DNA of 64,000 nucleotides from Cyanobacteriota bacterium (lineage in GTDB: Bacteria; Cyanobacteriota; Cyanobacteriia; PCC-6307; Cyanobiaceae). Of this stretch, positions 1 through 64,000 are shown piece by piece (the first letter of the stretch is position 1; every line of letters starts with the position of its first letter). Location: NCBI GenBank assembly GCA_026389335.1, contig JAPLIB010000089.1, forward strand, positions 1 to 64,000. Direction: 5' to 3'. The translations under genes and the position numbers were made by a program. The notes under the pieces are model-generated. The model was not told the DNA's origin, searched no databases, and saw nothing but the letters and a program-made list of their open reading frames with translations.

Positions 1-1
1 G

Positions 2-307
2 AAGGTGGGTGATGGCGAGGACACGGAACTGCTGGATCTGCTGGCCGGTGATGGCGTCCTGCCTTCGGAGCTGGTGGATGGCGAATGCCTGAAGGGGGAT
101 CTGCGGGCACTGCTGGAGCAACTGCCGGAGCTGCAGGGGAAGGTGCTGAAGATGCGCTACGGCATCGACGGCGAGGAGCCGATGAGCCTCACCGGTATCG
201 CCCGCAGCCTGGGCATGAGCCGCGACAAGACCCGCAATCTGGAGCGCCGTGCCCTCGAAGGCATCCGCCATCACTCCCTGGCGCTTGAGGGCTATCTGGT
301 GGCTTGA
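2..307 (+). CDS. Alternative sigma-70 factor, C-terminal part (5' end outside window)
   Basis: The reading frame is already open at the window edge, so only the last roughly 101 residues of a primary-like (group 2) RNA polymerase sigma factor are present. The visible part starts in region 3 (GDGEDTELLDLL), continues through the acidic linker typical of cyanobacterial SigB/SigC/SigD-type factors (LPSELVDGECLKGDL), and ends with region 4. Region 4.1 reads LPELQGKVLKMRYGIDG. Region 4.2, the helix-turn-helix that reads the -35 element, is at MSLTGIARSLGMSRDKTRNLE. Such factors redirect core polymerase during light, nutrient or stress responses. Which paralogue this is cannot be settled from the C-terminus alone. 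Confidence 0.9.
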   Translation, partial: KVGDGEDTELLDLLAGDGVLPSELVDGECLKGDLRALLEQLPELQGKVLKMRYGIDGEEPMSLTGIARSLGMSRDKTRNLERRALEGIRHHSLALEGYLVA

Positions 308-778
308 GCCAGGGAGGCGCTGCTCCTGAGCCGAAACGAGAGCGAAAACCGCTGGCGATCCCGTTCATCGCCAGCATCAGCAGCCCACGCCTATGAACAG
401 CCCGCCCACAAACACTTCCCCGCAGGTGGTCAGATCCGTCTGGACCATGTCCAACGCCCCCAGCCGCCAGAGGCAGGTACCCAGAGCCATCAAGGCCACG
501 GTCCGGAATGGCCATCGCGCAAGATGACGCTGAGCACGTAGATCCCGAACGCCTCCCCCACCCATTCCGGTGCTGGCATCTTCCAGAGCATTCAGGTGAT
601 GCAGAGGCCGTGACAGGATCTGGCAGTCCCAGCAGCAGCGCAAATGCCGGCGGCCGTCGAGAGCTACGGGGCCACATTTTTAATGAACACTGCCCCCAGG
701 CAGACAGCAAAAAATTAAGATGATATGTGTTGCTGGCCAAAATTCACTTGACAGAGCCAGGGACATGCGGTTTGAATA
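308..778. other. Gap without an intact gene; possible decayed membrane-protein remnant
   Basis: No convincing intact gene is visible. On the minus strand, short frames between about 377 and 640 read like pieces of one hydrophobic protein: one frame gives GEVFVGGLFIGVGC before a stop, and a neighbouring frame gives an upstream hydrophobic stretch. They are not in one frame, so this is at best a decayed gene. The last 30 bases hold a possible promoter for the next gene. Confidence 0.3.
748..777 (+). promoter_or_regulatory. Possible sigma-70 promoter upstream of the beta-helix gene
   Basis: A perfect -35 hexamer TTGACA lies at 748-753. After an 18-base spacer comes TTGAAT at 772-777, a four-of-six match to the -10 consensus. 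Transcription would start near 784, which would favour the ATG at 803 over the GTG at 779 as the start of the following gene. This is a pattern match only. Confidence 0.35.
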
Positions 779-2732
779 GTGAAAATTGCTCTTCTTGGTG
801 GGATGGAATTCGTAGTAAGCAATAATGACAATTTAGGAGATGGAAGTCTTCGTTGGGCACTGGATCAGGCGAACGGCAATGCAGGTTTCGATCAAATCAG
901 TTTCGATCAAAGCCTCAGCGGTCAAGTGATTGGCCTAGTTACGAGCCTTCCAAGCATCACCGATGCTGTCGAAATCAGTGGCTTAATAGATGGCAGTGGT
1001 GCGCCACAGGTTCAAATCGACTTCAACAATCAACAAGGCCTGATCTTTGCACAAGGAGCTGATAGATCAAGCCTGGTTGGCTTCTCCTTGGTCGATGCCG
1101 GTAGCGACTGCATCATTCTCAACGCATCCAAGATAACGATCCAAGACAACTACATTGGTGTCGACCTCGATGGGTTCACAACGATTGCCAATCACGGCAA
1201 CGGCATCCTCGTTAATAGTGGATCCCATGACAACCTAATCGGCACCCTCGACGAACTGACGGGGATCCCACTCGAGGCGCAGGTTTCCAACGTCATCAGT
1301 GGCAATATAGGCGATGGCATCAAGATTTTCAAGGCAAACAATAATCGAGTTGCCAATAATCGTATCGGCACCACAGCCGACGGCACAGGTGAGCTGGGCA
1401 ATACGGGCAACGGCATTTCCATCGCGTCTGGATCAAATCGCAACATTATTGGTGGCGATGCAAGCGGTGGTAATGATCCGACTAAAGGTGTATTTGTGCG
1501 TCCTCCCCAGGGAAACTTGATTTCAGGCAACAGGCTAAATGGGGTATTGATTGACAAAGGTTCAACGCGAAATACCCTGCTTGGAAACTTTATCGGCACA
1601 GATGCTGAAGGCACTTCGTCAATCGGAAATGTCTTGGATGGTGTGGCTATCGTCAATTCAGACCATAATAGTCTGATCGGCACAACACGAAATCAGTCAC
1701 CTTTTATTTATTATAATGTCGTCAGCGGCAATGGCCGCAATGGGCTTCGTGTCAAAAATAGCGATAACATCACCATCCACGCTAATTTCTTCGGCCTCGG
1801 CTCTGATAATGCCACAATTGTGGCCAATGGTGGCAACGGAGCTCTGATTGAAGGCGATTCCAAGCGCACTCAATATGGCGGCGTGATTCCGCTTGGAAAC
1901 GTTAATGCTGGGAACGGTGGTAATGGAATTGAAGTAAAAGACGTCGTCAGTGGTTTCATTACTTTTAATACATTCGGTGGCCTGACTGCTTTTGGTGGCA
2001 TAGCGCCCAACCAGGGTGACGGCATTTTGATCACCTCAAGTGGCGGCAATAATACTGTGCGGACTAATGTTCTCTCAGGCAATATTGGCAACGGGCTTCA
2101 TATATCTGGTAATGCTAAGGGTGTTTCTGTTGATCCCAATATAATCGGTCTCAATACTTATGGCACTGCGGCCACGTATCAAGTTGGGGCTGATACGATT
2201 TCGTGGGGCAATGGCAAAAATGGCATCTTGGTTGACGGCTCAGCCCGGCCGCATTGTCATCGCTGGCAACAGGAGAAGTTTGATTCCTCAGAATACAATT
2301 TCTAATAACAATGAATATGGCATCTTTATCGGCGGATCGTCTTCTTCTGTCGTCATTCAAAATACGTATATTGGCCTCTCGACTAATGGATTAAATGAAT
2401 TTGGCAATCAAGAAGGAGGTATTTACGTCGGCTCTGCCGTTAAATCTGTTCAAATAGGTATTAGGGAAAAGTCGCAGTCGTTGCCTAATAAGATTGTTGG
2501 CAATGGCGGCAATGGCATCACGCTCGATGGGACTGATGGTGCCCTTATTGAAGCGAACAAATTAGATAGGAATAGCGGCAACGGAGTGCTAGTTGCCAAT
2601 GGCACTCGCAATCGAATTATTGCCAACCGTGCCAATTCTAATGACCTCTATGGTTTTAAAACAATTGGTAGAGGTAGGAACACTCTGCGAGGCAACAAGG
2701 GCGTCAATAATAAACTTGGACTCTATGGTTGA
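779..2732 (+). pseudogene. Right-handed parallel beta-helix protein, interrupted by one frameshift
   Basis: Two overlapping frames encode one repetitive Asn/Gly/Ile-rich protein of about 650 residues. The N-terminus (FVVSNNDNLGDGSLRWALDQAN) matches the usual entry segment of secreted beta-helix/polymorphic-repeat proteins. The body repeats motifs such as NVISGN, GNGI, IGTDAEGT and NNRIGT, typical of PbH1 parallel beta-helix rungs found in extracellular adhesins and polysaccharide-active proteins. The first frame stops at 2305. The same repeat pattern resumes in the +1 frame from about 2245 (GRIVIAGNRRSLIPQNTISNN) and runs to 2732. One extra C in the CCC at 2243-2245 would explain this. No signal peptide is visible, and the start (GTG 779 or ATG 803) is uncertain. 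It may be a pseudogene or a sequencing error. The target is unknown. Confidence 0.75.
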
Positions 2733-4261
2733 GCCCCACGCCCATGCAGGTATGCAGGCTAGCAGGCAAGATTCACCAAAACCATCTGCTTTTTTCTTGG
2801 ATCCAACAAAAGTGAAGTGCTAAACAAGTTCAACCATTGTTCAGGGGCTAAGCTTCCGTTTGGGCAGTCATGTGATATCGCCACTACGGCAAACTATTCT
2901 AGCTATGCAGGTGGTAATTGATTGATTATTTCCATTGGATATGAGATCTCCCTCTCTGCCCTCTCCATGGTCTTGATGCAAATACAACAAGTCATTGTCC
3001 GGACTCCAGGAATTTCCAGCATGCCAACATAATCTGCAACACCATAGTTTTTGCCCCTGACAGGGTCACTGCGGCATACAATCTTGTTCTGGGAATTGAC
3101 ACTATCAGTACAGAGAATAACTGCACGATTGTTGGCGACAATGGTCAGGTCAATAATGGGGACGTCGGGGTTGTTTGCCAGGGTGCAGTCAACGGAATCA
3201 ATGCCAGTCAAGCTTCAGACCCCTGGCGGACATCTCATGATGATTGTTCGCCATGGTCTCAACTCTCTGAGTGCCAGCATCTATGAAGTTCATGATAGTA
3301 GCTGCACCAATTGTGAGCTGCTTGGCACCTGCGTGTCGGCTAACAATGCCACGAATATTGACGAAAATGCGCTTAATAATGCCTTTAAGTCTACTGCGCG
3401 GTTAAAATTAAAAGCACCCCTAAGGACAGCGCCTATCAGCACTTTGCATGGGCTCTAAGGCCGCCAAAAAGCCGCCAGAGATTGCATAGGAGCATGGTCT
3501 TATGTTGCAACCGAGGAGATCTCTGGCTGGACGGGGGCTTGTCTAGCGGAAACTCATACAACAACGGCCATACGGTTGAAGTGCTGAAGATTGGGAAGGA
3601 ACTTGAAGGTCAAATTCTTGAGACCCCATCAGACCTTGTTCCTCCTTCCGGGGCCAACCTTTCTCGTCGGCATGCCATCCATTGTGACATGGTCAAGGCA
3701 GTCAAAGACTTGCTCTACGCAAGCTTTGATTGCCGACTTGACACGTTTTGGGTCCTTGGTTGAGTCGCTCAGGGGATGATTTCGAGCATTCTTGTCGTGG
3801 ATCAGGTCTTCGAGCCACCGAGGCTCAGAAGATCCTCAAAGCACAGCCCTGAATAAGGCTGAGTCTGCCCTGACATCATCAGGTTCATTTTCGGGATCAA
3901 GCAGGCATGGAAGCATCGAACTATCATGAATGTTGGCAGAAGTGACAGCATCTCGGCGGATAAATTATTGGCCACTCTCGATGCAGAAGCTTTTCTTGTA
4001 ACCATAGTAACTGATGCCGTTCTTTTGGCCTAGCGTGCATCCAAATCCCTCTGCTGCTGTAGATCTGGGTTTTCATCCCAGTTCTCCTGCAGTCTCCCAA
4101 CTTTGTTTCTTTGCCTCGCGGTTATGGCGTTGCCTGGGGGCGTTGTCAAAGACCCATCAGGGTGTGATACAGGACCCAGGATTCTCTGCGCTTTGATATC
4201 GGTAGCCTTGAGGCTTCCCATCATGCGATCGGGTCCGTGAAATCGGCGGCTGAAAGCTCTC
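2733..4261. other. Gene-poor AT-richer stretch with decayed coding fragments
   Basis: About 1.5 kb without a convincing intact gene. Several short plus-strand frames look protein-like but are broken. One around 3071-3288 reads GIDTISTENNCTIVGDNGQ and onward. Another around 3565-3763 contains AVKDLLYASFDCRLDTFWVLG. A third ending near 4032 contains NVGRSDSISADKLLATLDAE. A minus-strand frame at 2903-3211 is also open. Base composition is clearly less GC-rich than the flanking core genes. I interpret the region as remnants of transferred or surface-related genes, and no product can be named. Confidence 0.4.
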
Positions 4262-7027
4262 CTAAATCTCTTCTGTCCTCAGATCAACCGCCGTGGCGTC
4301 CAGATCCCTGTAGCGCTCGGGATGACAGGTGAGCAGGATCAGCTGAAGTCCTCCCCGCACCGCTTCCTGGAGCATGCCTTTGAGGCCGTCCAGGCGTTCA
4401 AGGTCGCTGTTGGTGAAGGCATCGTCGAAGATCAGCGGCAGGCAGCCGTCGTGGCCGCCTTTGAGCACATCGGCCATGGCCAGCCGCAGGGCTGCCGCCA
4501 GCTGCTCGCGCATGCCACCGCTCAGTTGGCTGAAGGGGTAGTACTCGCCTGAGCGCCGCAGCTGCAGTCCCCAGAAGCCCTTGGCTTGGTCAAACTGCAG
4601 CTGGCAGTTGGGCCCCTCCGGCAGCAGGGGCAGCAGAAAGCGTTCGATCGAGCGGGCCAGGGGCAGGCTGTAGCGCGACGAGAGGTCGGAGCGGGCCTCG
4701 TGGAACAACTGGGCCAGCAGTTTCTGTGCCTCGGCTCGGGAGTTCAGGGCCTGCCATTCGGCCGCCGCGGCGTCCCGCGCCACCTGCGCCCTTTCCACGG
4801 CCGCGTGGGGGGCCTCGGCACTGATGCTCTCGCAGCGTTCCCTGGCGCCGCCGAGGTTTTCCACCAGCTGGCAGATCTGCTGCTGGAGCTTGTCGATGTC
4901 GCCTTCGATCGCCTGGAGCCGGGCCTCAGCGCCGTCGGCTTGCAGCGCCTGGCGCTGCTGCTGCAGTTGGGCCAGCTCCGCTTCGGCCTCGATCCGATGG
5001 CGTTCACTGATCTGCAGGGCCTCGGACAGGGCCTCGGCACTGCCCCGCCGCTCCAGCAGGGTGCGTTGGCGCTGCTGGCGAGTGCGCCATTCGGCTTCGA
5101 GGCCGGCCAGGGCCTGGGCCGCATCCGCCGCGATCCGGCTTGCTTGCCGCTGCCGGCTGTCCAGCTGCTGCAGCTCCTGTTCGCAGCGCTGGCGGGCGCT
5201 GCGTTGCAGCCGGTAGGTCTGCTGCAGCTGGCGATGCAGGCTCTCCAGTCCGGCCTCGTTTTCCGGCAGGGGCTGCTGGACCTCCAGCTCCAGACGCTGC
5301 TCCTCAAGGCCTTCGAGATCCCGCTGGAGCTCGGCCAGGTTGGCTTCGAGGCGGGCGAGCTGCGCCTCCAGGCTCGGCGGGCTTTGCCCCTGCAGGGCCG
5401 GCAGCGGGCTGGCTGCGTCACTGGCGCTCTCGGCCGCGGCGAGCGCCGAGAGCTGCTGCAGGAGCGTCTCGCGCTGGCGGGCGATCGCTTCGGCCTCGCT
5501 GACGCTGGCCACACCCAAGGACACCAGGGCCTGGTGCAGAGCGGCATCGGCTGCGTGCAGGGCTCCTTCGCTGTCCCCCAATGCTTCGCCACCGCCCGGG
5601 CTGATCCGCAGGTGCACCGCCTCGCCCACCTGCAGCTCAAAGGCCTGGGTGAGGCGCCGCTCCTCCCCTGGCTGCAGGGGTTGGCCATCGATCCGCACCG
5701 GCTGCTCGGCCCGCAGCAGCTGCACGCCGGTGGCCAGGGCTTCGATGCGGGTGGCGGCATCGCGCCGGGCCTGCTGCCGTTGCTGCAGCTCCGCCAGGCC
5801 TTCGCCGCTGACCTGGGTCAGGGCGGCCAGCTGGCTCTGCAGGGCGCGGCGGCTGTCCTGCCGCTGGCGCCGTTGCTGCAGCTGGTGCTGCAGGCGTTGC
5901 CGCTCAGCCTCCTGACGGGATTGTTCCTTGCGTTTCAGCAGCAGCTGGCCCCGTTGCAGGGTGCAGTCCAGCTGCTGGCTGAGGGTCGCCAGGGCCGCGC
6001 GCGCCTGCATCAGCTCTTGCTCGAGCGTCTGCAGATCGCTGTTGGCCTGCTGGCGCTGGCCGCTGAGATTGTGCTGCTGCTGCTGGCCGCTGGCCAGATC
6101 CTGGTCGAGTTGCTGCAACTCGCGCAGATCCTGCTGCAGGTCTTGATAGTGCAGCCGCAGTGGCATCAGATCCTTGCGGCGCAGGTCGATGGCGGCCTCG
6201 AGCTGCCGCAGGGCTTCAGCGGCCGCCTTCAGACCCTGCTGCTGCGCCTCCAGGGCGGGCAGTTGCTGCTGGCGGCTGGCGGCCAGCGCCTCCTCGGTGC
6301 GGGCCAGATCGTCGCTGGCCTGCTCGTAATCCGCCAGTCGGGTGCGGGCCTGCTCAAGAGCCTGCTCGCCATGTAGCAGGGCCTGCTGGGCCTGCCACAG
6401 GGGCGAGTTCTTTTTGATGCCATCCCGTTTGCCGGTGAAGTTCACCGCCAGCAGCGCGTCCTGACCCTGGGCCACCAGCTGATCGAGCGGCGACTGCATG
6501 GCCGCGCCGCCGCCCTGCTCCAGCTGGTTGATCAGGGCATCGAGGTCGTAGTGGCTGCCACCACGGGCCAGCAGGTCGTCGCCGCCACTGCCTTGCATCA
6601 CCCAGAGATGGGCCCAGCGGCTGGGTAACACGCTGCCGGCCTGCTTGCTGCCCACGATCTCGCCCACGCCGAGCAGGGTCGCCAGGGTTTCCTCTGCAGC
6701 GGCGCCACAGAGTTGATTGCCGTGCTCTGAGGTGAGGCTCACGGTGCCGTTGGTGCCGGTGAAGCGTTTGATCAACCGCCAGCGCTCGCCGCGGGCCTCA
6801 AAGCCCAGCTCGACGATCGGATGGCCGCTGTGGCAGCGGGAGCGCAGGTTTTCCACCGGCGTGCCACTGGCAGCGGCCTTGAGAAACAGGCCGCGATGCA
6901 GGGCTTCGACCAGGGTGCTTTTGCCGGTCTCGTTCGGACCGCCGATCAGGGTGAGACCCGGCGCGAACTGCAGGGGCAGATCGCCGTGCAGGCGCAGATT
7001 CTGGAGGCGGCAGTCGAGCAGACGCAT
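4262..7027 (-). CDS. SbcC/YhaN-like AAA ATPase, DNA repair (SMC-type coiled-coil protein)
   Basis: A 921-residue SMC/Rad50-like ATPase. Walker A (GGPNETGKST) is near residue 30. A very long Gln/Leu/Arg-rich coiled coil occupies about 170-780. The ABC signature (LSGGMREQ) is near 830 and Walker B (LPLIFDDAF) follows. The family moves or tethers DNA ends for a partner nuclease. The SbcD-like gene lies 4 bp upstream in the same operon, so the two very likely form a complex. No CxxC zinc hook is present in the coiled coil, unlike classical SbcC/Rad50. This fits the YhaN-type subgroup better, so I leave the symbol blank. Confidence 0.85.
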   Translation of the reverse strand: MRLLDCRLQNLRLHGDLPLQFAPGLTLIGGPNETGKSTLVEALHRGLFLKAAASGTPVENLRSRCHSGHPIVELGFEARGERWRLIKRFTGTNGTVSLTSEHGNQLCGAAAEETLATLLGVGEIVGSKQAGSVLPSRWAHLWVMQGSGGDDLLARGGSHYDLDALINQLEQGGGAAMQSPLDQLVAQGQDALLAVNFTGKRDGIKKNSPLWQAQQALLHGEQALEQARTRLADYEQASDDLARTEEALAASRQQQLPALEAQQQGLKAAAEALRQLEAAIDLRRKDLMPLRLHYQDLQQDLRELQQLDQDLASGQQQQHNLSGQRQQANSDLQTLEQELMQARAALATLSQQLDCTLQRGQLLLKRKEQSRQEAERQRLQHQLQQRRQRQDSRRALQSQLAALTQVSGEGLAELQQRQQARRDAATRIEALATGVQLLRAEQPVRIDGQPLQPGEERRLTQAFELQVGEAVHLRISPGGGEALGDSEGALHAADAALHQALVSLGVASVSEAEAIARQRETLLQQLSALAAAESASDAASPLPALQGQSPPSLEAQLARLEANLAELQRDLEGLEEQRLELEVQQPLPENEAGLESLHRQLQQTYRLQRSARQRCEQELQQLDSRQRQASRIAADAAQALAGLEAEWRTRQQRQRTLLERRGSAEALSEALQISERHRIEAEAELAQLQQQRQALQADGAEARLQAIEGDIDKLQQQICQLVENLGGARERCESISAEAPHAAVERAQVARDAAAAEWQALNSRAEAQKLLAQLFHEARSDLSSRYSLPLARSIERFLLPLLPEGPNCQLQFDQAKGFWGLQLRRSGEYYPFSQLSGGMREQLAAALRLAMADVLKGGHDGCLPLIFDDAFTNSDLERLDGLKGMLQEAVRGGLQLILLTCHPERYRDLDATAVDLRTEEI

Positions 7028-7031
7028 GGTC

Positions 7032-8375
7032 TCAGTTGGGGCTGGGCTTGCTGGCGATGTCCTGGCTCGGCGCAGCGGCGAGGGCCGTGCCTGGGTTCAC
7101 GCAGGTGTCGCCTGGGCTGGCTGGAACCTGGCGGCCCGAGGGTGCCGGGCCGGGCCCTGGCGGGGCCTGGCTTGCGACCAGGGCGTAGAGCTGGCAGAGG
7201 GCGGCCCGGGTGATGGCGGCGGCTTCTGCCTGGCCCTCTGCCGCAGCGGTGTCAGTGCCGGCCGCTTCCTGCTGGTGAAGCCGCTGGCGCAGCTGGCGGG
7301 CCACCACGGCGATCAGGGGATCACCAGGCCGTTCGGTGAGGGCCTGGAGCTCGCCGGCCTCGGGTGCCTGCTGGCATTCGCCTTTGAGCCGCAGGCGCAG
7401 CAGCTGGTCCCTGAGGTCGTCGATCAGGGCGTCGTAGCGGCGGTGCCCGGCCAGGCTGAGGCTGCCGCTCACTTCCAGCCGCAACAGGTCGCGGGCCACC
7501 CGACCTTCCAGCAGGGTGTCGAGCCGGGCAGCGAAGCGATCGAGATCGTCGTCCTGGCTGAAATGGAAGGCCAGGTTGTGCCAGCCGAGGCGGCCGGTGG
7601 CGGCGATCGTCACCTCGGGCAGGCTGCCCCGACGGGCCTCCACCAGCAGCACCTGCCCCCGCTGATTGCCCTCTCCCTGGTCGAAGCGATCCGGTTCCGG
7701 GGTGCCGCTGTACCAGGCGCGGGGGCTGACTTGGCGCAGATTGTGCCAGTCTCCGAGGGCGATGTAGTCGATCTCCGCCTCGGGGAGTTGCCCGAGATCC
7801 AGCAGATTGCCGCCAGCGGCCGCGCTGTGCGGCTGCGCTTCATAGTCCCTGCCGCCAAAGCCCTGCACCCCGCCATGGGCCAGCACGATGCGGGGTTTGT
7901 GGCGCGGCAGGCTCGACCAGTCCAGGGCGCTGATCCAGGCGCAGGGGTCGTGGCTTTCGCAGCGGCGCAGCAGCGGGCAGGGCAGCAGCACCACCTCGTC
8001 AAGTTCGAGCGATTGGCGCTCCAGCAGCACCTGCAGATTCGGGGCCCGCTGCTGCTGCTGCCGCCGCAGGTCGTTGCGATACCAGAGGCTGCCGGCGGCT
8101 CCGTGGTCGTGGTTGCCGGGAATCACCAGTACGGGAACCTCGAGGCTGCCGATCGCCTCCATCACCTCCATCACCGCCGCCGTCGGCACGGTGGGGGAAT
8201 CGAACAGGTCGCCGGCCACCAGCACAAAGCTAGCCGCCTGGCGCTGGACGATTTCGCGGATGCGGCTGATCACCAGCAGGCGTTCCTGCTGCAGTCGGAA
8301 GCGTTTCTGGTCGTCCTCGACCGATAGATAGGGCTTGCCGATCTGCCAGTCAGCCGTGTGCAGGAAGCGAATCAT
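7032..8375 (-). CDS. SbcD-like DNA repair exonuclease (metallophosphoesterase)
   Basis: A 447-residue calcineurin-like phosphoesterase. The metal-binding motifs appear in order: FLHTADWQIG (D-x-H-like motif I), VAGDLFDS (GD motif), IPGNHDHG (GNHD) and the later ALGDWH region. This is the layout of SbcD/YhaO/Mre11 nucleases, which resect DNA ends with an SMC-like ATPase partner. The gene starts at an ATG and ends 4 bp before the ATPase gene on the same strand. The C-terminal 50 or so residues are Pro/Ala/Ser-rich and probably disordered. The YhaO-YhaN pairing is as likely as SbcD-SbcC. Confidence 0.85.
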   Translation of the reverse strand: MIRFLHTADWQIGKPYLSVEDDQKRFRLQQERLLVISRIREIVQRQAASFVLVAGDLFDSPTVPTAAVMEVMEAIGSLEVPVLVIPGNHDHGAAGSLWYRNDLRRQQQQRAPNLQVLLERQSLELDEVVLLPCPLLRRCESHDPCAWISALDWSSLPRHKPRIVLAHGGVQGFGGRDYEAQPHSAAAGGNLLDLGQLPEAEIDYIALGDWHNLRQVSPRAWYSGTPEPDRFDQGEGNQRGQVLLVEARRGSLPEVTIAATGRLGWHNLAFHFSQDDDLDRFAARLDTLLEGRVARDLLRLEVSGSLSLAGHRRYDALIDDLRDQLLRLRLKGECQQAPEAGELQALTERPGDPLIAVVARQLRQRLHQQEAAGTDTAAAEGQAEAAAITRAALCQLYALVASQAPPGPGPAPSGRQVPASPGDTCVNPGTALAAAPSQDIASKPSPN

Positions 8376-8433
8376 GGGCGGGAACAGGACCGGTAACCGG
8401 CAGCAAAGCCCAGGCGCCTCAAGGCAAGGAACT

Positions 8434-8592
8434 TCAGACCTGGACGGCCTCAGAGAGCAGTTCGATCAGTTCCTCGAGTTCATGGTGACTGAGCAACAGA
8501 TCACCCTGGACGTCTTTCACCACCCGCGATTGCAGGATCCAGCCATCTTCGGTCTGGGAGATCACAAAGTGATTGGAGCGAAAGTCGGCCAT
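8434..8592 (-). CDS. Small conserved hypothetical protein (52 aa)
   Basis: An ATG-started frame of 52 residues beginning MADFRSNHFVISQTEDGW and ending in an acidic helical segment (HELEELIELLSEA). The composition is ordinary soluble protein. It sits between the SbcD-like gene and the HLI gene on the same strand, 73 bp downstream of the HLI stop. I believe it is a small conserved picocyanobacterial protein, but I do not know its function. No cysteines, membrane segment or signal peptide are present. Confidence 0.75.
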   Translation of the reverse strand: MADFRSNHFVISQTEDGWILQSRVVKDVQGDLLLSHHELEELIELLSEAVQV

Positions 8593-8665
8593 GGGTGATG
8601 GGGATGCCGGTGTGGATGCCCCTCCGCAGGAGGTCTGGCATCAATGTTTGACCTTAGCGGCCCTG

Positions 8666-8881
8666 TCAGCCCAGGTACCAGTGCAGCCACAGACCCAGTT
8701 GACCCACCATGCCCTCGCCGGTGAGCCCTTCCCCCAGGATCGCCGCCATGAAGCCCAGCATGGCGACGCGTCCATTCAGCAATTCCACAAAGGCCAGAGC
8801 CTGGGTGTTCCAGGGCCGGGAAGTGGTGAGGCCTTCGCCGAATTTTTCGACGGGTTCGTAACGGAATTGGTCCTTGTCCAT
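8666..8881 (-). CDS. High-light-inducible protein (HLI/Scp, one-helix CAB-like)
   Basis: A 71-residue single-helix member of the chlorophyll a/b-binding-like family. The signature helix reads ELLNGRVAMLGFMAAILGE, with the E-x-x-N-x-R chlorophyll-ligand motif conserved. A soluble N-terminus (MDKDQFRYEPVEKFGEG) precedes it. HLI proteins sit in thylakoid membranes, bind chlorophyll and carotenoid, and protect photosystem assembly under excess light. The gene begins with ATG at 8881 and probably has its own promoter in the short gap to the divergent small gene at 8936. Which of the many HLI paralogues it is cannot be determined. Confidence 0.93.
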   Translation of the reverse strand: MDKDQFRYEPVEKFGEGLTTSRPWNTQALAFVELLNGRVAMLGFMAAILGEGLTGEGMVGQLGLWLHWYLG

Positions 8882-8935
8882 GGCGGCAGCTTATGGCCTG
8901 GTCGCGGAGAATGGCGTCTGCTGCCGCCTGGTTCC

Positions 8936-9136
8936 TTGCCAGATCCAACTCCGGAGTTGAGCCTTGAGCCCGAGGACTGGCGGCGGATCCGCGACGCCCT
9001 GCGCTACACGGCGCGCGATCTGCACCACCGTTCCTTTGCGGTGCACGGCAGTCGTCGCGAACTGCTGTGGCAGGAGATGGACCACACCCTGGCCTTGGCT
9101 GATCGCCTGGAGCTGCTGGCAGGCTCCTCCGACTGA
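8936..9136 (+). CDS. Small conserved hypothetical protein (about 66 aa)
   Basis: Only the last part of a longer open frame looks protein-like. It reads LEPEDWRRIRDALRYTARD, then a His-rich segment, and ends QEMDHTLALADRLELLAGSSD, a helical and strongly charged sequence. No ATG or GTG occurs just before this segment. A TTG at 8936 is the most reasonable start, and upstream sequence in the frame merely overlaps the antisense HLI gene. It is divergent from the HLI gene. The function is unknown. Confidence 0.55.
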   Translation: MPDPTPELSLEPEDWRRIRDALRYTARDLHHRSFAVHGSRRELLWQEMDHTLALADRLELLAGSSD

Positions 9137-9195
9137 GGCCGGCCGGCCCCCAGCCGCCGGGCCAGGGACTGCCATCGTGGCGCCAAGCCTGCGCT

Positions 9196-11088
9196 GTGAT
9201 CGTGTCCCTTCGCCGCTTCACCCCCCTGGCGCTGCTGGCGGCTCTGGCCGCTTCCGCCTCGCCATCGCCGGCCCCTGCCCAGACCGGAATCCCTGCCCAG
9301 CCGGGAATCCCTGCCCGAGCGGAAACGACTGCCCAGCCCGTGATCGGCCTGATCACCCGCAGCGAGCAGGCCAACCCCTATTTCGCAGCCGTACGGCGCG
9401 GCGCCGAGCAGGCCGCCCGCAACCTGGACCTGCGGCTGCTCAGCGCCACCGGTGCGGCCGAAGAGAGCGCCACCGGTCAGGTGGCCGCCCTGGAGCGGCT
9501 GGTGGCCTCGGGTGCACGGGCGATCCTGATCACGCCGGCCGATAGCCAGGCGCTCGTGCCTGCCCTCAGCCGCGCCCGGGCCCGGGGGGTGCTGCTGCTG
9601 GCTCTCGATGGGCCCACCGAGCCCGCCACCGCGGTGGATGCAGTGATCGGCAGCGACAACCTCGAGGCCGGGGCCCTGGCCGGCCGCTACGGGCGGGCCC
9701 TCTGGGAGGCGGGTCGGCCGGCGCGACCGGCGCGGCTGGCCCTGCTCGATCTGCCGGCGGCCAGCACCATTGGGGCTCAGCGCCGCCAGGGGTTTCTGGT
9801 CGGTTTTGGCCTTGCCGCGGCGGCGGCCGGGCCCAGAGCCGAGCTGGTTTGTGAGCTGGAAACCCGCGGTGATCGCAACAGTGCCAAGGCGGCGATGGAG
9901 GCTTGCCTGAGCCGCAGCGCGGTGGATCTGGTGTTTGCCGCCAATGAACCGGCCGCCGCCGGAGCCGCCACCGCCCTGGCCGCCGCCGGACTCACGGCCC
10001 GGATTCCAGTGGTCACCGTTGATGGCAGCTGCCTCGGCGTGCGGGCCGTCGCCGATGGCTACTTCAGCGCCACGGCCCAGCAGTTCCCCGGCCGCATGGG
10101 TGAGGCGGGCGTCGCTGCCGCCGCCAGCTGGCTACGCCGCGGGCAGCGGCCGGATCCCCGGATCAACACCGGCGTCAGCCTCGTGGTGGCCCGGCCCTTG
10201 GGCGGTGTGCCCAGCATTGATCTGCAGGCGGGGCTGGCGGCCTGCTGGGGCGGTGTGCCCGACCTGGCCAATGGCATCCGCGCCTATGCCTATCCCGCCA
10301 ATCGCCAGACGGTGGCGCTGGTGCAGGCGGCCGTTGCCGCCATCGCCCAACGCGGCGAATCGGCCGTCGCTGAGCTGCACGGGTCGGCCGGCGCCGCGGA
10401 CGCGGGGGCCCGCAGCTTGTTCGTGCTCTCCGGCAGCGGTGAACCCCTCGCCCTGCCGCTGGAGCAGGGCGGCCCTGCCGGCGGCGCCGCCCTGCCCAAC
10501 CGCCAGCGGCTGCTGGAAATCGGCGACTCCACGGCGGGGCGCGGCTGGCTGCACGACCGCCTGGCCAATCCCGCCGGCACAAAACCGCTCTGGCGCTCCA
10601 CCTATGTGGAGCGCGTGCTCAGTCCCAGCGGAAGTCGTCTGCTGGTGGGCAGCTCCCAGCTCGACAGCCCGATCGAGAACGCCTTCCTGGTGCAGCAGGT
10701 GAACGATGCCGCCGCCCTGATTGCCCGCCGGGGGCGGGCGGCCTTCCCGGCCCTGCGGGATCGCCAGGGCCGCTTTGTCTTTCGCGATGTCTACGTCTTT
10801 GTGCTCGATGCCAATGGGGTGGAACTGGTCAATCCGCTATTTCCAGAGCTCGAGGGCCGCAATCTGATCGCTCTCCAGGACGGGGAGGGCAAGGAAGTGA
10901 TCCGCGATGAGCTGCTGCTGGCGCTGCGCAACGGCTCCGGCTGGACAGCGGCCCTCTGGCCTGATCCCCGCAGCGGTAAACCCAGCCGCAAGATCTCCTA
11001 TGTGAGCCGGGTCACCACCCCGCAGGGCGAAATCCTGGTGGTGGGAGCTGGGGTGAACGAGCCGCTGGCGCCGACCCCGGCACGCTGA
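9196..11088 (+). CDS. Secreted sugar-type substrate-binding protein fused to a Cache sensor domain
   Basis: A 630-residue exported protein with a GTG start and a signal peptide (LALLAALAASASPSPAPAQ). Residues about 48-390 form a periplasmic-binding type 1 fold of the RbsB class, seen in IGLITRSEQANPYFAAVRRGAEQ and ILITPADSQALVPAL. Residues about 470-630 resemble a single Cache (sCache_2) small-molecule sensor: RDVYVFVLDANGVELVNP, LEGRN, GSGWTAALWPDP and SYVSRV. No ABC permease or ATPase gene is adjacent, and there is no cytoplasmic signalling domain, so a classical transporter role is doubtful. It may be a periplasmic ligand sensor that passes its state to another protein. Confidence 0.8.
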   Translation: MIVSLRRFTPLALLAALAASASPSPAPAQTGIPAQPGIPARAETTAQPVIGLITRSEQANPYFAAVRRGAEQAARNLDLRLLSATGAAEESATGQVAALERLVASGARAILITPADSQALVPALSRARARGVLLLALDGPTEPATAVDAVIGSDNLEAGALAGRYGRALWEAGRPARPARLALLDLPAASTIGAQRRQGFLVGFGLAAAAAGPRAELVCELETRGDRNSAKAAMEACLSRSAVDLVFAANEPAAAGAATALAAAGLTARIPVVTVDGSCLGVRAVADGYFSATAQQFPGRMGEAGVAAAASWLRRGQRPDPRINTGVSLVVARPLGGVPSIDLQAGLAACWGGVPDLANGIRAYAYPANRQTVALVQAAVAAIAQRGESAVAELHGSAGAADAGARSLFVLSGSGEPLALPLEQGGPAGGAALPNRQRLLEIGDSTAGRGWLHDRLANPAGTKPLWRSTYVERVLSPSGSRLLVGSSQLDSPIENAFLVQQVNDAAALIARRGRAAFPALRDRQGRFVFRDVYVFVLDANGVELVNPLFPELEGRNLIALQDGEGKEVIRDELLLALRNGSGWTAALWPDPRSGKPSRKISYVSRVTTPQGEILVVGAGVNEPLAPTPAR

Positions 11089-11132
11089 GCACAGGGCCCG
11101 ATCGCCGCGCGAGCCGATTGGTCCGGGCTCGA

Positions 11133-11813
11133 TCAGCTCGAGGCGCTGACGGTGCGGGAGATCAGCACCGTCAACATCACGATCGCCAGTAGCACCTGCA
11201 GGGACATCACCAGCTTGGCCCGACGAGACATCACAGCTTCGGAGGTGGGGCCGTAGGTGGAATTGACGTTGAGGGAGATGAACAGGTAATCGATGATGTG
11301 GGGTTCTGGTGGATCTTCCCCTTCACGACTTGGCCAGATAAAAGCACCTCCTGGGGTGCTGACATCGAGAAAGATATAGACAAACATGAACACCAGCACA
11401 CTTTCCATATAAACTGCTGCCACATCCCAGAGGCCGGATAGTCCGTCGGCATGCTCAATCCCGGCGCTGGCCACCATCGACAGCACATTGGTGATCACCT
11501 GCACCATGGAGAACAGCAGATAGGCCAGAGCCCAGCGGAACAAAGCCCGCTTGTGGCCACTGAACAGGCTGATGGTGAGACCGATCGTGACGGCGATGAA
11601 AGCGATGGTGCTGATCATGTCGACCGAGTGCACCAGGTCGGTGGTTTCCGATGCAATCAGGCGACGATGTTTGAGATGGCTCACCAGCAGCAGATCCATC
11701 ACCCAGACACCAGTGGTGGCGGCAATCACCGCCAGGCGACCGCGCCCCTGGGTGAGACGTTCGCGCAGGAGATCTGCGGGGCCCTTGGTGGGCTGAGAGG
11801 GGGTCTGAATCAT
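11133..11813 (-). CDS. DUF1345-like polytopic membrane protein
   Basis: A 226-residue inner-membrane protein with about five hydrophobic segments, including VIAATTGVWVMDLLLVSHL, a second pair around residues 65-125, SVLVFMFVYIFLDV and a C-terminal one (VMSLQVLLAIVMLTVLIS). The segment DYLFISLNVNSTYGPTSEAV followed by MSRRAKLVMSLQVLL has the same layout as the end of DUF1345 proteins (a D-Y-L-F-x-S pore-like loop, then S-R-R and a helix), which recalls two-helix channel modules. It lies 25 bp downstream of another membrane gene on the same strand. Transport or channel activity is inferred only. Confidence 0.55.
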   Translation of the reverse strand: MIQTPSQPTKGPADLLRERLTQGRGRLAVIAATTGVWVMDLLLVSHLKHRRLIASETTDLVHSVDMISTIAFIAVTIGLTISLFSGHKRALFRWALAYLLFSMVQVITNVLSMVASAGIEHADGLSGLWDVAAVYMESVLVFMFVYIFLDVSTPGGAFIWPSREGEDPPEPHIIDYLFISLNVNSTYGPTSEAVMSRRAKLVMSLQVLLAIVMLTVLISRTVSASS

Positions 11814-11838
11814 GGGAGGCCCAGTAAACGTGGGCGGC

Positions 11839-12306
11839 TCAGAAAAACTGATCGAAGTTGTCGAAATCGACGGCCTTGAAGTTGCCTTCCTGCACCTGGG
11901 TCATCAGCCGTTCCAGCTGCACCCACAGGGCCCCGGCCGTGGCAACGGAGAGCAGGAAGGCCACCAGTAAGGCGGCGCCACTGCCGAAGCCGAACACCTG
12001 CAGGCTGCCGCCGATGAACAGGGTGACGCCGATCACGGTGCCGATCCAGGGCAGGATCGTTTCGGTGTTGCCCAGGGGCAGCAGGCTGAGGCGGTCCTGT
12101 TTCCAGCCATCCAGGCGGTTCTGCACCAGCTTCGAGAAGGTGAGCCCGCACAGCACCGCCATCGCCAGACCGATACCGGCCAGCACATAAGGCGGATTGC
12201 TGTAGGTGGCGTATTCGAGCAGGATCTCGGCCGCATCGAGATCACCGAAGAAGCCGCTGGCCTGGTCGAGGGCGGCTTCCTGCAGGTCGATGGGCGGAAC
12301 GGTCAC
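11839..12306 (-). CDS. Membrane protein of unknown function (155 aa)
   Basis: Starts with GTG and carries three likely membrane helices: VLAGIGLAMAVLCGLTFSKL near residue 45, ILPWIGTVIGVTLFIGGSL near 85, and ALLVAFLLSVATAGALWVQL near 110. An acidic tail (FKAVDFDNFDQFF) follows. It precedes the DUF1345-like gene by 25 bp and is probably co-transcribed with it. I recognise no named family. Confidence 0.65.
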   Translation of the reverse strand: MTVPPIDLQEAALDQASGFFGDLDAAEILLEYATYSNPPYVLAGIGLAMAVLCGLTFSKLVQNRLDGWKQDRLSLLPLGNTETILPWIGTVIGVTLFIGGSLQVFGFGSGAALLVAFLLSVATAGALWVQLERLMTQVQEGNFKAVDFDNFDQFF

Positions 12307-12383
12307 GGCGGAGCGGCGGGCGGATGCCGACGTTAAACCGGTCCGGTCGAAGCTGATTCGCCGCCTGGATTCGCAGCCTGGAA

Positions 12384-14132
12384 TCAGGCGGCGAGGGGAT
12401 TGAGCCGCGCCAGCATGCCGCTGGCCAGCCGGCGGGCTGAAAACCGGCTGCGCACCAGCTGGAGCAGGGCCCGCAGGTCGGCGGTGTTGAGGCGATCATC
12501 CGCCACCAGGGCCAGCAGCATGCGCTGCCGCAGGCCGCCGCCTTCGGGGCCCAGCAGCAGCCGCAGGCCATCGCGGGCCACCGGCAGCAGGTCGGTGCCG
12601 GGACCGTCGTTTTCCACGACTGCCAGCAGGTTTTCCAGCCGCTCCACCCGCAGCCGCCCCTGGCGATCGAAGATCACCTCCAGCAGTTTTTCGCGCATCT
12701 CAGCCGTATCGCCCGCCAACAGTCGCCGCGCCACATAGGGATAGGCGACGCGGATGATGCGGAAGTCGGGATCGAGGCGCATGGCCAGGCCCTCCTGGCT
12801 CACCACCGCCCGGATGATCAGGGCAAACCGTGCCGGCACCCGGAAGGGGTAGTCGTACATCAGTTCTGAAAAGCGATCGGTGATCGCCTTGAAGTTGAAG
12901 TTGCCGACGTTTTCGCCCATGGCGCCGCCCAGCACTTCTTCCAGGGCCGGCACGATCGGGATCAGATCAGCCTTGGGATTGAGAAAGCCGAGGCTGATGA
13001 AATCCTGGGCCAGCGCCTCAAAATCCCGGTTGATCAGATGCACAACGGCGCCGGTGAGGGTGAGGCGATCGGCATCGCTGAGCGAATCCATCATGCCAAA
13101 ATCGACATAGCCCACATGGCCTAGTCCCATGGTTTTGCCGGGCAGGGCGAATAGGTTGCCGGGATGGGGATCGGCATGGAAATAGCCGAACTCGAGCAGT
13201 TGTTGCAGCCCCGCAATCACACCGGTGCGAATCAGGGCAGCCGGGTCGAGATGGTGGGCCTCCAGTTCGCGCCGGTTCTGCATCTTGACGCCGTCGATCC
13301 AGCTGGTGGTCAGCACCCGTCGGGCCGAGAGACTGTGCTCCACGGTGGGCACCGTCACTTCCGGCTGGCCGGCGAACATGCGGGCAAAACGCTCGGCGTT
13401 GGCGGCTTCCTTGTGGTAATCGATCTCGTCGAAAAGGGTGGTGCCGAACTCGTCGATGATCGCGCCAAGACCGAAGCCAAGGTTGAGCGGCAAGAAGGGG
13501 GCCGCCAGGATGCCGAGCGTGCGGATGATCACCAGATCGCGCCGCAGGATGTAGGGCAAATCGGGCCGTTGCACCTTCACCGCCACCCAGTGGCCATCAT
13601 CGAGGCGGGCCTTGTACACCTGGCCCAAGCTGGCGGCCGCCACCGGGTAGTCAGGAAAAGTTTCGAACAGGCTATGGGCAGGAGCACCGAGCTCTGTTTC
13701 GATCAGCTGCAGCGCGATGGCATGGGAAAAGGCGGGCAGGTCGTCTTGCAGCCGGGTGAGTTCATCGAGCCAGTCGCGCCGCACCAGGTCCGGGCGGGTG
13801 GAGAGAGACTGCCCCACCTTGATGAAGCAGGGCCCCAGGCGGGTGAGCGTGGAAAGGATGCGCTGGGCCAGCCGCTGCTGCACCTGGGGGTCGCTGCTGT
13901 TGCCCTGCACCGCCAGGCTCAGGGCCAGGCTGCTCAGCGACCAGAACACCACCACCACACGGCCGATCCAGATCCAGGGCCGCAGCGCCAGCCAGCGCAG
14001 ATCAGAGCGGGGGTCGTAACGGGGAGCTTCTTCGGAGCTGGTGGCACGACTGCCAGCAGCAGGAGCTGAGTTGGAAACAAGAGGTGCGCTGGTAAGGGCA
14101 GCGCTGCTGGATCGCGGTTCGGTGACAGGCAG
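12384..14132 (-). CDS. ABC1/UbiB-family atypical kinase (AarF), apparent CTG start
   Basis: About 582 residues. The atypical-kinase motifs are clear: FIKVGQSLSTRPDLV (KxGQ), AAASLGQVYKARL (the Ala-rich loop), VAVKVQRPDL (catalytic Lys), FHADPHPGNLF and VDFGMMDSL (metal-binding Asp). ABC1 kinases act in quinone/tocopherol homeostasis and in photosynthetic membranes of cyanobacteria and plastids. The frame stays open upstream to 14627, but that part is antisense to the ATG-started gene at 14181. No ATG, GTG or TTG exists in frame between the 14181 gene and the conserved region. CTG at 14132 has GAGGAG seven bases upstream and is the best start. Two C-terminal hydrophobic segments typical of the family are not clear. 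Confidence 0.85.
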   Translation of the reverse strand: MPVTEPRSSSAALTSAPLVSNSAPAAGSRATSSEEAPRYDPRSDLRWLALRPWIWIGRVVVVFWSLSSLALSLAVQGNSSDPQVQQRLAQRILSTLTRLGPCFIKVGQSLSTRPDLVRRDWLDELTRLQDDLPAFSHAIALQLIETELGAPAHSLFETFPDYPVAAASLGQVYKARLDDGHWVAVKVQRPDLPYILRRDLVIIRTLGILAAPFLPLNLGFGLGAIIDEFGTTLFDEIDYHKEAANAERFARMFAGQPEVTVPTVEHSLSARRVLTTSWIDGVKMQNRRELEAHHLDPAALIRTGVIAGLQQLLEFGYFHADPHPGNLFALPGKTMGLGHVGYVDFGMMDSLSDADRLTLTGAVVHLINRDFEALAQDFISLGFLNPKADLIPIVPALEEVLGGAMGENVGNFNFKAITDRFSELMYDYPFRVPARFALIIRAVVSQEGLAMRLDPDFRIIRVAYPYVARRLLAGDTAEMREKLLEVIFDRQGRLRVERLENLLAVVENDGPGTDLLPVARDGLRLLLGPEGGGLRQRMLLALVADDRLNTADLRALLQLVRSRFSARRLASGMLARLNPLAA

Positions 14133-14180
14133 ATCGGGACTCCTCGCTGTCCAGACTCTAGAAAGTTCGTAGGAGTTGCC

Positions 14181-15566
14181 ATGGGCCCCGCCGCCGGCGA
14201 GCCACTGCTGCGCGCCCTGGCGGCCCGCGCCCCCGCCCTGCCGTTGCATCTGCCCAGCCATGGGCGTGGCCGCAGCCTGGCCCCCGGCCTGCGCCAGTTG
14301 TTGCGGCTGGCCCCCGGCGCCTGGGATCTGCCGGAACTGCCCGAAATCGGCGGTCCGTTGGTTGCCAGCGGGGCGGTGGCCGCCTCCCAGGCCCGTTCGG
14401 CGGCCCTGCTGGGGGCTGAACACTGCTGGTATGGCGTCAATGGCGCTTCCGGCCTGCTGCAGGCAGCCCTGCTGGCCCTGGCGCCACCCGGCAGTCGGGT
14501 GCTGCTGCCGCGCAATCTGCATCGCTCCTTGCTGCATGGCTGCGTGCTGGGGCAGCTCGAGCCCTTGCTTTACGACCTGCCCTTTGATCCGCGCACCGGG
14601 TTGTGGTTGCCCCCCGACCGTGCGCACCTGGAGCGGGTGCTGGCGGCGGCCCGCTGCAGGGGACCGGTGGCGGCCCTGGTGCTGCTCGATCCCACCTATC
14701 AGGGCCTGGTGGCCGATCTACCGGCCCTGATCGCGCTGGCCCATCGCCAGGACCTGCCGGTGCTGGTGGACCAGGCCCACGGTGCGGGCGCGGCGGTGGC
14801 TGCCGGGGCAGACCTCACCGTGCTGTCGCTACAGAAGAACGCCGCCGGCCTGGCCCAGAGCGCCGTGTTGCTGGCCCAGGGCGAGCGGGTTGCGGTGGCG
14901 GCGATCGAGCGGGCCCTGCTGTGGCTGCAGACCTCCAGCCCCAGTGCCCTGCTGCTGGCCGCCAGCGCCGCCGCCATCGATGACGCCCACAGCCTCGGGG
15001 GGCAGCGGCGACTGGCGCGGGCCCAACGCCGCGGTCTAGCCCTGCGCCATCGCTTGCAGGCCCTTGAGTTTCCCCTGGTGGCCACTGGCGATCCCCTGCG
15101 GCTGGTGCTGGCGACGGCGCCTCTGGGGATCTCGGGCCTGGCGGCCGATGCCTGGTTGATCGAGCGGGGGGTGGTCGCCGAGCTGCCCGAACCCGGTGCG
15201 CTCACCTTCTGTCTTGGTCTCGATCCACCCCGGGCGCTCGAACGGCTGCTGCCGCGCCGGTTGCTGGCGCTGCGCCAGGCCCTAGGCGGCGAGCCGCTAC
15301 CGCCGTTTTCAGCGCCGCCACTGCCGCTGCTGGCTGGCCTGGAGCTGCCCCTCGGTCAGGCCTGGCGCGCGGCCGCCACGCCTGTGCCCCTGGCCGAGGC
15401 CGCCGGGCGAATCGCCGCCGAGCCCCTCTGTCCCTACCCGCCGGGGATTCCGCTGCTGGTGCCGGGCGAACGGATCGATCCAGCTCGTGCCCTGTGGCTG
15501 GAGCAACAGCGCCAGCTCTGGCCCGGTCAGCTGCCAGCTAGCGTGCAAGTCGTGGATGGGCCATGA
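14181..15566 (+). CDS. PLP-dependent Orn/Lys/Arg decarboxylase-family protein
   Basis: A 461-residue fold-type I PLP enzyme of the Orn/Lys/Arg decarboxylase major-domain family. It has GVNGASGLLQAALLAL (cofactor phosphate loop), LLDPTYQGLVADL, VLVDQAHGAG (Asp and His contacting PLP) and SLQKNAAGLAQSAVLL, where Lys is the expected Schiff-base residue. In the usual family motif this Lys is preceded by His (STHK), and here it is Gln. AGGAG five bases before ATG 14181 is a good ribosome-binding site. It is divergent from the ABC1 kinase gene and followed by cbiT 24 bp later. The substrate is unknown. Confidence 0.82.
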   Translation: MGPAAGEPLLRALAARAPALPLHLPSHGRGRSLAPGLRQLLRLAPGAWDLPELPEIGGPLVASGAVAASQARSAALLGAEHCWYGVNGASGLLQAALLALAPPGSRVLLPRNLHRSLLHGCVLGQLEPLLYDLPFDPRTGLWLPPDRAHLERVLAAARCRGPVAALVLLDPTYQGLVADLPALIALAHRQDLPVLVDQAHGAGAAVAAGADLTVLSLQKNAAGLAQSAVLLAQGERVAVAAIERALLWLQTSSPSALLLAASAAAIDDAHSLGGQRRLARAQRRGLALRHRLQALEFPLVATGDPLRLVLATAPLGISGLAADAWLIERGVVAELPEPGALTFCLGLDPPRALERLLPRRLLALRQALGGEPLPPFSAPPLPLLAGLELPLGQAWRAAATPVPLAEAAGRIAAEPLCPYPPGIPLLVPGERIDPARALWLEQQRQLWPGQLPASVQVVDGP

Positions 15567-15590
15567 CCCACCTGCAAAGAACCAGCGGCC

Positions 15591-16199
15591 ATGACATCCC
15601 AGAACGAGGCCTATCGCTGGGATTTCGTCACCCCCGGGCTCCCCGATGGCGCCTTTGAGGCCGCTCCCGGTTTCAGCCCGACGCCGATGGAGCTGCGGGT
15701 GATGCTGCTGGCCCATCTGCGCCCCCGACCCGATTCGCTGGTGTGGGATGTGGGTGGTGGCACCGGCGCCCTGGCCCTGGAGATTGCCCGGTTGATGCCC
15801 CTGGGGCAGGTGCACACCCTGGAGCGCGATCCGGATGCGGTGGAGCTGCTGGAGCGCAATCGCCAGCGCTTCGGAATCACCAACCTCCACAGCCACCAGG
15901 GCAAGGCGCCGGCTGATCTCGATCAGCTGCCACCCCATCCCGATCGGGTGCTGCTGGAAGTGGGCCGGCCGCTGGTGGATGTGCTCCGGGCCGTCTGGGA
16001 GGCGCTGCTGCCCAACGGCCGGCTGGTGATCAGCACGGTGAGTCTCGAGGGGCTGGTGGATGCCACCGATACCCTTGCCCAGCTGGGTGCCCGTGATCTG
16101 CAGGTGGTTCAGGCCACCGTGCATCGCATGCAGCGTCGCGGCAGCCAGGCCAAACTTGCCGCCGCCGAACCGCTGTTTGTGATCGCCGCCGAACGCTGA
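15591..16199 (+). CDS. cbiT: Precorrin-6B C15-methyltransferase, CbiT-type
   Basis: A 202-residue SAM-dependent methyltransferase of corrin-ring synthesis. SAM motif I is VWDVGGGTGALALEIARL. The next acidic residue, typical for SAM ribose contact, is in TLERDPDAVELLERN. The N-terminal GLPDGAFEAAPGFSPTPMELR resembles the entry segment of CbiT (and of the C-terminal half of CobL), which methylates C15 and decarboxylates the C12 acetate. Cyanobacteria often carry CbiE and CbiT as separate or fused proteins, and no CbiE domain is fused here. It is followed after 2 bp by cdsA, suggesting co-transcription. Confidence 0.85.
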   Translation: MTSQNEAYRWDFVTPGLPDGAFEAAPGFSPTPMELRVMLLAHLRPRPDSLVWDVGGGTGALALEIARLMPLGQVHTLERDPDAVELLERNRQRFGITNLHSHQGKAPADLDQLPPHPDRVLLEVGRPLVDVLRAVWEALLPNGRLVISTVSLEGLVDATDTLAQLGARDLQVVQATVHRMQRRGSQAKLAAAEPLFVIAAER

Positions 16200-16201
16200 C
16201 C

Positions 16202-17131
16202 TTGACCCGCCCCCGCGCCGCCACCTCGATTGCCCGTCTGGCCAGTGGCTGGGCGGCGGGTGGTTTCGGCGCTCTGGTGGTGCTGCTCGGTGGCTGGTGG
16301 TTCACCCTGGCGGTGGGCTTGATTGTGCATCTGGGGCTGCTGGAGTTTTTCCGCATGGCCCAGTTCAAGGGCATCCGGCCCGCCACCAAGACCACCCTGG
16401 TGGCCGTGCAGCTGTTGCTGCTCTCCACCCAGGCGGCGGCGGCGGCCCACTGGGTGAGTGCCGGCGGTGCACCGGCCGGGGTGGCCGGCGATGTGGCGGC
16501 GGCGGTGTTGCCGGCTTCGGGGGCGGTGATTTGCGGCTGGCTGTTATTGCAGCCCACTACTGGCACGATCGCCGACATCGCCGCCTCCGTGTTCGGACTC
16601 TTTTACCTCGGTTTCCTGCCCAGCCACTGGATCAAGCTGCGCAATCTGGTGGATCCCGGCCTGGCGCCGAACCTCTCGGGCTCGTTGCCGTTCACCGATT
16701 GGCCCTGGACCTCCGGGCTGGCGCTCACCCTGCTGGCCTGCTTCCTGATCGTGGCCACCGATATCGGCTCCTATGTGATCGGCCGGCGCCTCGGTCGCCA
16801 TCCGCTTTCGCCGATTTCCCCCGGCAAGACGATCGAAGGCGCCCTCGGCGGCATCGGTTGCGCCCTGCTGGTGGGAGCGCTGGGCGGGGTGCTGCTGGGC
16901 TGGCGCTGGGGCTGGCTGCTGGGCGGCCTGCTCGGCGCGGTGGTGGCCCTGTTCGCCTTGGTTGGCGATCTCACCGAGTCGATGATGAAACGGGATGCGG
17001 GCCTGAAGGATTCCGGTGATGTGATCCCCGGCCATGGCGGCATCCTCGATCGCATCGACAGCTATCTGTTCGTGCCGGCGGTGGTGTATTCGCTGGTCAC
17101 CTTGCTGCTGCCGATCCTGGAGCGCGGTTGA
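16202..17131 (+). CDS. cdsA: Phosphatidate cytidylyltransferase (CDP-diglyceride synthase)
   Basis: A 309-residue polytopic membrane enzyme that makes CDP-diacylglycerol from phosphatidate and CTP, the branch point of phospholipid synthesis. The C-terminal PROSITE-type signature is intact in MMKRDAGLKDSGDVIPGHGG followed by ILDRIDSYLF. Eight or so hydrophobic segments precede it. The start is TTG at 16202, two bases after the cbiT stop. The N-terminal 15 residues are basic. It has the normal length for the family. Confidence 0.93.
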   Translation: MTRPRAATSIARLASGWAAGGFGALVVLLGGWWFTLAVGLIVHLGLLEFFRMAQFKGIRPATKTTLVAVQLLLLSTQAAAAAHWVSAGGAPAGVAGDVAAAVLPASGAVICGWLLLQPTTGTIADIAASVFGLFYLGFLPSHWIKLRNLVDPGLAPNLSGSLPFTDWPWTSGLALTLLACFLIVATDIGSYVIGRRLGRHPLSPISPGKTIEGALGGIGCALLVGALGGVLLGWRWGWLLGGLLGAVVALFALVGDLTESMMKRDAGLKDSGDVIPGHGGILDRIDSYLFVPAVVYSLVTLLLPILERG

Positions 17132-17272
17132 CGCGGTTGGAGCCCGCGGCAGACGCCGCCAGCCCCTGATCCATCGCGCTGCAGGTTGCGGGGGCTGAGC
17201 GACAGCTGCCGGGCCAGGTCAGCGATCCGTTCGATCTTGAACCGACTTGACTGGCCGGCCGGTGTCTTCGGT

Positions 17273-17890
17273 TCAGGCCGACACCAGGGCTTCGCCGCCC
17301 AGTTCCAGCCGGCCGCCGCCCAGTTCGGCCCGCTCGATCCGGATGTTGGGATCCATCGGCAGCCGGCAGCGTCGCGTTCCTGGCTCGACCCGGAGCTCCA
17401 CGGTGCCGTCCACCGCTGTCACTGCGGTGGCCAGCTCGATGGCCCGCTGCTCGCCAGGGTGGTCGCCTGCCGCCCCAGCCGAGAGGATCAGCCGGTCCTC
17501 GGCGATGCGGATGCCGCCCAGCGGCGTCAGCCCCAGCAGCTCCTGCGCCAGCCCATCCCCCAGCGCACTCCAGGGGGCGAGGCCGAAGGAGCGGCCGAGT
17601 CCCTCGGCACTGAACACCACCTCGCCGCGGACCCGGCAGGCCTGCTCCAGTTGCAGCACGCGGGTGCGCAGCAGCACCCCCATCCGCACCCGGATGGCCT
17701 CACTGCGCAGGTTCACTTGCTCGATCTCCAGCCGCTGGAACACCACCCGCCGGGCGGTCAGCCGCACCCCCGCCAGCCGGCCGCGCAGCAACTCCGCCGC
17801 CGATCCCTCCAGGCGGATTTCCAGATCCTCAATCGCCTCGCACTGCTGGCGCAGCCACAGCTCCAGGCCGCGGGCGAGCAGGGCCAGCAT
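17273..17890 (-). CDS. DUF2993 (LmeA-like) lipid-binding-type protein
   Basis: About 205 residues from an internal ATG at 17890 that has AGGTGG just upstream. Frames continue further back to 17968 (ATG) and 18034, but that part is Pro/Ser-rich and poorly protein-like. The conserved part has EDLEIRLEGSAAELLRGRL followed by GVRLTARRVVFQRLEI, then repeated beta-strand-like segments, as in the DUF2993/LmeA family found in cyanobacteria and actinobacteria. Actinobacterial members bind phospholipid in the cell envelope. No signal peptide is evident. It faces away from the small membrane gene at 18066. Confidence 0.75.
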   Translation of the reverse strand: MLALLARGLELWLRQQCEAIEDLEIRLEGSAAELLRGRLAGVRLTARRVVFQRLEIEQVNLRSEAIRVRMGVLLRTRVLQLEQACRVRGEVVFSAEGLGRSFGLAPWSALGDGLAQELLGLTPLGGIRIAEDRLILSAGAAGDHPGEQRAIELATAVTAVDGTVELRVEPGTRRCRLPMDPNIRIERAELGGGRLELGGEALVSA

Positions 17891-18065
17891 CGGGCCACCT
17901 TGCCCTGCTTCAGGCTCTGGCGATCCGGGGGGGAGTCCACTGGCAGGGGGCGAGGCTTGCTCGGGCATCCGACGCCATGGCGGCACAAGGCCCCTCCTAA
18001 CAGAAGCGGCTGCGTCGCTGCAGGCGCTGGTCATTCACCATGGAGGTCCTGTTGGATCGGCGCCG

Positions 18066-18350
18066 ATGTTGATGGTGCTTCAGGCCTTGGTGAGCCTTGG
18101 CTTCGGCGGTGGCGCCGGCTGGTTGTTGGGCCGTGGTGTGCCCCGGCTCGTGCAGCGTGCCGGTTCCCTGGCCCGCCGCAACCAGACCACCCAGCTGCTG
18201 TTCGGGGTGCTGCTGATTTCCCCCTGGGTGATCGGCGTCCTGGCCGTGCTGTGGCTGCTCAGTCGCTTTGATCTGCTGCTGTTGGTGCTGGGCTACTGGG
18301 GCGGTTTCCTGATGTCACGCCGCCAGCTCGGACAGGGCGATCGGCGCTGA
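18066..18350 (+). CDS. Small membrane protein of unknown function (94 aa)
   Basis: ATG at 18066, or the in-frame ATG at 18072. It has a glycine-rich first helix (LVSLGFGGGAGWLLGRGV), a basic loop (RAGSLARRNQ), two further hydrophobic segments (LLFGVLLISPWVIGVLAVLWL and LLLLVLGYWGGFLM) and a charged tail. The stop lies 3 bp from the stop of the convergent gene at 18354. No named family is recognised. Confidence 0.7.
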   Translation: MLMVLQALVSLGFGGGAGWLLGRGVPRLVQRAGSLARRNQTTQLLFGVLLISPWVIGVLAVLWLLSRFDLLLLVLGYWGGFLMSRRQLGQGDRR

Positions 18351-18353
18351 GCT

Positions 18354-18710
18354 TCAGTCCATGCGGGCGCGGCGGCCGGCCAGGAAGGCCTCGGCGGCCG
18401 TCACCCCGGCCAGCAGCAGCAGGCCGGCCAGGCCCAGCAACTGCTGCTGTTCGCTGGGCCCGGTGCCCTGCGGAGCCAGCAGGGCACCGGCCACGAACCA
18501 GGCTGTGGCCAGGGCGGAGCAGATCCAGTAGGCACGCCAGCGGCGCTGATAGAGATAACCACTGCCCAGGCCCGGCACCAGATTGAGCAGGGCCGCCAGG
18601 CCTGGAGATGCGGCCGCCAGCACCTGTTTGCGGCTCGGATCGGCGGCACTCCCAGCGGAATTGCCGCCGGCATTGCCGGTGGGAGTGGCAGGCAAGGAGT
18701 CGGCAGGCAC
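18354..18710 (-). CDS. Small membrane protein of unknown function (118 aa)
   Basis: GTG start. A Ser/Ala/Pro-rich N-terminus of 30 residues precedes the segment LNLVPGLGSGYLYQRRWRAY, whose G-x-G-Y-x-Y-x-x-R turn recalls TM2-domain-like small membrane proteins. Two more hydrophobic helices follow (WICSALATAWFVAGALLA and LLGLAGLLLLAGVTAAEAFL). The family assignment is tentative. Confidence 0.62.
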   Translation of the reverse strand: MPADSLPATPTGNAGGNSAGSAADPSRKQVLAAASPGLAALLNLVPGLGSGYLYQRRWRAYWICSALATAWFVAGALLAPQGTGPSEQQQLLGLAGLLLLAGVTAAEAFLAGRRARMD

Positions 18711-18767
18711 GGGATTCAGGGCAGTTCTGGTGCTGAGTGTGGCGTGGATCGCCCCTGGCCGCGGCGT

Positions 18768-19433
18768 TCAGGGGCCCCACAGGCGCAGCAGGTTGCTGTA
18801 ACTGCGGCTGATCAGGTCGAACTCTTCGCTTTTGCCGTCCCTGGCAAACAATGAGCGCCGGGCGGTGTCGAGTTCAAACAGCAGTTCCCGCTGTTCGGCG
18901 CTGCGAATGCGGCTTTCGATCCAGCCCACCGCCACCAGCCGTTCCCCCTGGCCCACCGGTTCAACGCGGTGCAGCAAGGTGCTGGGGTACACCACGGCAG
19001 CGCCTGCGGCCAGTTTGCAGCGCTCCTCCCCGGCGGGACCCTCCAGCACGAGCTCGCCGCCGCTGTAGTGGTCGGGGGGGCTGAGGAACACCGTGAAGGA
19101 GAGATCGGAGCGTCCCGCCGCCATGTAGGCATCATCGAGATGGCGTCCATAGCCCTCCCCGGGCCCGCAGCGGCTGAAGCGCAGGCTGTGGATCCGCAGG
19201 GGCAGGGCTGCGGCCTGCAGCAGCACATCGGCCTGCAAAGCCTGCAGCACCTCGGAGGCCAGCTCGTCATGCAGAACGCTGCTGCGCTCCAGTTGACGGT
19301 TGTGTTTGACGCCGCGGGCATGCCAACCCGCCGTCTCGATGCCGGCCTGCCAGGGGGTGTCTTCGGCCAGCAGCTGGGATTGCAGCGCCAGCAGTTGTTC
19401 CTGGCTGAGGAGACGCTCGAGTTGGAAGCGCAT
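18768..19433 (-). CDS. PKHD-type Fe(II)/2-oxoglutarate-dependent hydroxylase (PiuC/YbiX-like)
   Basis: A 221-residue protein from ATG 19433. The upstream open frame to 20027 is antisense to the following genes and is not part of it. The 2-oxoglutarate dioxygenase facial triad is visible: H-x-D in YGRHLDDAYM, a distal His in STLLHRVEPV, and the downstream Arg in GERLVAVGWIESRIR that would bind 2-oxoglutarate. FTVFLSPPDHYSGGELVLE matches the core strands of the PKHD hydroxylases, often linked to iron uptake. Length is normal for the family. The substrate is unknown, and no siderophore-receptor gene is nearby. Confidence 0.88.
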   Translation of the reverse strand: MRFQLERLLSQEQLLALQSQLLAEDTPWQAGIETAGWHARGVKHNRQLERSSVLHDELASEVLQALQADVLLQAAALPLRIHSLRFSRCGPGEGYGRHLDDAYMAAGRSDLSFTVFLSPPDHYSGGELVLEGPAGEERCKLAAGAAVVYPSTLLHRVEPVGQGERLVAVGWIESRIRSAEQRELLFELDTARRSLFARDGKSEEFDLISRSYSNLLRLWGP

Positions 19434-19806
19434 GGTTGGAGGGAAGGCGGCACGCCGAGGATCGGCGCGAAGGGCAGGCAGGTTGGCAGGCTGATGGTCT
19501 GCGGGTAGCTGGTTCAGGAGCAGGTTTCTGCCGAGTGGCGGTTGATGCCCGAGGTTTGGCTTGCTGATCCAGCAGGCTGCCGAGCCCGCTGACGGCATCT
19601 TGATGACGCCGAGGCCTCCGTGGAGTGCCAGTCCCATGCAGGGCCGCCGGCTGCTGGTTGAGGCAGGCTTGTTGAGGAGTGAAGTGCCATGGGCGAGGTG
19701 GCCTGCTTCAGGGGATTGGTGCCAAATCGCACAGGCTTCGGTCGCCTGGCGCCGGCAGCGAGCAGGGCCGTCGCCAACAATGGGTCGATTGCGCCGCCTT
19801 GTCGCC
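19434..19806. other. Intergenic stretch, nothing recognised
   Basis: About 370 bases between the divergent dioxygenase and lipoprotein genes. Frames in both directions have odd composition (Arg/Trp/Ser) and no recognisable motif. It presumably contains both promoters, but I see no convincing -35/-10 pair. Confidence 0.4.
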
Positions 19807-20022
19807 ATGGCCCGACCTTCCATTGCCCTGTTCCTGGCCACCGCCGGCCTGATCGCCGGCGTCAGCGGCTGCGGACAGACCTCCCACTCGCCAGCGCCTA
19901 AAGCCGGCGAAAGTGTGGCTCCCAGCAGCTCCGCACCGGCGCCGGCCCCGGACAAACCCAAGGCTGAAAAGGATGAAAAAGGTGGCGAAGGTGGGGAAGG
20001 CGGTGAAGGTGGCGAGGGCTGA
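19807..20022 (+). CDS. Small putative lipoprotein with Gly-Gly-Glu repeat tail
   Basis: A 71-residue frame from ATG 19807. An N-terminal hydrophobic segment (IALFLATAGLIAGVSGC) ends at a cysteine with a lipobox-like context (GVSGC), so the mature protein may be lipid-anchored. The rest is disordered: Pro/Ala/Ser-rich, then a charged stretch and four GGE repeats at the very end. Its 3' end overlaps the start of the flavoprotein gene. The function is unknown. Confidence 0.6.
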   Translation: MARPSIALFLATAGLIAGVSGCGQTSHSPAPKAGESVAPSSSAPAPAPDKPKAEKDEKGGEGGEGGEGGEG

Positions 20023-21316
20023 GCCACGCTCGATCGCCGTTGTCGGCGCTGGCGTGGCCGGCTGTGCCCTGGTGGCCCAGTTGCGCCGGCAGGGCTGCCG
20101 GGCGCCGATCACCCTGCTGGAGACGGGACGTGGCAGCGGCGGACGGGCTTCCACCCGCCGCTCCCGTGGCGATGTCGCCCTGGCCATCGACCATGGCGCT
20201 CCCCTGCTCAACATCAGCAGCGAGCCGCCGCCGGAGCTGCTCGCCCCGCTGCTGCAGGGCGGCTGGATCGAGCCCTGGCCCGCTGGAGAGTCCGCCCTGG
20301 CGCTGCTTGAGGCGGATGGCGAGATCCGATCCGGCCGCGGCGACTCCCGGCTGGCGGGCAGGCTCTATCGCGGCAGCTCGGGCATGGAGGCGATCAGCGC
20401 TGGCTTGCTGGCCCTGGCGGCGGCGGCGACGCCAGCCGGCATGGCACCTCCCCAGGTCCGCTATGGCGTCATGGTGCAGGAGTTGGTGGCCAGCCCTGGC
20501 GGCCCCTGGCGCCTGCTCGATGGCCAGGGGCAGCAGTTGGCGCAGGCCGACTGGTTGGTGCTGGCCGGCACCCTGCTGGCCCATCCCCGGGGGCCTCAGG
20601 TGTTCGGCTGGTCGGAGGTGCCCCTGGCGGCGGCGGCCCGCCAGCTCGCTGATCCCCAGCTGCAGGCGGCGCTTCAGGCCATCGCCGCCCTCGAGAGTGA
20701 AGGCCGCAGCAACCTGCTGCTGGAGATCCCCGCCGCAGCGGCTCAACCCTGGCTCGATCTGCCCTTTCGCCTGCTGAGCTTCTCGGCGGCCGCCCAACGG
20801 CGCTGGGGTCTGGAGCGTCTCTCGATCCAGCCGCTGGCGGCTAGCCGTGTGGCGGCTGGCCGTATGACGGCTAGCCGTGTGGTGGTGGTGGCCCACTCCA
20901 CGGCAGCTGTCGCCGCCCGCCATCTGGGGGTGCATGGCAGCCGCTCCTCGGCTGGTCGGCTGCTGCCAGCAACGGCGGATCCGGCGGCGGAGACCCGGCT
21001 GATCACCAGCTTGAGCGAGGCGCTCTGGTCCGTTCTGGCCGCCGTGCTGCCGGCGGGGATCCCGATCCCACCTCTGCGGCAAGGCCAGCTGCAGCAAGGC
21101 CAGCTGATGCGCTGGGGGGCGGCCTTCCCCTCTGGCCCTGGTCTCGAGGCCGAGGCGATGGTCTGCCCGGCCAGCCGGGTGGCGCTCTGCGGCGATGCGA
21201 TCGCCGGGCCTGGCTTCGCTCGCATCGAGGGGGCGCTGCGCAGTGGCGAATGGCTGGCGGAGCGGCTGCTGCAGGAGTGGGATGCCGGCGAGCCGGCCGC
21301 GGCGGAGTTCAGCTGA
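20003..21316 (+). CDS. FAD-dependent oxidoreductase, renalase-like
   Basis: About 437 residues. The Rossmann dinucleotide motif IAVVGAGVAGCALVAQLRRQG is followed by an acidic residue (LLETG) and the renalase-type GRGSGGRASTRRSR and IDHGAPLLNIS segments. The C-terminal FAD contact CGDAIAGPGFARIEGALRSG is present. GTG at 20003 (preceded by GGGGAAGG) or GTG at 20009 is the likely start, and both overlap the lipoprotein gene. Its TGA overlaps the ATG of the next gene. Renalase-like bacterial enzymes oxidise isomeric dihydronicotinamides. This activity is inferred from the family only. A 15-bp tandem repeat lies inside the gene. Confidence 0.8.
   Translation: MKVARAEPRSIAVVGAGVAGCALVAQLRRQGCRAPITLLETGRGSGGRASTRRSRGDVALAIDHGAPLLNISSEPPPELLAPLLQGGWIEPWPAGESALALLEADGEIRSGRGDSRLAGRLYRGSSGMEAISAGLLALAAAATPAGMAPPQVRYGVMVQELVASPGGPWRLLDGQGQQLAQADWLVLAGTLLAHPRGPQVFGWSEVPLAAAARQLADPQLQAALQAIAALESEGRSNLLLEIPAAAAQPWLDLPFRLLSFSAAAQRRWGLERLSIQPLAASRVAAGRMTASRVVVVAHSTAAVAARHLGVHGSRSSAGRLLPATADPAAETRLITSLSEALWSVLAAVLPAGIPIPPLRQGQLQQGQLMRWGAAFPSGPGLEAEAMVCPASRVALCGDAIAGPGFARIEGALRSGEWLAERLLQEWDAGEPAAAEFS
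20837..20881 (+). repeat. Three tandem 15-bp units inside the flavoprotein gene
   Basis: Units gcggctagccgtgtg, gcggctggccgtatg and acggctagccgtgtg follow each other without a gap and keep frame. They add the residues AASRV/AAGRM/TASRV near residue 280. The copies differ at one to three positions. Slippage-type expansion is the simplest explanation. Confidence 0.85.
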
Positions 21317-21780
21317 TGAGGCTGCACTTGGCCTGGTGGCAGCGGCAAGCCGAGGGCCTGCTGATTCTGCTGATCGTCCTGGCGGCCCTCTGCGCCTGGT
21401 GGGCCGTTCCAGCCCTGGCGGCCGGGGGCCCCACGGCTGCGCCCACCATCACCACTACGGCTGCCCGTCCGTTCCCGTATCTCTGCGATGGCGAACCACT
21501 GCTCGCCTACTACGACAACGGCGCGGTGGATGCTGCCGGCATCCCCAACAGCGTGGCGCTGGCCTCCGGCAGCCCGGGCCCCACGGCGATCACCGTTCCG
21601 GGAGCTTTCGTGCTGCTTCGCTGGGGTGAGGTCAGCCTGCAGCTGCCCCGCACCAACGTGGCGGGAGCTCCCAGTTACAGCGATGGACGCTGGTTGTGGA
21701 GCCTGGACGATCCCCAGCGGCCCCGCTTCCTGGAGCGGCGAGGGTCAGTGCGCAGCCACAGCTGCGTCAGGTTGCCTTGA
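21316..21780 (+). CDS. Secreted MliC-like (lysozyme-inhibitor-type) protein
   Basis: A 154-residue frame whose ATG overlaps the previous stop (TGATG). The N-terminal hydrophobic segment (GLLILLIVLAALCAWWAVPALA) is a likely signal peptide or anchor. The mature part has PYLCDGEPLLAYYDN, VSLQLPRTNVAGAPSYSDGRW and a final SHSC. The two cysteines, the L-P-R loop and the S-A/P-x-Y-S-D-G-R-W motif are the pattern of MliC/PliC inhibitors of C-type lysozymes. It ends 14 bp inside the convergent DUF1499 gene. The family assignment is by pattern only. Confidence 0.65.
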   Translation: MRLHLAWWQRQAEGLLILLIVLAALCAWWAVPALAAGGPTAAPTITTTAARPFPYLCDGEPLLAYYDNGAVDAAGIPNSVALASGSPGPTAITVPGAFVLLRWGEVSLQLPRTNVAGAPSYSDGRWLWSLDDPQRPRFLERRGSVRSHSCVRLP

Positions 21781-22231
21781 GGGCCTGCTGCAGGGTATCC
21801 AGCCGCCTGGCATTCACGCCCAGATCGGAGTCGCCGAGGCGGGAGGCGGAGCGAGCCTGCAGGGTCTGATGGTTGGTGTCGGCGAACAGCTCCAGATCGT
21901 CGACAAAGCCGAACAGGCGGCTGGTGGCGGTGGCATGCAGATAGCCGTTGCCGGTCTCGACGATGGCGATGCCGTCGAGGCGGAGCACCGAGGGCAGCAG
22001 GGCCCCCAGGGCTGCCGTCGGATCGGCCGTCGCCCAGTCGCGCCGGCTGCAGTGGGCTGTTGAGGCACAGGCGGCGAGGGCGCCGTTACGAACGCCCAGG
22101 TCCGCTGGTAGCGGCCCCTCGAACTGGAACAGGGAGGCTCGGACTGGCTGGGCCGCAAAGAACAGGGTCAGCAGCAGCAGCAGCGCGGCGCAGCCGCGGC
22201 TCAAGTTGGCGCGAATCGGGGCGAAGGGCAT
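21767..22231 (-). CDS. DUF1499 exported protein
   Basis: A 154-residue protein with a signal peptide (CAALLLLLTLFFAAQPVRAS) and the DUF1499 pattern: CASTAHCSRRDWATADP (two Cys), a central GNGYLHATATSRLFGFVDDLEL and a C-terminal ARSASRLGDSDLGVNARRLD. DUF1499 proteins are common in cyanobacteria and plastids, and their function is unknown. Its 3' end overlaps the convergent gene by 14 bp. Confidence 0.85.
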   Translation of the reverse strand: MPFAPIRANLSRGCAALLLLLTLFFAAQPVRASLFQFEGPLPADLGVRNGALAACASTAHCSRRDWATADPTAALGALLPSVLRLDGIAIVETGNGYLHATATSRLFGFVDDLELFADTNHQTLQARSASRLGDSDLGVNARRLDTLQQALKAT

Positions 22232-22273
22232 GGCGGCGTTGCACTTGGGCGGGGACCAGCATCGTCGCCCGGA

Positions 22274-23176
22274 TCAGGCGATCGCCATGCTGGCTGAGTC
22301 TGCAGCCAGAGCCAGCCAGGTGTCGGCCACCAGCTGCGGTTGGTCGATATGGGGCAGATGGCCGCAGTTCTGCACCTCCCGCAGCCGCTCGCCCAGCAGG
22401 GCCTCGGCGGCACGTTTCTGAGTAGCCCGCAGGATGCGGTCATTGGCGCCCCAGAGCACGGTCAGCGGTTGGGTGGGCAGCGGCTCGCCGCAGCCGGCGA
22501 AACCACCGGAGCGGGCAAAGCGGCGCAGCGCTTCGGCCCAGCCCGGGGTCTGCAGATGCAGGGAGGCGATTTCCAGCTCCGGTTCGGCCACGTTGGTGTC
22601 CGGGTTAGCGAAGGCACTGCGGCAGAGGCCGCGCCGCACCCCAGGCAGGGCCAGGAAGCGCACTCCCAGGCCATCGAGCAGCGGCGGCACGGGCATGGGC
22701 CGGCCAGTCAGCCCCGCTGGGGACAGCAGCAGCAGCTGGGTGATGCGTTGAGGCTGGCGCCGCGCCAGCTCCACCGCCACCGATCCCCCCATCGAGGCGC
22801 CGATCAGCCCCAGGGGGGCGCCATTCAGGCGCTCACTCAGGGCCACCAGCAGGGCCTCGAGATGGACCAGCACGCCGCGGGGCGTGAAATCGCCGTCGTC
22901 CGGCCGGGGGGTGAAGCCGAAGCCGTAGAGATCGGGAATGATCAGGCGATGGTGCTGCGCCAGCAAGGGCACCAGGCGCCGGAACTCCAGCAGGGAGCTG
23001 TCAAAGCCGTGCAGCAGCAGCAACGGTGGCCCTTCGCCCAGCACGGCCACGGGCCAGCGGCCGTCCAGTCCGTCCAGTTGCCACCACTGCACCGCCGCGG
23101 CCAGTTGCCGCCCCTGGGGGTCCAGCAGGTTGGCGGCAGCGTGCTCCAGCAGCAGCTGCGAGGCGGCGTGGCTCAC
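22274..23176 (-). CDS. Alpha/beta-fold hydrolase
   Basis: A 300-residue hydrolase with LLLLHGFDSSLLEFR (oxyanion hole HG), nucleophile elbow GLIGASMGGSVAVELA (Ser), acid VLWGANDRIL (Asp) and CGHLPHIDQP (His), a complete catalytic triad in the order expected for the fold. LIIPDLYGFGFTPRP resembles esterases and chlorophyll-related hydrolases of cyanobacteria. No signal peptide is present. Its ATG overlaps the stop of the upstream GldA-like gene by 4 bp, so they are probably translationally coupled. The substrate is unknown. Confidence 0.88.
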   Translation of the reverse strand: MSHAASQLLLEHAAANLLDPQGRQLAAAVQWWQLDGLDGRWPVAVLGEGPPLLLLHGFDSSLLEFRRLVPLLAQHHRLIIPDLYGFGFTPRPDDGDFTPRGVLVHLEALLVALSERLNGAPLGLIGASMGGSVAVELARRQPQRITQLLLLSPAGLTGRPMPVPPLLDGLGVRFLALPGVRRGLCRSAFANPDTNVAEPELEIASLHLQTPGWAEALRRFARSGGFAGCGEPLPTQPLTVLWGANDRILRATQKRAAEALLGERLREVQNCGHLPHIDQPQLVADTWLALAADSASMAIA

Positions 23177-24288
23177 GAAACCCTCAGTTCGGCTGTGGTG
23201 CTCACCAGGGCCGTGAGCAGGTCGGTGGCATCAACCTGGAAGGGCAGCTGATGCAGGTCGGAGTCGTCGCGGCAAGCGAATTGGCAGGCCCGTTCCAACT
23301 CAGCGAGGCTGGCGTCGCCAAGCCCGAGGTCGGCCAGGGTGATCGGCAGGGCGAGCTGGCGGAACAGGCTGATCAACTGGCGGCGGGCCTGGGAGGCCAG
23401 GCGATTGCCGCCTACCTGCTCCTCGAGCCTGAGTTGCACCAGGATGCCGAAGCCCACCTTCTCGCCATGCAGCCGGCCGTGGCTGGCGGCCAGCTGGGTG
23501 AGGCCGTTATGGACGGCGTGAGCCGCGACCGTGCGGCAGCGGGCTCCGCCCAGGCCACCGATCAGACCCGCCGTGAGGCCGCAGGCTTCCGCCACCCGCA
23601 CCCAGGCGTCGCCTTCTGGTTCAGCCAGGGCCGCCTCCCCCTCCAGCAACAGCTGATCGCGCAGCACCCGAGCCATCTGTACGGCCTGTTGCACCAGGCC
23701 GTCGCCGCTGGTGCCACTACTCACCGAGGCCTCGTACCACTTGGCCATGGCATCGGCGATGCCGCTGGCGAGGGTGCGGGCCGGGGCCTGGCGCACCAGG
23801 CCGTGATCGAACACCAGTAGGTCGGGGCAGCGCTCCAGGGCCACATCCGCCTGGAAGGCCCCCTGCGGGGAGTAAAGATTGGCCAGGGCCGTCCAACCGG
23901 CGCAGGTGGCGGCGCTGGTGGGCACGGTGATGCAGGGCAGGCCCAGACGCTGGGCCAGCAGCTTGCCGGCGTCCAGCACCTTGCCGCCGCCGGCCGCCAG
24001 CACGCCATCCCAGCGCTGCTGGCTGTCCTGCTGCTGGGCCAGGTGAAGCAATCGCGCCAGATCCTGCTCGCAGCAGTCGTGGCGCAGCTCGGCCAGCGCC
24101 GGCGCCAGTCCGGCAGCGCTCAGGTCAGCGGCCAGCTGGCTGCGCAGTTCAGACGTGGCCTGGCTGCGGCCCAGCAGCAAGGGCCGCTGGACCAGTCCGG
24201 CGATCGCCGGCAGCGCCTGCTGCCAGGCCCCTGCGCCGCGCAGTACCCGGGCCGGCGACATGGTGTGGAGACAGGAAGTCACGGCCAT
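23173..24288 (-). CDS. Iron-containing alcohol/glycerol dehydrogenase family protein (GldA-like)
   Basis: A 371-residue member of the GldA/DHQS-like NAD-dependent superfamily. It has GVLAAGGGKVLDAGKLLA (nucleotide-binding Gly-rich loop), CITVPTSAATCAG (PTSA motif) and metal ligands in ASGIADAMAKWYE (Asp), AAHAVHNGLTQ (His) and HGEKVGFGILVQ (His). The start is ATG at 24288, with a second ATG nine codons in. It is the first gene of a two-gene unit with the hydrolase (4-bp overlap). The substrate is probably a polyol or diol, by family only. Confidence 0.85.
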   Translation of the reverse strand: MAVTSCLHTMSPARVLRGAGAWQQALPAIAGLVQRPLLLGRSQATSELRSQLAADLSAAGLAPALAELRHDCCEQDLARLLHLAQQQDSQQRWDGVLAAGGGKVLDAGKLLAQRLGLPCITVPTSAATCAGWTALANLYSPQGAFQADVALERCPDLLVFDHGLVRQAPARTLASGIADAMAKWYEASVSSGTSGDGLVQQAVQMARVLRDQLLLEGEAALAEPEGDAWVRVAEACGLTAGLIGGLGGARCRTVAAHAVHNGLTQLAASHGRLHGEKVGFGILVQLRLEEQVGGNRLASQARRQLISLFRQLALPITLADLGLGDASLAELERACQFACRDDSDLHQLPFQVDATDLLTALVSTTAELRVS

Positions 24289-24775
24289 CAGCCCAATCTA
24301 AAAGGCAGCATTCCAAACTTAAAACTAATCATCTCAAGAACTATGGAAGGCTTTTCAAACGCCGCTGACGCTGACCGCCAAGGGAGCTTTCAACAAAAAA
24401 CCACAATGGCCTTCCAACCTGCCATTGATGCACTCAAGGCTGGATGAACTCAAAGCAGGACAACTCCAACCAACAAAAATCGAAGCAAGGTGTATCTCAG
24501 CTAAGATAAACCCACTCCAAAAAGAATGGGACCCATGAATCGAAAAAGATTGCCAAGTGAGAAGGATCTTTAGCTGAGAAGGATGTCCAGATCAGACAAG
24601 TTTTCCAGGTGGAACTTTTTGTCCCAACCAGGACTCTTCACACAAGTGGACCGTGATGGAACTGCTGTTAGCGGTCCTTGGATTGGGAGTGAAGCTAAAG
24701 CTGAAGCTGAAGCTGCTCCCAGCCACGGGAACCGGTGGCAAAGGGCAAAAACCATGGACCCCGCCTGCAGGGGGG
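24289..24775. other. Intergenic stretch, AT-richer, no clear gene
   Basis: Nearly 490 bases with visibly lower GC content than the flanks. A 34-codon frame with ATG at 24342 (MEGFSNAADADRQG) is the most protein-like piece. GAGAAGGAT is repeated at about 24559 and 24577. A run of AAGCTGAAGCT units near 24692 yields Lys/Leu repeats in one frame. I see no RNA gene. The region likely holds the promoter for the GldA-like gene. Confidence 0.35.
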
Positions 24776-24805
24776 AAGTCGCCAGCGCAAGAGCAGTGGC
24801 GACTT
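24776..24805 (-). terminator. Hairpin directly downstream of clpC
   Basis: A perfect 9-bp inverted repeat (AAGTCGCCA / TGGCGACTT) with a 12-base loop lies 11 bp after the clpC stop. The minus-strand side is followed by a C-run rather than a T-run, so it is an imperfect intrinsic terminator or a 3'-end stabiliser. Confidence 0.6.
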
Positions 24806-24815
24806 TCTAGTGAGA

Positions 24816-27395
24816 TCAGGCGGTGGCGCCGGCCAACTCGGGCATGGCGGGCACCACTGTCTCCTGCTTGAGAATCACCACCTGCTTCTCGTCGTTGACA
24901 TCGACAAGGGCTGCATCGCCATCGCTGATCCGGCCCGAGAGGAACTCCTCCGCCAAGGAATCTTCCAGCAGGCGCATCACAGCGCGGCGCAGCGGCCGGG
25001 CCCCATAGCTGGGGTTGTACCCCTCTTCCACCAAGCGCTCCTTGAAGGCCTCGGTGACTGAGAGGCGGATGCCTTTCTCCTGCATGCGGGCGAAGATCTC
25101 GCGCAACATGATCTCGGCGATCAGTTTTACCTCGTCACGGGTGAGCTGACGGAAGACGATGATTTCGTCGAGGCGGTTGAGGAATTCGGGCCGGAAGTAC
25201 TGCTTGAGTTCTTCATTGACCAGGGAGCGGATGCGGTTGTACTGGGTTTCCTCCACATCGCCGCCGCCGAATTCAAAGCCAAGGCCACCACCACCCTTTT
25301 CGATCACCTTCGAACCGATGTTCGAGGTCATGATGATCAGGGTGTTCTTGAAGTCCACCGTGCGGCCCTTGGAGTCGGTGAGGCGACCGTCCTCCAGCAG
25401 CTGCAGCAGCAGGTTGAAGACATCCGGGTGGGCCTTCTCGATTTCATCAAACAGCACCACCGTGTAGGGCCGGCGCCGCACGGCCTCAGTGAGCTGGCCG
25501 CCTTCATTGAAGCCCACGTAGCCCGGAGGCGAACCGATCAGCTTGCTGACGGTGTGGCGCTCCATGAACTCCGACATGTCGAGTCGGATCATCGACTCTT
25601 CGCTACCGAAGAAGTAGGTGGCCAGCGCCTTGGTGAGCTCGGTTTTGCCGACCCCGGTGGGGCCGGAGAAGATGAAGCTGGCGATCGGCCGGTTGGGATT
25701 CTTGAGGCCGACGCGGGCCCGACGAATGGCACGGGAAACAGCTTTGACAGCTTCGTCCTGGCCGATCAGGCGCTGGTGGAGGGTTTCCTCCATGTTCAAC
25801 AACTTCACCGATTCGCTCTCGGTGAGTTTCTGCACGGGCACACCGGTCCAGGAGGCGACGATGTGGGCAATGTCCTCCTCGGTGACCACCGGTGGGCGGC
25901 CGCCGGACTCCTTGCCACCTTCGGCGAAGGCGCTGCCGGCGCTGGCCGGGGCCTCGACCACGGCAACGGAGCCGGTCTCTGTGGAGGCGGCAGCGACTTC
26001 GGGCTCCTCATCGCGGCGGGCCTGGAGGATGGAACGGATCTGCTCGCGCAGTTCCACTTCCTTATCCCGCAATTCACCGGCTTTGGTGAAGTCCTGGTCG
26101 CGGACGGCGTCTTCCTTTTCCTTCTGAACGGTGCGCAGTTGCTTGTCCACCTCCTTGGCGGCCGGCGGCAGTTTGGAGTTCATCAGCCGCACCCGGCTGC
26201 CTGCCTCATCGATCAGGTCGATGGCCTTGTCCGGCAGGAAGCGATCGGAGATGTAGCGATCGCCAAGGGTGGCCGCGGCCACCAGGGCCTCATCGGAGAT
26301 CTTGAGCCGGTGGTGCTGCTCATAGCGCTCCCGCAGGCCCCGCAGGATCTCGATGGTGTCATCGACGGAGGGCTCGCCCACCATCACTGGCTGGAAACGC
26401 CGTTCCAGGGCCGCATCGCGCTCGATGTGCTTGCGGTATTCATCGAGGGTGGTGGCACCGATGCACTGCAGTTCGCCGCGGGCCAGAGCCGGCTTGAGGA
26501 TGTTGGCGGCGTCGATGGCCCCCTCGGCGGCGCCGGCGCCGATCAGGGTGTGCACCTCATCGATCACCAGAATCACATTGCCGGCGGAGCGAATCTCATC
26601 CATGATTTTTTTGAGGCGCTCCTCAAACTCACCCCGGTACTTGGTGCCGGCCACCAGCAGACCAATATCGAGCGTGAGAACGCGCTTGTCCTCCAGGATG
26701 TCGGGCACATCACCGGTGGTGATGCGCTGGGCCAGGCCTTCGGCGATGGCGGTTTTACCGACACCCGGTTCACCGATCAGCACGGGGTTGTTCTTGGTGC
26801 GGCGGCCCAAGATCTGGATCACCCGATCGATCTCGTTGTGGCGACCAACCACCGGGTCGAGCTTGGAATCGGCGGCCAACTGGGTGAGGTTGCTGCCGAA
26901 CTCGTCGAGGGTGGGAGTTTTGGTGGAACCCTTGCCACTGCTGCCGGAGGCCACTTCGGCCGTCTCGCCGAGCATGCGGATCACCTGGGTGCGCACCTTG
27001 GCCAGATCGACGCCGAGATTTTCCAGCACCCGGGCGGCGACGCCTTCACCCTCGCGGATCAGACCGAGCAGCAGGTGCTCGGTGCCGATGTAGTTGTGAC
27101 CCAGCTGGCGAGCCTCCTCGAGGGAGAGCTCCAGCACCCGCTTGGCGCGGGGTGTGAAGGGGATTTCGACAGCGACGAAGCCGGAGCCACGGCCGATGAT
27201 CTTTTCCACCTCCACCCGGGCGTCCTTGAGATTGACGCCCATGGACTTAAGAACCTTGGCCGCTACGCCAGTCCCTTCGCCGATCAGACCAAGCAGAATC
27301 TGCTCAGTGCCAACGAAGTTGTGCCCAAGGCGTCGAGCCTCTTCCTGGGCAAGCATGATCACCTTGATGGCCTTCTCGGTAAACCGCTCGAACAT
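24816..27395 (-). CDS. clpC: Clp protease ATP-binding subunit ClpC
   Basis: An 859-residue Hsp100 AAA+ unfoldase, from ATG 27395 ([20 protein letters not shown]). The frame is open six codons further, but this start is the conserved one. Two N-terminal Clp-N repeats occupy residues 1-150. Walker A1 is GEPGVGKT near 215. A UVR/middle domain lies at about 430-465, Walker A2 is GPTGVGKTE near 560, and conserved Walker B and sensor motifs follow. It feeds substrates to the ClpP/ClpR protease and is essential and highly expressed in cyanobacteria. The minus-strand TATAAT box at 27519-27524 fits as its promoter. Confidence 0.98.
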
Positions 27396-27518
27396 GGCCA
27401 GAGCCTGGTGCAAGTGCCACCAACCTATCAGGATTAAAGCGTTGGCGTGCGCCCCGGGGGATCACGTGGGCTGGAGAAGTCGACCAGCCTGTCGTGAAGA
27501 GGGCTTTTGCTCTCTCAA

Positions 27519-27524
27519 ATTATA
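27519..27524 (-). promoter_or_regulatory. Perfect -10 box upstream of clpC
   Basis: The minus strand reads TATAAT here, about 125 bases before the clpC ATG, in a local AT-rich patch between rimI and clpC. No good -35 hexamer is seen at 16-18 bases. The predicted leader is about 115 nt. Confidence 0.4.
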
Positions 27525-27569
27525 ATTGCGTGCCGCTGATTGGTGCATTTATGGCTCTTGAATCTTCGG

Positions 27570-28052
27570 TTAACCGCACCCCTGGCTTCCTGCTTCAAGG
27601 GTGTTCAGCTTGAGCCATTGGATCAGGGCATCGTCGCCGTTGCGGTAGTAACCGCGACGGATCCCCGCCTGGCGGAAGCCACATCCGGCGTACAGGGCCC
27701 GGGCGGCGCTGTTGCCGCTGGCCACCTCCAGGGTGGCCCGTTCCGCCCCGCCGCGCCGGCCGGCGGCCAGCAACCCCAGCAGCACCAGTCGGCCCAGGCC
27801 CTGGCGGCGCACCGCCGGCGATACGGCCACCAGGGTGATGTGCAGCTCGTCGACCACCAGCCAGCCGCAGGCCATCGCCTGCAGCGCCTGCCGCTGCCGC
27901 ACTCCCAGTCCAGGGCGACGGTCGTCCTCCAGTTCCCGCTGCCACTGGCCCGGGGTCCAGAGACCACCGAGGGCGAGGGCATCCAGGGCCAGGCAGGCCT
28001 CCAGATCGTCCGGCCCCAGGGGCTGGAGTGGCGAGATCGGTGCGGCGGTCAC
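27570..28052 (-). CDS. rimI: Ribosomal-protein S18 alanine N-acetyltransferase (GNAT)
   Basis: A 160-residue GNAT acetyltransferase with a GTG start. The acetyl-CoA motif A is VAVSPAVRRQGLGRLVLLGL, followed by ATLEVASGNSAARALYAGCGF and RGYYRNGDDALIQ, the classical RimI C-terminal pattern (E-V-x-x-x-N-x-A-A-x-x-L-Y, GF, R-x-x-Y-Y). RimI acetylates the N-terminus of S18, and related cyanobacterial GNATs may have other protein targets. It lies upstream of clpC on the same strand, 174 bp apart, and divergent from lysA. Confidence 0.85.
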   Translation of the reverse strand: MTAAPISPLQPLGPDDLEACLALDALALGGLWTPGQWQRELEDDRRPGLGVRQRQALQAMACGWLVVDELHITLVAVSPAVRRQGLGRLVLLGLLAAGRRGGAERATLEVASGNSAARALYAGCGFRQAGIRRGYYRNGDDALIQWLKLNTLEAGSQGCG

Positions 28053-28113
28053 GGTCCCGGGCGGCCTGGCTCCCTACGATCTAATACTGCTGATCGCTCC
28101 GGAGCCCCTGCCC

Positions 28114-29535
28114 ATGGTCCTGTCGTCCGTTGAGGCCACGGCAACCGGCGCTGGTACGGAAGCCGATTCCCGCCTGGATCAGTCCTTTGAACAGCCGGTT
28201 GATCGGCTCAGTCCCAATCGCAACCTCGCGCCGATCACCACCCGGCTCGACGCCGACGGGGCTCTGCAAGTGGGGGGCTGCCGGCTGAGCGACCTGGCCC
28301 ATCGCTACGGCACTCCGCTCTATGTGCTCGATGAGGCCACCCTGCGGGCCACCTGTCAGGCCTATCGCCAGGCTCTCGAGCGCTATTACCCAGGCCCCTC
28401 CCTGGCCCTCTATGCCTCCAAAGCCAACAGTTCGCTGGCGATTTCGGCCCTGGTGGCTTCCGAAGGGCTGGGCCTCGATGCCGTTTCCGCCGGTGAGCTG
28501 CTGACGGCCCTGGGCGGCGGTATGCCACCGGATCGGATCGTGCTGCATGGCAACAACAAGTCGGCCGAAGAGCTGCAGCTGGCCGTGAGCCGCGGCGTGA
28601 CTGTGGTGGTTGACAACTGGAACGACATTGAACTGCTGGCCGCGATCGTTCCAGCCCAGGGGGCCAGGGCGCGTCTGCTACTGCGCTTCACCCCCGGCAT
28701 CGAATGCCACACCCACGAGTACATCCGCACCGGCCATCTCGACAGCAAATTCGGCTTCGATCCCGACCAGCTGGACGCGGTGCTGCGCCATCTTGCCGCC
28801 TGCCCCTGGGCCGATCTCGATGGTCTGCACGCCCACATCGGCTCCCAGATCTTTGAGCTGGAACCCCATCGCGACCTGGCCGGGGTGCTGGCCGATGCCC
28901 TGCAGCTGGCCCGTTCCCTGGGCCATGGCTGCACCGATCTCAATGTCGGCGGTGGCCTCGGCATCCGCTATGTGGCCGGAGATGATCCCCCCTCGATTCA
29001 GGAGTGGGTGCGCACGGTGGCGGAAGCGGTGGTGGCTGCCTGCAGCGAGCGGGGCCTGGCCCTGCCCCGCCTGCTCTGTGAACCGGGCCGCTCCCTGGTG
29101 GCCACGGCTGGCGTCACCCTGTACACCGTGGGCAGCCGCAAGGCCATTGCCGGGCTGCGCACCTATCTATCGGTGGATGGCGGCATGAGTGACAATCCAC
29201 GGCCGATCACCTATCAGTCGCTCTATACGGCCGTGCTGGCGGATCGGCCCCGGGCCGAGGCCAGCGAAACCGTCACCGTTGCCGGCAAGCACTGTGAATC
29301 CGGCGACGTGCTGCTCAAGGATCTGGCCCTGCCTGCGGCCGTCAGCGGCGACGTGCTGGCGGTGTTCGCAACGGGGGCCTACAACGCCTCGATGAGCTCC
29401 AACTACAATCGCATCCCACGGCCAGCAGCCGTGCTGGTGGCCGATGGGCTGGCCGATCTGGTGCAGCGCCGGGAACAGCCGGAAGACCTACTGCGCTACG
29501 ACGTCCTGCCAGCGCGGCTTTGCCCATTAGGTTGA
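28114..29535 (+). CDS. lysA: Diaminopimelate decarboxylase
   Basis: A 473-residue fold-III PLP decarboxylase for the last step of lysine synthesis. ALYASKANSSLAI holds the Schiff-base Lys. FTPGIECHTHEYIRTGH, DLDGLHAHIGSQIFE, NVGGGLGI, CEPGRSLVATAG and KHCESGDVLLKDLALP are the family active-site blocks, and AYNASMSSNYNRIPRP ends the barrel/greek-key boundary. An N-terminal extension of about 50 residues before SDLAHRYGTPLYVLDE is usual in cyanobacteria. ATG 28114 is chosen because the upstream part of the frame overlaps the antisense rimI. Confidence 0.97.
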   Translation: MVLSSVEATATGAGTEADSRLDQSFEQPVDRLSPNRNLAPITTRLDADGALQVGGCRLSDLAHRYGTPLYVLDEATLRATCQAYRQALERYYPGPSLALYASKANSSLAISALVASEGLGLDAVSAGELLTALGGGMPPDRIVLHGNNKSAEELQLAVSRGVTVVVDNWNDIELLAAIVPAQGARARLLLRFTPGIECHTHEYIRTGHLDSKFGFDPDQLDAVLRHLAACPWADLDGLHAHIGSQIFELEPHRDLAGVLADALQLARSLGHGCTDLNVGGGLGIRYVAGDDPPSIQEWVRTVAEAVVAACSERGLALPRLLCEPGRSLVATAGVTLYTVGSRKAIAGLRTYLSVDGGMSDNPRPITYQSLYTAVLADRPRAEASETVTVAGKHCESGDVLLKDLALPAAVSGDVLAVFATGAYNASMSSNYNRIPRPAAVLVADGLADLVQRREQPEDLLRYDVLPARLCPLG

Positions 29536-29656
29536 ACAAGATGCGTTGCGTTGCTTCGCAGGCTTGGCCCTCGGCTGAGTTTGCGATTGATCCAGATGGC
29601 CGAAGCTGGCCCAGGGCAGCGCGCCGAACCCGCCTGATTTTTTAGATTTTCCTCCC

Positions 29657-30472
29657 GTGACCTGGCTGCAGACTCTCGACCTGCGCCTGCTGCTTGATCT
29701 GCTGTTCGCCACAGCCCTGGGAGTGCTGCTGCTGGGGCGGGTCACCGAGTCGCGCACCCTCTGGTTGCTGCGCGGCTATCTCTTTCTGGTGGCCCTCGCC
29801 TGGGTGGTGCAGCGCTACGCCAACTTGCCCCTCACCAGCAAGCTGGTGGATGCGCTGGTGCTGGCCTGCAGCATGGCCCTGGCCATCCTCTGGCAGGGGG
29901 AGCTGCGGCGGCTGATGGAGTTGCTGGGCACCGGCCGCTTCGGGGTGCTGTTCGCCGATCGCAGCCGCGATCAGCTGGCCTCCGGTTCGGTGAGCATCCT
30001 CACCGAGGCTGCCGGCCGCCTCTCCCAAGCCCGCCGCGGTGGCCTGATTGTGCTCGATCTCGGCAGTGATCTGCGCCCCGAGGATTTCCTCAACCCGGGT
30101 ATCCCGCTCGATGCCCAGCTGTCGGTGGACCTGGTGCTCAACCTGTTCGCTGCCGACACCCCCCTCCACGATGGAGCAGTGCTTGTGCAGCAGAACCGCA
30201 TCGCCGCCGCTGGCGTGATCCTGCCCCTGTCGCGTCAGGGCCTCAACCGTTACGGCACCCGCCATCTGGCGGCCCTGGGGCTCACGGAGCGCCATGCCCG
30301 CTGCCTCTGCATTGTGGTGTCCGAGGAAACGGGCACCCTCTCACTGGCCCGCCAGGGCCGGCTGGAGCGACCGATCACCAGTAGCCGCCTCCACGATCTG
30401 CTCACCGATAGCCTGGCTTCGGTGCCGTCTGGGCGTAGCCTGGCCCCGGACCCGCCGGAAGCCCGCGGATGA
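29657..30472 (+). CDS. cdaA: Diadenylate cyclase CdaA (c-di-AMP synthase)
   Basis: A 271-residue protein from GTG 29657. Three N-terminal membrane helices cover residues about 10-85. The DisA_N/DAC domain follows, with [16 protein letters not shown] (the DGA motif), [15 protein letters not shown] (the RHR-type motif) and [17 protein letters not shown]. It makes c-di-AMP, which controls potassium and osmotic balance and night survival in cyanobacteria. The genes cdaR and glmM, its usual partners in Firmicutes, are not adjacent. Its stop overlaps the uppS start by 4 bp. Confidence 0.93.
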
Positions 30473-31245
30473 GTCGCGCCTTGGCGACCACCCCCAGCAC
30501 CCCCCATCAGCCTTTGCCCTCCCAGCTCGACGGGGCAAGGGTGCCTGCCCATGTGGCCCTAATCATGGATGGCAACGGCCGTTGGGCACGCCAGCGCGGC
30601 CTGCCGAGGGTGATGGGTCATCGCGCTGGCGTTGAGGCCTTAAAACGCACCTTGCGGCTCTGCAGCGACTGGGGCATCCAGGCGCTCACGGCCTATGCCT
30701 TCTCCACCGAGAACTGGACCCGTCCGGGCGAGGAGGTCACCTTTCTGATGACCCTGTTCGAGAGCGTGCTGGCCCGGGAGCTGGCGGCCCTGGAACGGGA
30801 GCAGGTGCGGATCCGGTTTCTCGGTGATCTGGAAGCCCTGCCCCGGCGCCTGCAGGAGCTGATCGCTGATGCCACCGCCCGCACCGCCACCAACAGCGGC
30901 ATTCACTTCAATGTCTGCACCAACTACGGCGGCCGTCGGGAGCTGGTGCGTGCGGCCCGGCGCCTGGCCCAGCGGGCTGCCGCCGGTGAGCTGGATGCCG
31001 CCACCATCGATGAGGCCCTGTTTGCCGACGAACTGTTCACCGCCGGCGAGGTCGATCCCGACCTGTTGATCCGCACCAGCGGCGAGCAACGCATCAGTAA
31101 TTTCCTGCTCTGGCAGCTGGCCTACGCCGAGCTCCACATCACCGAAGTGCTCTGGCCGGATTTCGACCAAGCCGCCCTGCTCGCCGCCCTGCTGGACTAC
31201 CAGGGCCGTACCCGTCGTTTCGGCGGCATCACCGCAGCCTCATGA
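30469..31245 (+). CDS. uppS: Undecaprenyl diphosphate synthase (isoprenyl transferase)
   Basis: A 258-residue cis-prenyltransferase that makes the C55 lipid carrier for peptidoglycan and envelope polysaccharide. [18 protein letters not shown] carries the catalytic Asp and the diphosphate-binding region. [14 protein letters not shown] and [13 protein letters not shown] follow. [20 protein letters not shown] is the C-terminal substrate motif. The ATG overlaps the cdaA stop (ATGA), and its own stop overlaps bioB in the same way. Confidence 0.97.
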
Positions 31246-32231
31246 TCACCCGTCACGACTGGTCTCGCCCCGAGATCCAGGCCCTGCTCGATCTCCCCTT
31301 GATGGATCTGCTCTGGCAGGCCCAGCAGGTGCATCGCGCGGCCAACCCCGGCTATCACGTCCAGCTGGCCTCCTTGCTCAGCGTCAAGACGGGGGGCTGC
31401 GAGGAGGACTGCGCCTACTGCCCCCAGTCGATGCACCACAGCGCCGATGTCAGTGGCCGGCCGGAGCTCGAGGTGGAGCCGGTGCTGGCGCGGGCCCGGG
31501 CTGCCCGGGACGCCGGCGCCCAGCGCTTCTGCATGGGTTGGGCCTGGCGCGAAATCCGCGATGGCGCTCCCTTTGAGGCCATGCTCGCCATGGTGCGGGG
31601 CGTGCGGCAGCTGGGGCTGGAGGCCTGCGTCACCGCCGGCATGCTCAGCGACCACCAGGCCCAGCGCCTGGCCGAGGCCGGTCTCACCGCCTACAACCAC
31701 AACCTCGACACCAGTCCCGAGCACTACGACCGGATCATCAGCACCCGCACCTACGGCGAACGGCTGGAGACACTCGGCCGGGTGCGGGCCGCCGGCATCA
31801 CCCTCTGCTGCGGCGGCATCATCGGCCTGGGGGAAAGCAGTACGGATCGGGCCGGCTTACTGCAGGTGCTGGCCACCCTCGATCCCCACCCCGAGAGCGT
31901 GCCGATCAATGCCCTGGTGGCGGTGGAGGGCACCCCGCTCGAAGATCTGCCGCCGGTGGATCCCCTCGAACTGGTGCGCATGGTGGCCACCGCCCGCATC
32001 CTCATGCCCCACAGCCGGGTGCGGCTCAGTGCCGGCCGCCAGCAGCTGAACCGCGAAGCCCAGATCCTCTGCCTGCTGGCCGGGGCCGATTCCATCTTCT
32101 ACGGCGACACCCTGCTTACTACCGGCAACCCGGACGTGCTCGCTGACCAGGCCCTGCTGGCGGCCGCCGGGGTGCGGGTGGGTGAGTCCTCCGTGCCCGC
32201 CGGCCAGCCGGCGCCGGCTGGCCGGGGCTGA
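31242..32231 (+). CDS. bioB: Biotin synthase
   Basis: A 329-residue radical-SAM enzyme that inserts sulfur into dethiobiotin. [18 protein letters not shown] contains the C-x3-C-x2-C cluster motif. [25 protein letters not shown] and the terminal [18 protein letters not shown] block (contacting the auxiliary cluster and substrate) are all intact. Normal length. It overlaps uppS by 4 bp and is followed 6 bp later by trhO, so the four genes look like one operon. Confidence 0.98.
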
Positions 32232-32237
32232 GCGGCG

Positions 32238-33221
32238 ATGCGGGTTGTCAGCTTCTATCGATTCGTGCCGTTGGCGCCGGAGGAGCTGCCCCAGTGGCGG
32301 CAGCGACTGCTGGAGCTGGGTGCGGCGGTGGATCTGCGCGGCACGGTGCTGCTGGCGGCGGAGGGCCTCAACGGCACCATCTGTGGCGGTGGGCCCGCCG
32401 TTGAGGCCCTGGTGACACTGCTGCGTTCCGATCCCCGCCTGGCAGATCTGGAGCTGAAGCACAGCGAAGCGCCGGCAGCGGTGTTCCATCGCTTCAAGGT
32501 GCGGCTCAAGCGCGAGATCGTCAGCCTCGGTCGCCCGGAGCTGCAGGTGGGTGACCAAGATCCAGGGGGAACTTATGTGGCCGCCGCCGACTGGAATGCC
32601 CTGATTCGCGATCCAGGCACCCTGGTGATCGACACCCGCAATGCCTATGAGGTGGCGGTGGGGAGCTTCGCAGGATCGCTCGATCCCGCCATCGCGAACT
32701 TCAGCGATTTTCCTGACTGGGTGGAGGGGCAGCTGCGGCCGTTGGTGGAGCGCACCCGGCCGCAGGCTCTGGCCCTGTTCTGCACCGGTGGCATCCGTTG
32801 CGAGAAGGCCACGGCCTGGTTGCGGCGCCAGGGTTTTGAGGGCGTTCACCAGCTCCAGGGCGGCATCCTGCGCTACCTGGAGGAGGTACCTGAAGCCGAC
32901 AGCGCCTGGCAGGGGGAGTGTTTCGTGTTCGATCAGCGGGTGGCCTTGAACCACCAGCTCGAACCTGGGGAGCACAGCCTCTGCCATGGCTGCCGCAGGC
33001 CCCTTTCCGCCGCGGATCGGGACCACCCCAGTTATGTGAGCGGCGTGTGCTGCTCCCATTGCCAGGGGGAGCGGGGGGAGGCCGATCGCGCCCGTTTCGC
33101 CGAACGCCAGCGCCAGGTGAGCCTGGCCAGAGCCCGCGGTGATCGCCACATCGGCCAGGTGTTTGCCAGCGAAGTGGGGCCTGGGCCTCTCAGCGACGGC
33201 TGGGGTGGGATCGGCCCCTAA
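32238..33221 (+). CDS. trhO: tRNA uridine(34) hydroxylase, rhodanese-domain protein
   Basis: A 327-residue TrhO/YceA-type protein. An N-terminal acylphosphatase/ferredoxin-like domain (VVSFYRFVPL, VLLAAEGLNGTICG) precedes a rhodanese domain at about 120-225, where the active cysteine lies in ALFCTGGIRCEKATAW. A C-terminal CHGCRRPLSAADR and CCSHCQG zinc-like cluster is also typical. Known members hydroxylate U34 of tRNA using prephenate. It is the last gene of the cdaA-uppS-bioB run. Confidence 0.93.
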   Translation: MRVVSFYRFVPLAPEELPQWRQRLLELGAAVDLRGTVLLAAEGLNGTICGGGPAVEALVTLLRSDPRLADLELKHSEAPAAVFHRFKVRLKREIVSLGRPELQVGDQDPGGTYVAAADWNALIRDPGTLVIDTRNAYEVAVGSFAGSLDPAIANFSDFPDWVEGQLRPLVERTRPQALALFCTGGIRCEKATAWLRRQGFEGVHQLQGGILRYLEEVPEADSAWQGECFVFDQRVALNHQLEPGEHSLCHGCRRPLSAADRDHPSYVSGVCCSHCQGERGEADRARFAERQRQVSLARARGDRHIGQVFASEVGPGPLSDGWGGIGP

Positions 33222-33404
33222 CTCCAGGTTCTATTTCTGGTGGAGACTGCTCTGCATGGACGCCGGTTCTGGCTGGATTTCGAAGGCTGACTGGCTGGAG
33301 TGGCCGGTCATGCAGAGCACCTACTTCGACGTCCGATCGCCATAGGAGCTACCGGAGCTGTTGCCGCCGATTGAGCCCGTGTAGCTGGTCATCAGCAGCA
33401 CCTT

Positions 33405-33573
33405 GCGCCGGTTCGATTGCTGGGGCTGCAGCACCAGCTGGCGATCACGAGGTAATAAAGTGTAGCCTGGATTGGAGCTAATGCTGCCAACGGAGATCAA
33501 AATCAGATCTGACCAGCTCAAGCTGAGCCGTCGCCGCCATAGATATTGCTCTTGCAGCAGTTCTGGCCGTTGC
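33405..33573. repeat. 169-bp direct repeat, copy A
   Basis: Nearly identical to 34003-34171 at a constant offset of 598 bp, with only a few substitutions. The minus strand reads as the last part of a methyltransferase gene (SWSDLILISVGSISSNPGY, LLPRDRQLVLQPQQSNR). In this copy the frame then runs into an unrelated Gly/Ser-rich tail and stops at 33321. The flanking 33222-33404 holds nothing else I can support. Copy A lies downstream of the double-glycine peptide gene and its terminator. Confidence 0.85.
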
Positions 33574-33636
33574 TAACTAAGTTTCCGTCGTTACCCGTTC
33601 ACGATATTGAGACAGGGAGGCGGATGACCAAATCAT

Positions 33637-33664
33637 AAAAAAACCGCCTGCGCAAAGCAAGCGG
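33637..33664 (-). terminator. Strong intrinsic terminator of the double-glycine peptide gene
   Basis: The minus strand reads CCGCTTGC, a five-base loop, then GCAGGCGG and seven T residues. The stem is 8 bp with one G-U pair. It lies 43 bp after the stop of the 33708-33950 gene, on the same strand, so this small gene has a defined transcript end. Confidence 0.85.
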
Positions 33665-33707
33665 GGATCAACTTTGATTCAATAGATTGGCTCAGAAGCC
33701 AACAGTA

Positions 33708-33950
33708 TTACTCAAACAAACTTCCTACCGCATTAAGCCCCCACGCCAATGTAAGTGCATGTGGTCGAATGGCATCAAGCAAAGTACCCTTACTAGAACT
33801 TGCCCTTCTCCAACCTGCTCCTCCTACCACATAACGAGAAGCAGGTCGTTCTGCAAGTCCTCCCGTGATCTTCTGCGCCTCAGTCGAGCTGAGCTCGTCA
33901 GCGTGAACGGCCAACAGTTGGTCAAAATCCTTGGAAATAGGGCTATTCAT
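33708..33950 (-). CDS. Double-glycine leader peptide (bacteriocin/microcin-like precursor)
   Basis: An 80-residue frame from ATG 33950 to TAA. The N-terminus (residues 1-31) is a textbook double-glycine leader: an acidic amphipathic stretch, then ELSSTEAQKITGG, with GG at residues 30-31. Cleavage would release a 49-residue core beginning LAERPASRY. The core has no cysteine, a Gly/Arg/Ser-rich middle and a hydrophobic C-terminal segment (ALTLAWGLNAVGSLF), so it looks like an unmodified class II microcin rather than a lanthipeptide. It starts 31 bp after a methyltransferase pseudogene and has an intrinsic terminator. No C39-peptidase transporter or immunity gene is visible nearby. I saw no Shine-Dalgarno site. 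The assignment is inferred from the leader. Confidence 0.7.
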   Translation of the reverse strand: MNSPISKDFDQLLAVHADELSSTEAQKITGGLAERPASRYVVGGAGWRRASSSKGTLLDAIRPHALTLAWGLNAVGSLFE

Positions 33951-33975
33951 TCAGTTTTTGATGAAAGAGACTACT

Positions 33976-33986
33976 TTTATACTATA
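33976..33986 (-). promoter_or_regulatory. Possible -10 region for the double-glycine peptide gene
   Basis: The minus strand reads TATAGTATAAA about 26-36 bases before the ATG, giving overlapping -10-like hexamers TATAGT and TATAAA in an otherwise GC-rich genome. No clear -35 element is visible. Confidence 0.3.
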
Positions 33987-34736
33987 GGGCATCTGAGTTC
34001 AGGCGGCGGTTCGATTGCTGGGGCTGCAGCACCAGCTGGCGATCACGAGGTAATAAAATGTAGCCTGGATTGGAGCTAATGCTGCCAACGGAGATCAAAA
34101 TCAGATCTGACCAGCTCAGGCTGAGCCGTCGCCGCCACAGATCTTGCTCTTGCAGCAGTTCTGGCCGTTGCCCTGTAGCCAGAAATCATGCCAAACAATC
34201 AAGCCGTCAGGGCGGCACAGACGGGCCAGCAGATAGACACCCATCAGCACATCATCAAAGTAATGAGAACCATCGATGAACAGAAAATCGAAGCTTTCAC
34301 CGCGAAGCTGAAGGCCGATGGCGGCATGATCGGAGCGATCCTGAATCAGGTTTCAGTCATCGCTTTTCAGCTGCTTGGTGCGGGTGAGCAGAGAGGCTGC
34401 ATGGCATTCACCAATGCCGTTCCAGTCACGGCGCTGATACGGATCAATCGCCACGTGACAACCGCCGCCCCGGCCTCCGGGGCCGCCAGCAAAAAGGTGG
34501 TGCTGAATCCATAGCCCCTGCCCATTTCGAGGGTGGAGGTCATGCCAGCGTTGCAGCAGCTGTCGTATGGGAGCATCCTCTCGGCGATTGAGAGGCGTAT
34601 CGACCGGTCGATGGCATAGCTTTTGCCATCGAGTCCCGTCTAAATTGTTGCTATAGAGCGATTGCAGATCGCCGGCACATGGTTCAGCGAGTCGGGCTAC
34701 TTCATCCGCCGTTGTCAGCGGCAGATCTGGTGCCAA
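33982..34736 (-). pseudogene. Class I SAM methyltransferase (Methyltransf_24-like), multiply frameshifted
   Basis: Read on the minus strand and joined across at least four frame changes, the segment gives a normal order of motifs. The N-terminal part includes PLNRREDAPIRQLLQRWHDL. A SAM motif I segment reads LEMGRGYGFSTTFLLAAPEA. Then come VAIDPYQRRDWNGIG, the acidic motif FDFLFIDGSHYFDDVLMGVY and RPDGLIVWHDFW, and a final tail ending LLPRDRQLVLQPQQSNRRLN. These are the landmarks of small class I methyltransferases near glycan or surface loci. No single frame covers them, so the gene is dead or badly sequenced. Its last 55 codons form direct-repeat copy B. Confidence 0.75.
34003..34171. repeat. 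169-bp direct repeat, copy B (3' end of methyltransferase pseudogene)
   Basis: Partner of copy A, 598 bp away. This copy is continuous with the rest of the methyltransferase pseudogene and so is likely the parent. The two copies bracket a 429-bp interval that contains the whole double-glycine peptide gene and its terminator. Confidence 0.85.
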
Positions 34737-34874
34737 GCTAAGGCTGCAGCGGCTGCTGCACCGCTGCGGCTCATGGCTTCAGCGGCCCTTAGCTTCAGTG
34801 CCCGGTTGCCAGCCCGGCCTGGCGCAGTTGGCAGCTGCGACCATTGGCTCGCAGCTGCTGCTGATCCGGTACCA

Positions 34875-36062
34875 ATGTCACCTCATAGCCTCTGCCAGAA
34901 CTGGCGCCGTTCTCGCCATCCCGTTGGGGAGCCCGCTGCAGCCCGGCCGATTCTCTACAGTTTCCGCCGCTGCCCCTATGCCATCCGGGCCCGTTTGGCC
35001 CTGGCTGCCGCTGGCCTTGCGGTGGAGCTGCGCGAGCTGGCGCTGGCCTGCAAGCCGCCGGAGTTGCTCGAGGCCTCGGCCAAGGCCACCGTGCCCGTGT
35101 TGGTGCTGGGCGCTGATGATCCGGGGCTGGCGCCGGATTCGCCCACCCGAACGCTCGATGAAAGCCTGGCGATCATGCGCTGGGCCCTGGATCGTCACGA
35201 TCCAGATGATTGGTTGCGAGCCGGAGATGACGCGGCGGCCGCCGAGATCGAAGCGCTGTTGGCGGCCTGTGATGGGCCTTTCAAGCACCATCTCGACCGC
35301 TTCAAATACGCCAGCCGCTATGTCGAGCCTGACTGCGAGGCAGAGACCAAACCAAATACCAAGTCAAAGACCAAACCAGAAACCAAGGTAAAGACCAAGG
35401 CAACTATTGAGGCCGATACCGAAATGCATCGGCAGGCGGCTCTGGTGCTGCTGCGCGAGTGGAACGCGCGATTGATCATGGCCGCGCCGGCGGGTGCTGC
35501 CGACGGCTGGTTGCTGGGCTCGCGCCCCTCGCTGGCGGACTGGGCCCTGCTGCCGTTCGTGCGCCAGTTTCAGCTGGCCGACCCGGCGGGCTTTGCGGCT
35601 GAGACGGACCTGACCCCCCTGCAGACCTGGCTGGCCCGCTTCCTGGCCGGACCGGAACTGGCGGCGGTGCTGGCGCCGCCCTGGGCCGAGCCGACCCCCT
35701 GGCGTTCGCCCCGCTGGCTCTATCACCTGGCTCTGCCCGAGGAGTGGGCCGAGGCCCAGTCGCAGGGGGAGTACCGGCGCTCCAGCCGCGGCCTCAGCCT
35801 GGAGCAAGTGGGCTTCATCCATGCAAGCTACGCCCACCAGCTAGCCTTCACCCACCGGCTCTACTACGCCGATCTGCCGCGGGTGCTGCTACTGACGATC
35901 GCCCCCCAGCGACTGGCCGCCGCCGGCGTGGTCGTGCAGGCAGAACCGGCAGCCGGGGGCCAGGAATTGTTTCCCCATCTGTACGGAGCCCTGCCGCTGG
36001 CGGCGGTGGTGGCGGTGGAAAACTGGCGGCCGGCTGGGGTGCCGCAGGCGGTGGCGGCATGA
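34875..36062 (+). CDS. Glutathione S-transferase-like protein fused to a DUF952 domain
   Basis: About 395 residues from ATG 34875. The N-terminal thioredoxin-fold GST domain begins YSFRRCPYAIRARLAL (a Cys-x-Y active-site variant), with VPVLVL and DESLAIMRWALDRHD marking the glutathione-binding strand and helix. A helical GST C-domain follows (SLADWALLPFVRQFQLAD). The last 120 residues are a DUF952 domain: LYHLALPEEWAEAQSQGEYR, VGFIHASYAHQL, and LFPHLYGALPLAAVVAV. A 25-residue Lys/Thr/Pro-rich insert (from about 35341) interrupts the GST C-domain. The stop overlaps the next gene by 4 bp. The substrate is unknown. Confidence 0.82.
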   Translation: MSPHSLCQNWRRSRHPVGEPAAARPILYSFRRCPYAIRARLALAAAGLAVELRELALACKPPELLEASAKATVPVLVLGADDPGLAPDSPTRTLDESLAIMRWALDRHDPDDWLRAGDDAAAAEIEALLAACDGPFKHHLDRFKYASRYVEPDCEAETKPNTKSKTKPETKVKTKATIEADTEMHRQAALVLLREWNARLIMAAPAGAADGWLLGSRPSLADWALLPFVRQFQLADPAGFAAETDLTPLQTWLARFLAGPELAAVLAPPWAEPTPWRSPRWLYHLALPEEWAEAQSQGEYRRSSRGLSLEQVGFIHASYAHQLAFTHRLYYADLPRVLLLTIAPQRLAAAGVVVQAEPAAGGQELFPHLYGALPLAAVVAVENWRPAGVPQAVAA

Positions 36063-36745
36063 GTGGCAGACCCTGCGCCGCGTCTGGAATCCCCTCGGAG
36101 CCGGCTGGTCCAGTTCGAGTCGGGCCGACCACGGCTCGCCTGTCTCCCGTTGGCGGCGATCTGGCCAGCATCAATCAGGCTGGCAGCGATCGTTCGGCCC
36201 TGGATCTGGCGGGACTGGATCTGGACAAACTGGATCTGGCCTCACTGGAGCCGTGGGCGCTGGCGCGGGATCTGCTGCTGCGCCTGCGGGTGGGCCGCCG
36301 CCTGGGGATCTGGACGCTGCAGGTGGGGGTGGCACGGCCCCTGGGGGCCGGCCGGGCCCAGCTGCTGGGCGAGCTCAAGGGTTGGGCCTATCCAGGTGCC
36401 AGCGGCCTGCAGCTCGACACGATGCGGGTGCAAGGGGAGGCCACGGCCCTGGTGGGTCCCCTGATCTGGGCCGCCACCTTCGCCTGGGCCCTGGAGACAA
36501 CCCCCTGCCGCCGTGCCCGGCTGCTGGCGATCCACGACGACGATCGTCAGCATCGGCGCCTGGTGCGCTATTTCGCCGGGCTCGGCTTTGAGCCGCTGCG
36601 CCCCTTGGGGGCTGGCCCGGCCGATCTGCCCCTGCGGCTGATCTGGGGTGGGGCGGGGCTGTTGATGGCTGGCGACTGCGCTGAGGGGCTGCGGCGCTCC
36701 AGGCGCCGCTTGACGCGGCTCGATCAGGACAGGGCGGCGTGGTAG
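36059..36745 (+). CDS. Conserved protein of unknown function, GNAT-like C-terminus
   Basis: 228 residues, with the ATG overlapping the previous stop (ATGA). The first 60 residues are low-complexity (repeated [17 protein letters not shown]). The remainder has [20 protein letters not shown] followed by [11 protein letters not shown] and [18 protein letters not shown]. The D-D-x-x-x-H-x-x-L-V-x-Y-x-x-x-x-G-F arrangement resembles the end of a GNAT acetyltransferase, but no acetyl-CoA loop is obvious. It ends 22 bp inside the convergent lipA gene. Confidence 0.65.
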
Positions 36746-37638
36746 CTGCTGCGCACCAGCGGGCCGCTGCGGACGTCGGCGAAGCCCAGCTGGCGGGCGA
36801 TCCGGCCCAGCTGCTCGAACTCCTGCGGCTGCCAATAGCGCGCCACCGGCAGGTGGGCCAGGGACGGCCGCAGGTACTGACCCAGGGTGAGGCGCTGGCA
36901 ATCCACGGCGCGCAGATCCTCCAGGGCGGCCACCACCTCTGCCAAGGTTTCGCCCAACCCCAGCATCAGGCCGGATTTGGTGGGGATCGCCGGCGCCAGT
37001 TGCCGGGCCGCCGCCAATAGCCCCAGGGAGTGGCGGTAGGTGGCACCGCGCCGCACCTCGCCCTGCAAGCGCTCCACGGTCTCGAGGTTGTGGTTGAAAC
37101 ACACCGGCGCGGCAGCGAGCACCGCGGCCAAGCGTTGGCGCTGGGCCTGGCGGCCCTCGCTGTCGTCGCGGTATCCGCCCCAGAAGTCGGGGGTGAGCAC
37201 CTCGATCGCCACCGTGGGGCGGCGCTGGCGGATCGCCGCCATGGCGGCACAGAACAGGCCGGCGCCATGGTCGGCCAGGTCGTCGCGGGCGACAGCAGTG
37301 AGCACCACGTAGCTCAGTCCCAGATCGGCCACGGCCGTCGCCACCCGCTCCGCTTCGCCCGGATCCCAGGGGGTTGGCGCCTGGCCCTTCTCCACCTGGC
37401 AGAAGGCGCAGCTGCGGGTGCAGATCGGGCCCCCCAGCAGGAAGGTGGCGGTGCCGGCGGCATAGCACTCAGCCCGATTGGGGCAGCGGCCCTCCTCGCA
37501 GATCGTGTGCAGCCGCTGCTGGCGCACGATGCCCTGGACTGTTTCCAGCTGGGAGGCATCGCCGACGGGACGCCGCAGCCACTCCGGCAGCCGCTCGCTC
37601 GGTCGGACACTGCTGTAGCGGCTCTGAGGCTGGCTCAT
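36724..37638 (-). CDS. lipA: Lipoyl synthase
   Basis: A 304-residue radical-SAM enzyme that inserts two sulfurs into octanoyl groups of lipoyl domains. Both clusters are present: [12 protein letters not shown] (C-x5-C-x5-C auxiliary cluster) and CTRSCAFC (C-x3-C-x2-C radical-SAM cluster), plus [10 protein letters not shown] and QYLRPS. The final RSSYHA segment, needed for auxiliary-cluster ligation (R-S-S-Y), is intact. Its ATG overlaps the recR stop by 4 bp, so the two genes are coupled. Normal length. Confidence 0.98.
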
Positions 37639-38234
37639 TCCACCGGACGGCGGCCTTCGAAGGCCCGCGCCAGGGTCACCTCATCGGCGTACTCCAGTTC
37701 ACCGCCCACCGGCAGGCCATAGGCGATGCGGCTGACGAGGGTGAACGGTTTGAGCAGCCGGGCCAGGTAGAGGCTGGTGGTGTCGCCCTCAACGCTCGGC
37801 GTCAGGGCCAGGATCACTTCACTGATCGCTTCACGATCCACCCGGGCCACCAGGGGCTGGATCTGCAGCAGCTCCGGTCCGACGCCATCCATCGGGGAGA
37901 TCAGGCCGCCCAGCACGTGATAGGTGCCGCGGAACTCACGCGAGCGCTCCATCGCCAGCAGGTCGCGGGAATCGGCCACGACGCAGAGCTGGCCGTTGCG
38001 GCGCTCCTCGTTGCAGCAAATTTCACAGAGGGGTTCGGCCGAGAGATGGAAGCAGCGCTGGCACTGGCCCACCTGGCTGCGGGCCGCCAGCAGGGCATCA
38101 GCGAAGGCACGGATCTGCTCTTCGGGCTGACGCAACAGATGCAGGGCCAGGCGCTGAGCGGTGCGCGGGCCGATGCCCGGCAGTCGCTCGAACTGGTCGA
38201 TCAGCCGGGCCAGGGGTCGGGTGAAGCCGCTCAG
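37635..38234 (-). CDS. recR: Recombination protein RecR, apparent CTG start
   Basis: 199 residues. It has [20 protein letters not shown] (helix-hairpin-helix), a Cys4 zinc motif (CQRCFHL with CEICCNE) and a Toprim domain ([31 protein letters not shown]). It acts with RecO and RecF to load RecA at gaps. The in-frame TAG at about 38258 is followed by no ATG, GTG or TTG before the conserved N-terminus. The only usable start is CTG at 38234 (then [13 protein letters not shown]). The next start, TTG at 38135, would remove the helix-hairpin-helix. It overlaps lipA. Confidence 0.93.
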
Positions 38235-38354
38235 GGCCGCAGTGCAGGTGGGCTGAATCTAGGGACGCCAGCGGCGGGCTGACCCCAGCGTTGGCGGGCC
38301 GTAGCGGGGCGGTACCCGCCGCAGGGTGAGAATGCCCCCAGTTGCTGTAGTGCC

Positions 38355-38942
38355 ATGGGCCTCGACGCCCGCCCCTTCCTCCGCTTCTGGGCGAGGGTGC
38401 CCCGGTCCGTGCTGCCCCTGCTGCTATCGGCCGTGATCGGCCTCTCCCTGGTGGGCTGCAGCGCCGCTGCCGCCGGCCTCAACTCCTTCGCCAGCCCGGA
38501 TGGTCGCTACGCCTTCCTATATCCCACCGGCTGGACGCGGGTGCAGGTGAACGGCGGCCCCCAGGTGGTGTTCCACGACCTGATCAACAGCGATGAAACC
38601 CTCAGCCTGGTGATCTCCGATGTCACCCCCGATCGTGATCTCGAGCAGCTCGGCAGTGCCGTCGCCGTGGGCGAAAAGCTGCGCCGCACCGTGATCGCGC
38701 CTGAGGGCAGCGGCCGCCAGGCCGATCTGGTGGAGGCACGCCAGCGGGAGACGGGCGGCCACACCTTCTATGACCTCGAATACGCCGTGCATCTGAGCGA
38801 TCGCGATCGCCATGAGCTGGCCACGGTCGTGGCCGACCGGGGCCGGCTCTACACCTTCGCCGCCAGCACCAACGAGCTGCGTTGGCCGCGCGTCAAGGAA
38901 TTGTTTGAGCGGGTGATCGGCTCGTTCACCCTGCAGATCTGA
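38355..38942 (+). CDS. psbP: CyanoP (PsbP-like photosystem II lipoprotein)
   Basis: A 195-residue lipoprotein. The signal segment LLLSAVIGLSLVGCSAAAAG ends in a lipobox with Cys at residue 37. The mature part starts GLNSFASPDGRYAFLYPTGW, the hallmark of PsbP-family proteins, and contains SLVISDVTPDRDLEQLGS and HTFYDLEYAVHL. CyanoP is a thylakoid-lumen factor in early photosystem II assembly. The stop overlaps the start of the next gene by one base (TGATG). Confidence 0.93.
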   Translation: MGLDARPFLRFWARVPRSVLPLLLSAVIGLSLVGCSAAAAGLNSFASPDGRYAFLYPTGWTRVQVNGGPQVVFHDLINSDETLSLVISDVTPDRDLEQLGSAVAVGEKLRRTVIAPEGSGRQADLVEARQRETGGHTFYDLEYAVHLSDRDRHELATVVADRGRLYTFAASTNELRWPRVKELFERVIGSFTLQI

Positions 38943-40039
38943 TGGCCACCGCCGCTGGCGATGTGCTCGTCATCGGCGGTGGCCTGGCGGGGTCTCTCAC
39001 GGCCCTCGCCCTGCGCCAGCAGGGATTGGCGGTCACCGTGGTGGCGCCAGCTCAGCAGACGATTGCCTCCTTCTGCAGCTACGGCGGGGTGAGCGGCTGG
39101 CCGGCTTTGCCCGGCAGCCTTGGCGAAGCCATGGTTCGGGCATCGGACTGTTGGCAAGCGCTGGAACAGCGCCACGGTCCTCTGGGCTGGCAGCGCTGCC
39201 GGCTCAGTCTTCACTGGTCGGAGGCCGAGGCTGACGCCGCCCTGCCGCTGGCCGAGCGGCTGCGGGCCCAGGTGCCGGACAGCCAGTTGCTGCCGGGGCG
39301 GCTGAGTCTGCCCTTCGGGCGCGTTGATGGGCCGGTGTTGGCCCAGGCGCTGCCGCTGGCACTGGAGGGGGCAGGTGTGGGCCGGATTGAGGGGCAGGTG
39401 GAGCGCCTGGAGGCGCTGCCTGCAGCGGGTTGGCGCCTGTGGCTGGCGGCGGGTGATCCGCTTGAGGCCAACCAGGTGCTGCTGGCGGCCGGGCCGGCCA
39501 GCAGCGGACTCTGGCCAGCCGCCAGCGGCACCGAGAGCCTGGGCATGAGCTGGTCAGGGGCCCTGGAGCTGGAGGCTGCTGTCTGCCGGAGCGACTCCCT
39601 GCCGGCCGGTGCCGCCGAAGGAATCCTGATTCCGCTGTTGGGCCAGCGCCAGGGCCTGGAGGCCCGCTGCCTGGAGCAGCAGCAGCAGGATTGGATTGTG
39701 GATGCTGGTCTGGCCCCGCGGCGCGGTGGCTGGTGGCTTGGTCAGATCAGTGTGGTGGCGCCAGGCGGGGCGGCCCAGGCGGCGCCGGAGGCGACCTGGA
39801 TGGAGGCGGAGCTGCGCCGGGGCCTGCGAGCCAGCTGGCCCGAGCTGGCGGCGCTGCCAGGCCGCTTCGTGCGGGTGCCGGTGGCTTTCCCAGGCGTCCA
39901 TGGTCCCCTGTTCGGGCCGATCGCCGGCGCCCCGGGGCTGTGGGGCTTGGCTGGCTTTTCAGCCGCTTTCTCCCTGCTGCCTGTGCTGGCGCCGGATCTG
40001 GCCAGCGCCATGGCGTTGGCGGGCTTGGGGCTGCCGTAG
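38942..40039 (+). CDS. FAD-dependent oxidoreductase (DAO-like)
   Basis: A 365-residue flavoprotein. The N-terminal Rossmann motif VLVIGGGLAGSLTALALRQQG is followed by TVVAPAQQTIASFCSYGG. A mid-protein FAD-binding strand lies near LLAAGPASSGLW. The C-terminus has GLWGLAGFSAAFSLLPVLAPDLASAM, typical of the D-amino-acid oxidase/glycine oxidase superfamily. It is translationally coupled to cyanoP. No thylakoid targeting is visible. The substrate is unknown. Confidence 0.82.
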   Translation: MATAAGDVLVIGGGLAGSLTALALRQQGLAVTVVAPAQQTIASFCSYGGVSGWPALPGSLGEAMVRASDCWQALEQRHGPLGWQRCRLSLHWSEAEADAALPLAERLRAQVPDSQLLPGRLSLPFGRVDGPVLAQALPLALEGAGVGRIEGQVERLEALPAAGWRLWLAAGDPLEANQVLLAAGPASSGLWPAASGTESLGMSWSGALELEAAVCRSDSLPAGAAEGILIPLLGQRQGLEARCLEQQQQDWIVDAGLAPRRGGWWLGQISVVAPGGAAQAAPEATWMEAELRRGLRASWPELAALPGRFVRVPVAFPGVHGPLFGPIAGAPGLWGLAGFSAAFSLLPVLAPDLASAMALAGLGLP

Positions 40040-40085
40040 CAGGCGGGGGCTGACAGGTTCCTTTTCATCATGCAAGCTGGGTGCC

Positions 40086-41426
40086 ATGACTCAGGCCACC
40101 CCCATCGCCGCGGAGCCCAGGCATCGCGGCCCATTTCAGCGGTTTCAGGCCCGTTGGCTGGGGTTGAGCAATCACAGCCAGGTGGGTATAAGCCTGGCCG
40201 GTTTGGGCGGTGTGTTGGTGCTCTGGGCCCTGTTCTGGCCCGTGCCCACCGAGGTGGAAGGCAAGGGTGTGTTGGTGTTCCCCGAAAATGCCGGCATTCT
40301 TAATGCCCGCTCCGGCGGCCAGGTGCAAGACGTATTTGTGAAGACGGGCGAGCGGGTCAGCCGCGGCCAGGTGTTGATGCAGCTGTATCTGCCGGTGCTG
40401 GAGCGCCAGCTCGACCAGCAGCGAGGCAACCTGCGCCAGCTGCAGCGACACAATGAGACCTTAGATGGGCGCGACGCCCTGCGACTCCTCACCGAGAAGC
40501 AGTCGCTCAATACTGCCCTGGCTAAATATTCCGACGATCGCCGCCGCTACAGCGAGTTGCAGTCGACTTATGCCAACAAACTGCGCAACCTGGATTGGTT
40601 AGCCCAGCGTGAGGTCGTGGCGCCCCTTTCCACTGAGGTGGTGTCGGCGGAGCAGGGGCTCACCAGCACCAGCGTCAATCTCGACGACGTCAAGATCAAC
40701 GAGAAAAACGTGCTGACCAACTACCAGCAGGTGAAACTCAACATCGAAACCCAGGCTCTGCAGCGCCGCTATCAGATCGACGACCTCAAGCGTCAGATCC
40801 AGGTGACTGAGGCCAAGATCGCTTACGACGGCAAGGTGTTCGCCGAGCGTGATGGCACCATGCTGGACCTCCAGGTTATCCCTGGCCAGACCGTGGGCAC
40901 CGGCCAGAGGCTCGGCACGATCGGCCGGCCTGAGCAGCCCAGCGCCAACGACCGGCCCTTGCGGGCCGTGGCCTATTTCTCACCCGCCGATGCTCGCCGC
41001 TTGCCCCTCGGATTGCCGGTGGAAGTGGTCCCCCTTTGGAACCAGCGCGGCCGCTTCGGCGGCATCGTGGGCAAGGTGAAGCAGGTGCTCACCCTGCCCG
41101 CCACCGAAGACGACATCTCCACCACGGTGGGCAACCAGCAGCTGGCCCAGGAACTCACCAAGAACGGCCCCGTGATGCGCAGCGAAATCGAGCTGGAACG
41201 GGATTCCTCCAGTGTGGATGGCTATCGCTGGACCCTGTCGGGGGGGAGCGGTGTCTTTCCGATTCGCGACGGTCTCACGGTGTCGACCCACGCCTATGTG
41301 GAATGGCGCTCGCCGATCAGCTACGTGATTCCAGGCCTGCGTTCCCTTACCGGTGGTTACCGCAGCTCGTGGATCGATCAGCGCTGGAACCGGCCCTTCC
41401 TGCGCCAGCCCAACACCCTGCCATGA
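40086..41426 (+). CDS. HlyD-family membrane-fusion (adaptor) protein
   Basis: 446 residues from ATG 40086. One N-terminal membrane helix (VGISLAGLGGVLVLWALFW) is followed by EVEGKGVLVFPENAGILNARSGG, then VQDVFVKTGERVSRGQVLMQL, the lipoyl-like half of an HlyD adaptor. A long coiled coil spans about 100-245. The second half (IAYDGKVFAERDGTMLDLQV and IPGQTVGTGQRLG) and a final beta-barrel ending RSPISYVIPGLRSL complete it. The layout resembles adaptors of bacteriocin (NHLM-type) exporters as well as AaeA/EmrA pumps. It overlaps the next gene by 4 bp and faces the FUSC/TolC operon end-to-end. Confidence 0.83.
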   Translation: MTQATPIAAEPRHRGPFQRFQARWLGLSNHSQVGISLAGLGGVLVLWALFWPVPTEVEGKGVLVFPENAGILNARSGGQVQDVFVKTGERVSRGQVLMQLYLPVLERQLDQQRGNLRQLQRHNETLDGRDALRLLTEKQSLNTALAKYSDDRRRYSELQSTYANKLRNLDWLAQREVVAPLSTEVVSAEQGLTSTSVNLDDVKINEKNVLTNYQQVKLNIETQALQRRYQIDDLKRQIQVTEAKIAYDGKVFAERDGTMLDLQVIPGQTVGTGQRLGTIGRPEQPSANDRPLRAVAYFSPADARRLPLGLPVEVVPLWNQRGRFGGIVGKVKQVLTLPATEDDISTTVGNQQLAQELTKNGPVMRSEIELERDSSSVDGYRWTLSGGSGVFPIRDGLTVSTHAYVEWRSPISYVIPGLRSLTGGYRSSWIDQRWNRPFLRQPNTLP

Positions 41427-41629
41427 GCCGCCCTGTGAAGTTCTGGTCGCTGTTTCAAATCCATAATCCCTTGCTCCGGCAAGAGTTCCCCTGGATCGTT
41501 AGCGAGGTGGTGTTGCTGCTGATTCTGTTCAACGCCAACCCGCCGGAGCTGTGGTTCTGGCTAGTGGTGCTGGTGGTGGTGCTGCTCTATCGGATCGAGC
41601 GCTGGTGGTCCTCACGGCCCAATCCCTGA
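41423..41629 (+). CDS. Small one-to-two-helix membrane protein, adaptor partner
   Basis: 68 residues, overlapping the adaptor stop (ATGA). The hydrophobic core is WIVSEVVLLLILFN plus LWFWLVVLVVVLLYRIE, flanked by basic residues. Aae- and Emr-type efflux operons often contain a small membrane protein (AaeX, DUF1656) next to the adaptor, and the position here is the same, but the sequence does not clearly match DUF1656. It ends 4 bp from the convergent FUSC gene. Confidence 0.7.
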   Translation: MSRPVKFWSLFQIHNPLLRQEFPWIVSEVVLLLILFNANPPELWFWLVVLVVVLLYRIERWWSSRPNP

Positions 41630-41633
41630 GGGC

Positions 41634-42692
41634 TCAGGCCACCAGCTCGCGCCATTGCCGCTCGGTGCTCGCCAGGGTGTGATCGATGCGGTTGAGGACC
41701 ACCAGGCGCGAGGCCACCCGTTGCAGCTGGTCGGGGGTGAGTCGTTGGTAGGCCGCCAGCGAATCCGGGGTCTGCAAGACCTCCAGCCGCAGGGCAGGCC
41801 GGGGGGAGCTCGGCGGTGCCTGCAGTTGCAAGGAACTGCGCAGGTGTTCTTGCCAGAGCAGCAGCCTCCGGGCCACGGCTTCCACAAAGTTGGCTCCCGC
41901 AGCCGCGTCGTCCTGCAGCCCCCAGGTCTGCCAGTCGGGTTGCGGCAGGCGCCGCAGCTCATCGAGATCGAGGATCAGCGCTTCACAGGCCTGATCGAGC
42001 AGGTCCCACATCCGGGCCACAGGATGCTGGGGGGCGAGGCTACCCAGCTCCAGCAGGGCGCCCTGGCGTTGCTCGCGCAGGTTCAGCAGGGTGATGCGCA
42101 GGCTGCGAATCTGTTTCCCCAGCTCGCGGCGCCGTTGGGCGTGGGACTGGTGGGCTTCGGGGTGGTGGCCGGCAACGCCCTCCAGGGTGTAACCCAGGTC
42201 CACCAGCAGCTGCAGCAATCCCTCCCGCTGCTGGATCCGCGCCCGTGAGGGCCAGAACAGGCGCAGGCTGAGCAGGGCCATCAGGATGCCAAACGCTGTC
42301 CAGAGCAAGCGCAGCGGGATCCAGGTGTCCAGTTGCTGGTCGTGGGTCAGCCAGCCCATCACCACCACGAAGCAGCACACGGTGTAGCCCACCGTGAGTC
42401 GCAGCGAGCCGGCGATCAACCGGGCCAGCAGCAGCGCCAATGGCAGCGCCACCACCAGCGGCAGCCCTCCCCAGGCCCGGTAGCCGAAGAACACCACCAC
42501 GGCTCCTACTGCGGTGCCAACCAAGCGCTGACGGCCGAGTTCGAGGGTGTTGCCGTAGTTGCCCACGGTCACGCTGAGCACCGCCAGAGAGGCGTAGAGC
42601 GCGAAGGGCAGGCCGGTAATGCTGGCGAAGCCGTTCACCACCGTCACGGTGGCGGCGAGGCGCACGGTGTCCCGCAGGCCTGGGCTGGTCAT
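41634..42692 (-). CDS. FUSC-family half-transporter, pair A second subunit
   Basis: 352 residues. The first 150 carry five to six helices, including LPFALYASLAVLSVTVGNYG, LVGTAVGAVVVFFGYRAWGG and VGYTVCCFVVVMGWLTHD, a pattern shared with the aromatic-acid exporter (FUSC/AaeB) membrane domain. The remaining 200 residues are a cytoplasmic helical region rich in Leu, Gln and Arg. Whole AaeB proteins have two such membrane-plus-helical halves, and here each half is a separate gene. ATG 42692 overlaps the stop of the preceding pair-A gene. It is the last gene of the minus-strand operon. Confidence 0.75.
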   Translation of the reverse strand: MTSPGLRDTVRLAATVTVVNGFASITGLPFALYASLAVLSVTVGNYGNTLELGRQRLVGTAVGAVVVFFGYRAWGGLPLVVALPLALLLARLIAGSLRLTVGYTVCCFVVVMGWLTHDQQLDTWIPLRLLWTAFGILMALLSLRLFWPSRARIQQREGLLQLLVDLGYTLEGVAGHHPEAHQSHAQRRRELGKQIRSLRITLLNLREQRQGALLELGSLAPQHPVARMWDLLDQACEALILDLDELRRLPQPDWQTWGLQDDAAAGANFVEAVARRLLLWQEHLRSSLQLQAPPSSPRPALRLEVLQTPDSLAAYQRLTPDQLQRVASRLVVLNRIDHTLASTERQWRELVA

Positions 42693-43714
42693 CGGCTCAA
42701 TTCCAACCGCTGTTGCAGCGAGGCCTGCAGCAGGGCTCGGCTGTGGAGCAGCTGTTGCAGGTCCTGGCACTGCTGGCCGATGGCCAGCAGCAGGGGCTGG
42801 GGGGCGCCCAGGCGCCCGGCTTCCTGCAGCCAGAGCTGGGCCGGGCTCGAGGGGCTCGGCTCCGGGGCAGCGGCGGGCTCGGCTTGCAAGCGCCAGGCCA
42901 GATCGGCGAGCGAGCTGCACAGCAGCGGCTGGGGACTCTCTGGCGGAAGTGGGGCGGCCAGCTGCCGCAGCAGCGGCTCCAGCAGCAGCCACTGGCGCAA
43001 CACCTGTCGCCAGAGGCTGCCGGCCTGGGCCCAGCGCGATAGCAGCTGTTTGGTGTGGGCGGGCATGGGAAGGCCCTGGTTCTGGTCGCGCAGCTGTTGC
43101 AACAGCTGAATACTGGGCAGCAGATCCTGCGAGCGCAGGGCTGGAGGGGGGGCACCGCCGGTGCTTAACCACTGCTGCATGGCGCTGATCTGCTGGCTGA
43201 GCTGACTGGCGATCCGGGCTTCCAGGGCGGGCAGCTGCTGCAGGGGGCGCCGGGGCCATAGCGCCCAGGTGGCGATCTGCGCCATCAGGATCCCCACCAC
43301 CACCGCGAACGTCATGTTGAAGATCAGCGCCCAGTTGAACTGTTTGCCGTGGTGCATCAGTTCCAGGGCCCAACAGCTCAGGTAACCCGTGCTCAGGCCC
43401 TTGAGCAGTCCCAGGTTGCGCACCAGTAAACCGGTGATGAGCAGGGCAAGGCCCAGCACCACCCAGTTGGTGGAGATCTGATGCAACACCATCGCGGTGA
43501 GGATGCCCACCAGGGCCCCTGCCACCTGCTGGCTGATGCTGCGGGCGGGGGTGAGGTCGTTCTCGTTCACGAACAACACAGCGATCACCAGCGCCAGCCC
43601 CAGCACCTGGCCACGCCCAGCCCAGAACAGGATCCCAATCGTCAGGGTGCTGGCCAGCCAGATCCGCAGACTGTTGCGCCACAGGGGGCTCAGGGTGGGA
43701 AGGGCGGCAACCAT
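42689..43714 (-). CDS. FUSC-family half-transporter, pair A first subunit
   Basis: 341 residues from ATG 43714. Six hydrophobic segments occupy the first 150 residues: SLRIWLASTLTIGILFWAG, LGLALVIAVLFVNENDLTPA, ILTAMVLHQISTNWVVLGLA, and others. LFVNENDLTP marks a polar turn also seen as MVVDDNDDHT in the pair-B homologue. A Gln/Leu-rich cytoplasmic helical half follows. Its stop overlaps the next gene by 4 bp, and it follows the TolC-like gene by 19 bp. Confidence 0.75.
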   Translation of the reverse strand: MVAALPTLSPLWRNSLRIWLASTLTIGILFWAGRGQVLGLALVIAVLFVNENDLTPARSISQQVAGALVGILTAMVLHQISTNWVVLGLALLITGLLVRNLGLLKGLSTGYLSCWALELMHHGKQFNWALIFNMTFAVVVGILMAQIATWALWPRRPLQQLPALEARIASQLSQQISAMQQWLSTGGAPPPALRSQDLLPSIQLLQQLRDQNQGLPMPAHTKQLLSRWAQAGSLWRQVLRQWLLLEPLLRQLAAPLPPESPQPLLCSSLADLAWRLQAEPAAAPEPSPSSPAQLWLQEAGRLGAPQPLLLAIGQQCQDLQQLLHSRALLQASLQQRLELSR

Positions 43715-43733
43715 GGGGTTTCGTTTCGCCCGT

Positions 43734-45530
43734 TCAGGGTTGGGTGGCGGGGCTGCTGCTGAGTTGCAGCTGCAGCTGCGGCTGGATCGGCAGATTTGGA
43801 TCCCGGGGCATCGGCAGCAGTTCTTTCAGCAACTTCGCATAGGTGATGTTCACGTTCACCGTGGCGTTGATCCGCTGCACCAGGCTGTTGATTAAACGAT
43901 CCTGGGTGTTCGAGACGTTCAGCTCGCTGTCGAGGCCGGTTAAGTAGCGCAGCCGCACGTCACGGAAGGCCTCCAGGGCGGCCGCCACGCCTCGGCGGGC
44001 TGAACTCAGTTTGGCCAGGCTGGCTTCGTGGTTGAAGAAGGCCTGTTCCAGTCGCAGGCGGATGTCGTTGCGGCTGGCGGCGTATTGCTGGGCGGTGGCC
44101 GCCGCCTGCTTGGTCAGCGCCCGGGCCTGTCCGGCCGTGGTGCCGGCGTCAAACAGCAGCCAGGTGAAGGACAAACCCACCGACCAATCCCAGCCGCTGC
44201 TGGTGCTCAGGGGCAGGGCAGTGGAGCCGCAGCAGCCTCCTCCCCCAATGTCGAAGTTGGTCAGGCTGGTTTGTGAGCTGCTGCCGCCGCCGCTGGCAAA
44301 CAGGGAGAGTTTTGGCAGCAACCCAGAGGCGGTGGCTTGGCTTTGCTGCGCCAGGGCCGTGCGGGTCGCCAGGATCGCCTCCAGCTCCGGATTGCCCCGG
44401 TAGGCGGCCAGCAGGCTGGCTTCGAGATCGAGCGGCCAGCGCGGTTGCACCACGATCGGATCACTGGCGTTGGGGGTCACCTGGGGCGGCAGGTTGAGCG
44501 TCACGGCCAGCTGACGGCGAGCCACCGCCCGATCGGCCAGCGCCTGGATCAGGGTCTCTTCGTCGGCGGCCTGAATCGCCCGGCGACGCAGCACATCGAG
44601 TCGGGGCACGAGGCCGGCCTGCTTCAGGTCGAGGGTGTCCTGCAGGATCACCATGTCGTTGCGCAGGTTGGCGTCGTAGACGCGCACCAACTGCTCATCT
44701 TGCTGCAGGGAGTAGTAGGCCTCACTCACCTGCAGCTGCAGGGAGCGCAATTGGTTGGCGTAGGTGTTGCGCTGCTGCTCCAAGCTGGCGCGGGCCGCGC
44801 GAACCGTGGGCGTGCGAGCGAAATCCAGTAGGGCGTAATTGAGCTGCAGGCCGCCCTCCAGGCCCCATTCTCCGGAGCTGGCTGCCACGGAACCGCCGTT
44901 GGGCACGTAGAAGGGGCCGGCGGTGGGAATGGATGTGCCATTGGGGCCGGGGGTGAGCAGCCCATTCGGTGCAAACAGCGGGCCGAAGCCCAGGTTGTCG
45001 TTGGGTTTATTGGAGGTGGTGGTGCTGCGGCTGCCCTCGTATCCACCATTGGCAAAGGCGCTGATCGTGGGCCAGTAGCTGCCCATGGAGGCCTGGAAGC
45101 GGGCCAGGGCAGCGGCCACCTGCTCCCGCTGGGCTTGCAGGCTGGCGCTGTTGGCAAAGGCGATCGCCAGGGCCTGTTCAAGGCTGAGGCTGACCACGCT
45201 GCCGGCCTGGAGTTGCTGGGGGGAGGGCAGATCCAGTGGTGGGCCAGACACCATGTCGGCTGGCTGGATTGGGCCCGTGGCGGGCTGGTTGGCGCGGATC
45301 AGGTTGGCCGGCAGCTCGGGGGTGCTGAGCACGTCACCCACCGGTGGCTCGGGCTCGCTTGGGAGCAGCTGATCGAGCACCCGCAATTGCGCATCCAACT
45401 TTTGCCAGCTGCCCTCCAGCACCTTGGTGCTCTGGGGCTGGGCTGGGGGCCGAGCCAACGCAGCCGGGGCCAGCTGGGCGGGGATGAGCCCGAGCCACAA
45501 CAGGGCCAGGACACGGTTGCGCATTGCCAC
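43734..45530 (-). CDS. TolC-family outer-membrane efflux factor
   Basis: 598 residues with a signal peptide (VLALLWLGLIPAQLAPAALA). The start is GTG 45530, or ATG two codons later. Two OEP repeats are visible: SLEQALAIAFANSASLQAQREQ opens the first, and LDLEASLLAAYRGNPELEAIL opens the second, each with long alpha-helical segments (SYYSLQQDEQLVRVYDANL-like). An extended Pro/Gly-rich loop of about 60 residues lies near 175-235, and a Gly/Cys loop (FDIGGGGCCGST) sits in the second repeat. It would provide the outer-membrane duct for the adaptor and FUSC pumps in this locus. Confidence 0.85.
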   Translation of the reverse strand: MAMRNRVLALLWLGLIPAQLAPAALARPPAQPQSTKVLEGSWQKLDAQLRVLDQLLPSEPEPPVGDVLSTPELPANLIRANQPATGPIQPADMVSGPPLDLPSPQQLQAGSVVSLSLEQALAIAFANSASLQAQREQVAAALARFQASMGSYWPTISAFANGGYEGSRSTTTSNKPNDNLGFGPLFAPNGLLTPGPNGTSIPTAGPFYVPNGGSVAASSGEWGLEGGLQLNYALLDFARTPTVRAARASLEQQRNTYANQLRSLQLQVSEAYYSLQQDEQLVRVYDANLRNDMVILQDTLDLKQAGLVPRLDVLRRRAIQAADEETLIQALADRAVARRQLAVTLNLPPQVTPNASDPIVVQPRWPLDLEASLLAAYRGNPELEAILATRTALAQQSQATASGLLPKLSLFASGGGSSSQTSLTNFDIGGGGCCGSTALPLSTSSGWDWSVGLSFTWLLFDAGTTAGQARALTKQAAATAQQYAASRNDIRLRLEQAFFNHEASLAKLSSARRGVAAALEAFRDVRLRYLTGLDSELNVSNTQDRLINSLVQRINATVNVNITYAKLLKELLPMPRDPNLPIQPQLQLQLSSSPATQP

Positions 45531-45541
45531 GGTGATGCAGT

Positions 45542-46390
45542 TCAGCGCCTTGGTCGTCGCAGTCTGATTTGTGAAGCGGCTTTGCGGACCTGGGGGTGTT
45601 CGGCTTCAGGTGCGGCAGCTGGCTGTCCCGGTTTGCCTAGCGTCCTCGGCTTGCCCAGTACACCGGCGATCAGAATGGCCACATAGAGCTGGCCCACGAT
45701 CGTGATGCCCACGCTGGCGGTGAGGCAGGTGAGGTTTCCGGTCTTCAGCACGGGGCTGCCGACGGTGGTGAGACTGGCGAAGGCGGCCCCGAGCATGGCC
45801 GGCGCATGACCGATGCCATCGGGCAGGGCGTGTCCATGGTCCTGCAGGTTGAAGGCCGCCGGGTCAAGCACCAGCAGCGAGTTGAGAACGATGCCGCCGG
45901 TGAATCCCACCAGCAGATAACCGGCCGCAGCCCCCATCAGCAGGTCGCCATTGAAGAGTGGCTCTTCGGCGAGGGCATTGATCAGGTTCCAGAGCAGCTG
46001 CAGCATCAGCACCAGCCAGATCACGAGATGCACCACACTGAGCTGAGTGGCCAGAGCTGGGTCGAGCACCAGAGCCGTCTGCCAGATCACCTCGATCAGC
46101 AGCGCCAGGATCCAGGCGAACCCCACTAACTGGCGGCGCAGCAAAGCCCTCTGCAGCCGCAGCTTCAGCTGCTGGGGAATCGACTCGCCCACCGATCGCT
46201 TGAGTCTGTTTTGAGGCAAGAGGGGCGAATCCAGCAGTACAGCGACGCCGGCGATCGCCAGATACACCACGCTGACCAGCCGTGGTGCCTGCTCCAGCCC
46301 GCGCAGACCCACCAAGGCCAAGACTTCAACCGCCAGGAGGCCGCGGTAGAAGGCATGACGCTGTTGCAGCAGGCGGCTGATCACGGCCAT
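45542..46390 (-). CDS. Ion-channel-like membrane protein with altered selectivity filter
   Basis: 282 residues with about six hydrophobic segments. The last two flank a pore-like loop, as in two-helix potassium channels: GAAFASLTTVGSPV, then NLTCLTASVGITIVGQLYVAILIAGVLG. In a canonical channel the filter after S-L-T-T would be VGYGD, and here it is VGSPV. The second pore helix IVGQLYVAILIAGVLG is close to Kch/MthK-type sequences. It lies 11 bp upstream of the TolC-like gene and 9 bp downstream of a FUSC gene, so it is part of the operon. Potassium conduction is doubtful. Confidence 0.6.
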   Translation of the reverse strand: MAVISRLLQQRHAFYRGLLAVEVLALVGLRGLEQAPRLVSVVYLAIAGVAVLLDSPLLPQNRLKRSVGESIPQQLKLRLQRALLRRQLVGFAWILALLIEVIWQTALVLDPALATQLSVVHLVIWLVLMLQLLWNLINALAEEPLFNGDLLMGAAAGYLLVGFTGGIVLNSLLVLDPAAFNLQDHGHALPDGIGHAPAMLGAAFASLTTVGSPVLKTGNLTCLTASVGITIVGQLYVAILIAGVLGKPRTLGKPGQPAAAPEAEHPQVRKAASQIRLRRPRR

Positions 46391-46399
46391 CGGCTTGGG

Positions 46400-47455
46400 T
46401 CAGCTCCTTCCCAGAATTGTCGACCAGTGGGCTTCGCCATCGCGGATGGCTTGCTCGGCCTGGCGGCAGAGCATCAGCCGGCTGGCGATCCGCTCGAGCA
46501 GCTCCAGGGAGGCTGAGTTGGCGGTGGGATCGTTGAGCTCCCTGCCCAGCTCCTGCCAGCTGGGCGGGGCCTGCAAGCGGGTTTCTGGCGGCTCGGGCAG
46601 GCCCCTGCGACCGCGGATCTGCCGTTCCCATAGACCCAGATGGCCAGCCATGGTCTCGAGTAAGTCCGCTTCGGCCCGGTGCAACTGCACCACAAGCTGG
46701 GGATCCTGGAGGGTGGGGGGCTCGCGCACCAACCCCCCCACCAGGGTGATCAGGCGGGAGGCGGTGGCATCGAAGTTGGCCATCAGCAGGGTGGCCGGAT
46801 GGCGCTGCGGCAATGTGCCCAGCTCCTGCAGCAGGGCTGGGCGTTGTTGCCGGATGGTGATCAGCTGGTTGCGCAGGGCCCGGTAGCGGCCGATCCCGAT
46901 CGGATCAGCCCCGTGGCCGGCCATGCTGGGATCCACCCGTGCCGCCAGGTCGCGGAAGCAGCTCTGCAGCTGGCCCAGCAGGCCAGCCACGAGGTCCAGG
47001 CTGCTGTTTAGTCCGCGGGCGGGCCAGAACAGCCGCAGGGCCAGCAGCGTGATCAGCACGCCGAAACAGGTCCAGAAAAAGCGAAGCGGAATCCAGGCGG
47101 CCAGGCCGCCCTCGTGGACGAGCCAGCCCATCACGATGACGATGCCGCCCACCTTGTAGCCCACCTGCAGCTTCAGCAGCCCGCCCAGCAGGCGCAGGGC
47201 GCCGAGGGTGATCGCGAGCGCCAGCGGCAGCGGCACATCCCGCAATCCCTCGTAGCCGATCAGCAGCAGCACCGACCCGAGCGCCGTGCCCAGCAGGCGC
47301 TGGCTGCCCAGGGCCAGCGCGCCGCCGTAGGTGCCGGTGGACACCGCTAACACCGCCAGGGAAACGTATTGGCTGTCTCCCACCCCCGACAAGCTGGCGA
47401 AAGCGTTACCGAGCCCGGCGGTGAAGGCGGTGCGCAGGCCGTTGCGGTTGATCAC
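46400..47455 (-). CDS. FUSC-family half-transporter, pair B second subunit
   Basis: 351 residues from GTG 47455, which overlaps the upstream stop by 4 bp. The frame is open further, but that overlaps the upstream gene. It is close to the pair-A second subunit in length and pattern: GNAFASLSGVGDSQYVSLAVLAVSTGTYG, LLGTALGSVLLLIGYEGLRD, VGYKVGGIVIVMGWLVHEGG and WIPLRFFWTCFGVLITLLALRLFWPARG (shared WIPLR, LRLFWP blocks). A cytoplasmic helical half follows. Probably derived from a duplication of the pair. Confidence 0.75.
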   Translation of the reverse strand: MINRNGLRTAFTAGLGNAFASLSGVGDSQYVSLAVLAVSTGTYGGALALGSQRLLGTALGSVLLLIGYEGLRDVPLPLALAITLGALRLLGGLLKLQVGYKVGGIVIVMGWLVHEGGLAAWIPLRFFWTCFGVLITLLALRLFWPARGLNSSLDLVAGLLGQLQSCFRDLAARVDPSMAGHGADPIGIGRYRALRNQLITIRQQRPALLQELGTLPQRHPATLLMANFDATASRLITLVGGLVREPPTLQDPQLVVQLHRAEADLLETMAGHLGLWERQIRGRRGLPEPPETRLQAPPSWQELGRELNDPTANSASLELLERIASRLMLCRQAEQAIRDGEAHWSTILGRS

Positions 47456-48420
47456 AGCGGAGCCATCCGGTTCAGTGCCCCGAGGCAGGCATGCAGCGGG
47501 CGCCCCTCCTCCGCGAGAGCCAGCAGCGGCAGCAGTGGGAGCTGCAGCTGCTGGGCCAGCTGCTGCCAACGCTGGGGCTCACGCCCTGGGGTCGGCCCGG
47601 GCTCTCCGCTGAGCTGCCGCTGCAGCTCCCTCACCGCGTGCCGCAGCAGATCGGCCTGCAGGCTCTGCTGCTCGGGCAGGCCGGCCACCAGCCGCTCCCA
47701 GGCGATCCAGTGAAAGTGGGCCAGCTGCCACAGCCTCAGCCGTTGTTCCCAGCCGCTGCGTTTGAGGGCCAGATGGCGGGGCCCGCCGCGCTCCCGCGCC
47801 ACCAGTTGCTCCATGCGCTGCAGGTTGTTGGTGAGCGGTGCGGGATCGAGCGGCTCGGGACTGGATCGCCGTTGGGCCAGCCAGTCGCTGTAGGCCTGCA
47901 GCTGGGTCTTTAGGGCGCAACGTAGGCGCCCATCGGCTGCTTTGAGTTCGCTGCTGGTGTTTTGTGGCCAGAACAGCAGGCCCACCAGGATCGCCACAAT
48001 GCAACCCACCACCGTGTCGAGGGCGCGGTTGAACACGTAGTCCCAGCCCAGTGCCGTATGGCCGGGAAGCATCAGAAACATCACAGCGACCAGTGATGCC
48101 GTGCTGAGGGCGCTCTGCCAGCCCATCAGCTGCAGTACAGGAATCATCACCAGCATCGACACCAGGACGCCGATCCAACCGCCAAGGATGGTGTGCACCA
48201 GGAAGGTGATCAGGCCCCCCGCCACGGTGCCCAGGATCCGGCCGCTGGCGGCCTGCAGCGTGTGGTCGTCGTTATCGTCCACAACCATCACCACTGCTAA
48301 CAGCGGATACCAGAGAAACTGAATGCGCTCGGTCCAGGAGGCGATTGCCGCGGTGATGAACACGGCCACGAATAACTTCAGGCTGTTGCGCAGCAGCAGG
48401 TTCTGCACGGGCCTCCACAA
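47452..48420 (-). CDS. FUSC-family half-transporter, pair B first subunit
   Basis: 322 residues from ATG 48420, first gene of the six-gene operon. Hydrophobic segments include LKLFVAVFITAAIASWTERI, YPLLAVVMVVDDNDDHTLQA, GTVAGGLITFLVHTILGGWI and LVAVMFLMLPGHTALGWDYV. GLLFWPQNTSSELKAADGRL begins the cytoplasmic helical part. It faces the divergent MgtC-like gene at 48472, so the operon promoter must lie in the 51-bp gap or inside that gene. Confidence 0.75.
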   Translation of the reverse strand: MWRPVQNLLLRNSLKLFVAVFITAAIASWTERIQFLWYPLLAVVMVVDDNDDHTLQAASGRILGTVAGGLITFLVHTILGGWIGVLVSMLVMIPVLQLMGWQSALSTASLVAVMFLMLPGHTALGWDYVFNRALDTVVGCIVAILVGLLFWPQNTSSELKAADGRLRCALKTQLQAYSDWLAQRRSSPEPLDPAPLTNNLQRMEQLVARERGGPRHLALKRSGWEQRLRLWQLAHFHWIAWERLVAGLPEQQSLQADLLRHAVRELQRQLSGEPGPTPGREPQRWQQLAQQLQLPLLPLLALAEEGRPLHACLGALNRMAPL

Positions 48421-48471
48421 TGACCGGCTGCTAGGAGCTTATGGGGATCACCCACGCTGCGCCCCGCTGAC

Positions 48472-49122
48472 ATGAGCTGGCTGCCGGTGCTCACCCCCGA
48501 TCTCGAGGCGCTGCTGCGCATGGGGCTGGCGGTGCTCTGCGGTCTGGCTGTCGGTGTCAACCGCGCCCATCACGGCAGCACCCCCCACCCCAATCGCTTG
48601 CGCGTGCATGTGCTGGTGGGCCTCAGTGCCTGTCTGATGGTGCTGGCGGCCGGTCCGGATCCGGAGGCCCGCAGCCGGGTGATCCAGGGGGTGGCCACCG
48701 GGGTTGGCTTCCTCGGCGCAGGCGAGATTCTGGTTCCATCCAGGCCGCGCAAGCATGCCCCGCCGGAGGTGCTGGGCCTGAGCAGCGCCGCCTCGATCTG
48801 GTTCACCGCCTCCCTCGGGGTCACGGTGGCGGCGGCCAGCCCGTTGTTCGCCATGGTGGCGCTGGCCCTGGCCCTGGTGACCCTCTCCGACCGCCGCGAT
48901 GGCGGTGATGGGCCTCAAGGTTGGGCAGGCCCCGATTCGAATGGCGAAGCCGCGGCCGCCGCTGGCAAGCCGCGGCGTTCCGGCTTTCGTTTCAGCCTGC
49001 CCCTGAGCCGGCGGCTGCGGCGATCGCCTGAGGCGGGCGTCGGCGCCTTGCCGCCTGAAAAGCCGTTATCCGCTGCGGAGTCAACGGACGAAGCCCTGCC
49101 GGTTCAGAACAAAAAGCGATAA
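48472..49122 (+). CDS. MgtC/SapB-family membrane protein
   Basis: 216 residues from ATG 48472. The family pattern is RMGLAVLCGLAVGVNRAHHG (the conserved G-x-E/N-R after helix 1), LRVHVLVGLSACLMVLAAG, RVIQGVATGVGFLGAGEILV and LSSAASIWFTASLGVTVAAA. MgtC proteins act in Mg-limited growth and membrane-potential control, and SapB members are of unknown role. A charged Gly/Pro-rich C-terminal tail of about 65 residues is unusual and overlaps the convergent LCP gene by 19 bp. Confidence 0.85.
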   Translation: MSWLPVLTPDLEALLRMGLAVLCGLAVGVNRAHHGSTPHPNRLRVHVLVGLSACLMVLAAGPDPEARSRVIQGVATGVGFLGAGEILVPSRPRKHAPPEVLGLSSAASIWFTASLGVTVAAASPLFAMVALALALVTLSDRRDGGDGPQGWAGPDSNGEAAAAAGKPRRSGFRFSLPLSRRLRRSPEAGVGALPPEKPLSAAESTDEALPVQNKKR

Positions 49123-50117
49123 GGGCGGCGAGCGCTGTCCTTGTGGTCGCCGGCGGCGGACTGCCGGCTCTTGTCTTCGTTCTGGCTTTCATCGCCACGG
49201 CTTTGACCGCCACGGCTTTCATTGCCACGGGGTTCATCGGCACTGGCCCAGTCGGCGTCCCAGTAGCTGACACCGTTGCGGTCGAAGGGCCGGCCGTCGA
49301 GCCGCTGCGTTTCCAGGGTGGTGCTGGCCATGCTGGTGATCAGCCCCCCCAGCTCCATCGGTCCGAGATCGGTGCGCAGATCCTTGCCCCCCGCCAGGAA
49401 CAGGGCGGGCATGCGCACGATGTTCTGGGGTTGGGTGAGTTTGCGGAACAGGGCCTTGAGGGCCAGCTGCTGGCGCTCCATGCGCCCCAGATCGCCGGTT
49501 TCATCATGGCGAAAGCGCAGGAAACCCTCGAGATCGCGACCCTGCAAGGTCTGAAGACCGGGCTGCAGGTCGATGTAGAGACCCTGGCTGCGGTCGATGT
49601 AATACATGCGCTTGGGCACATCCACCTCGATACCTCCCAGCTGGTCCGCCATCTTGCGAATGGCGGAGAGATTCACCACCAGATGGTGCTGAATCGGGCG
49701 ATTCAGATGGTGGGATACCTCCTGTTTGATCGCATCGGCTCCCCCCAGGCTGTAGAGCGCATTGATCTTCAGCGGTCCGTAGCGTTCCGCCTCCACATAG
49801 GTATCGCGGGGAATCTGGGTGATCTTGGTCACCCCATCCTCGACATGCAGCACGGCGATCACATCGGTGTTACCACCGCCGACGTCGGTGCCGAGCAGAA
49901 GCAGATTCTGGTTGCTGATCCCCACGCTCCAGGAGGCGAAGGGGTTGCTGAAGGCGCTGGTGCCCTCCCCTGGTTTCTCGCTGGTGATCAGGTCGGCCAG
50001 GGGCTTGGCAAGCACCAGCCCTCCCCCCAGGCCAACCGCCATGGCCAGCAGCAGGGAAAATCGATGGGGGCGCCGCGAAGGGCGACGCACCTGAGGCCGA
50101 ACCGCAGGACTACTCAT
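49104..50117 (-). CDS. LytR-CpsA-Psr (LCP) family glycopolymer transferase
   Basis: 337 residues. One N-terminal membrane anchor (SLLLAMAVGLGGGLVLAKPL). The LCP core has NLLLLGTDVGGGNTDVIAVLH, KITQIPRDTYVEAERYGPLKINALYS and DLEGFLRFRHDETGDLGRMERQQ, with the Arg and Asp residues used to bind polyprenyl-pyrophosphate glycans. LCP proteins attach glycopolymers to peptidoglycan. The C-terminus is a hydrophilic tail (NESRGGQSRGDESQNEDKSR) encoded by imperfect repeats at about 49160-49235. Confidence 0.9.
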   Translation of the reverse strand: MSSPAVRPQVRRPSRRPHRFSLLLAMAVGLGGGLVLAKPLADLITSEKPGEGTSAFSNPFASWSVGISNQNLLLLGTDVGGGNTDVIAVLHVEDGVTKITQIPRDTYVEAERYGPLKINALYSLGGADAIKQEVSHHLNRPIQHHLVVNLSAIRKMADQLGGIEVDVPKRMYYIDRSQGLYIDLQPGLQTLQGRDLEGFLRFRHDETGDLGRMERQQLALKALFRKLTQPQNIVRMPALFLAGGKDLRTDLGPMELGGLITSMASTTLETQRLDGRPFDRNGVSYWDADWASADEPRGNESRGGQSRGDESQNEDKSRQSAAGDHKDSARRPYRFLF

Positions 50118-50256
50118 TACACAAACGCTAGGGCAAGGGTGAGAACCAGGTGGTTCAGCGTGAGACGATTCAGCGTTGGGTCAGGTCGCTTGTGCGCTTC
50201 GCCGCTGTGGCCAGCGAAAGCATCACGGTTCAGGCTTCGAATCGCGGCGGCGACGG

Positions 50257-52059
<1,803 letters not shown>

Positions 52060-52087
52060 CCGCAGGTCGGGTGAAGGGGGGAAGGGA

Positions 52088-52558
52088 TCACCAGCGATTG
52101 CCGCCACCACCGCCGTAGCCCCCGTCACCACTGCCGTAGCCGCCGCCGCCGCCAGCACCGCCGCCGCCGTAGCCACCACCGCCGGGACGGCCACCCGTGC
52201 CGCCGCCAGCGGAGCGCCTACCGCCGCCATAGCCGCCACCGCCACTGCCATTGCCATTGCCACCGCCGTAGCTTCCGCCGCCGGAGCGACCACCGCCAGC
52301 ACCCCCACCACCGCCTTCCCGGGGTGTGGCTTTGTTGACGCGGATCATGCGGCCCATCCACTCCACGTCCTGGAGATCATCGATGGCCTTCTGTTCGGCA
52401 GCGTCGTCGGCCAGCTCGATGAAGGCGAAGCCGCGCTTGCGGCCGGTTTCGCGGTCGAGGGGGAGGCTGCACTGGCGCACCTCCCCGTACTGCCCAAACA
52501 GATCAACAAGGTCCTCGCGCTCGGCCTGGAACGAGAGGTTGCCGACGTAAATAGTCAT
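52088..52558 (-). CDS. Glycine-rich RNA-binding protein (single RRM)
   Basis: 156 residues from ATG 52558, one codon after an in-frame TTG. One RRM covers residues 1-80: TIYVGNLSFQAEREDLVDLF (RNP2) and GRKRGFAFIELADD (RNP1). A glycine-rich tail of about 75 residues with GGYGGG-type repeats follows. Cyanobacterial Rbp proteins bind mRNA, are often cold- or light-regulated, and some direct mRNA to thylakoids. The long untranslated region before it (52559-52919) is compatible with leader-based regulation. It is 28 bp upstream of the ABC exporter gene on the same strand. Confidence 0.95.
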   Translation of the reverse strand: MTIYVGNLSFQAEREDLVDLFGQYGEVRQCSLPLDRETGRKRGFAFIELADDAAEQKAIDDLQDVEWMGRMIRVNKATPREGGGGGAGGGRSGGGSYGGGNGNGSGGGGYGGGRRSAGGGTGGRPGGGGYGGGGAGGGGGYGSGDGGYGGGGGNRW

Positions 52559-52919
52559 CAACTGAAGCCTGGAACTGAATGAAGATTTCGGAGCTGATTC
52601 GTGGGCTGCCTGGATGTCCCAGGGAAAGCCAGTGGAACGGTGAAGCCGGAGATCGAAGCCTGGAGGGGTGTCGAGCCCTGACGGGTCACAGCGGGCTGGG
52701 CGTGCCGTTGGGAGCCTGAACGCCTGAGAATCGTAAAAAGCTTACAACTTTGCCCCTAATCCCCCCTCGTCCCAGCTCCGCCGTTCCGATTAAGGGCCTG
52801 CCGGAGCAGGGCCGCTGCATGGAGAACCTTGAAGCGGAGTGGAAGCGAACTTGAAGAAAGGCCCGCTCCACCCCAGAGTGGGGCATTGTCAGGAAACCCT
52901 GATTCCTGTGATCCCCGTG
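52559..52919. other. Divergent intergenic region between RRM gene and small plus-strand gene
   Basis: About 360 bases with no gene. An AT-rich patch near 52731-52752 (GTAAAAAGCTTACAAC) is the most promoter-like part. Long leaders with structured RNA are common for cold-induced Rbp genes, but I cannot show one here. Confidence 0.35.
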
Positions 52920-53120
52920 ATGATGGCCCCCGTGTCTTGGAGTCTCGCCTGGAGCGAGGACGGAGAGCTTGCTCCCCAGGATCTTTTTGATCTGCTGCAA
53001 ACCATGGTTGCCAGCGAGAGCATGGAGGTTCAGTCCTCCTTGGTGGCGGCCGTCGAACGGCTGGCAATGACCCACCTGAGTGTGGTGTCCTCTGTCGATG
53101 TCACCCAGCTCTGTGCCTGA
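52920..53120 (+). CDS. Small conserved hypothetical protein (about 66 aa)
   Basis: The start may be ATG 52920, ATG 52923 or GTG 52908. The C-terminal 50 residues are ordinary soluble protein: WSEDGELAPQDLFDLLQTM, then VASESMEVQSSLVAAVERLA and MTHLSVVSSVD. A perfect 13-bp hairpin begins 3 bp after the stop. No family is recognised. Confidence 0.55.
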   Translation: MMAPVSWSLAWSEDGELAPQDLFDLLQTMVASESMEVQSSLVAAVERLAMTHLSVVSSVDVTQLCA

Positions 53121-53123
53121 TCA

Positions 53124-53155
53124 GGCTGCCTGAATCCCTGGAGATTCAGGCAGCC
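53124..53155. terminator. Perfect 13-bp hairpin between convergent genes
   Basis: GGCTGCCTGAATC, a six-base loop, then GATTCAGGCAGCC. It lies 3 bp after the stop of the plus-strand gene and 17 bp before the stop of the minus-strand gene at 53173, so it may end both transcripts. Neither side has a T-run next to the stem, so it may act without a classical intrinsic tail. Confidence 0.65.
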
Positions 53156-53172
53156 GTCCAAGCAAAAAGCCC

Positions 53173-53487
53173 TCAGATCGGATATCGGCGAGCCGTTGCC
53201 TGGCGACAGTCGCTGCGGGCAGTTTCAAGGGTGCTGCCGCTGCCGATCCGATCGGCCACGCAGCCGCAAGCGAAGTTGGCCATGCCAGCCGGAGCGGTTT
53301 TACCGGACTGAGCCATCTCAGTTTCGAAGGCCGACAGGCAAAAGGCCTTGACGATCGCCCCCATGCCCGATTCCGCCCTGGCTGGCCGGCCCAGATCCGG
53401 GATCGCCGGCAGGGCGACCAGGGAAAGCAGCACGGCCGAAAGGATCGTGGCTGGTCGGGACGGCTGGAGACGCAGGGAGCGAAGCAT
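53173..53487 (-). CDS. Small exported cysteine-containing protein (104 aa)
   Basis: A signal peptide (ILSAVLLSLVALPAIPDLGRPARAES) is followed by a 65-residue mature domain with four cysteines: KAFCLSAFE, NFACGCVADRIGSG and RSDCRQATARR. The spacing suggests two disulfides in a small helical fold. It lies 23 bp downstream of the DEAD-box helicase stop region's neighbour gene in convergent order with the hypothetical gene. The function is unknown. Confidence 0.7.
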   Translation of the reverse strand: MLRSLRLQPSRPATILSAVLLSLVALPAIPDLGRPARAESGMGAIVKAFCLSAFETEMAQSGKTAPAGMANFACGCVADRIGSGSTLETARSDCRQATARRYPI

Positions 53488-53510
53488 GAACGGCTAGGAG
53501 GTCAGGGGAT

Positions 53511-55778
53511 TCAGACGGTCAGGCGTGAGATCTGGAGTTCTCGGTTCATCACCTTCAGGCGTTGGAGATCGCTGAACACCTCCTCAGGCATTCCCTTGGG
53601 CAGATCCACGGTGCTGTGGGCATCAAAGATCCGGATGCGCCCGATTGATCGACCGGTGATCCCGGCTTCGTTGGCAATAGCGCCCACAATGTTGCCGGGC
53701 TTGACCCGATCGCGCCAGCCCACTTCGATCCGGAAGCGCTCCATGTGGGCCTCGGGTGGGCCATCCTGACGATCCGGAAGCACGCGGCGCCCACCGCCAT
53801 CGCGATCCCCACGCTCCCGATCGGAACCGCCGTCGCGGGAGCCATCCCGGGAGGAGGGACGGGGGGCGGTCCAGCGCTCTTCTCCCTGGAGCAGCAACGG
53901 TTTGCTGCCAAGACTGAGGGCCAGGGCGGCGACAGCCAACTGTTCACCGCTGCATTCCTTTTCCTGACAGACGCGCTGCACGATTTCAGCGAGCAGGGCC
54001 ATCTCCTCCTCACTGCGTCCCTGGCCTGCGAGACAGCTGGTGAGGCGCTCGCGCAGGCGATCGAGGCGGTGCTGATTGATCGTGGCGTTGGCGGGCACCT
54101 CCATCGGCTCGATCGGTTGGCCAACGGTGCGCTCCAGACCGCCGAGGAACCGCCGTTCGCGCGGGGTGAGGAAGAGGATGGCGTCGCCGGAGCGACCGGC
54201 CCGGCCCGTACGGCCGATGCGATGCACGTAGGCCTCGCCATCAAAGGGGATGTCGTAGTTGACGACGAGATTGATCCGTTCCACGTCCAGGCCGCGGGCC
54301 GCTACGTCGGTGGCCACCAGCACATCGACGCGGCCATCGCGCAGGCGCTCAATCGTGCGCTCCCGCTGGGCCTGGGGGACATCGCCGTTGAGTACAGCCA
54401 CGTCGTAGCCGTGGGCTTCGAGCGACTCGGCCACCGTGAGGGTTACGGCCTTGGTGCGAGCAAAAATGATCACGCCTTCGCTGCGCTCGGCCTCCAACAC
54501 CCGTTCCAGGGCTTCGAGTTTCTGGGGAGCGTTGACGAGCAGATAGCGCTGGCGGATACGACGACCGTCTGCACCTTTGGTCTTGATGGTGATCTCGGCC
54601 GGATCTTTGAGGTAACGGTGCGAGAGGCGCCGGATTTCCGTCGGCATGGTGGCAGAGAACAGCACCACCTGCCGTTGGGGCGGCAACTTCTCGAGCACCC
54701 ATTCGACGTCGTCGATGAAGCCCATGCGCAACATTTCATCGGCTTCATCCAGCACCAGGCTGCGTAACTCCGAGAGATCCAGGGTGCCCTGGCGCATGTG
54801 ATCCATAACCCGGCCCGGGGTGCCCACGACGATCTGCACACCACGCTTGAGATGCTGGATCTGATCGCGGAAATCGGAACCGCCATAGATCGCCAGCACC
54901 TTGACGCGGGGCATGCGTGCGGCGTAACTGGTGATCGCTTCGGCCACCTGGATCGCCAGCTCCCGGGTGGGGGTGAGCACCAGCACCTGGGGTTTGCGTT
55001 GCTCCGGATCCAGCCGGTGCAGCAGGGGCAGGCCGAAAGCCGCCGTTTTGCCGGTGCCCGTCTGGGCCTGGCCAACCAGATCGCGGCCGAGCATCAGCTC
55101 TGGAATCGCCGCCAGCTGGATCGGGGAAGGAGTCTGGAAGCCAATGGCGCTGAGGCCCTCGAGCAGATCGTCGCGCAGGCCGAAGGTGACGAAACCGCTC
55201 TCCGGGATCAGGGTTTCGGTGTCAACTGCAGTCGTCACGCTCTGACTGGAGCTGCTAGCAGGGGTTTCGAGGCTCACGGCTGGAAGGGGCAGATCTGGGG
55301 TGATGGCGTCTTCGCGAATCAGCTCACTGCCATTCAATTCGGCTGCGTGGCTGGATTGGATCGCGTTGACTTCTTCGGTATTAACCGCTTCGATTTCTAC
55401 GGCTTGATTGATTTTAACGGCAGCCGCTTTAATCGACGACTTAGTGACTTTTGCTTTTTCGCCGCCGATTTCAGCGGTAACGGCCTGAGCGGCGGCGGCA
55501 TCGGCATCATCAGCCAATGCGGTGGCGCTGGCGCTCAGATCGGCCGTGTTGCCATCGCTTGTGGCCAGATCCGTCGCCGGTAACTCCGTCCCAACCAGCT
55601 CCAGGACTTGGCTCTCCGTGGCTACCAACTCGGCAGCAACCAGTCCTGTGCCAGCAGGATTGCCATCGGACGCTGTCTTCGACAGGGGAGTGGTCTCGGC
55701 CGCGTGGTCGCCGGGGAGCACAGCCGTGTGCGTCTCGGTGACGCCCATGTCGGCGACACCGTCGGTGTTTTGGATCAA
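53511..55778 (-). CDS. DEAD-box RNA helicase (DeaD/CsdA-type) with acidic N-terminal extension
   Basis: 755 residues if it starts at TTG 55778, or about 745 from ATG 55748. The helicase core spans about 205-570: AQTGTGKTAAFGLPLL (motif I), VLTPTREL (Ia), VLDEADEMLRMGF (II, DEAD), LFSATMP (III), VATDVAARGLDVER and HRIGRTGRAGR (VI). A C-terminal DbpA-like RNA-binding domain follows (RFRIEVGWRDRVKPGNIVGA). The N-terminal 200 residues are Ala/Thr/Glu/Asp-rich, low-complexity and unique. CrhR/CsdA-type helicases act in cold adaptation and ribosome assembly. Confidence 0.93.
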   Translation of the reverse strand: MIQNTDGVADMGVTETHTAVLPGDHAAETTPLSKTASDGNPAGTGLVAAELVATESQVLELVGTELPATDLATSDGNTADLSASATALADDADAAAAQAVTAEIGGEKAKVTKSSIKAAAVKINQAVEIEAVNTEEVNAIQSSHAAELNGSELIREDAITPDLPLPAVSLETPASSSSQSVTTAVDTETLIPESGFVTFGLRDDLLEGLSAIGFQTPSPIQLAAIPELMLGRDLVGQAQTGTGKTAAFGLPLLHRLDPEQRKPQVLVLTPTRELAIQVAEAITSYAARMPRVKVLAIYGGSDFRDQIQHLKRGVQIVVGTPGRVMDHMRQGTLDLSELRSLVLDEADEMLRMGFIDDVEWVLEKLPPQRQVVLFSATMPTEIRRLSHRYLKDPAEITIKTKGADGRRIRQRYLLVNAPQKLEALERVLEAERSEGVIIFARTKAVTLTVAESLEAHGYDVAVLNGDVPQAQRERTIERLRDGRVDVLVATDVAARGLDVERINLVVNYDIPFDGEAYVHRIGRTGRAGRSGDAILFLTPRERRFLGGLERTVGQPIEPMEVPANATINQHRLDRLRERLTSCLAGQGRSEEEMALLAEIVQRVCQEKECSGEQLAVAALALSLGSKPLLLQGEERWTAPRPSSRDGSRDGGSDRERGDRDGGGRRVLPDRQDGPPEAHMERFRIEVGWRDRVKPGNIVGAIANEAGITGRSIGRIRIFDAHSTVDLPKGMPEEVFSDLQRLKVMNRELQISRLTV

Positions 55779-55919
55779 GGTGAGAGTGGCCTGGTGAATC
55801 CTTCAACGCAGGCCGGCAGCGACCCGGTGGAGGGAGAGCATTGGTCGGTGAGCGAGCCGGACAGTCCTGAAGAAATGGCCGGATGGTTCACCTCCTCTCC
55901 AGAGCTGCCTCGCCCTTGA

Positions 55920-56363
55920 TCAAAGGTTGAAATGAGACTTTACCACCCGACCGAAATCGTCATCGAATCGTTCGATATCCGCCTCGCTGAGCAGCTCACC
56001 GCGCTGTACCTCGATGATCTCCAGGTCTGCAGCGCCGGCGGCGGCGCGATGCAGGCTGCCAACGGGAATCGAGAGGGTGTAGCCCGCGGCGACTTCAAGG
56101 CTGCTGCCCTCACAGGTGACCCTGCCGCTACCGCTGGCGATGATCCAGTGCTCACAGCGATGCTGGTGGCGTTGCAGGCTGAGGCGGCGGCCGGCAAAAA
56201 TGCGCAGGCGTTTGACGGCATAACCCTCACCCGTGGCCAGGGTTTCAAACCATCCCCAGGGCCGCTCAGTCCGTGGCACGGCGCTGCCATTGGCCGCCAC
56301 AGTTGCGGGCTCGGGGGTGGAATCGAAGGCAGCCGGCACGAATCGCATCGCTGTCGGGTTCAT
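55920..56363 (-). CDS. Stand-alone cupin, phosphomannose isomerase type II C-domain
   Basis: 147 residues from ATG 56363. The cupin reads PWGWFETLATGEGYAVKRLR followed by RRLSLQRHQHRCEHWIIASGSGRV, the metal-binding H-x-H motif, and ends GELLSEADIERFDDDFGR. This is the C-terminal isomerase domain of ManC/RfbM-type bifunctional enzymes, usually fused to a GDP-mannose pyrophosphorylase, here alone. It would interconvert mannose-6-P and fructose-6-P or bind sugar. The 3' end meets the plus-strand sequence without a gene. Confidence 0.85.
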   Translation of the reverse strand: MNPTAMRFVPAAFDSTPEPATVAANGSAVPRTERPWGWFETLATGEGYAVKRLRIFAGRRLSLQRHQHRCEHWIIASGSGRVTCEGSSLEVAAGYTLSIPVGSLHRAAAGAADLEIIEVQRGELLSEADIERFDDDFGRVVKSHFNL

Positions 56364-56662
56364 TTGACCCGTAAGCAATGAATAATAACGCCGTCTGAGG
56401 AGAAAAAGACTGACCAGAGCCACCTGGGGCCGGGGTATCCAAGTGGTTGCCCTATGGGGACCTCGGGGGCACCTCAATCAACCCAATGGATCGAAATCAC
56501 TGGGATGATTCTTACGATGCATGAGGTCATTCCGGTGTGGAATGGGAAGGGCTCCCTTCAGGGGAGACTATTGGAGCAGGGGCTCTGGCAAGGACGGTGG
56601 GGAGTGATCTCCCTGCCGATGAAAGCAGTATGGGCTGATCACCACGCTGGGTCCGGGCTCCT
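56364..56662. other. Intergenic stretch, nothing recognised
   Basis: Just under 300 bases between recD and the cupin gene, which are on the same strand. Several G-rich runs near 56540-56600 could fold, but no known RNA family or gene is recognised. Confidence 0.35.
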
Positions 56663-58402
56663 TCATTTTTCGTTGACATGTTGCCCCTCGTTGTGCATTG
56701 TTGCGCCCGCTTCACTGGGTCGGGTCGGCTGGCGCCGTTGGCTGCTCTCTTCGCCTGAGCTGGGTTGCTGCGCCCGGATCGGGGGGGTGATCAACAACGC
56801 CTGCTCGCGGGCACGGGTCAGGGCGGTGTACAGCAGGCGCTGATCACTGCGGCCGGGTGGCAGCAGCACGATCACCTGGCGGGCCTCGCTGCCCTGGGCC
56901 TTGTGCACCGTGAGCGCCAGGGCGGCCTCGGCCGCGCCAGCCAGCTGGGCCGGATGGATGGGGGCGATCTCCAGGCCGGGACTGCCGAACACGATGCGCC
57001 GCTGGCGGCGATCAGCGGCCGAGCCGATCAGGATCCCCACGTCGCCGTTGGCCAGACCCAGGTCCGGCAGGTTGCGGGTGCAGAGCAGCGGGGTGCCCGC
57101 CGGCCAGTCCACCGGCGGCCGGCGCAGCTGCTCACCGAGCAGGCTGCGGTGGATCGCCTCCAGTCCCCAGGGCCCCTGCCGGACTGGCGTGAGCACCAGC
57201 AGCTGGTCCCGCAGCGCCAGCAGGGCCGCCTGGGTGGCACCATCCTCCGGATCACAGTTCTGGGCCAGCTCCCGCAGCCGTTGCTGCTGCAGCCGCAGCG
57301 GGGCGATCAGCTCCGGTGGCAACAGCGGCGGGCGGGCCTCGATCCAGCGCAGGTTGTCGCCGGGGGCCAGGGCTGTCAGTTCGGTCTGGATGCTGGCGAT
57401 CGGACTGGCCCCCTCCGCAACGACGGCTGAACATCCAGGGCCCAGGTTGGCCCGCAGGGCCGCGGCCACGGCGGCGATCGCTCCGCTGTTGCGATAGGCG
57501 GTGGTCAGGGTCACGGCCGCCTGGCCGAGGCGCTGCCGCCAGGGTGGCTTCTGGAGCTCGAGCAGCACCGGCCCCGGGGCAATCGGCGGCAGCTGGGCCG
57601 GATCCCCCACCAACACCAGGCGAGCGCTGGGCGGCAGGGCCTCAAGCAGCGCTTCCATCAGGGCCAGATCCACCATCGACACTTCATCCACCACCAGCAG
57701 ATCGAGCGCGAGAGGGCGGCGGCGATCGCGGCCGTAGCGGCTGCCGCGGCTTTCCAGCAGTCGGTGCAACGTGGTGCAGGGGAGCTGGCCGCCGGTGGCG
57801 CTGCGCAACCGGGCCGCCGCCTTGCCGGTGGGTGCCGCCAGATGGATCCTCAGACTGGGATCGCTGGCCTGGGCCGCGGCGATCATCGCGGCCACGGTGC
57901 TGGTTTTGCCTGTGCCTGGTCCCCCTTCCAGCAGCACCAGCCCGTGGCGTCCGACGGCCCGTACCGCCTGCCGCTGGCGCTCATCCAGCGTCGGCTGGAG
58001 CACGGCTGAGCTCCCTGCCGCCGGGGGCTGGGGCGCGGCGGGCTGCCACTGGGAGCGGGCGATCAGAGTCGTGAGCACTCGCTGGCGCTGCTGTTGCCAG
58101 CGGCGCCACAGCAATCGCTGGCCAGCCACCAGCACCAGGGGGCCATCCGGTTCGGCCGCCAGGGGTGAACTCGCCAGGCGCTGTCGATGGGCCTGGGGCC
58201 AGCCTTCGCTGTGAATCGCCTCCGGTGCCGGCCCGGCCAGGTCCACCTCCAGCTCTCCCCGGGCCAGGGCGTCGCTGAGGGCAGCGATCAACTCGCTGAT
58301 CAGTGGATCCGGCGCGACGCCATGCAGACGCGGCAGGGCTTCGCTCAGAGCTGCGGCCAGCGCCGGTGCCCAGTTGGGCGCTTGTCCGGCGGCGGGGCTC
58401 AT
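56663..58402 (-). CDS. recD: Exodeoxyribonuclease V subunit RecD (5'-3' helicase)
   Basis: 579 residues. Walker A is LLEGGPGTGKTSTVAAM near residue 160. LLVVDEVSMVDLALM is Walker B, VLVGDPAQLPPIAPG motif III, and ALALTVHKAQGSEARQVIV plus RLLYTALTRAREQALLI motifs V-VI. It is the 5'-3' helicase of RecBCD. ATG 58402 overlaps the recB stop by 4 bp. The N-terminal region before Walker A (150 residues) includes a RecB-contact helical part. The last 40 residues are Gln/Ser-rich and disordered. Confidence 0.95.
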   Translation of the reverse strand: MSPAAGQAPNWAPALAAALSEALPRLHGVAPDPLISELIAALSDALARGELEVDLAGPAPEAIHSEGWPQAHRQRLASSPLAAEPDGPLVLVAGQRLLWRRWQQQRQRVLTTLIARSQWQPAAPQPPAAGSSAVLQPTLDERQRQAVRAVGRHGLVLLEGGPGTGKTSTVAAMIAAAQASDPSLRIHLAAPTGKAAARLRSATGGQLPCTTLHRLLESRGSRYGRDRRRPLALDLLVVDEVSMVDLALMEALLEALPPSARLVLVGDPAQLPPIAPGPVLLELQKPPWRQRLGQAAVTLTTAYRNSGAIAAVAAALRANLGPGCSAVVAEGASPIASIQTELTALAPGDNLRWIEARPPLLPPELIAPLRLQQQRLRELAQNCDPEDGATQAALLALRDQLLVLTPVRQGPWGLEAIHRSLLGEQLRRPPVDWPAGTPLLCTRNLPDLGLANGDVGILIGSAADRRQRRIVFGSPGLEIAPIHPAQLAGAAEAALALTVHKAQGSEARQVIVLLPPGRSDQRLLYTALTRAREQALLITPPIRAQQPSSGEESSQRRQPTRPSEAGATMHNEGQHVNEK

Positions 58403-61400
58403 GGCTCTTTCCCCCCGAGGGCGTCGTCCAGGGCCAGGATCCGGCCCAGGGGCGGGCGATCCACCAGCATCCCCGGAATCTCGCCCGGCAGGGCCCGGGC
58501 ACCTTCGGCTCCAGGGGTGCCGCGCAGAAACACGTAGGCAAAGCCGCCGAGATGGCGCTCGGGGTCGTAGCCCGGCAGGCGCCAGCCCAGGTAGCGGTGC
58601 AGGGCCACGAGATAGAGATGGGCTTGAAGCACATAGTGGTTGGCCGCCATCAGCTCGGCCATCGCCGCCTGGCCGTAGTGGCAGGGCCCGCAGGCCTGGG
58701 GGCGCCCTTCCTCATCGCGGCGGCCGAGCCAGTTGCTCTTCCAGTCCGCCACCCACCAACGTGGCTCGCCGCCCGCCTCGCCGGCCCGGAAGATCAGGTC
58801 GATCGAGCCGGTGAGGAAGCCGCTGCTGTGGATCGGCAGGCTGGCCAGGTGCTGGGCGTAGCTTGCCGCGACGCTGCCGCCGGGATGGGCGTTGAAGGCC
58901 GCCGCCAGGTCGGCGGCCCGCACCTCACCGAGGGTGAGATCGAAGCCCATTTCATGCAGCCGTTCGCTGGCGGCGAGGTCGGCGATGCGCAGGCTTCTGA
59001 GTTCGCCGCCAAAGGGAGTCAGGCGCAGCTGTTCCAGTCCCGCCAGCACCGGCTCCAGGGGCTGTTGCTGCAATCCAGCCCGCTGCAACTCCGCTGCCAC
59101 CACGGCCTGGTTGCTGTCCTGCTCAAGGGGCTGGCCGTAGTCGAGCCGCTCGAGGATGCGGTGCAGGCAGTCCCCCGGTGCCGCGCCGCGCGGAAACGCG
59201 GCCAGGGGTCCCTGGTCGGGCCAACTGGCTGCACCGGCCCCCCCGGTCAGGGTCGCTTCGTCACTGGTGGCGGCCAGGGCCTGCTCCGGGCTGGGATCCT
59301 CCGTGTCTCGCGCCTCATCGACCGGCATCGCCACCGGCCCACTCGGATGGCCGCCCCGGCTCCAGCTGGTGTAGCTGCTGCGCCCCCAGAGCTGATCAAA
59401 GCCCCGGCTTGGCACGGGGCCACAGCGCAGCGATGGCCCTGGGTTCGCCGCCAGCGTCAGCGGCTTCAGGCGCGGCGGTGGTGGATCTAGCAGCCGGATC
59501 ACCAGCCCCCGCGCCGCCAGACCCTGCTCCAGCTGCTGGCGCCAGTCGGCATCGCTGTGGTGCTGGTAGAGATCGTCGCCGGCGCTGGGCAGCTCGGCCG
59601 CGGCGAACAGCCAGGGGAACAGAGGGTTGGTGTGGTGGCCGGCCGCCGGCCCCCAGGCGAGCACCAGCCGATGGCAGGCCCGGGTGGCGGCCACATAGGC
59701 CAGCCGTTCACGCTCCTGCTCCTCGGCCTGCCGATGCTGGCGGGCGGCCTCGTAGCCCAGGCCCCACTGGTGGTTGAGGCGGATGTCGAGCCGGGGGCGG
59801 CTGTGGCCGGGCGGCAGCCAGCGCACCGGTCTGGCCCGTCCGCCCCGGCGCCCGTCGCCCGGGCCTTGCCACAGGTAGGGGCAGATCACCACCGGGTATT
59901 CCAGGCCCTTGCTGGCATGCACCGTCACCACCGACACGACCCCCAGCTCGCGATCGCTGTGGGCCAGATGGGCCTCCGGCACCGAACGTTCCGGGTCCAG
60001 CCGCAGCCGCCGCAGCCAGTCGGCCGTGGCCGCCAACCCCTGTTGCTCGCTGTGGAGCCGCTCCTGCACCAGGGCCGCCACCTGCTGCAGATCGGCCAGC
60101 AACCGCCCCTGGCGCCACAGCCGCGTGAGCACCCTGGCCTCCAGCAATTCGGCCAGCACTCCCAGCAGTCCCTGCACGGGCACCCGCTGGCTGAGCTGCT
60201 CCAGCCGGCCCGCCAGGCTGCTCCAGGTTGTCGCCCCGGCTTCGCCGATCTGTCGGGCGCTCCAGCCCAGCAAGGGCGACGCGGCCAGCAGCCGCAAGCG
60301 GTTGCCATCGGCCGGGTCGACCAGGGCATCGAGCAGGCGCTGCAACGCCGTGGCGGCCGGACTGGCCAGCACATCCAGCCGACTGATCAGGCGGCTGGCG
60401 ATGCCCTGACGCTCCAGGGCGGCCCGCAGTGTTTCGGCCTGATAGCGATCGCCCACCAGCAGGCAGATGTCATCGGGGCGCAGGGGGCGCTGGCTGTCGC
60501 CTTCGCCCAGATCAGCCGCTGCTTCAATCAGGTTGGCGGTGTGGGCTGCGATCCAGGGGGCCAGCTGCCGTTCCAGGACCCCCTTGGCGATCGGTTTCTG
60601 GCCCGCCTCTCGCTCGCCGCCCAGCCAGAGCAGCTCCAGGGCGGGGCCCGCCGGCCCGCTGCGCTGGGCTTTGGCCTGCACCGCGGGCACCGCCAGGCCG
60701 GAGCGGCGCAATCCCGGCGCCTGCATCAACCCGTTGAAAGCCGCCACCAGGGCGGCGGTGGAGCGGTAGTTGCTGTTCAGTTCGTAGCAGGCTGACGCCG
60801 TGGCCTTCGCCGCCAGATAGGTGGCCAGATCGCCGCCGCGGAAGCGGTAGATCGCCTGCTTGGGATCCCCCACCATCACCAGGCGGTGACCGCCGCCGGC
60901 GAAGCAGCGCCGCAGGATGCGCCACTGGATCGGATCGGTGTCCTGGAACTCATCGACCAGGGCCACGTCGTAGCGCAGGCCGATCTGCTGCAGCAGCGGG
61001 TTGAGGGTTTGCGGGCCACGAGCTTCGCCGGTCGCCTTGTCGTCGCGGGCAGGCGGGTCTTCGCCGGGATCCAGATCTTCCAGCAGCTGGGAGAAGCCGA
61101 TGCGCCCCATCTGGCGGCGACGGCGAGCCAGCTCCCGGCGGCCCCAGTGGCCGGCATGGAGCAGCACCAGTTCCGCCGGGCCATCCACCAGCGCTGCCAC
61201 CGCCGCCAGCAGCGCTGGCTGGGGCAGACTGATGGGGCGCTCTTCCCCCTCCGCCTTGCGGGCCGCCTGGCAGAAAGTGCCGGGGTGAAACAGGCCATTC
61301 AGCAGCGGATCACGGGCCACGGTCCGGTAGTCCCCCGTGGCACCGAGGCTGGCGATCAGGGCCGCCACCGGCGCACGGCGGTCCTTGCTGAAGCGACGCG

Positions 61401-62187
61401 GATAGTCCTTGCTGGGCTTGGCCCCCAGCTCCTGCCACTGGGCGGCCGCGGCCTGGAAGTCTTCAATCAGGGCCTGGCTGTGGGCCTGCCACAGGCTCTG
61501 GAACTGCTGCCAGCGGTGGCTCCAGAGGGCCGGCAACTGGTCCGCCAGGGGGCGATCCAGGCTCAGCTCCGCTGGCAGCGGCTCCAGATCCAGGGCCGGA
61601 TCGCCATCGAGACTGGCCACCAGCTGGCGCACCCGTTCCGGGTCCACCTGTTTCTGGCCCAGTCCCCCCAGCAGCGAGACGGGCAGGGGCAGCACCTGCT
61701 GCTGCCAGTAGTCATGGGCAATCTGCTGCAGGGTGGTGTCGCTGTCGGTTTCGAGCTCGGGATCGGGGGGGCGACCGGCTTCGAGCGCATGGCGGCTGAG
61801 ATTGCGATAGCAGAAGCCGTGGATCGTGGTGATGTCGGCGCCATCGAGTTCTTCGAGGGCCAGCAGCAACCGGGCCCGCAGTTGATCGTGGTCGCCGGTG
61901 CCGCGGCGCTGCAGCCAGTCGGCCAGAACGGCGTCGTGGTTGTCCGGCTGCGGTTGTTCAAGGGCGCGCAGGGCCTCCTGCAGTCGCCGCCCGATGCGAT
62001 CACGCAACTCGGCGGCTGCCGCTTCAGTGAAGGTGACCACCAGCAACCGTCGCATCGGCAGCTGCTCCTCGCTGATCAGGCGCAGCACCAGGTGGGCCAG
62101 GGCGAAGGTCTTGCCCGTGCCGGCGCTGGCCTCCAGCAGCCGCACGCCGGGGTCCAGCGGAAAGTCGTTGGCTTCGAAGATCTCCAT
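58399..62187 (-). CDS. recB: Exodeoxyribonuclease V subunit RecB
   Basis: 1262 residues from ATG 62187 (MEIFEANDFPLDPG). Its first base overlaps the recC stop (TGATG). RLLEASAGTGKTFALAHLVL is Walker A of this UvrD-type 3'-5' helicase. DVALVDEFQDTDPIQWRIL, GDPKQAIYRFRGGDLATYL and VVTVHASKGLEYPVVI are later helicase motifs. The C-terminal nuclease domain has the RecB motif in WWVADWKSNWLG (D-W-K). The pieces LERLDYGQ and SFLTGSIDLIF-like (FLTGSIDLIFRAG) complete it. Full length for the family, so the complex is likely active. Confidence 0.96.
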   Translation of the reverse strand: MEIFEANDFPLDPGVRLLEASAGTGKTFALAHLVLRLISEEQLPMRRLLVVTFTEAAAAELRDRIGRRLQEALRALEQPQPDNHDAVLADWLQRRGTGDHDQLRARLLLALEELDGADITTIHGFCYRNLSRHALEAGRPPDPELETDSDTTLQQIAHDYWQQQVLPLPVSLLGGLGQKQVDPERVRQLVASLDGDPALDLEPLPAELSLDRPLADQLPALWSHRWQQFQSLWQAHSQALIEDFQAAAAQWQELGAKPSKDYPRRFSKDRRAPVAALIASLGATGDYRTVARDPLLNGLFHPGTFCQAARKAEGEERPISLPQPALLAAVAALVDGPAELVLLHAGHWGRRELARRRRQMGRIGFSQLLEDLDPGEDPPARDDKATGEARGPQTLNPLLQQIGLRYDVALVDEFQDTDPIQWRILRRCFAGGGHRLVMVGDPKQAIYRFRGGDLATYLAAKATASACYELNSNYRSTAALVAAFNGLMQAPGLRRSGLAVPAVQAKAQRSGPAGPALELLWLGGEREAGQKPIAKGVLERQLAPWIAAHTANLIEAAADLGEGDSQRPLRPDDICLLVGDRYQAETLRAALERQGIASRLISRLDVLASPAATALQRLLDALVDPADGNRLRLLAASPLLGWSARQIGEAGATTWSSLAGRLEQLSQRVPVQGLLGVLAELLEARVLTRLWRQGRLLADLQQVAALVQERLHSEQQGLAATADWLRRLRLDPERSVPEAHLAHSDRELGVVSVVTVHASKGLEYPVVICPYLWQGPGDGRRGGRARPVRWLPPGHSRPRLDIRLNHQWGLGYEAARQHRQAEEQERERLAYVAATRACHRLVLAWGPAAGHHTNPLFPWLFAAAELPSAGDDLYQHHSDADWRQQLEQGLAARGLVIRLLDPPPPRLKPLTLAANPGPSLRCGPVPSRGFDQLWGRSSYTSWSRGGHPSGPVAMPVDEARDTEDPSPEQALAATSDEATLTGGAGAASWPDQGPLAAFPRGAAPGDCLHRILERLDYGQPLEQDSNQAVVAAELQRAGLQQQPLEPVLAGLEQLRLTPFGGELRSLRIADLAASERLHEMGFDLTLGEVRAADLAAAFNAHPGGSVAASYAQHLASLPIHSSGFLTGSIDLIFRAGEAGGEPRWWVADWKSNWLGRRDEEGRPQACGPCHYGQAAMAELMAANHYVLQAHLYLVALHRYLGWRLPGYDPERHLGGFAYVFLRGTPGAEGARALPGEIPGMLVDRPPLGRILALDDALGGKEP

Positions 62188-64000
62188 CACAGCTGCGCCT
62201 CCAGCAGGGGTTGCCACAGCTCCTTGGCCCGCACCTCGAAGGCCGCATCAATTAGATCGCTGGCCTCCCGGTCGGCGCCGAAGCAGACCACCATCTCCTC
62301 CTGTTGCCGCTCGGCCCACTGGTTGGGGGCCCCTTCCCACTGGCGCTGGGCGGCTTCAAAGCCCGTGCCGGCGCGCTTTGATTCGGCCAGAACCCAGGCC
62401 CAGCCACTCAGCGGTGGCACCGGCCAGCAGGTGCAGCGCCACTGCTGCTGCAGGGCGGCGAGCTGGGCCAGTTGCGTCTGGGCCTGTTCGAGGCCCGGTG
62501 GTCTGAGCTTGAGCTGGGGGCTGAACTGGTCCCGGTGTTTGTCATCGCGGGCTATCACCACGCCCTGCAGCGGTTGGCGGCCGCCAGCGGCTGCGGCCAC
62601 CACGGCAAACAGCAACTGCAGCCACAGCTCCAGCCGCTGGGCCGGCTTGATCTTGGCGGTATGCACCAGCACGATGCTCTGTCCTTGCCAGCGCGGTTCC
62701 CCCTGCCAGTCCCCCCAGACCAGGGGCTCGCGGTGGGCCGGACCCAGGGCCGCCAGGCTGCTGCGCAGGCTGGACCATCGCTGGTGCAGGCCCTCGGCTT
62801 CCAGTTCCGCTCCTGCCAGGGCGGGCAGCCGGCCCTGGCCGCGGTAGTGCTTGAGCCAGTCGCTGGGCTCGCTTGGTTCCGTGTCGGCTCCATGCTGCGG
62901 GTCTGCCTCCAGCTCCGCCAGTCGATCGCGCAGCAGCGCCGCCCGTTGCCGCTCGGCCAGGGCCAGGGGATCGAGGTCTTCGATCCGCTCCTGCCATTCC
63001 CCCGGCCGTAGGCCGAGGCTGCGCAGCCAGTGCTTCTGCGGCGCCTTCAGCCAGGCGGTCAGATCCTCCAGGGGGTTGGCCGCCAGCTCCAGCTGCAGGG
63101 CCTCGGGCATCGGGCCTTGCAGCAGGGCGATGGGCGGCGGCGGCGGCGCGCTTTCCAGCAGTTGGCGCGCGGCCAGCAGGCGGCGATCGCAGCTGGGGGC
63201 AGGCCGTTCCGGTGTGTCGAGGAAGTTGCTGCGCTCCAGGGGGCTGGGGGCATGGGCGGCCACCAGGGCGCCGCTGCCGCCAGCCAGTTCGCCATCCAGC
63301 CACTGCATCCATTGCCGCACTGGCGAGGCCGGTTCGAGCGCAGCGCCGCTGCGATCGTCGCGGCTGCTCCAGCTGATCAGCAGGTGGTCGCGGGCGGAGA
63401 GCAGGGCCTCCATCAGGGCGTAGCGATCCTGGTCGGCGGGATCGGGATCACCAAGGCGCCGCCGCGATTCCATCAGGTGAAAGCCGGAGCGGTTGCTCTG
63501 GCGCGGGAAGGGGCCGGCATCAAGACCCATCAGCACGATCACCCGATGGGGAATCGCCCGCATCGGCTCAAGGGCGCTGATCGTGAGGGCGCCGCTGCGA
63601 TGGCCGAAGCGGCCGCTGTCCACACTCAGCCCCTCGTCGAGCCCATCGGCTACCACCTGGGCATCGAGGATCAGCGCACAGGACGCCGCGGCCTGCTGCC
63701 AGGTGTCGATGGCGGCGAGTAGCGGTGGCAGTTCCCAGGCGGCATCACCGCCCTCACCGAACAGGTCGGCCAGCAGCTCCACCAGCAGCTCGCTCCAACG
63801 CGCCACCAAGGCCCCCTGGCGCAGCACGCTCAACCAGTGCTGCAGACGATCCAGCAGTCGCAGCCAGCGGCCGCTGAGATCGAGGGAGCTGCCACTGGTG
63901 GCGGGGGCGGTGTGGGCCGGCGCCAGGCCGGGGGTTTCGGGGAGCACCAGTCCCAGCAGCAGGCGATCGACACTCCAGCGCAGGCTGTGGGTCGGATCGC
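62187..64000 (-). CDS. recC: Exodeoxyribonuclease V subunit RecC (5' end outside window)
   Basis: At least 604 residues are present, and the frame is open to the window edge. The first visible codons (DPTHSLRWSVDRLLLG and LVLPETPG) lie in the middle of RecC. Further landmarks are LDLSGRWLRLLDRLQHWLSVL, VIVLMGLDAGPFPRQSNRSGF and LLISWSSRDDRSG. It recognises Chi in better-studied species and holds RecB and RecD together. The order recC-recB-recD, with overlapping stops and starts, is one operon on the minus strand. Confidence 0.94.
   Translation of the reverse strand, partial: DPTHSLRWSVDRLLLGLVLPETPGLAPAHTAPATSGSSLDLSGRWLRLLDRLQHWLSVLRQGALVARWSELLVELLADLFGEGGDAAWELPPLLAAIDTWQQAAASCALILDAQVVADGLDEGLSVDSGRFGHRSGALTISALEPMRAIPHRVIVLMGLDAGPFPRQSNRSGFHLMESRRRLGDPDPADQDRYALMEALLSARDHLLISWSSRDDRSGAALEPASPVRQWMQWLDGELAGGSGALVAAHAPSPLERSNFLDTPERPAPSCDRRLLAARQLLESAPPPPPIALLQGPMPEALQLELAANPLEDLTAWLKAPQKHWLRSLGLRPGEWQERIEDLDPLALAERQRAALLRDRLAELEADPQHGADTEPSEPSDWLKHYRGQGRLPALAGAELEAEGLHQRWSSLRSSLAALGPAHREPLVWGDWQGEPRWQGQSIVLVHTAKIKPAQRLELWLQLLFAVVAAAAGGRQPLQGVVIARDDKHRDQFSPQLKLRPPGLEQAQTQLAQLAALQQQWRCTCWPVPPLSGWAWVLAESKRAGTGFEAAQRQWEGAPNQWAERQQEEMVVCFGADREASDLIDAAFEVRAKELWQPLLEAQL

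What the first reader, a model, noticed from the sequence alone, without database searches (positions are those of the whole stretch)
33637..33950. Double-glycine leader peptide with its own terminator: a possible new microcin/bacteriocin
The minus-strand gene at 33708-33950 encodes a leader ending ELSSTEAQKITGG, close to the LSxxE...KxxGG consensus of peptides exported and cut by C39-peptidase transporters. The 49-residue core has no Cys, so it is not a prochlorosin-type lanthipeptide. A 7-T intrinsic terminator at 33637-33664 shows a defined transcript. The core resembles no peptide I know.
Basis: partly seen in the sequence, partly recalled or inferred. Interest (0 to 1): 0.75.

Follow-up and report, generated by a model that had tools for sequence, protein, structure and literature searches.

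The report
Orphan double-glycine secreted peptide gene
A bacterium (probably a small cyanobacterium) carries a small stray gene whose product begins with a conserved export tag, so it is very probably cut and secreted by a known kind of transporter, but what the released peptide does is unknown and nothing yet shows that it kills other bacteria.

Summary
Minus-strand gene 33950-33708 encodes 80 residues with a double-glycine leader, and a good intrinsic terminator follows. The motif alone could be chance; relatives settle it. A paralogue on contig C30 of the same genome and a gene in a congener (G308) share the leader, QLLAxHAxELSxxExxxxxGG. The window and C30 cores are unrelated. Leader differences between window and C30 are mostly synonymous (pS 0.77, pN 0.18; p = 4e-6), so the leader is translated and conserved.

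A likely exporter is identified. In G308 the peptide gene lies 2.3 kb past an intact C39-ABC exporter, after HlyD and a truncated methyltransferase. The window's genome carries the same exporter, HlyD and an intact methyltransferase on contig C3 (98% DNA identity). The window gene sits behind a decayed copy of that methyltransferase and an HlyD scrap, inside a roughly 1.6-kb insertion. Orthologous exporters elsewhere often adjoin double-glycine peptide genes.

So it is an orphan precursor, probably matured in trans by the C3 exporter: a new member of a known kind. It is not prochlorosin-type. The antimicrobial claim is unsupported: no immunity gene or core homologue was found. An EbfG-like biofilm role and a silent relic remain open.

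The parts
33858..33950 (-). double-glycine leader, 31 residues, ending ITGG
   Evidence: translation; homologous leaders in C30 and G308; synonymous excess
33711..33857 (-). 49-residue core peptide, no Cys, third-position GC 13 of 49; stop codon 33708-33710
33637..33664 (-). intrinsic terminator, 8-bp stem then T7
33405..33573 (.). 169-bp direct repeat, copy downstream of the gene
   Evidence: 97% identical to 34003-34171
34003..34171 (.). 169-bp direct repeat, copy upstream of the gene
34176..34718 (-). decayed methyltransferase (relative of the PF13578 protein beside the C39 exporter on contig C3), stops in the matching frames
34818..34898 (-). 81-bp remnant of the HlyD gene, near its 3' end
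   Evidence: 84-85% DNA identity to the C3 and G308 HlyD genes
33310..34948 (.). variable insertion between trhO-like and GST-like genes (gene names by eye)
   Evidence: homology to relatives breaks at 33309 and 34949

Best explanation
The gene encodes the precursor of a small secreted peptide. The leader is recognised and cut after GG by the C39 domain of an ABC exporter, which pumps the 49-residue core out with the help of an HlyD adaptor. The exporter is most probably the C39-ABC/HlyD pair on contig C3, acting in trans. The window copy is an orphan: beside it lie only decayed scraps of a methyltransferase and HlyD, the duplicated tail of that operon, while the peptide gene itself stayed open with its own terminator. 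Shown: the gene, a conserved leader on unrelated cores, exporters with catalytic Cys in the genome, linkage in G308. Inferred: expression, export by C3, cleavage. The role of the free peptide is open; I judge a competitive (microcin-like) role and an EbfG-like matrix or signalling role about equally likely.
For: Paralogue in the same genome with the same leader and an unrelated core. Purifying selection on the leader: pS 0.77 against pN 0.18, Fisher p 4e-6. In G308 one contig carries C39-ABC, HlyD, a methyltransferase 5' part and the peptide, with 4.1 kb 98% identical to C3. In the window the remnants HlyD, methyltransferase and then the peptide lie in the same order and on the same strand. 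The C3 exporter has C39, TM and ABC domains and the catalytic Cys, and HlyD follows it. Strict GG-leader scan: 10 of 20 exporter loci positive (13 ORFs in 287 kb) against 1 ORF, the window gene, in 40 control loci (224 kb) and 0-4 per resampled set.
Against: No expression or secretion data. The exporter is on another contig. The other two genes of the module are broken here. Only three members of the leader family were found, and the G308 one is cut by its contig end. Six of the 20 exporter loci, C3 itself among them, gave no accepted GG peptide. Other Cys-intact C39 exporters (C71, C78, C160) could be the partner.
Confidence: 0.75

Rival explanations
1. Decaying relic: the leader was functional in the ancestor, but this copy, stranded among pseudogenes away from its exporter, is no longer expressed.
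For: Methyltransferase and HlyD beside it are broken. No sigma-70-type promoter was found on its strand (that scan does not cover other promoter types). No relative of this exact core was found in 299 order genomes, phages or plasmids, so selection on the core cannot be tested.
Against: The 80-codon frame and the terminator are intact while the neighbouring methyltransferase has stops; a TATAGTATAAAAG stretch lies about 45 bp upstream (read).
Confidence: 0.2
2. Microcin or bacteriocin: the core kills competitors.
For: GG leader, C39 exporter and HlyD are the export parts of class II microcins (recalled); cores diverge completely between paralogues.
Against: No ORF that looks like an immunity gene in the listed ORFs of 40 aa or more; no core homologue; the same export parts serve biofilm proteins in S. 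elongatus (PMC4997328, passages).
Confidence: 0.35
3. Secreted matrix, adhesion or signalling peptide, working like EbfG1-4 of S. elongatus.
For: EbfG1-4 need their GG motifs and a C39 exporter, PteB (PMC4997328, passages); EbfG1-3 form amyloid structures (PMC9981879, passages).
Against: The EbfG amyloid hot-spot motif is absent from the window core. The paper says that mature EbfG proteins show no homology to proteins of other cyanobacteria, so there is nothing to compare by sequence.
Confidence: 0.35
4. Modified peptide (RiPP) methylated by the linked methyltransferase.
For: The methyltransferase family is next to the exporter on C3 and G308, and next to the peptide, as broken genes, in G308 and the window.
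Against: It is broken in both places where the peptide gene lies beside it; on C3 a glycosyltransferase with a Nif11 domain is its other neighbour, so it may serve something else.
Confidence: 0.1

Closest known systems
Cyanobacterial double-glycine precursors with short-type C39 exporter and HlyD (Wang et al. 2011, PMC3140520; group III-like; passages seen)
   Same: GG leader, C39-ABC plus HlyD without an adjoining second ABC transporter (for C39; HlyD), variable cores; the paper counts 150 of 290 precursors in no named family.
   Different: The precursor here is an orphan beside a decayed operon copy. The leader type QLLAxHAxELSxxExxxxxGG could not be compared with the paper's supplementary list, which was not held for me.
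EbfG1-4 with exporter PteB, Synechococcus elongatus PCC 7942 (PMC4997328, PMC9981879; passages seen)
   Same: Small GG-leader proteins (9-10 kDa precursors) needing a C39 exporter.
   Different: Core without the EbfG amyloid motif; orphan gene, not a four-gene operon; no functional data.
Class II microcins (microcin V type; recalled)
   Same: GG leader, C39-ABC exporter, HlyD adaptor, small core.
   Different: No immunity gene seen; activity unknown.
Prochlorosins / Nif11-leader (N11P) and NHLP precursors
   Same: GG cleavage site; conserved leader with variable cores; precursors away from the exporter.
   Different: No Nif11 match, no Cys in the core; leader short. Exporters C66, C71, C78 and C160 score best with the NHLM model, C3 does not.

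Membership tests
Double-glycine (C39-processed) precursor | Short N-terminal leader with LSxxE...GG just before the core | tested here: met
Double-glycine (C39-processed) precursor | Leader conserved among relatives, cores free to differ | tested here: met
   12 identical leader positions in three members; window and C30 cores unrelated, selection on the leader
Double-glycine (C39-processed) precursor | C39 exporter with catalytic Cys in the genome | tested here: met
   C3, C71, C78, C160 (catalytic motif recalled, read by eye)
Double-glycine (C39-processed) precursor | Gene next to its exporter | tested here: inconclusive
   met in G308; in the window only HlyD and methyltransferase remnants
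Double-glycine (C39-processed) precursor | Cleavage after GG and secretion | not testable with these tools
   needs peptidomics or an enzyme assay
Class II microcin / bacteriocin | Immunity gene beside the precursor | tested here: not met
   none recognised by eye among ORFs of 40 aa or more around the gene
Class II microcin / bacteriocin | Antibacterial activity of the core | not testable with these tools
   -
Prochlorosin / N11P | Nif11-type leader (PF07862, TIGR03798) | tested here: not met
   no match at E up to 10 in Pfam or to TIGR03798 in NCBIfam
Prochlorosin / N11P | Cys in the core for lanthionine rings | tested here: not met
   0 Cys
EbfG | Amyloid hot-spot motif A-hydrophobic-N-I-small in the core (EbfG1-3) | tested here: not met
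   motif from PMC9981879, absent
TIGR01847 bacteriocin-type signal sequence | Score over the curated cut-off | tested here: not met
   not among the NCBIfam matches of the protein; window gene not among the 8 places of the genome at E up to 10

The most novel reading that the evidence does not exclude
A modular secretion-tag system: one leader type, tied to one exporter, is joined to unrelated cores and scattered as small cassettes to orphan sites, so that a strain gains new secreted peptides without moving the exporter. The core here, with third-position GC of 27% against 65% in its own leader, would be a captured foreign payload.
Probability: 0.25. Interest if true: 0.6.

Novelty: new member of a known kind. 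Interest (0 to 1): 0.4.

Why it matters
It adds a small leader subfamily with a named probable exporter to the double-glycine peptides of cyanobacteria, whose roles have been tested in very few strains (in the papers seen here, S. elongatus). One genome that holds two precursors with the same leader, kept by selection, and unrelated cores makes leader-exporter specificity and core exchange directly testable with laboratory strains.

Tried and rejected
The Falsigemmobacter hit L046 lies in a long frame that looks like a lytic transglycosylase (by eye): taken as chance. Weak whole-protein matches in 31 other genomes (E 0.002-0.09): of the 29 held as loci (L017-L045), none reads as a small GG precursor; most lie opposite or inside longer frames, the L017/L018 type opposite frames of 820-970 codons: dropped. 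Leader matches below G308 were read and dropped likewise. The phylum match in G412 (E 0.005) lies in a 2737-codon frame: dropped. The small GG ORF in L077 is another leader type, not counted. Viral contigs, phages, plasmids: no relative. The same-contig exporter on C66 was first suspected as partner; set aside because Ser stands for the catalytic Cys and an NHLM-type second ABC follows it. The idea that C3 and C30 are neighbours was not shown: C3 ends in a repeated element and C30 shares no DNA with the C3 end. The one-sequence structure model (mean pLDDT 63, pTM 0.24; helices 4-19 and 57-79) was too poor for a fold search. Sub-threshold matches to Pal (NCBIfam E 0.18; PDB E 0.7 and 0.83) were not followed. 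A text search for pieces of the leader returned 78 papers, 10 listed, all ordinary prose hits to one term. I make no claim that the peptide is absent from print beyond.

Full report
What is there. The minus-strand ORF 33950-33708 has 80 codons, an ATG start, a leader of 31 residues ending ITGG and a 49-residue core without Cys. A stem of 8 pairs followed by T7 begins 43 bp past the stop; it folds at -14 kcal/mol, z -3.24. A bare scan expects about one such terminator by chance in this 1.5 kb, and a strict GG-leader scan gave 4 hits over 20 resampled windows, so neither pattern proves the case alone.

Why the leader is real. Contig C30 of the same genome carries an 87-residue ORF with the leader part FTSDFDQLLAFHADELSPAEAESIAGG. 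A congener, G308, has FTGSSEQLLAFHAEELSLSESEALTGG at the end of contig C123. Twelve leader positions are identical in all three. The window and C30 cores are unrelated (best local match 12 residues, E 0.18 for this single comparison); the G308 core is cut by the contig end. Over 27 leader codons, window and C30 differ by 10 synonymous and 9 replacement codons (pS 0.77, pN 0.18, Fisher p 4e-6); window-G308 p 0.003; C30-G308 p 0.005. The frame is therefore translated and its sequence was kept while silent sites saturated. The Fisher test treats sites as independent and is approximate.

How wide. With a three-row profile only these three places are convincing among 399 genomes of the order (13 genomes with any match at E 0.05; best match outside the three 0.008). 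Among 386 genomes of the phylum, a sample that does not list G308, there was one further match at 0.005, inside a 2737-codon frame and rejected. The three rows match by construction; the independent values are those of single-sequence queries. Whole-protein matches in 31 other order genomes (E 0.002-0.09) are chance: the 29 that I could read show no small GG precursor. The core was not searched on its own.

The exporter. The genome has 7 C39 matches, 6 over the cut-off. Five proteins inspected have C39, TM and ABC domains. Cys is in place in C3, C71, C78 and C160, while the C66 one, on the window's contig, has Ser (by eye). C66, C71, C78 and C160 score best with the NHLM exporter model (525, 624, 647 and 225 bits); C3 scores best with the HlyB type (435), then NHLM (419) and bacteriocin_ABC (397); every one is under the curated cut-off. 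In G308 one contig carries, in order, tRNA-Pro, C39-ABC (716 aa), HlyD (407 aa), a methyltransferase cut after residue 88, and the peptide, and 4.1 kb of this is 98% identical to C3. On C3 a repeated element (14 places in the genome, several at contig ends; probably an insertion sequence, not verified) starts about 27 bp past the point where homology to G308 ends, which is where the G308 peptide gene begins, and the contig ends there. The window peptide lies downstream of a broken copy of that methyltransferase (73% DNA identity to C3) and of an 81-bp HlyD remnant, in the same order and on the same strand. I read the window locus as a decayed duplicate of the operon's tail whose peptide gene stayed open.

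Exporter relatives. Matches to the C3 exporter at E 1e-120 or better occur in 30 of 399 genomes, the window's own included. I fetched 18 of those neighbourhoods and added C3 and G308. The strict scan gave 13 GG-leader ORFs in these 20 loci (287 kb), 10 of 20 loci positive, G308 among them; 1 in 40 control loci (224 kb), namely the window gene; and 0-4 per resampled set. One of the 13 (L187 9646-10002) overlaps the exporter and is probably spurious, and the L193 one lies 3.4 kb away. A looser scan, without a control and judged by eye, adds four (L181, L188, L190, L192); nothing was accepted in L178, L179, L182, L157, L191 and C3, several of them on short contigs. The control loci were not matched for composition or for gene content. 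These peptides do not share the window leader type closely; they support the exporter's trade, not this pairing.

The locus. In G113, G183 and G304 the matches to the two genes that flank the insertion lie 119-139 bp apart; here 1.75 kb. Homology to close relatives breaks at 33309 (G309) and 34949 (G308, G309). Inside are a short-chain dehydrogenase fragment (33303-33405), two 169-bp repeats (97% identical) that flank the peptide cassette, and the operon scraps. In G309 the left flank is joined to the tRNA-Pro region that precedes the exporter on C3 and in G308, so exchange between the two regions is likely. The cassette between the repeats has 47% GC in a 66% window. Third-position GC is 20 of 31 in the leader and 13 of 49 in the core (p 0.001), a hint that the core came from elsewhere; the C30 gene shows no such contrast.

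Mechanism. Shown: gene, leader, selection on the leader, exporter genes, linkage in G308. Inferred: the C3 exporter binds the leader, cuts after GG and exports the core in trans. Function: the microcin reading rests on the export parts alone. In S. elongatus such parts serve biofilm proteins (PMC4997328, passages; PMC9981879, passages), and the 2011 survey lists 150 of 290 cyanobacterial precursors outside the named families (PMC3140520, passages). No immunity gene was recognised among the ORFs, and no significant family or solved relative was found.

Verdict. A real, probably exported orphan peptide precursor; a new member of a known kind; antimicrobial activity unproven.

Noticed in passing
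L079-L086 (contigs C158, C107, C108 of the window's genome): Arrays of short precursors with prochlorosin-like leaders (by eye) ending VAGG or similar, many with very short cores and several without Cys.
   Followed up: no
L058 3373-5568 (contig C66, about 25 kb past the window): C39-type exporter with Ser in place of the catalytic Cys, next to an NHLM-type ABC transporter without C39.
   Followed up: partly
L185 4407-5277, L186 7681-7935, L189 10194-10490, L194 7439-7753: GG peptides beside exporter orthologues with similar-looking cores (N..PQ.N.G.A.A..GG style, by eye), possibly a family of its own.
   Followed up: no
L180 6548-6871, L184 14506-14760: GG peptides with Arg/Ser/Pro-rich repeat cores downstream of close C3 exporter orthologues (67-68% identical).
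   Followed up: no
window 33303-33405: Fragment of a short-chain dehydrogenase gene that matches 21 of 42 congeners elsewhere (my count of the rows); no other copy in the window's genome at that sensitivity.
   Followed up: partly
L059 18838-18977 (end of contig C3): Repeated element, 14 places in the genome, just where G308 has its peptide gene.
   Followed up: partly
L059 15936-17891: Glycosyltransferase with an N-terminal Nif11 domain beside the C3 methyltransferase; a Nif11-cupin protein lies near the related methyltransferase in G325, L105 5476-6033.
   Followed up: no
L009 827-1684: Alpha/beta hydrolase beside the C30 peptide gene; a similar one (by eye) adjoins the methyltransferase in G325, L105 6030-6836.
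   Followed up: no
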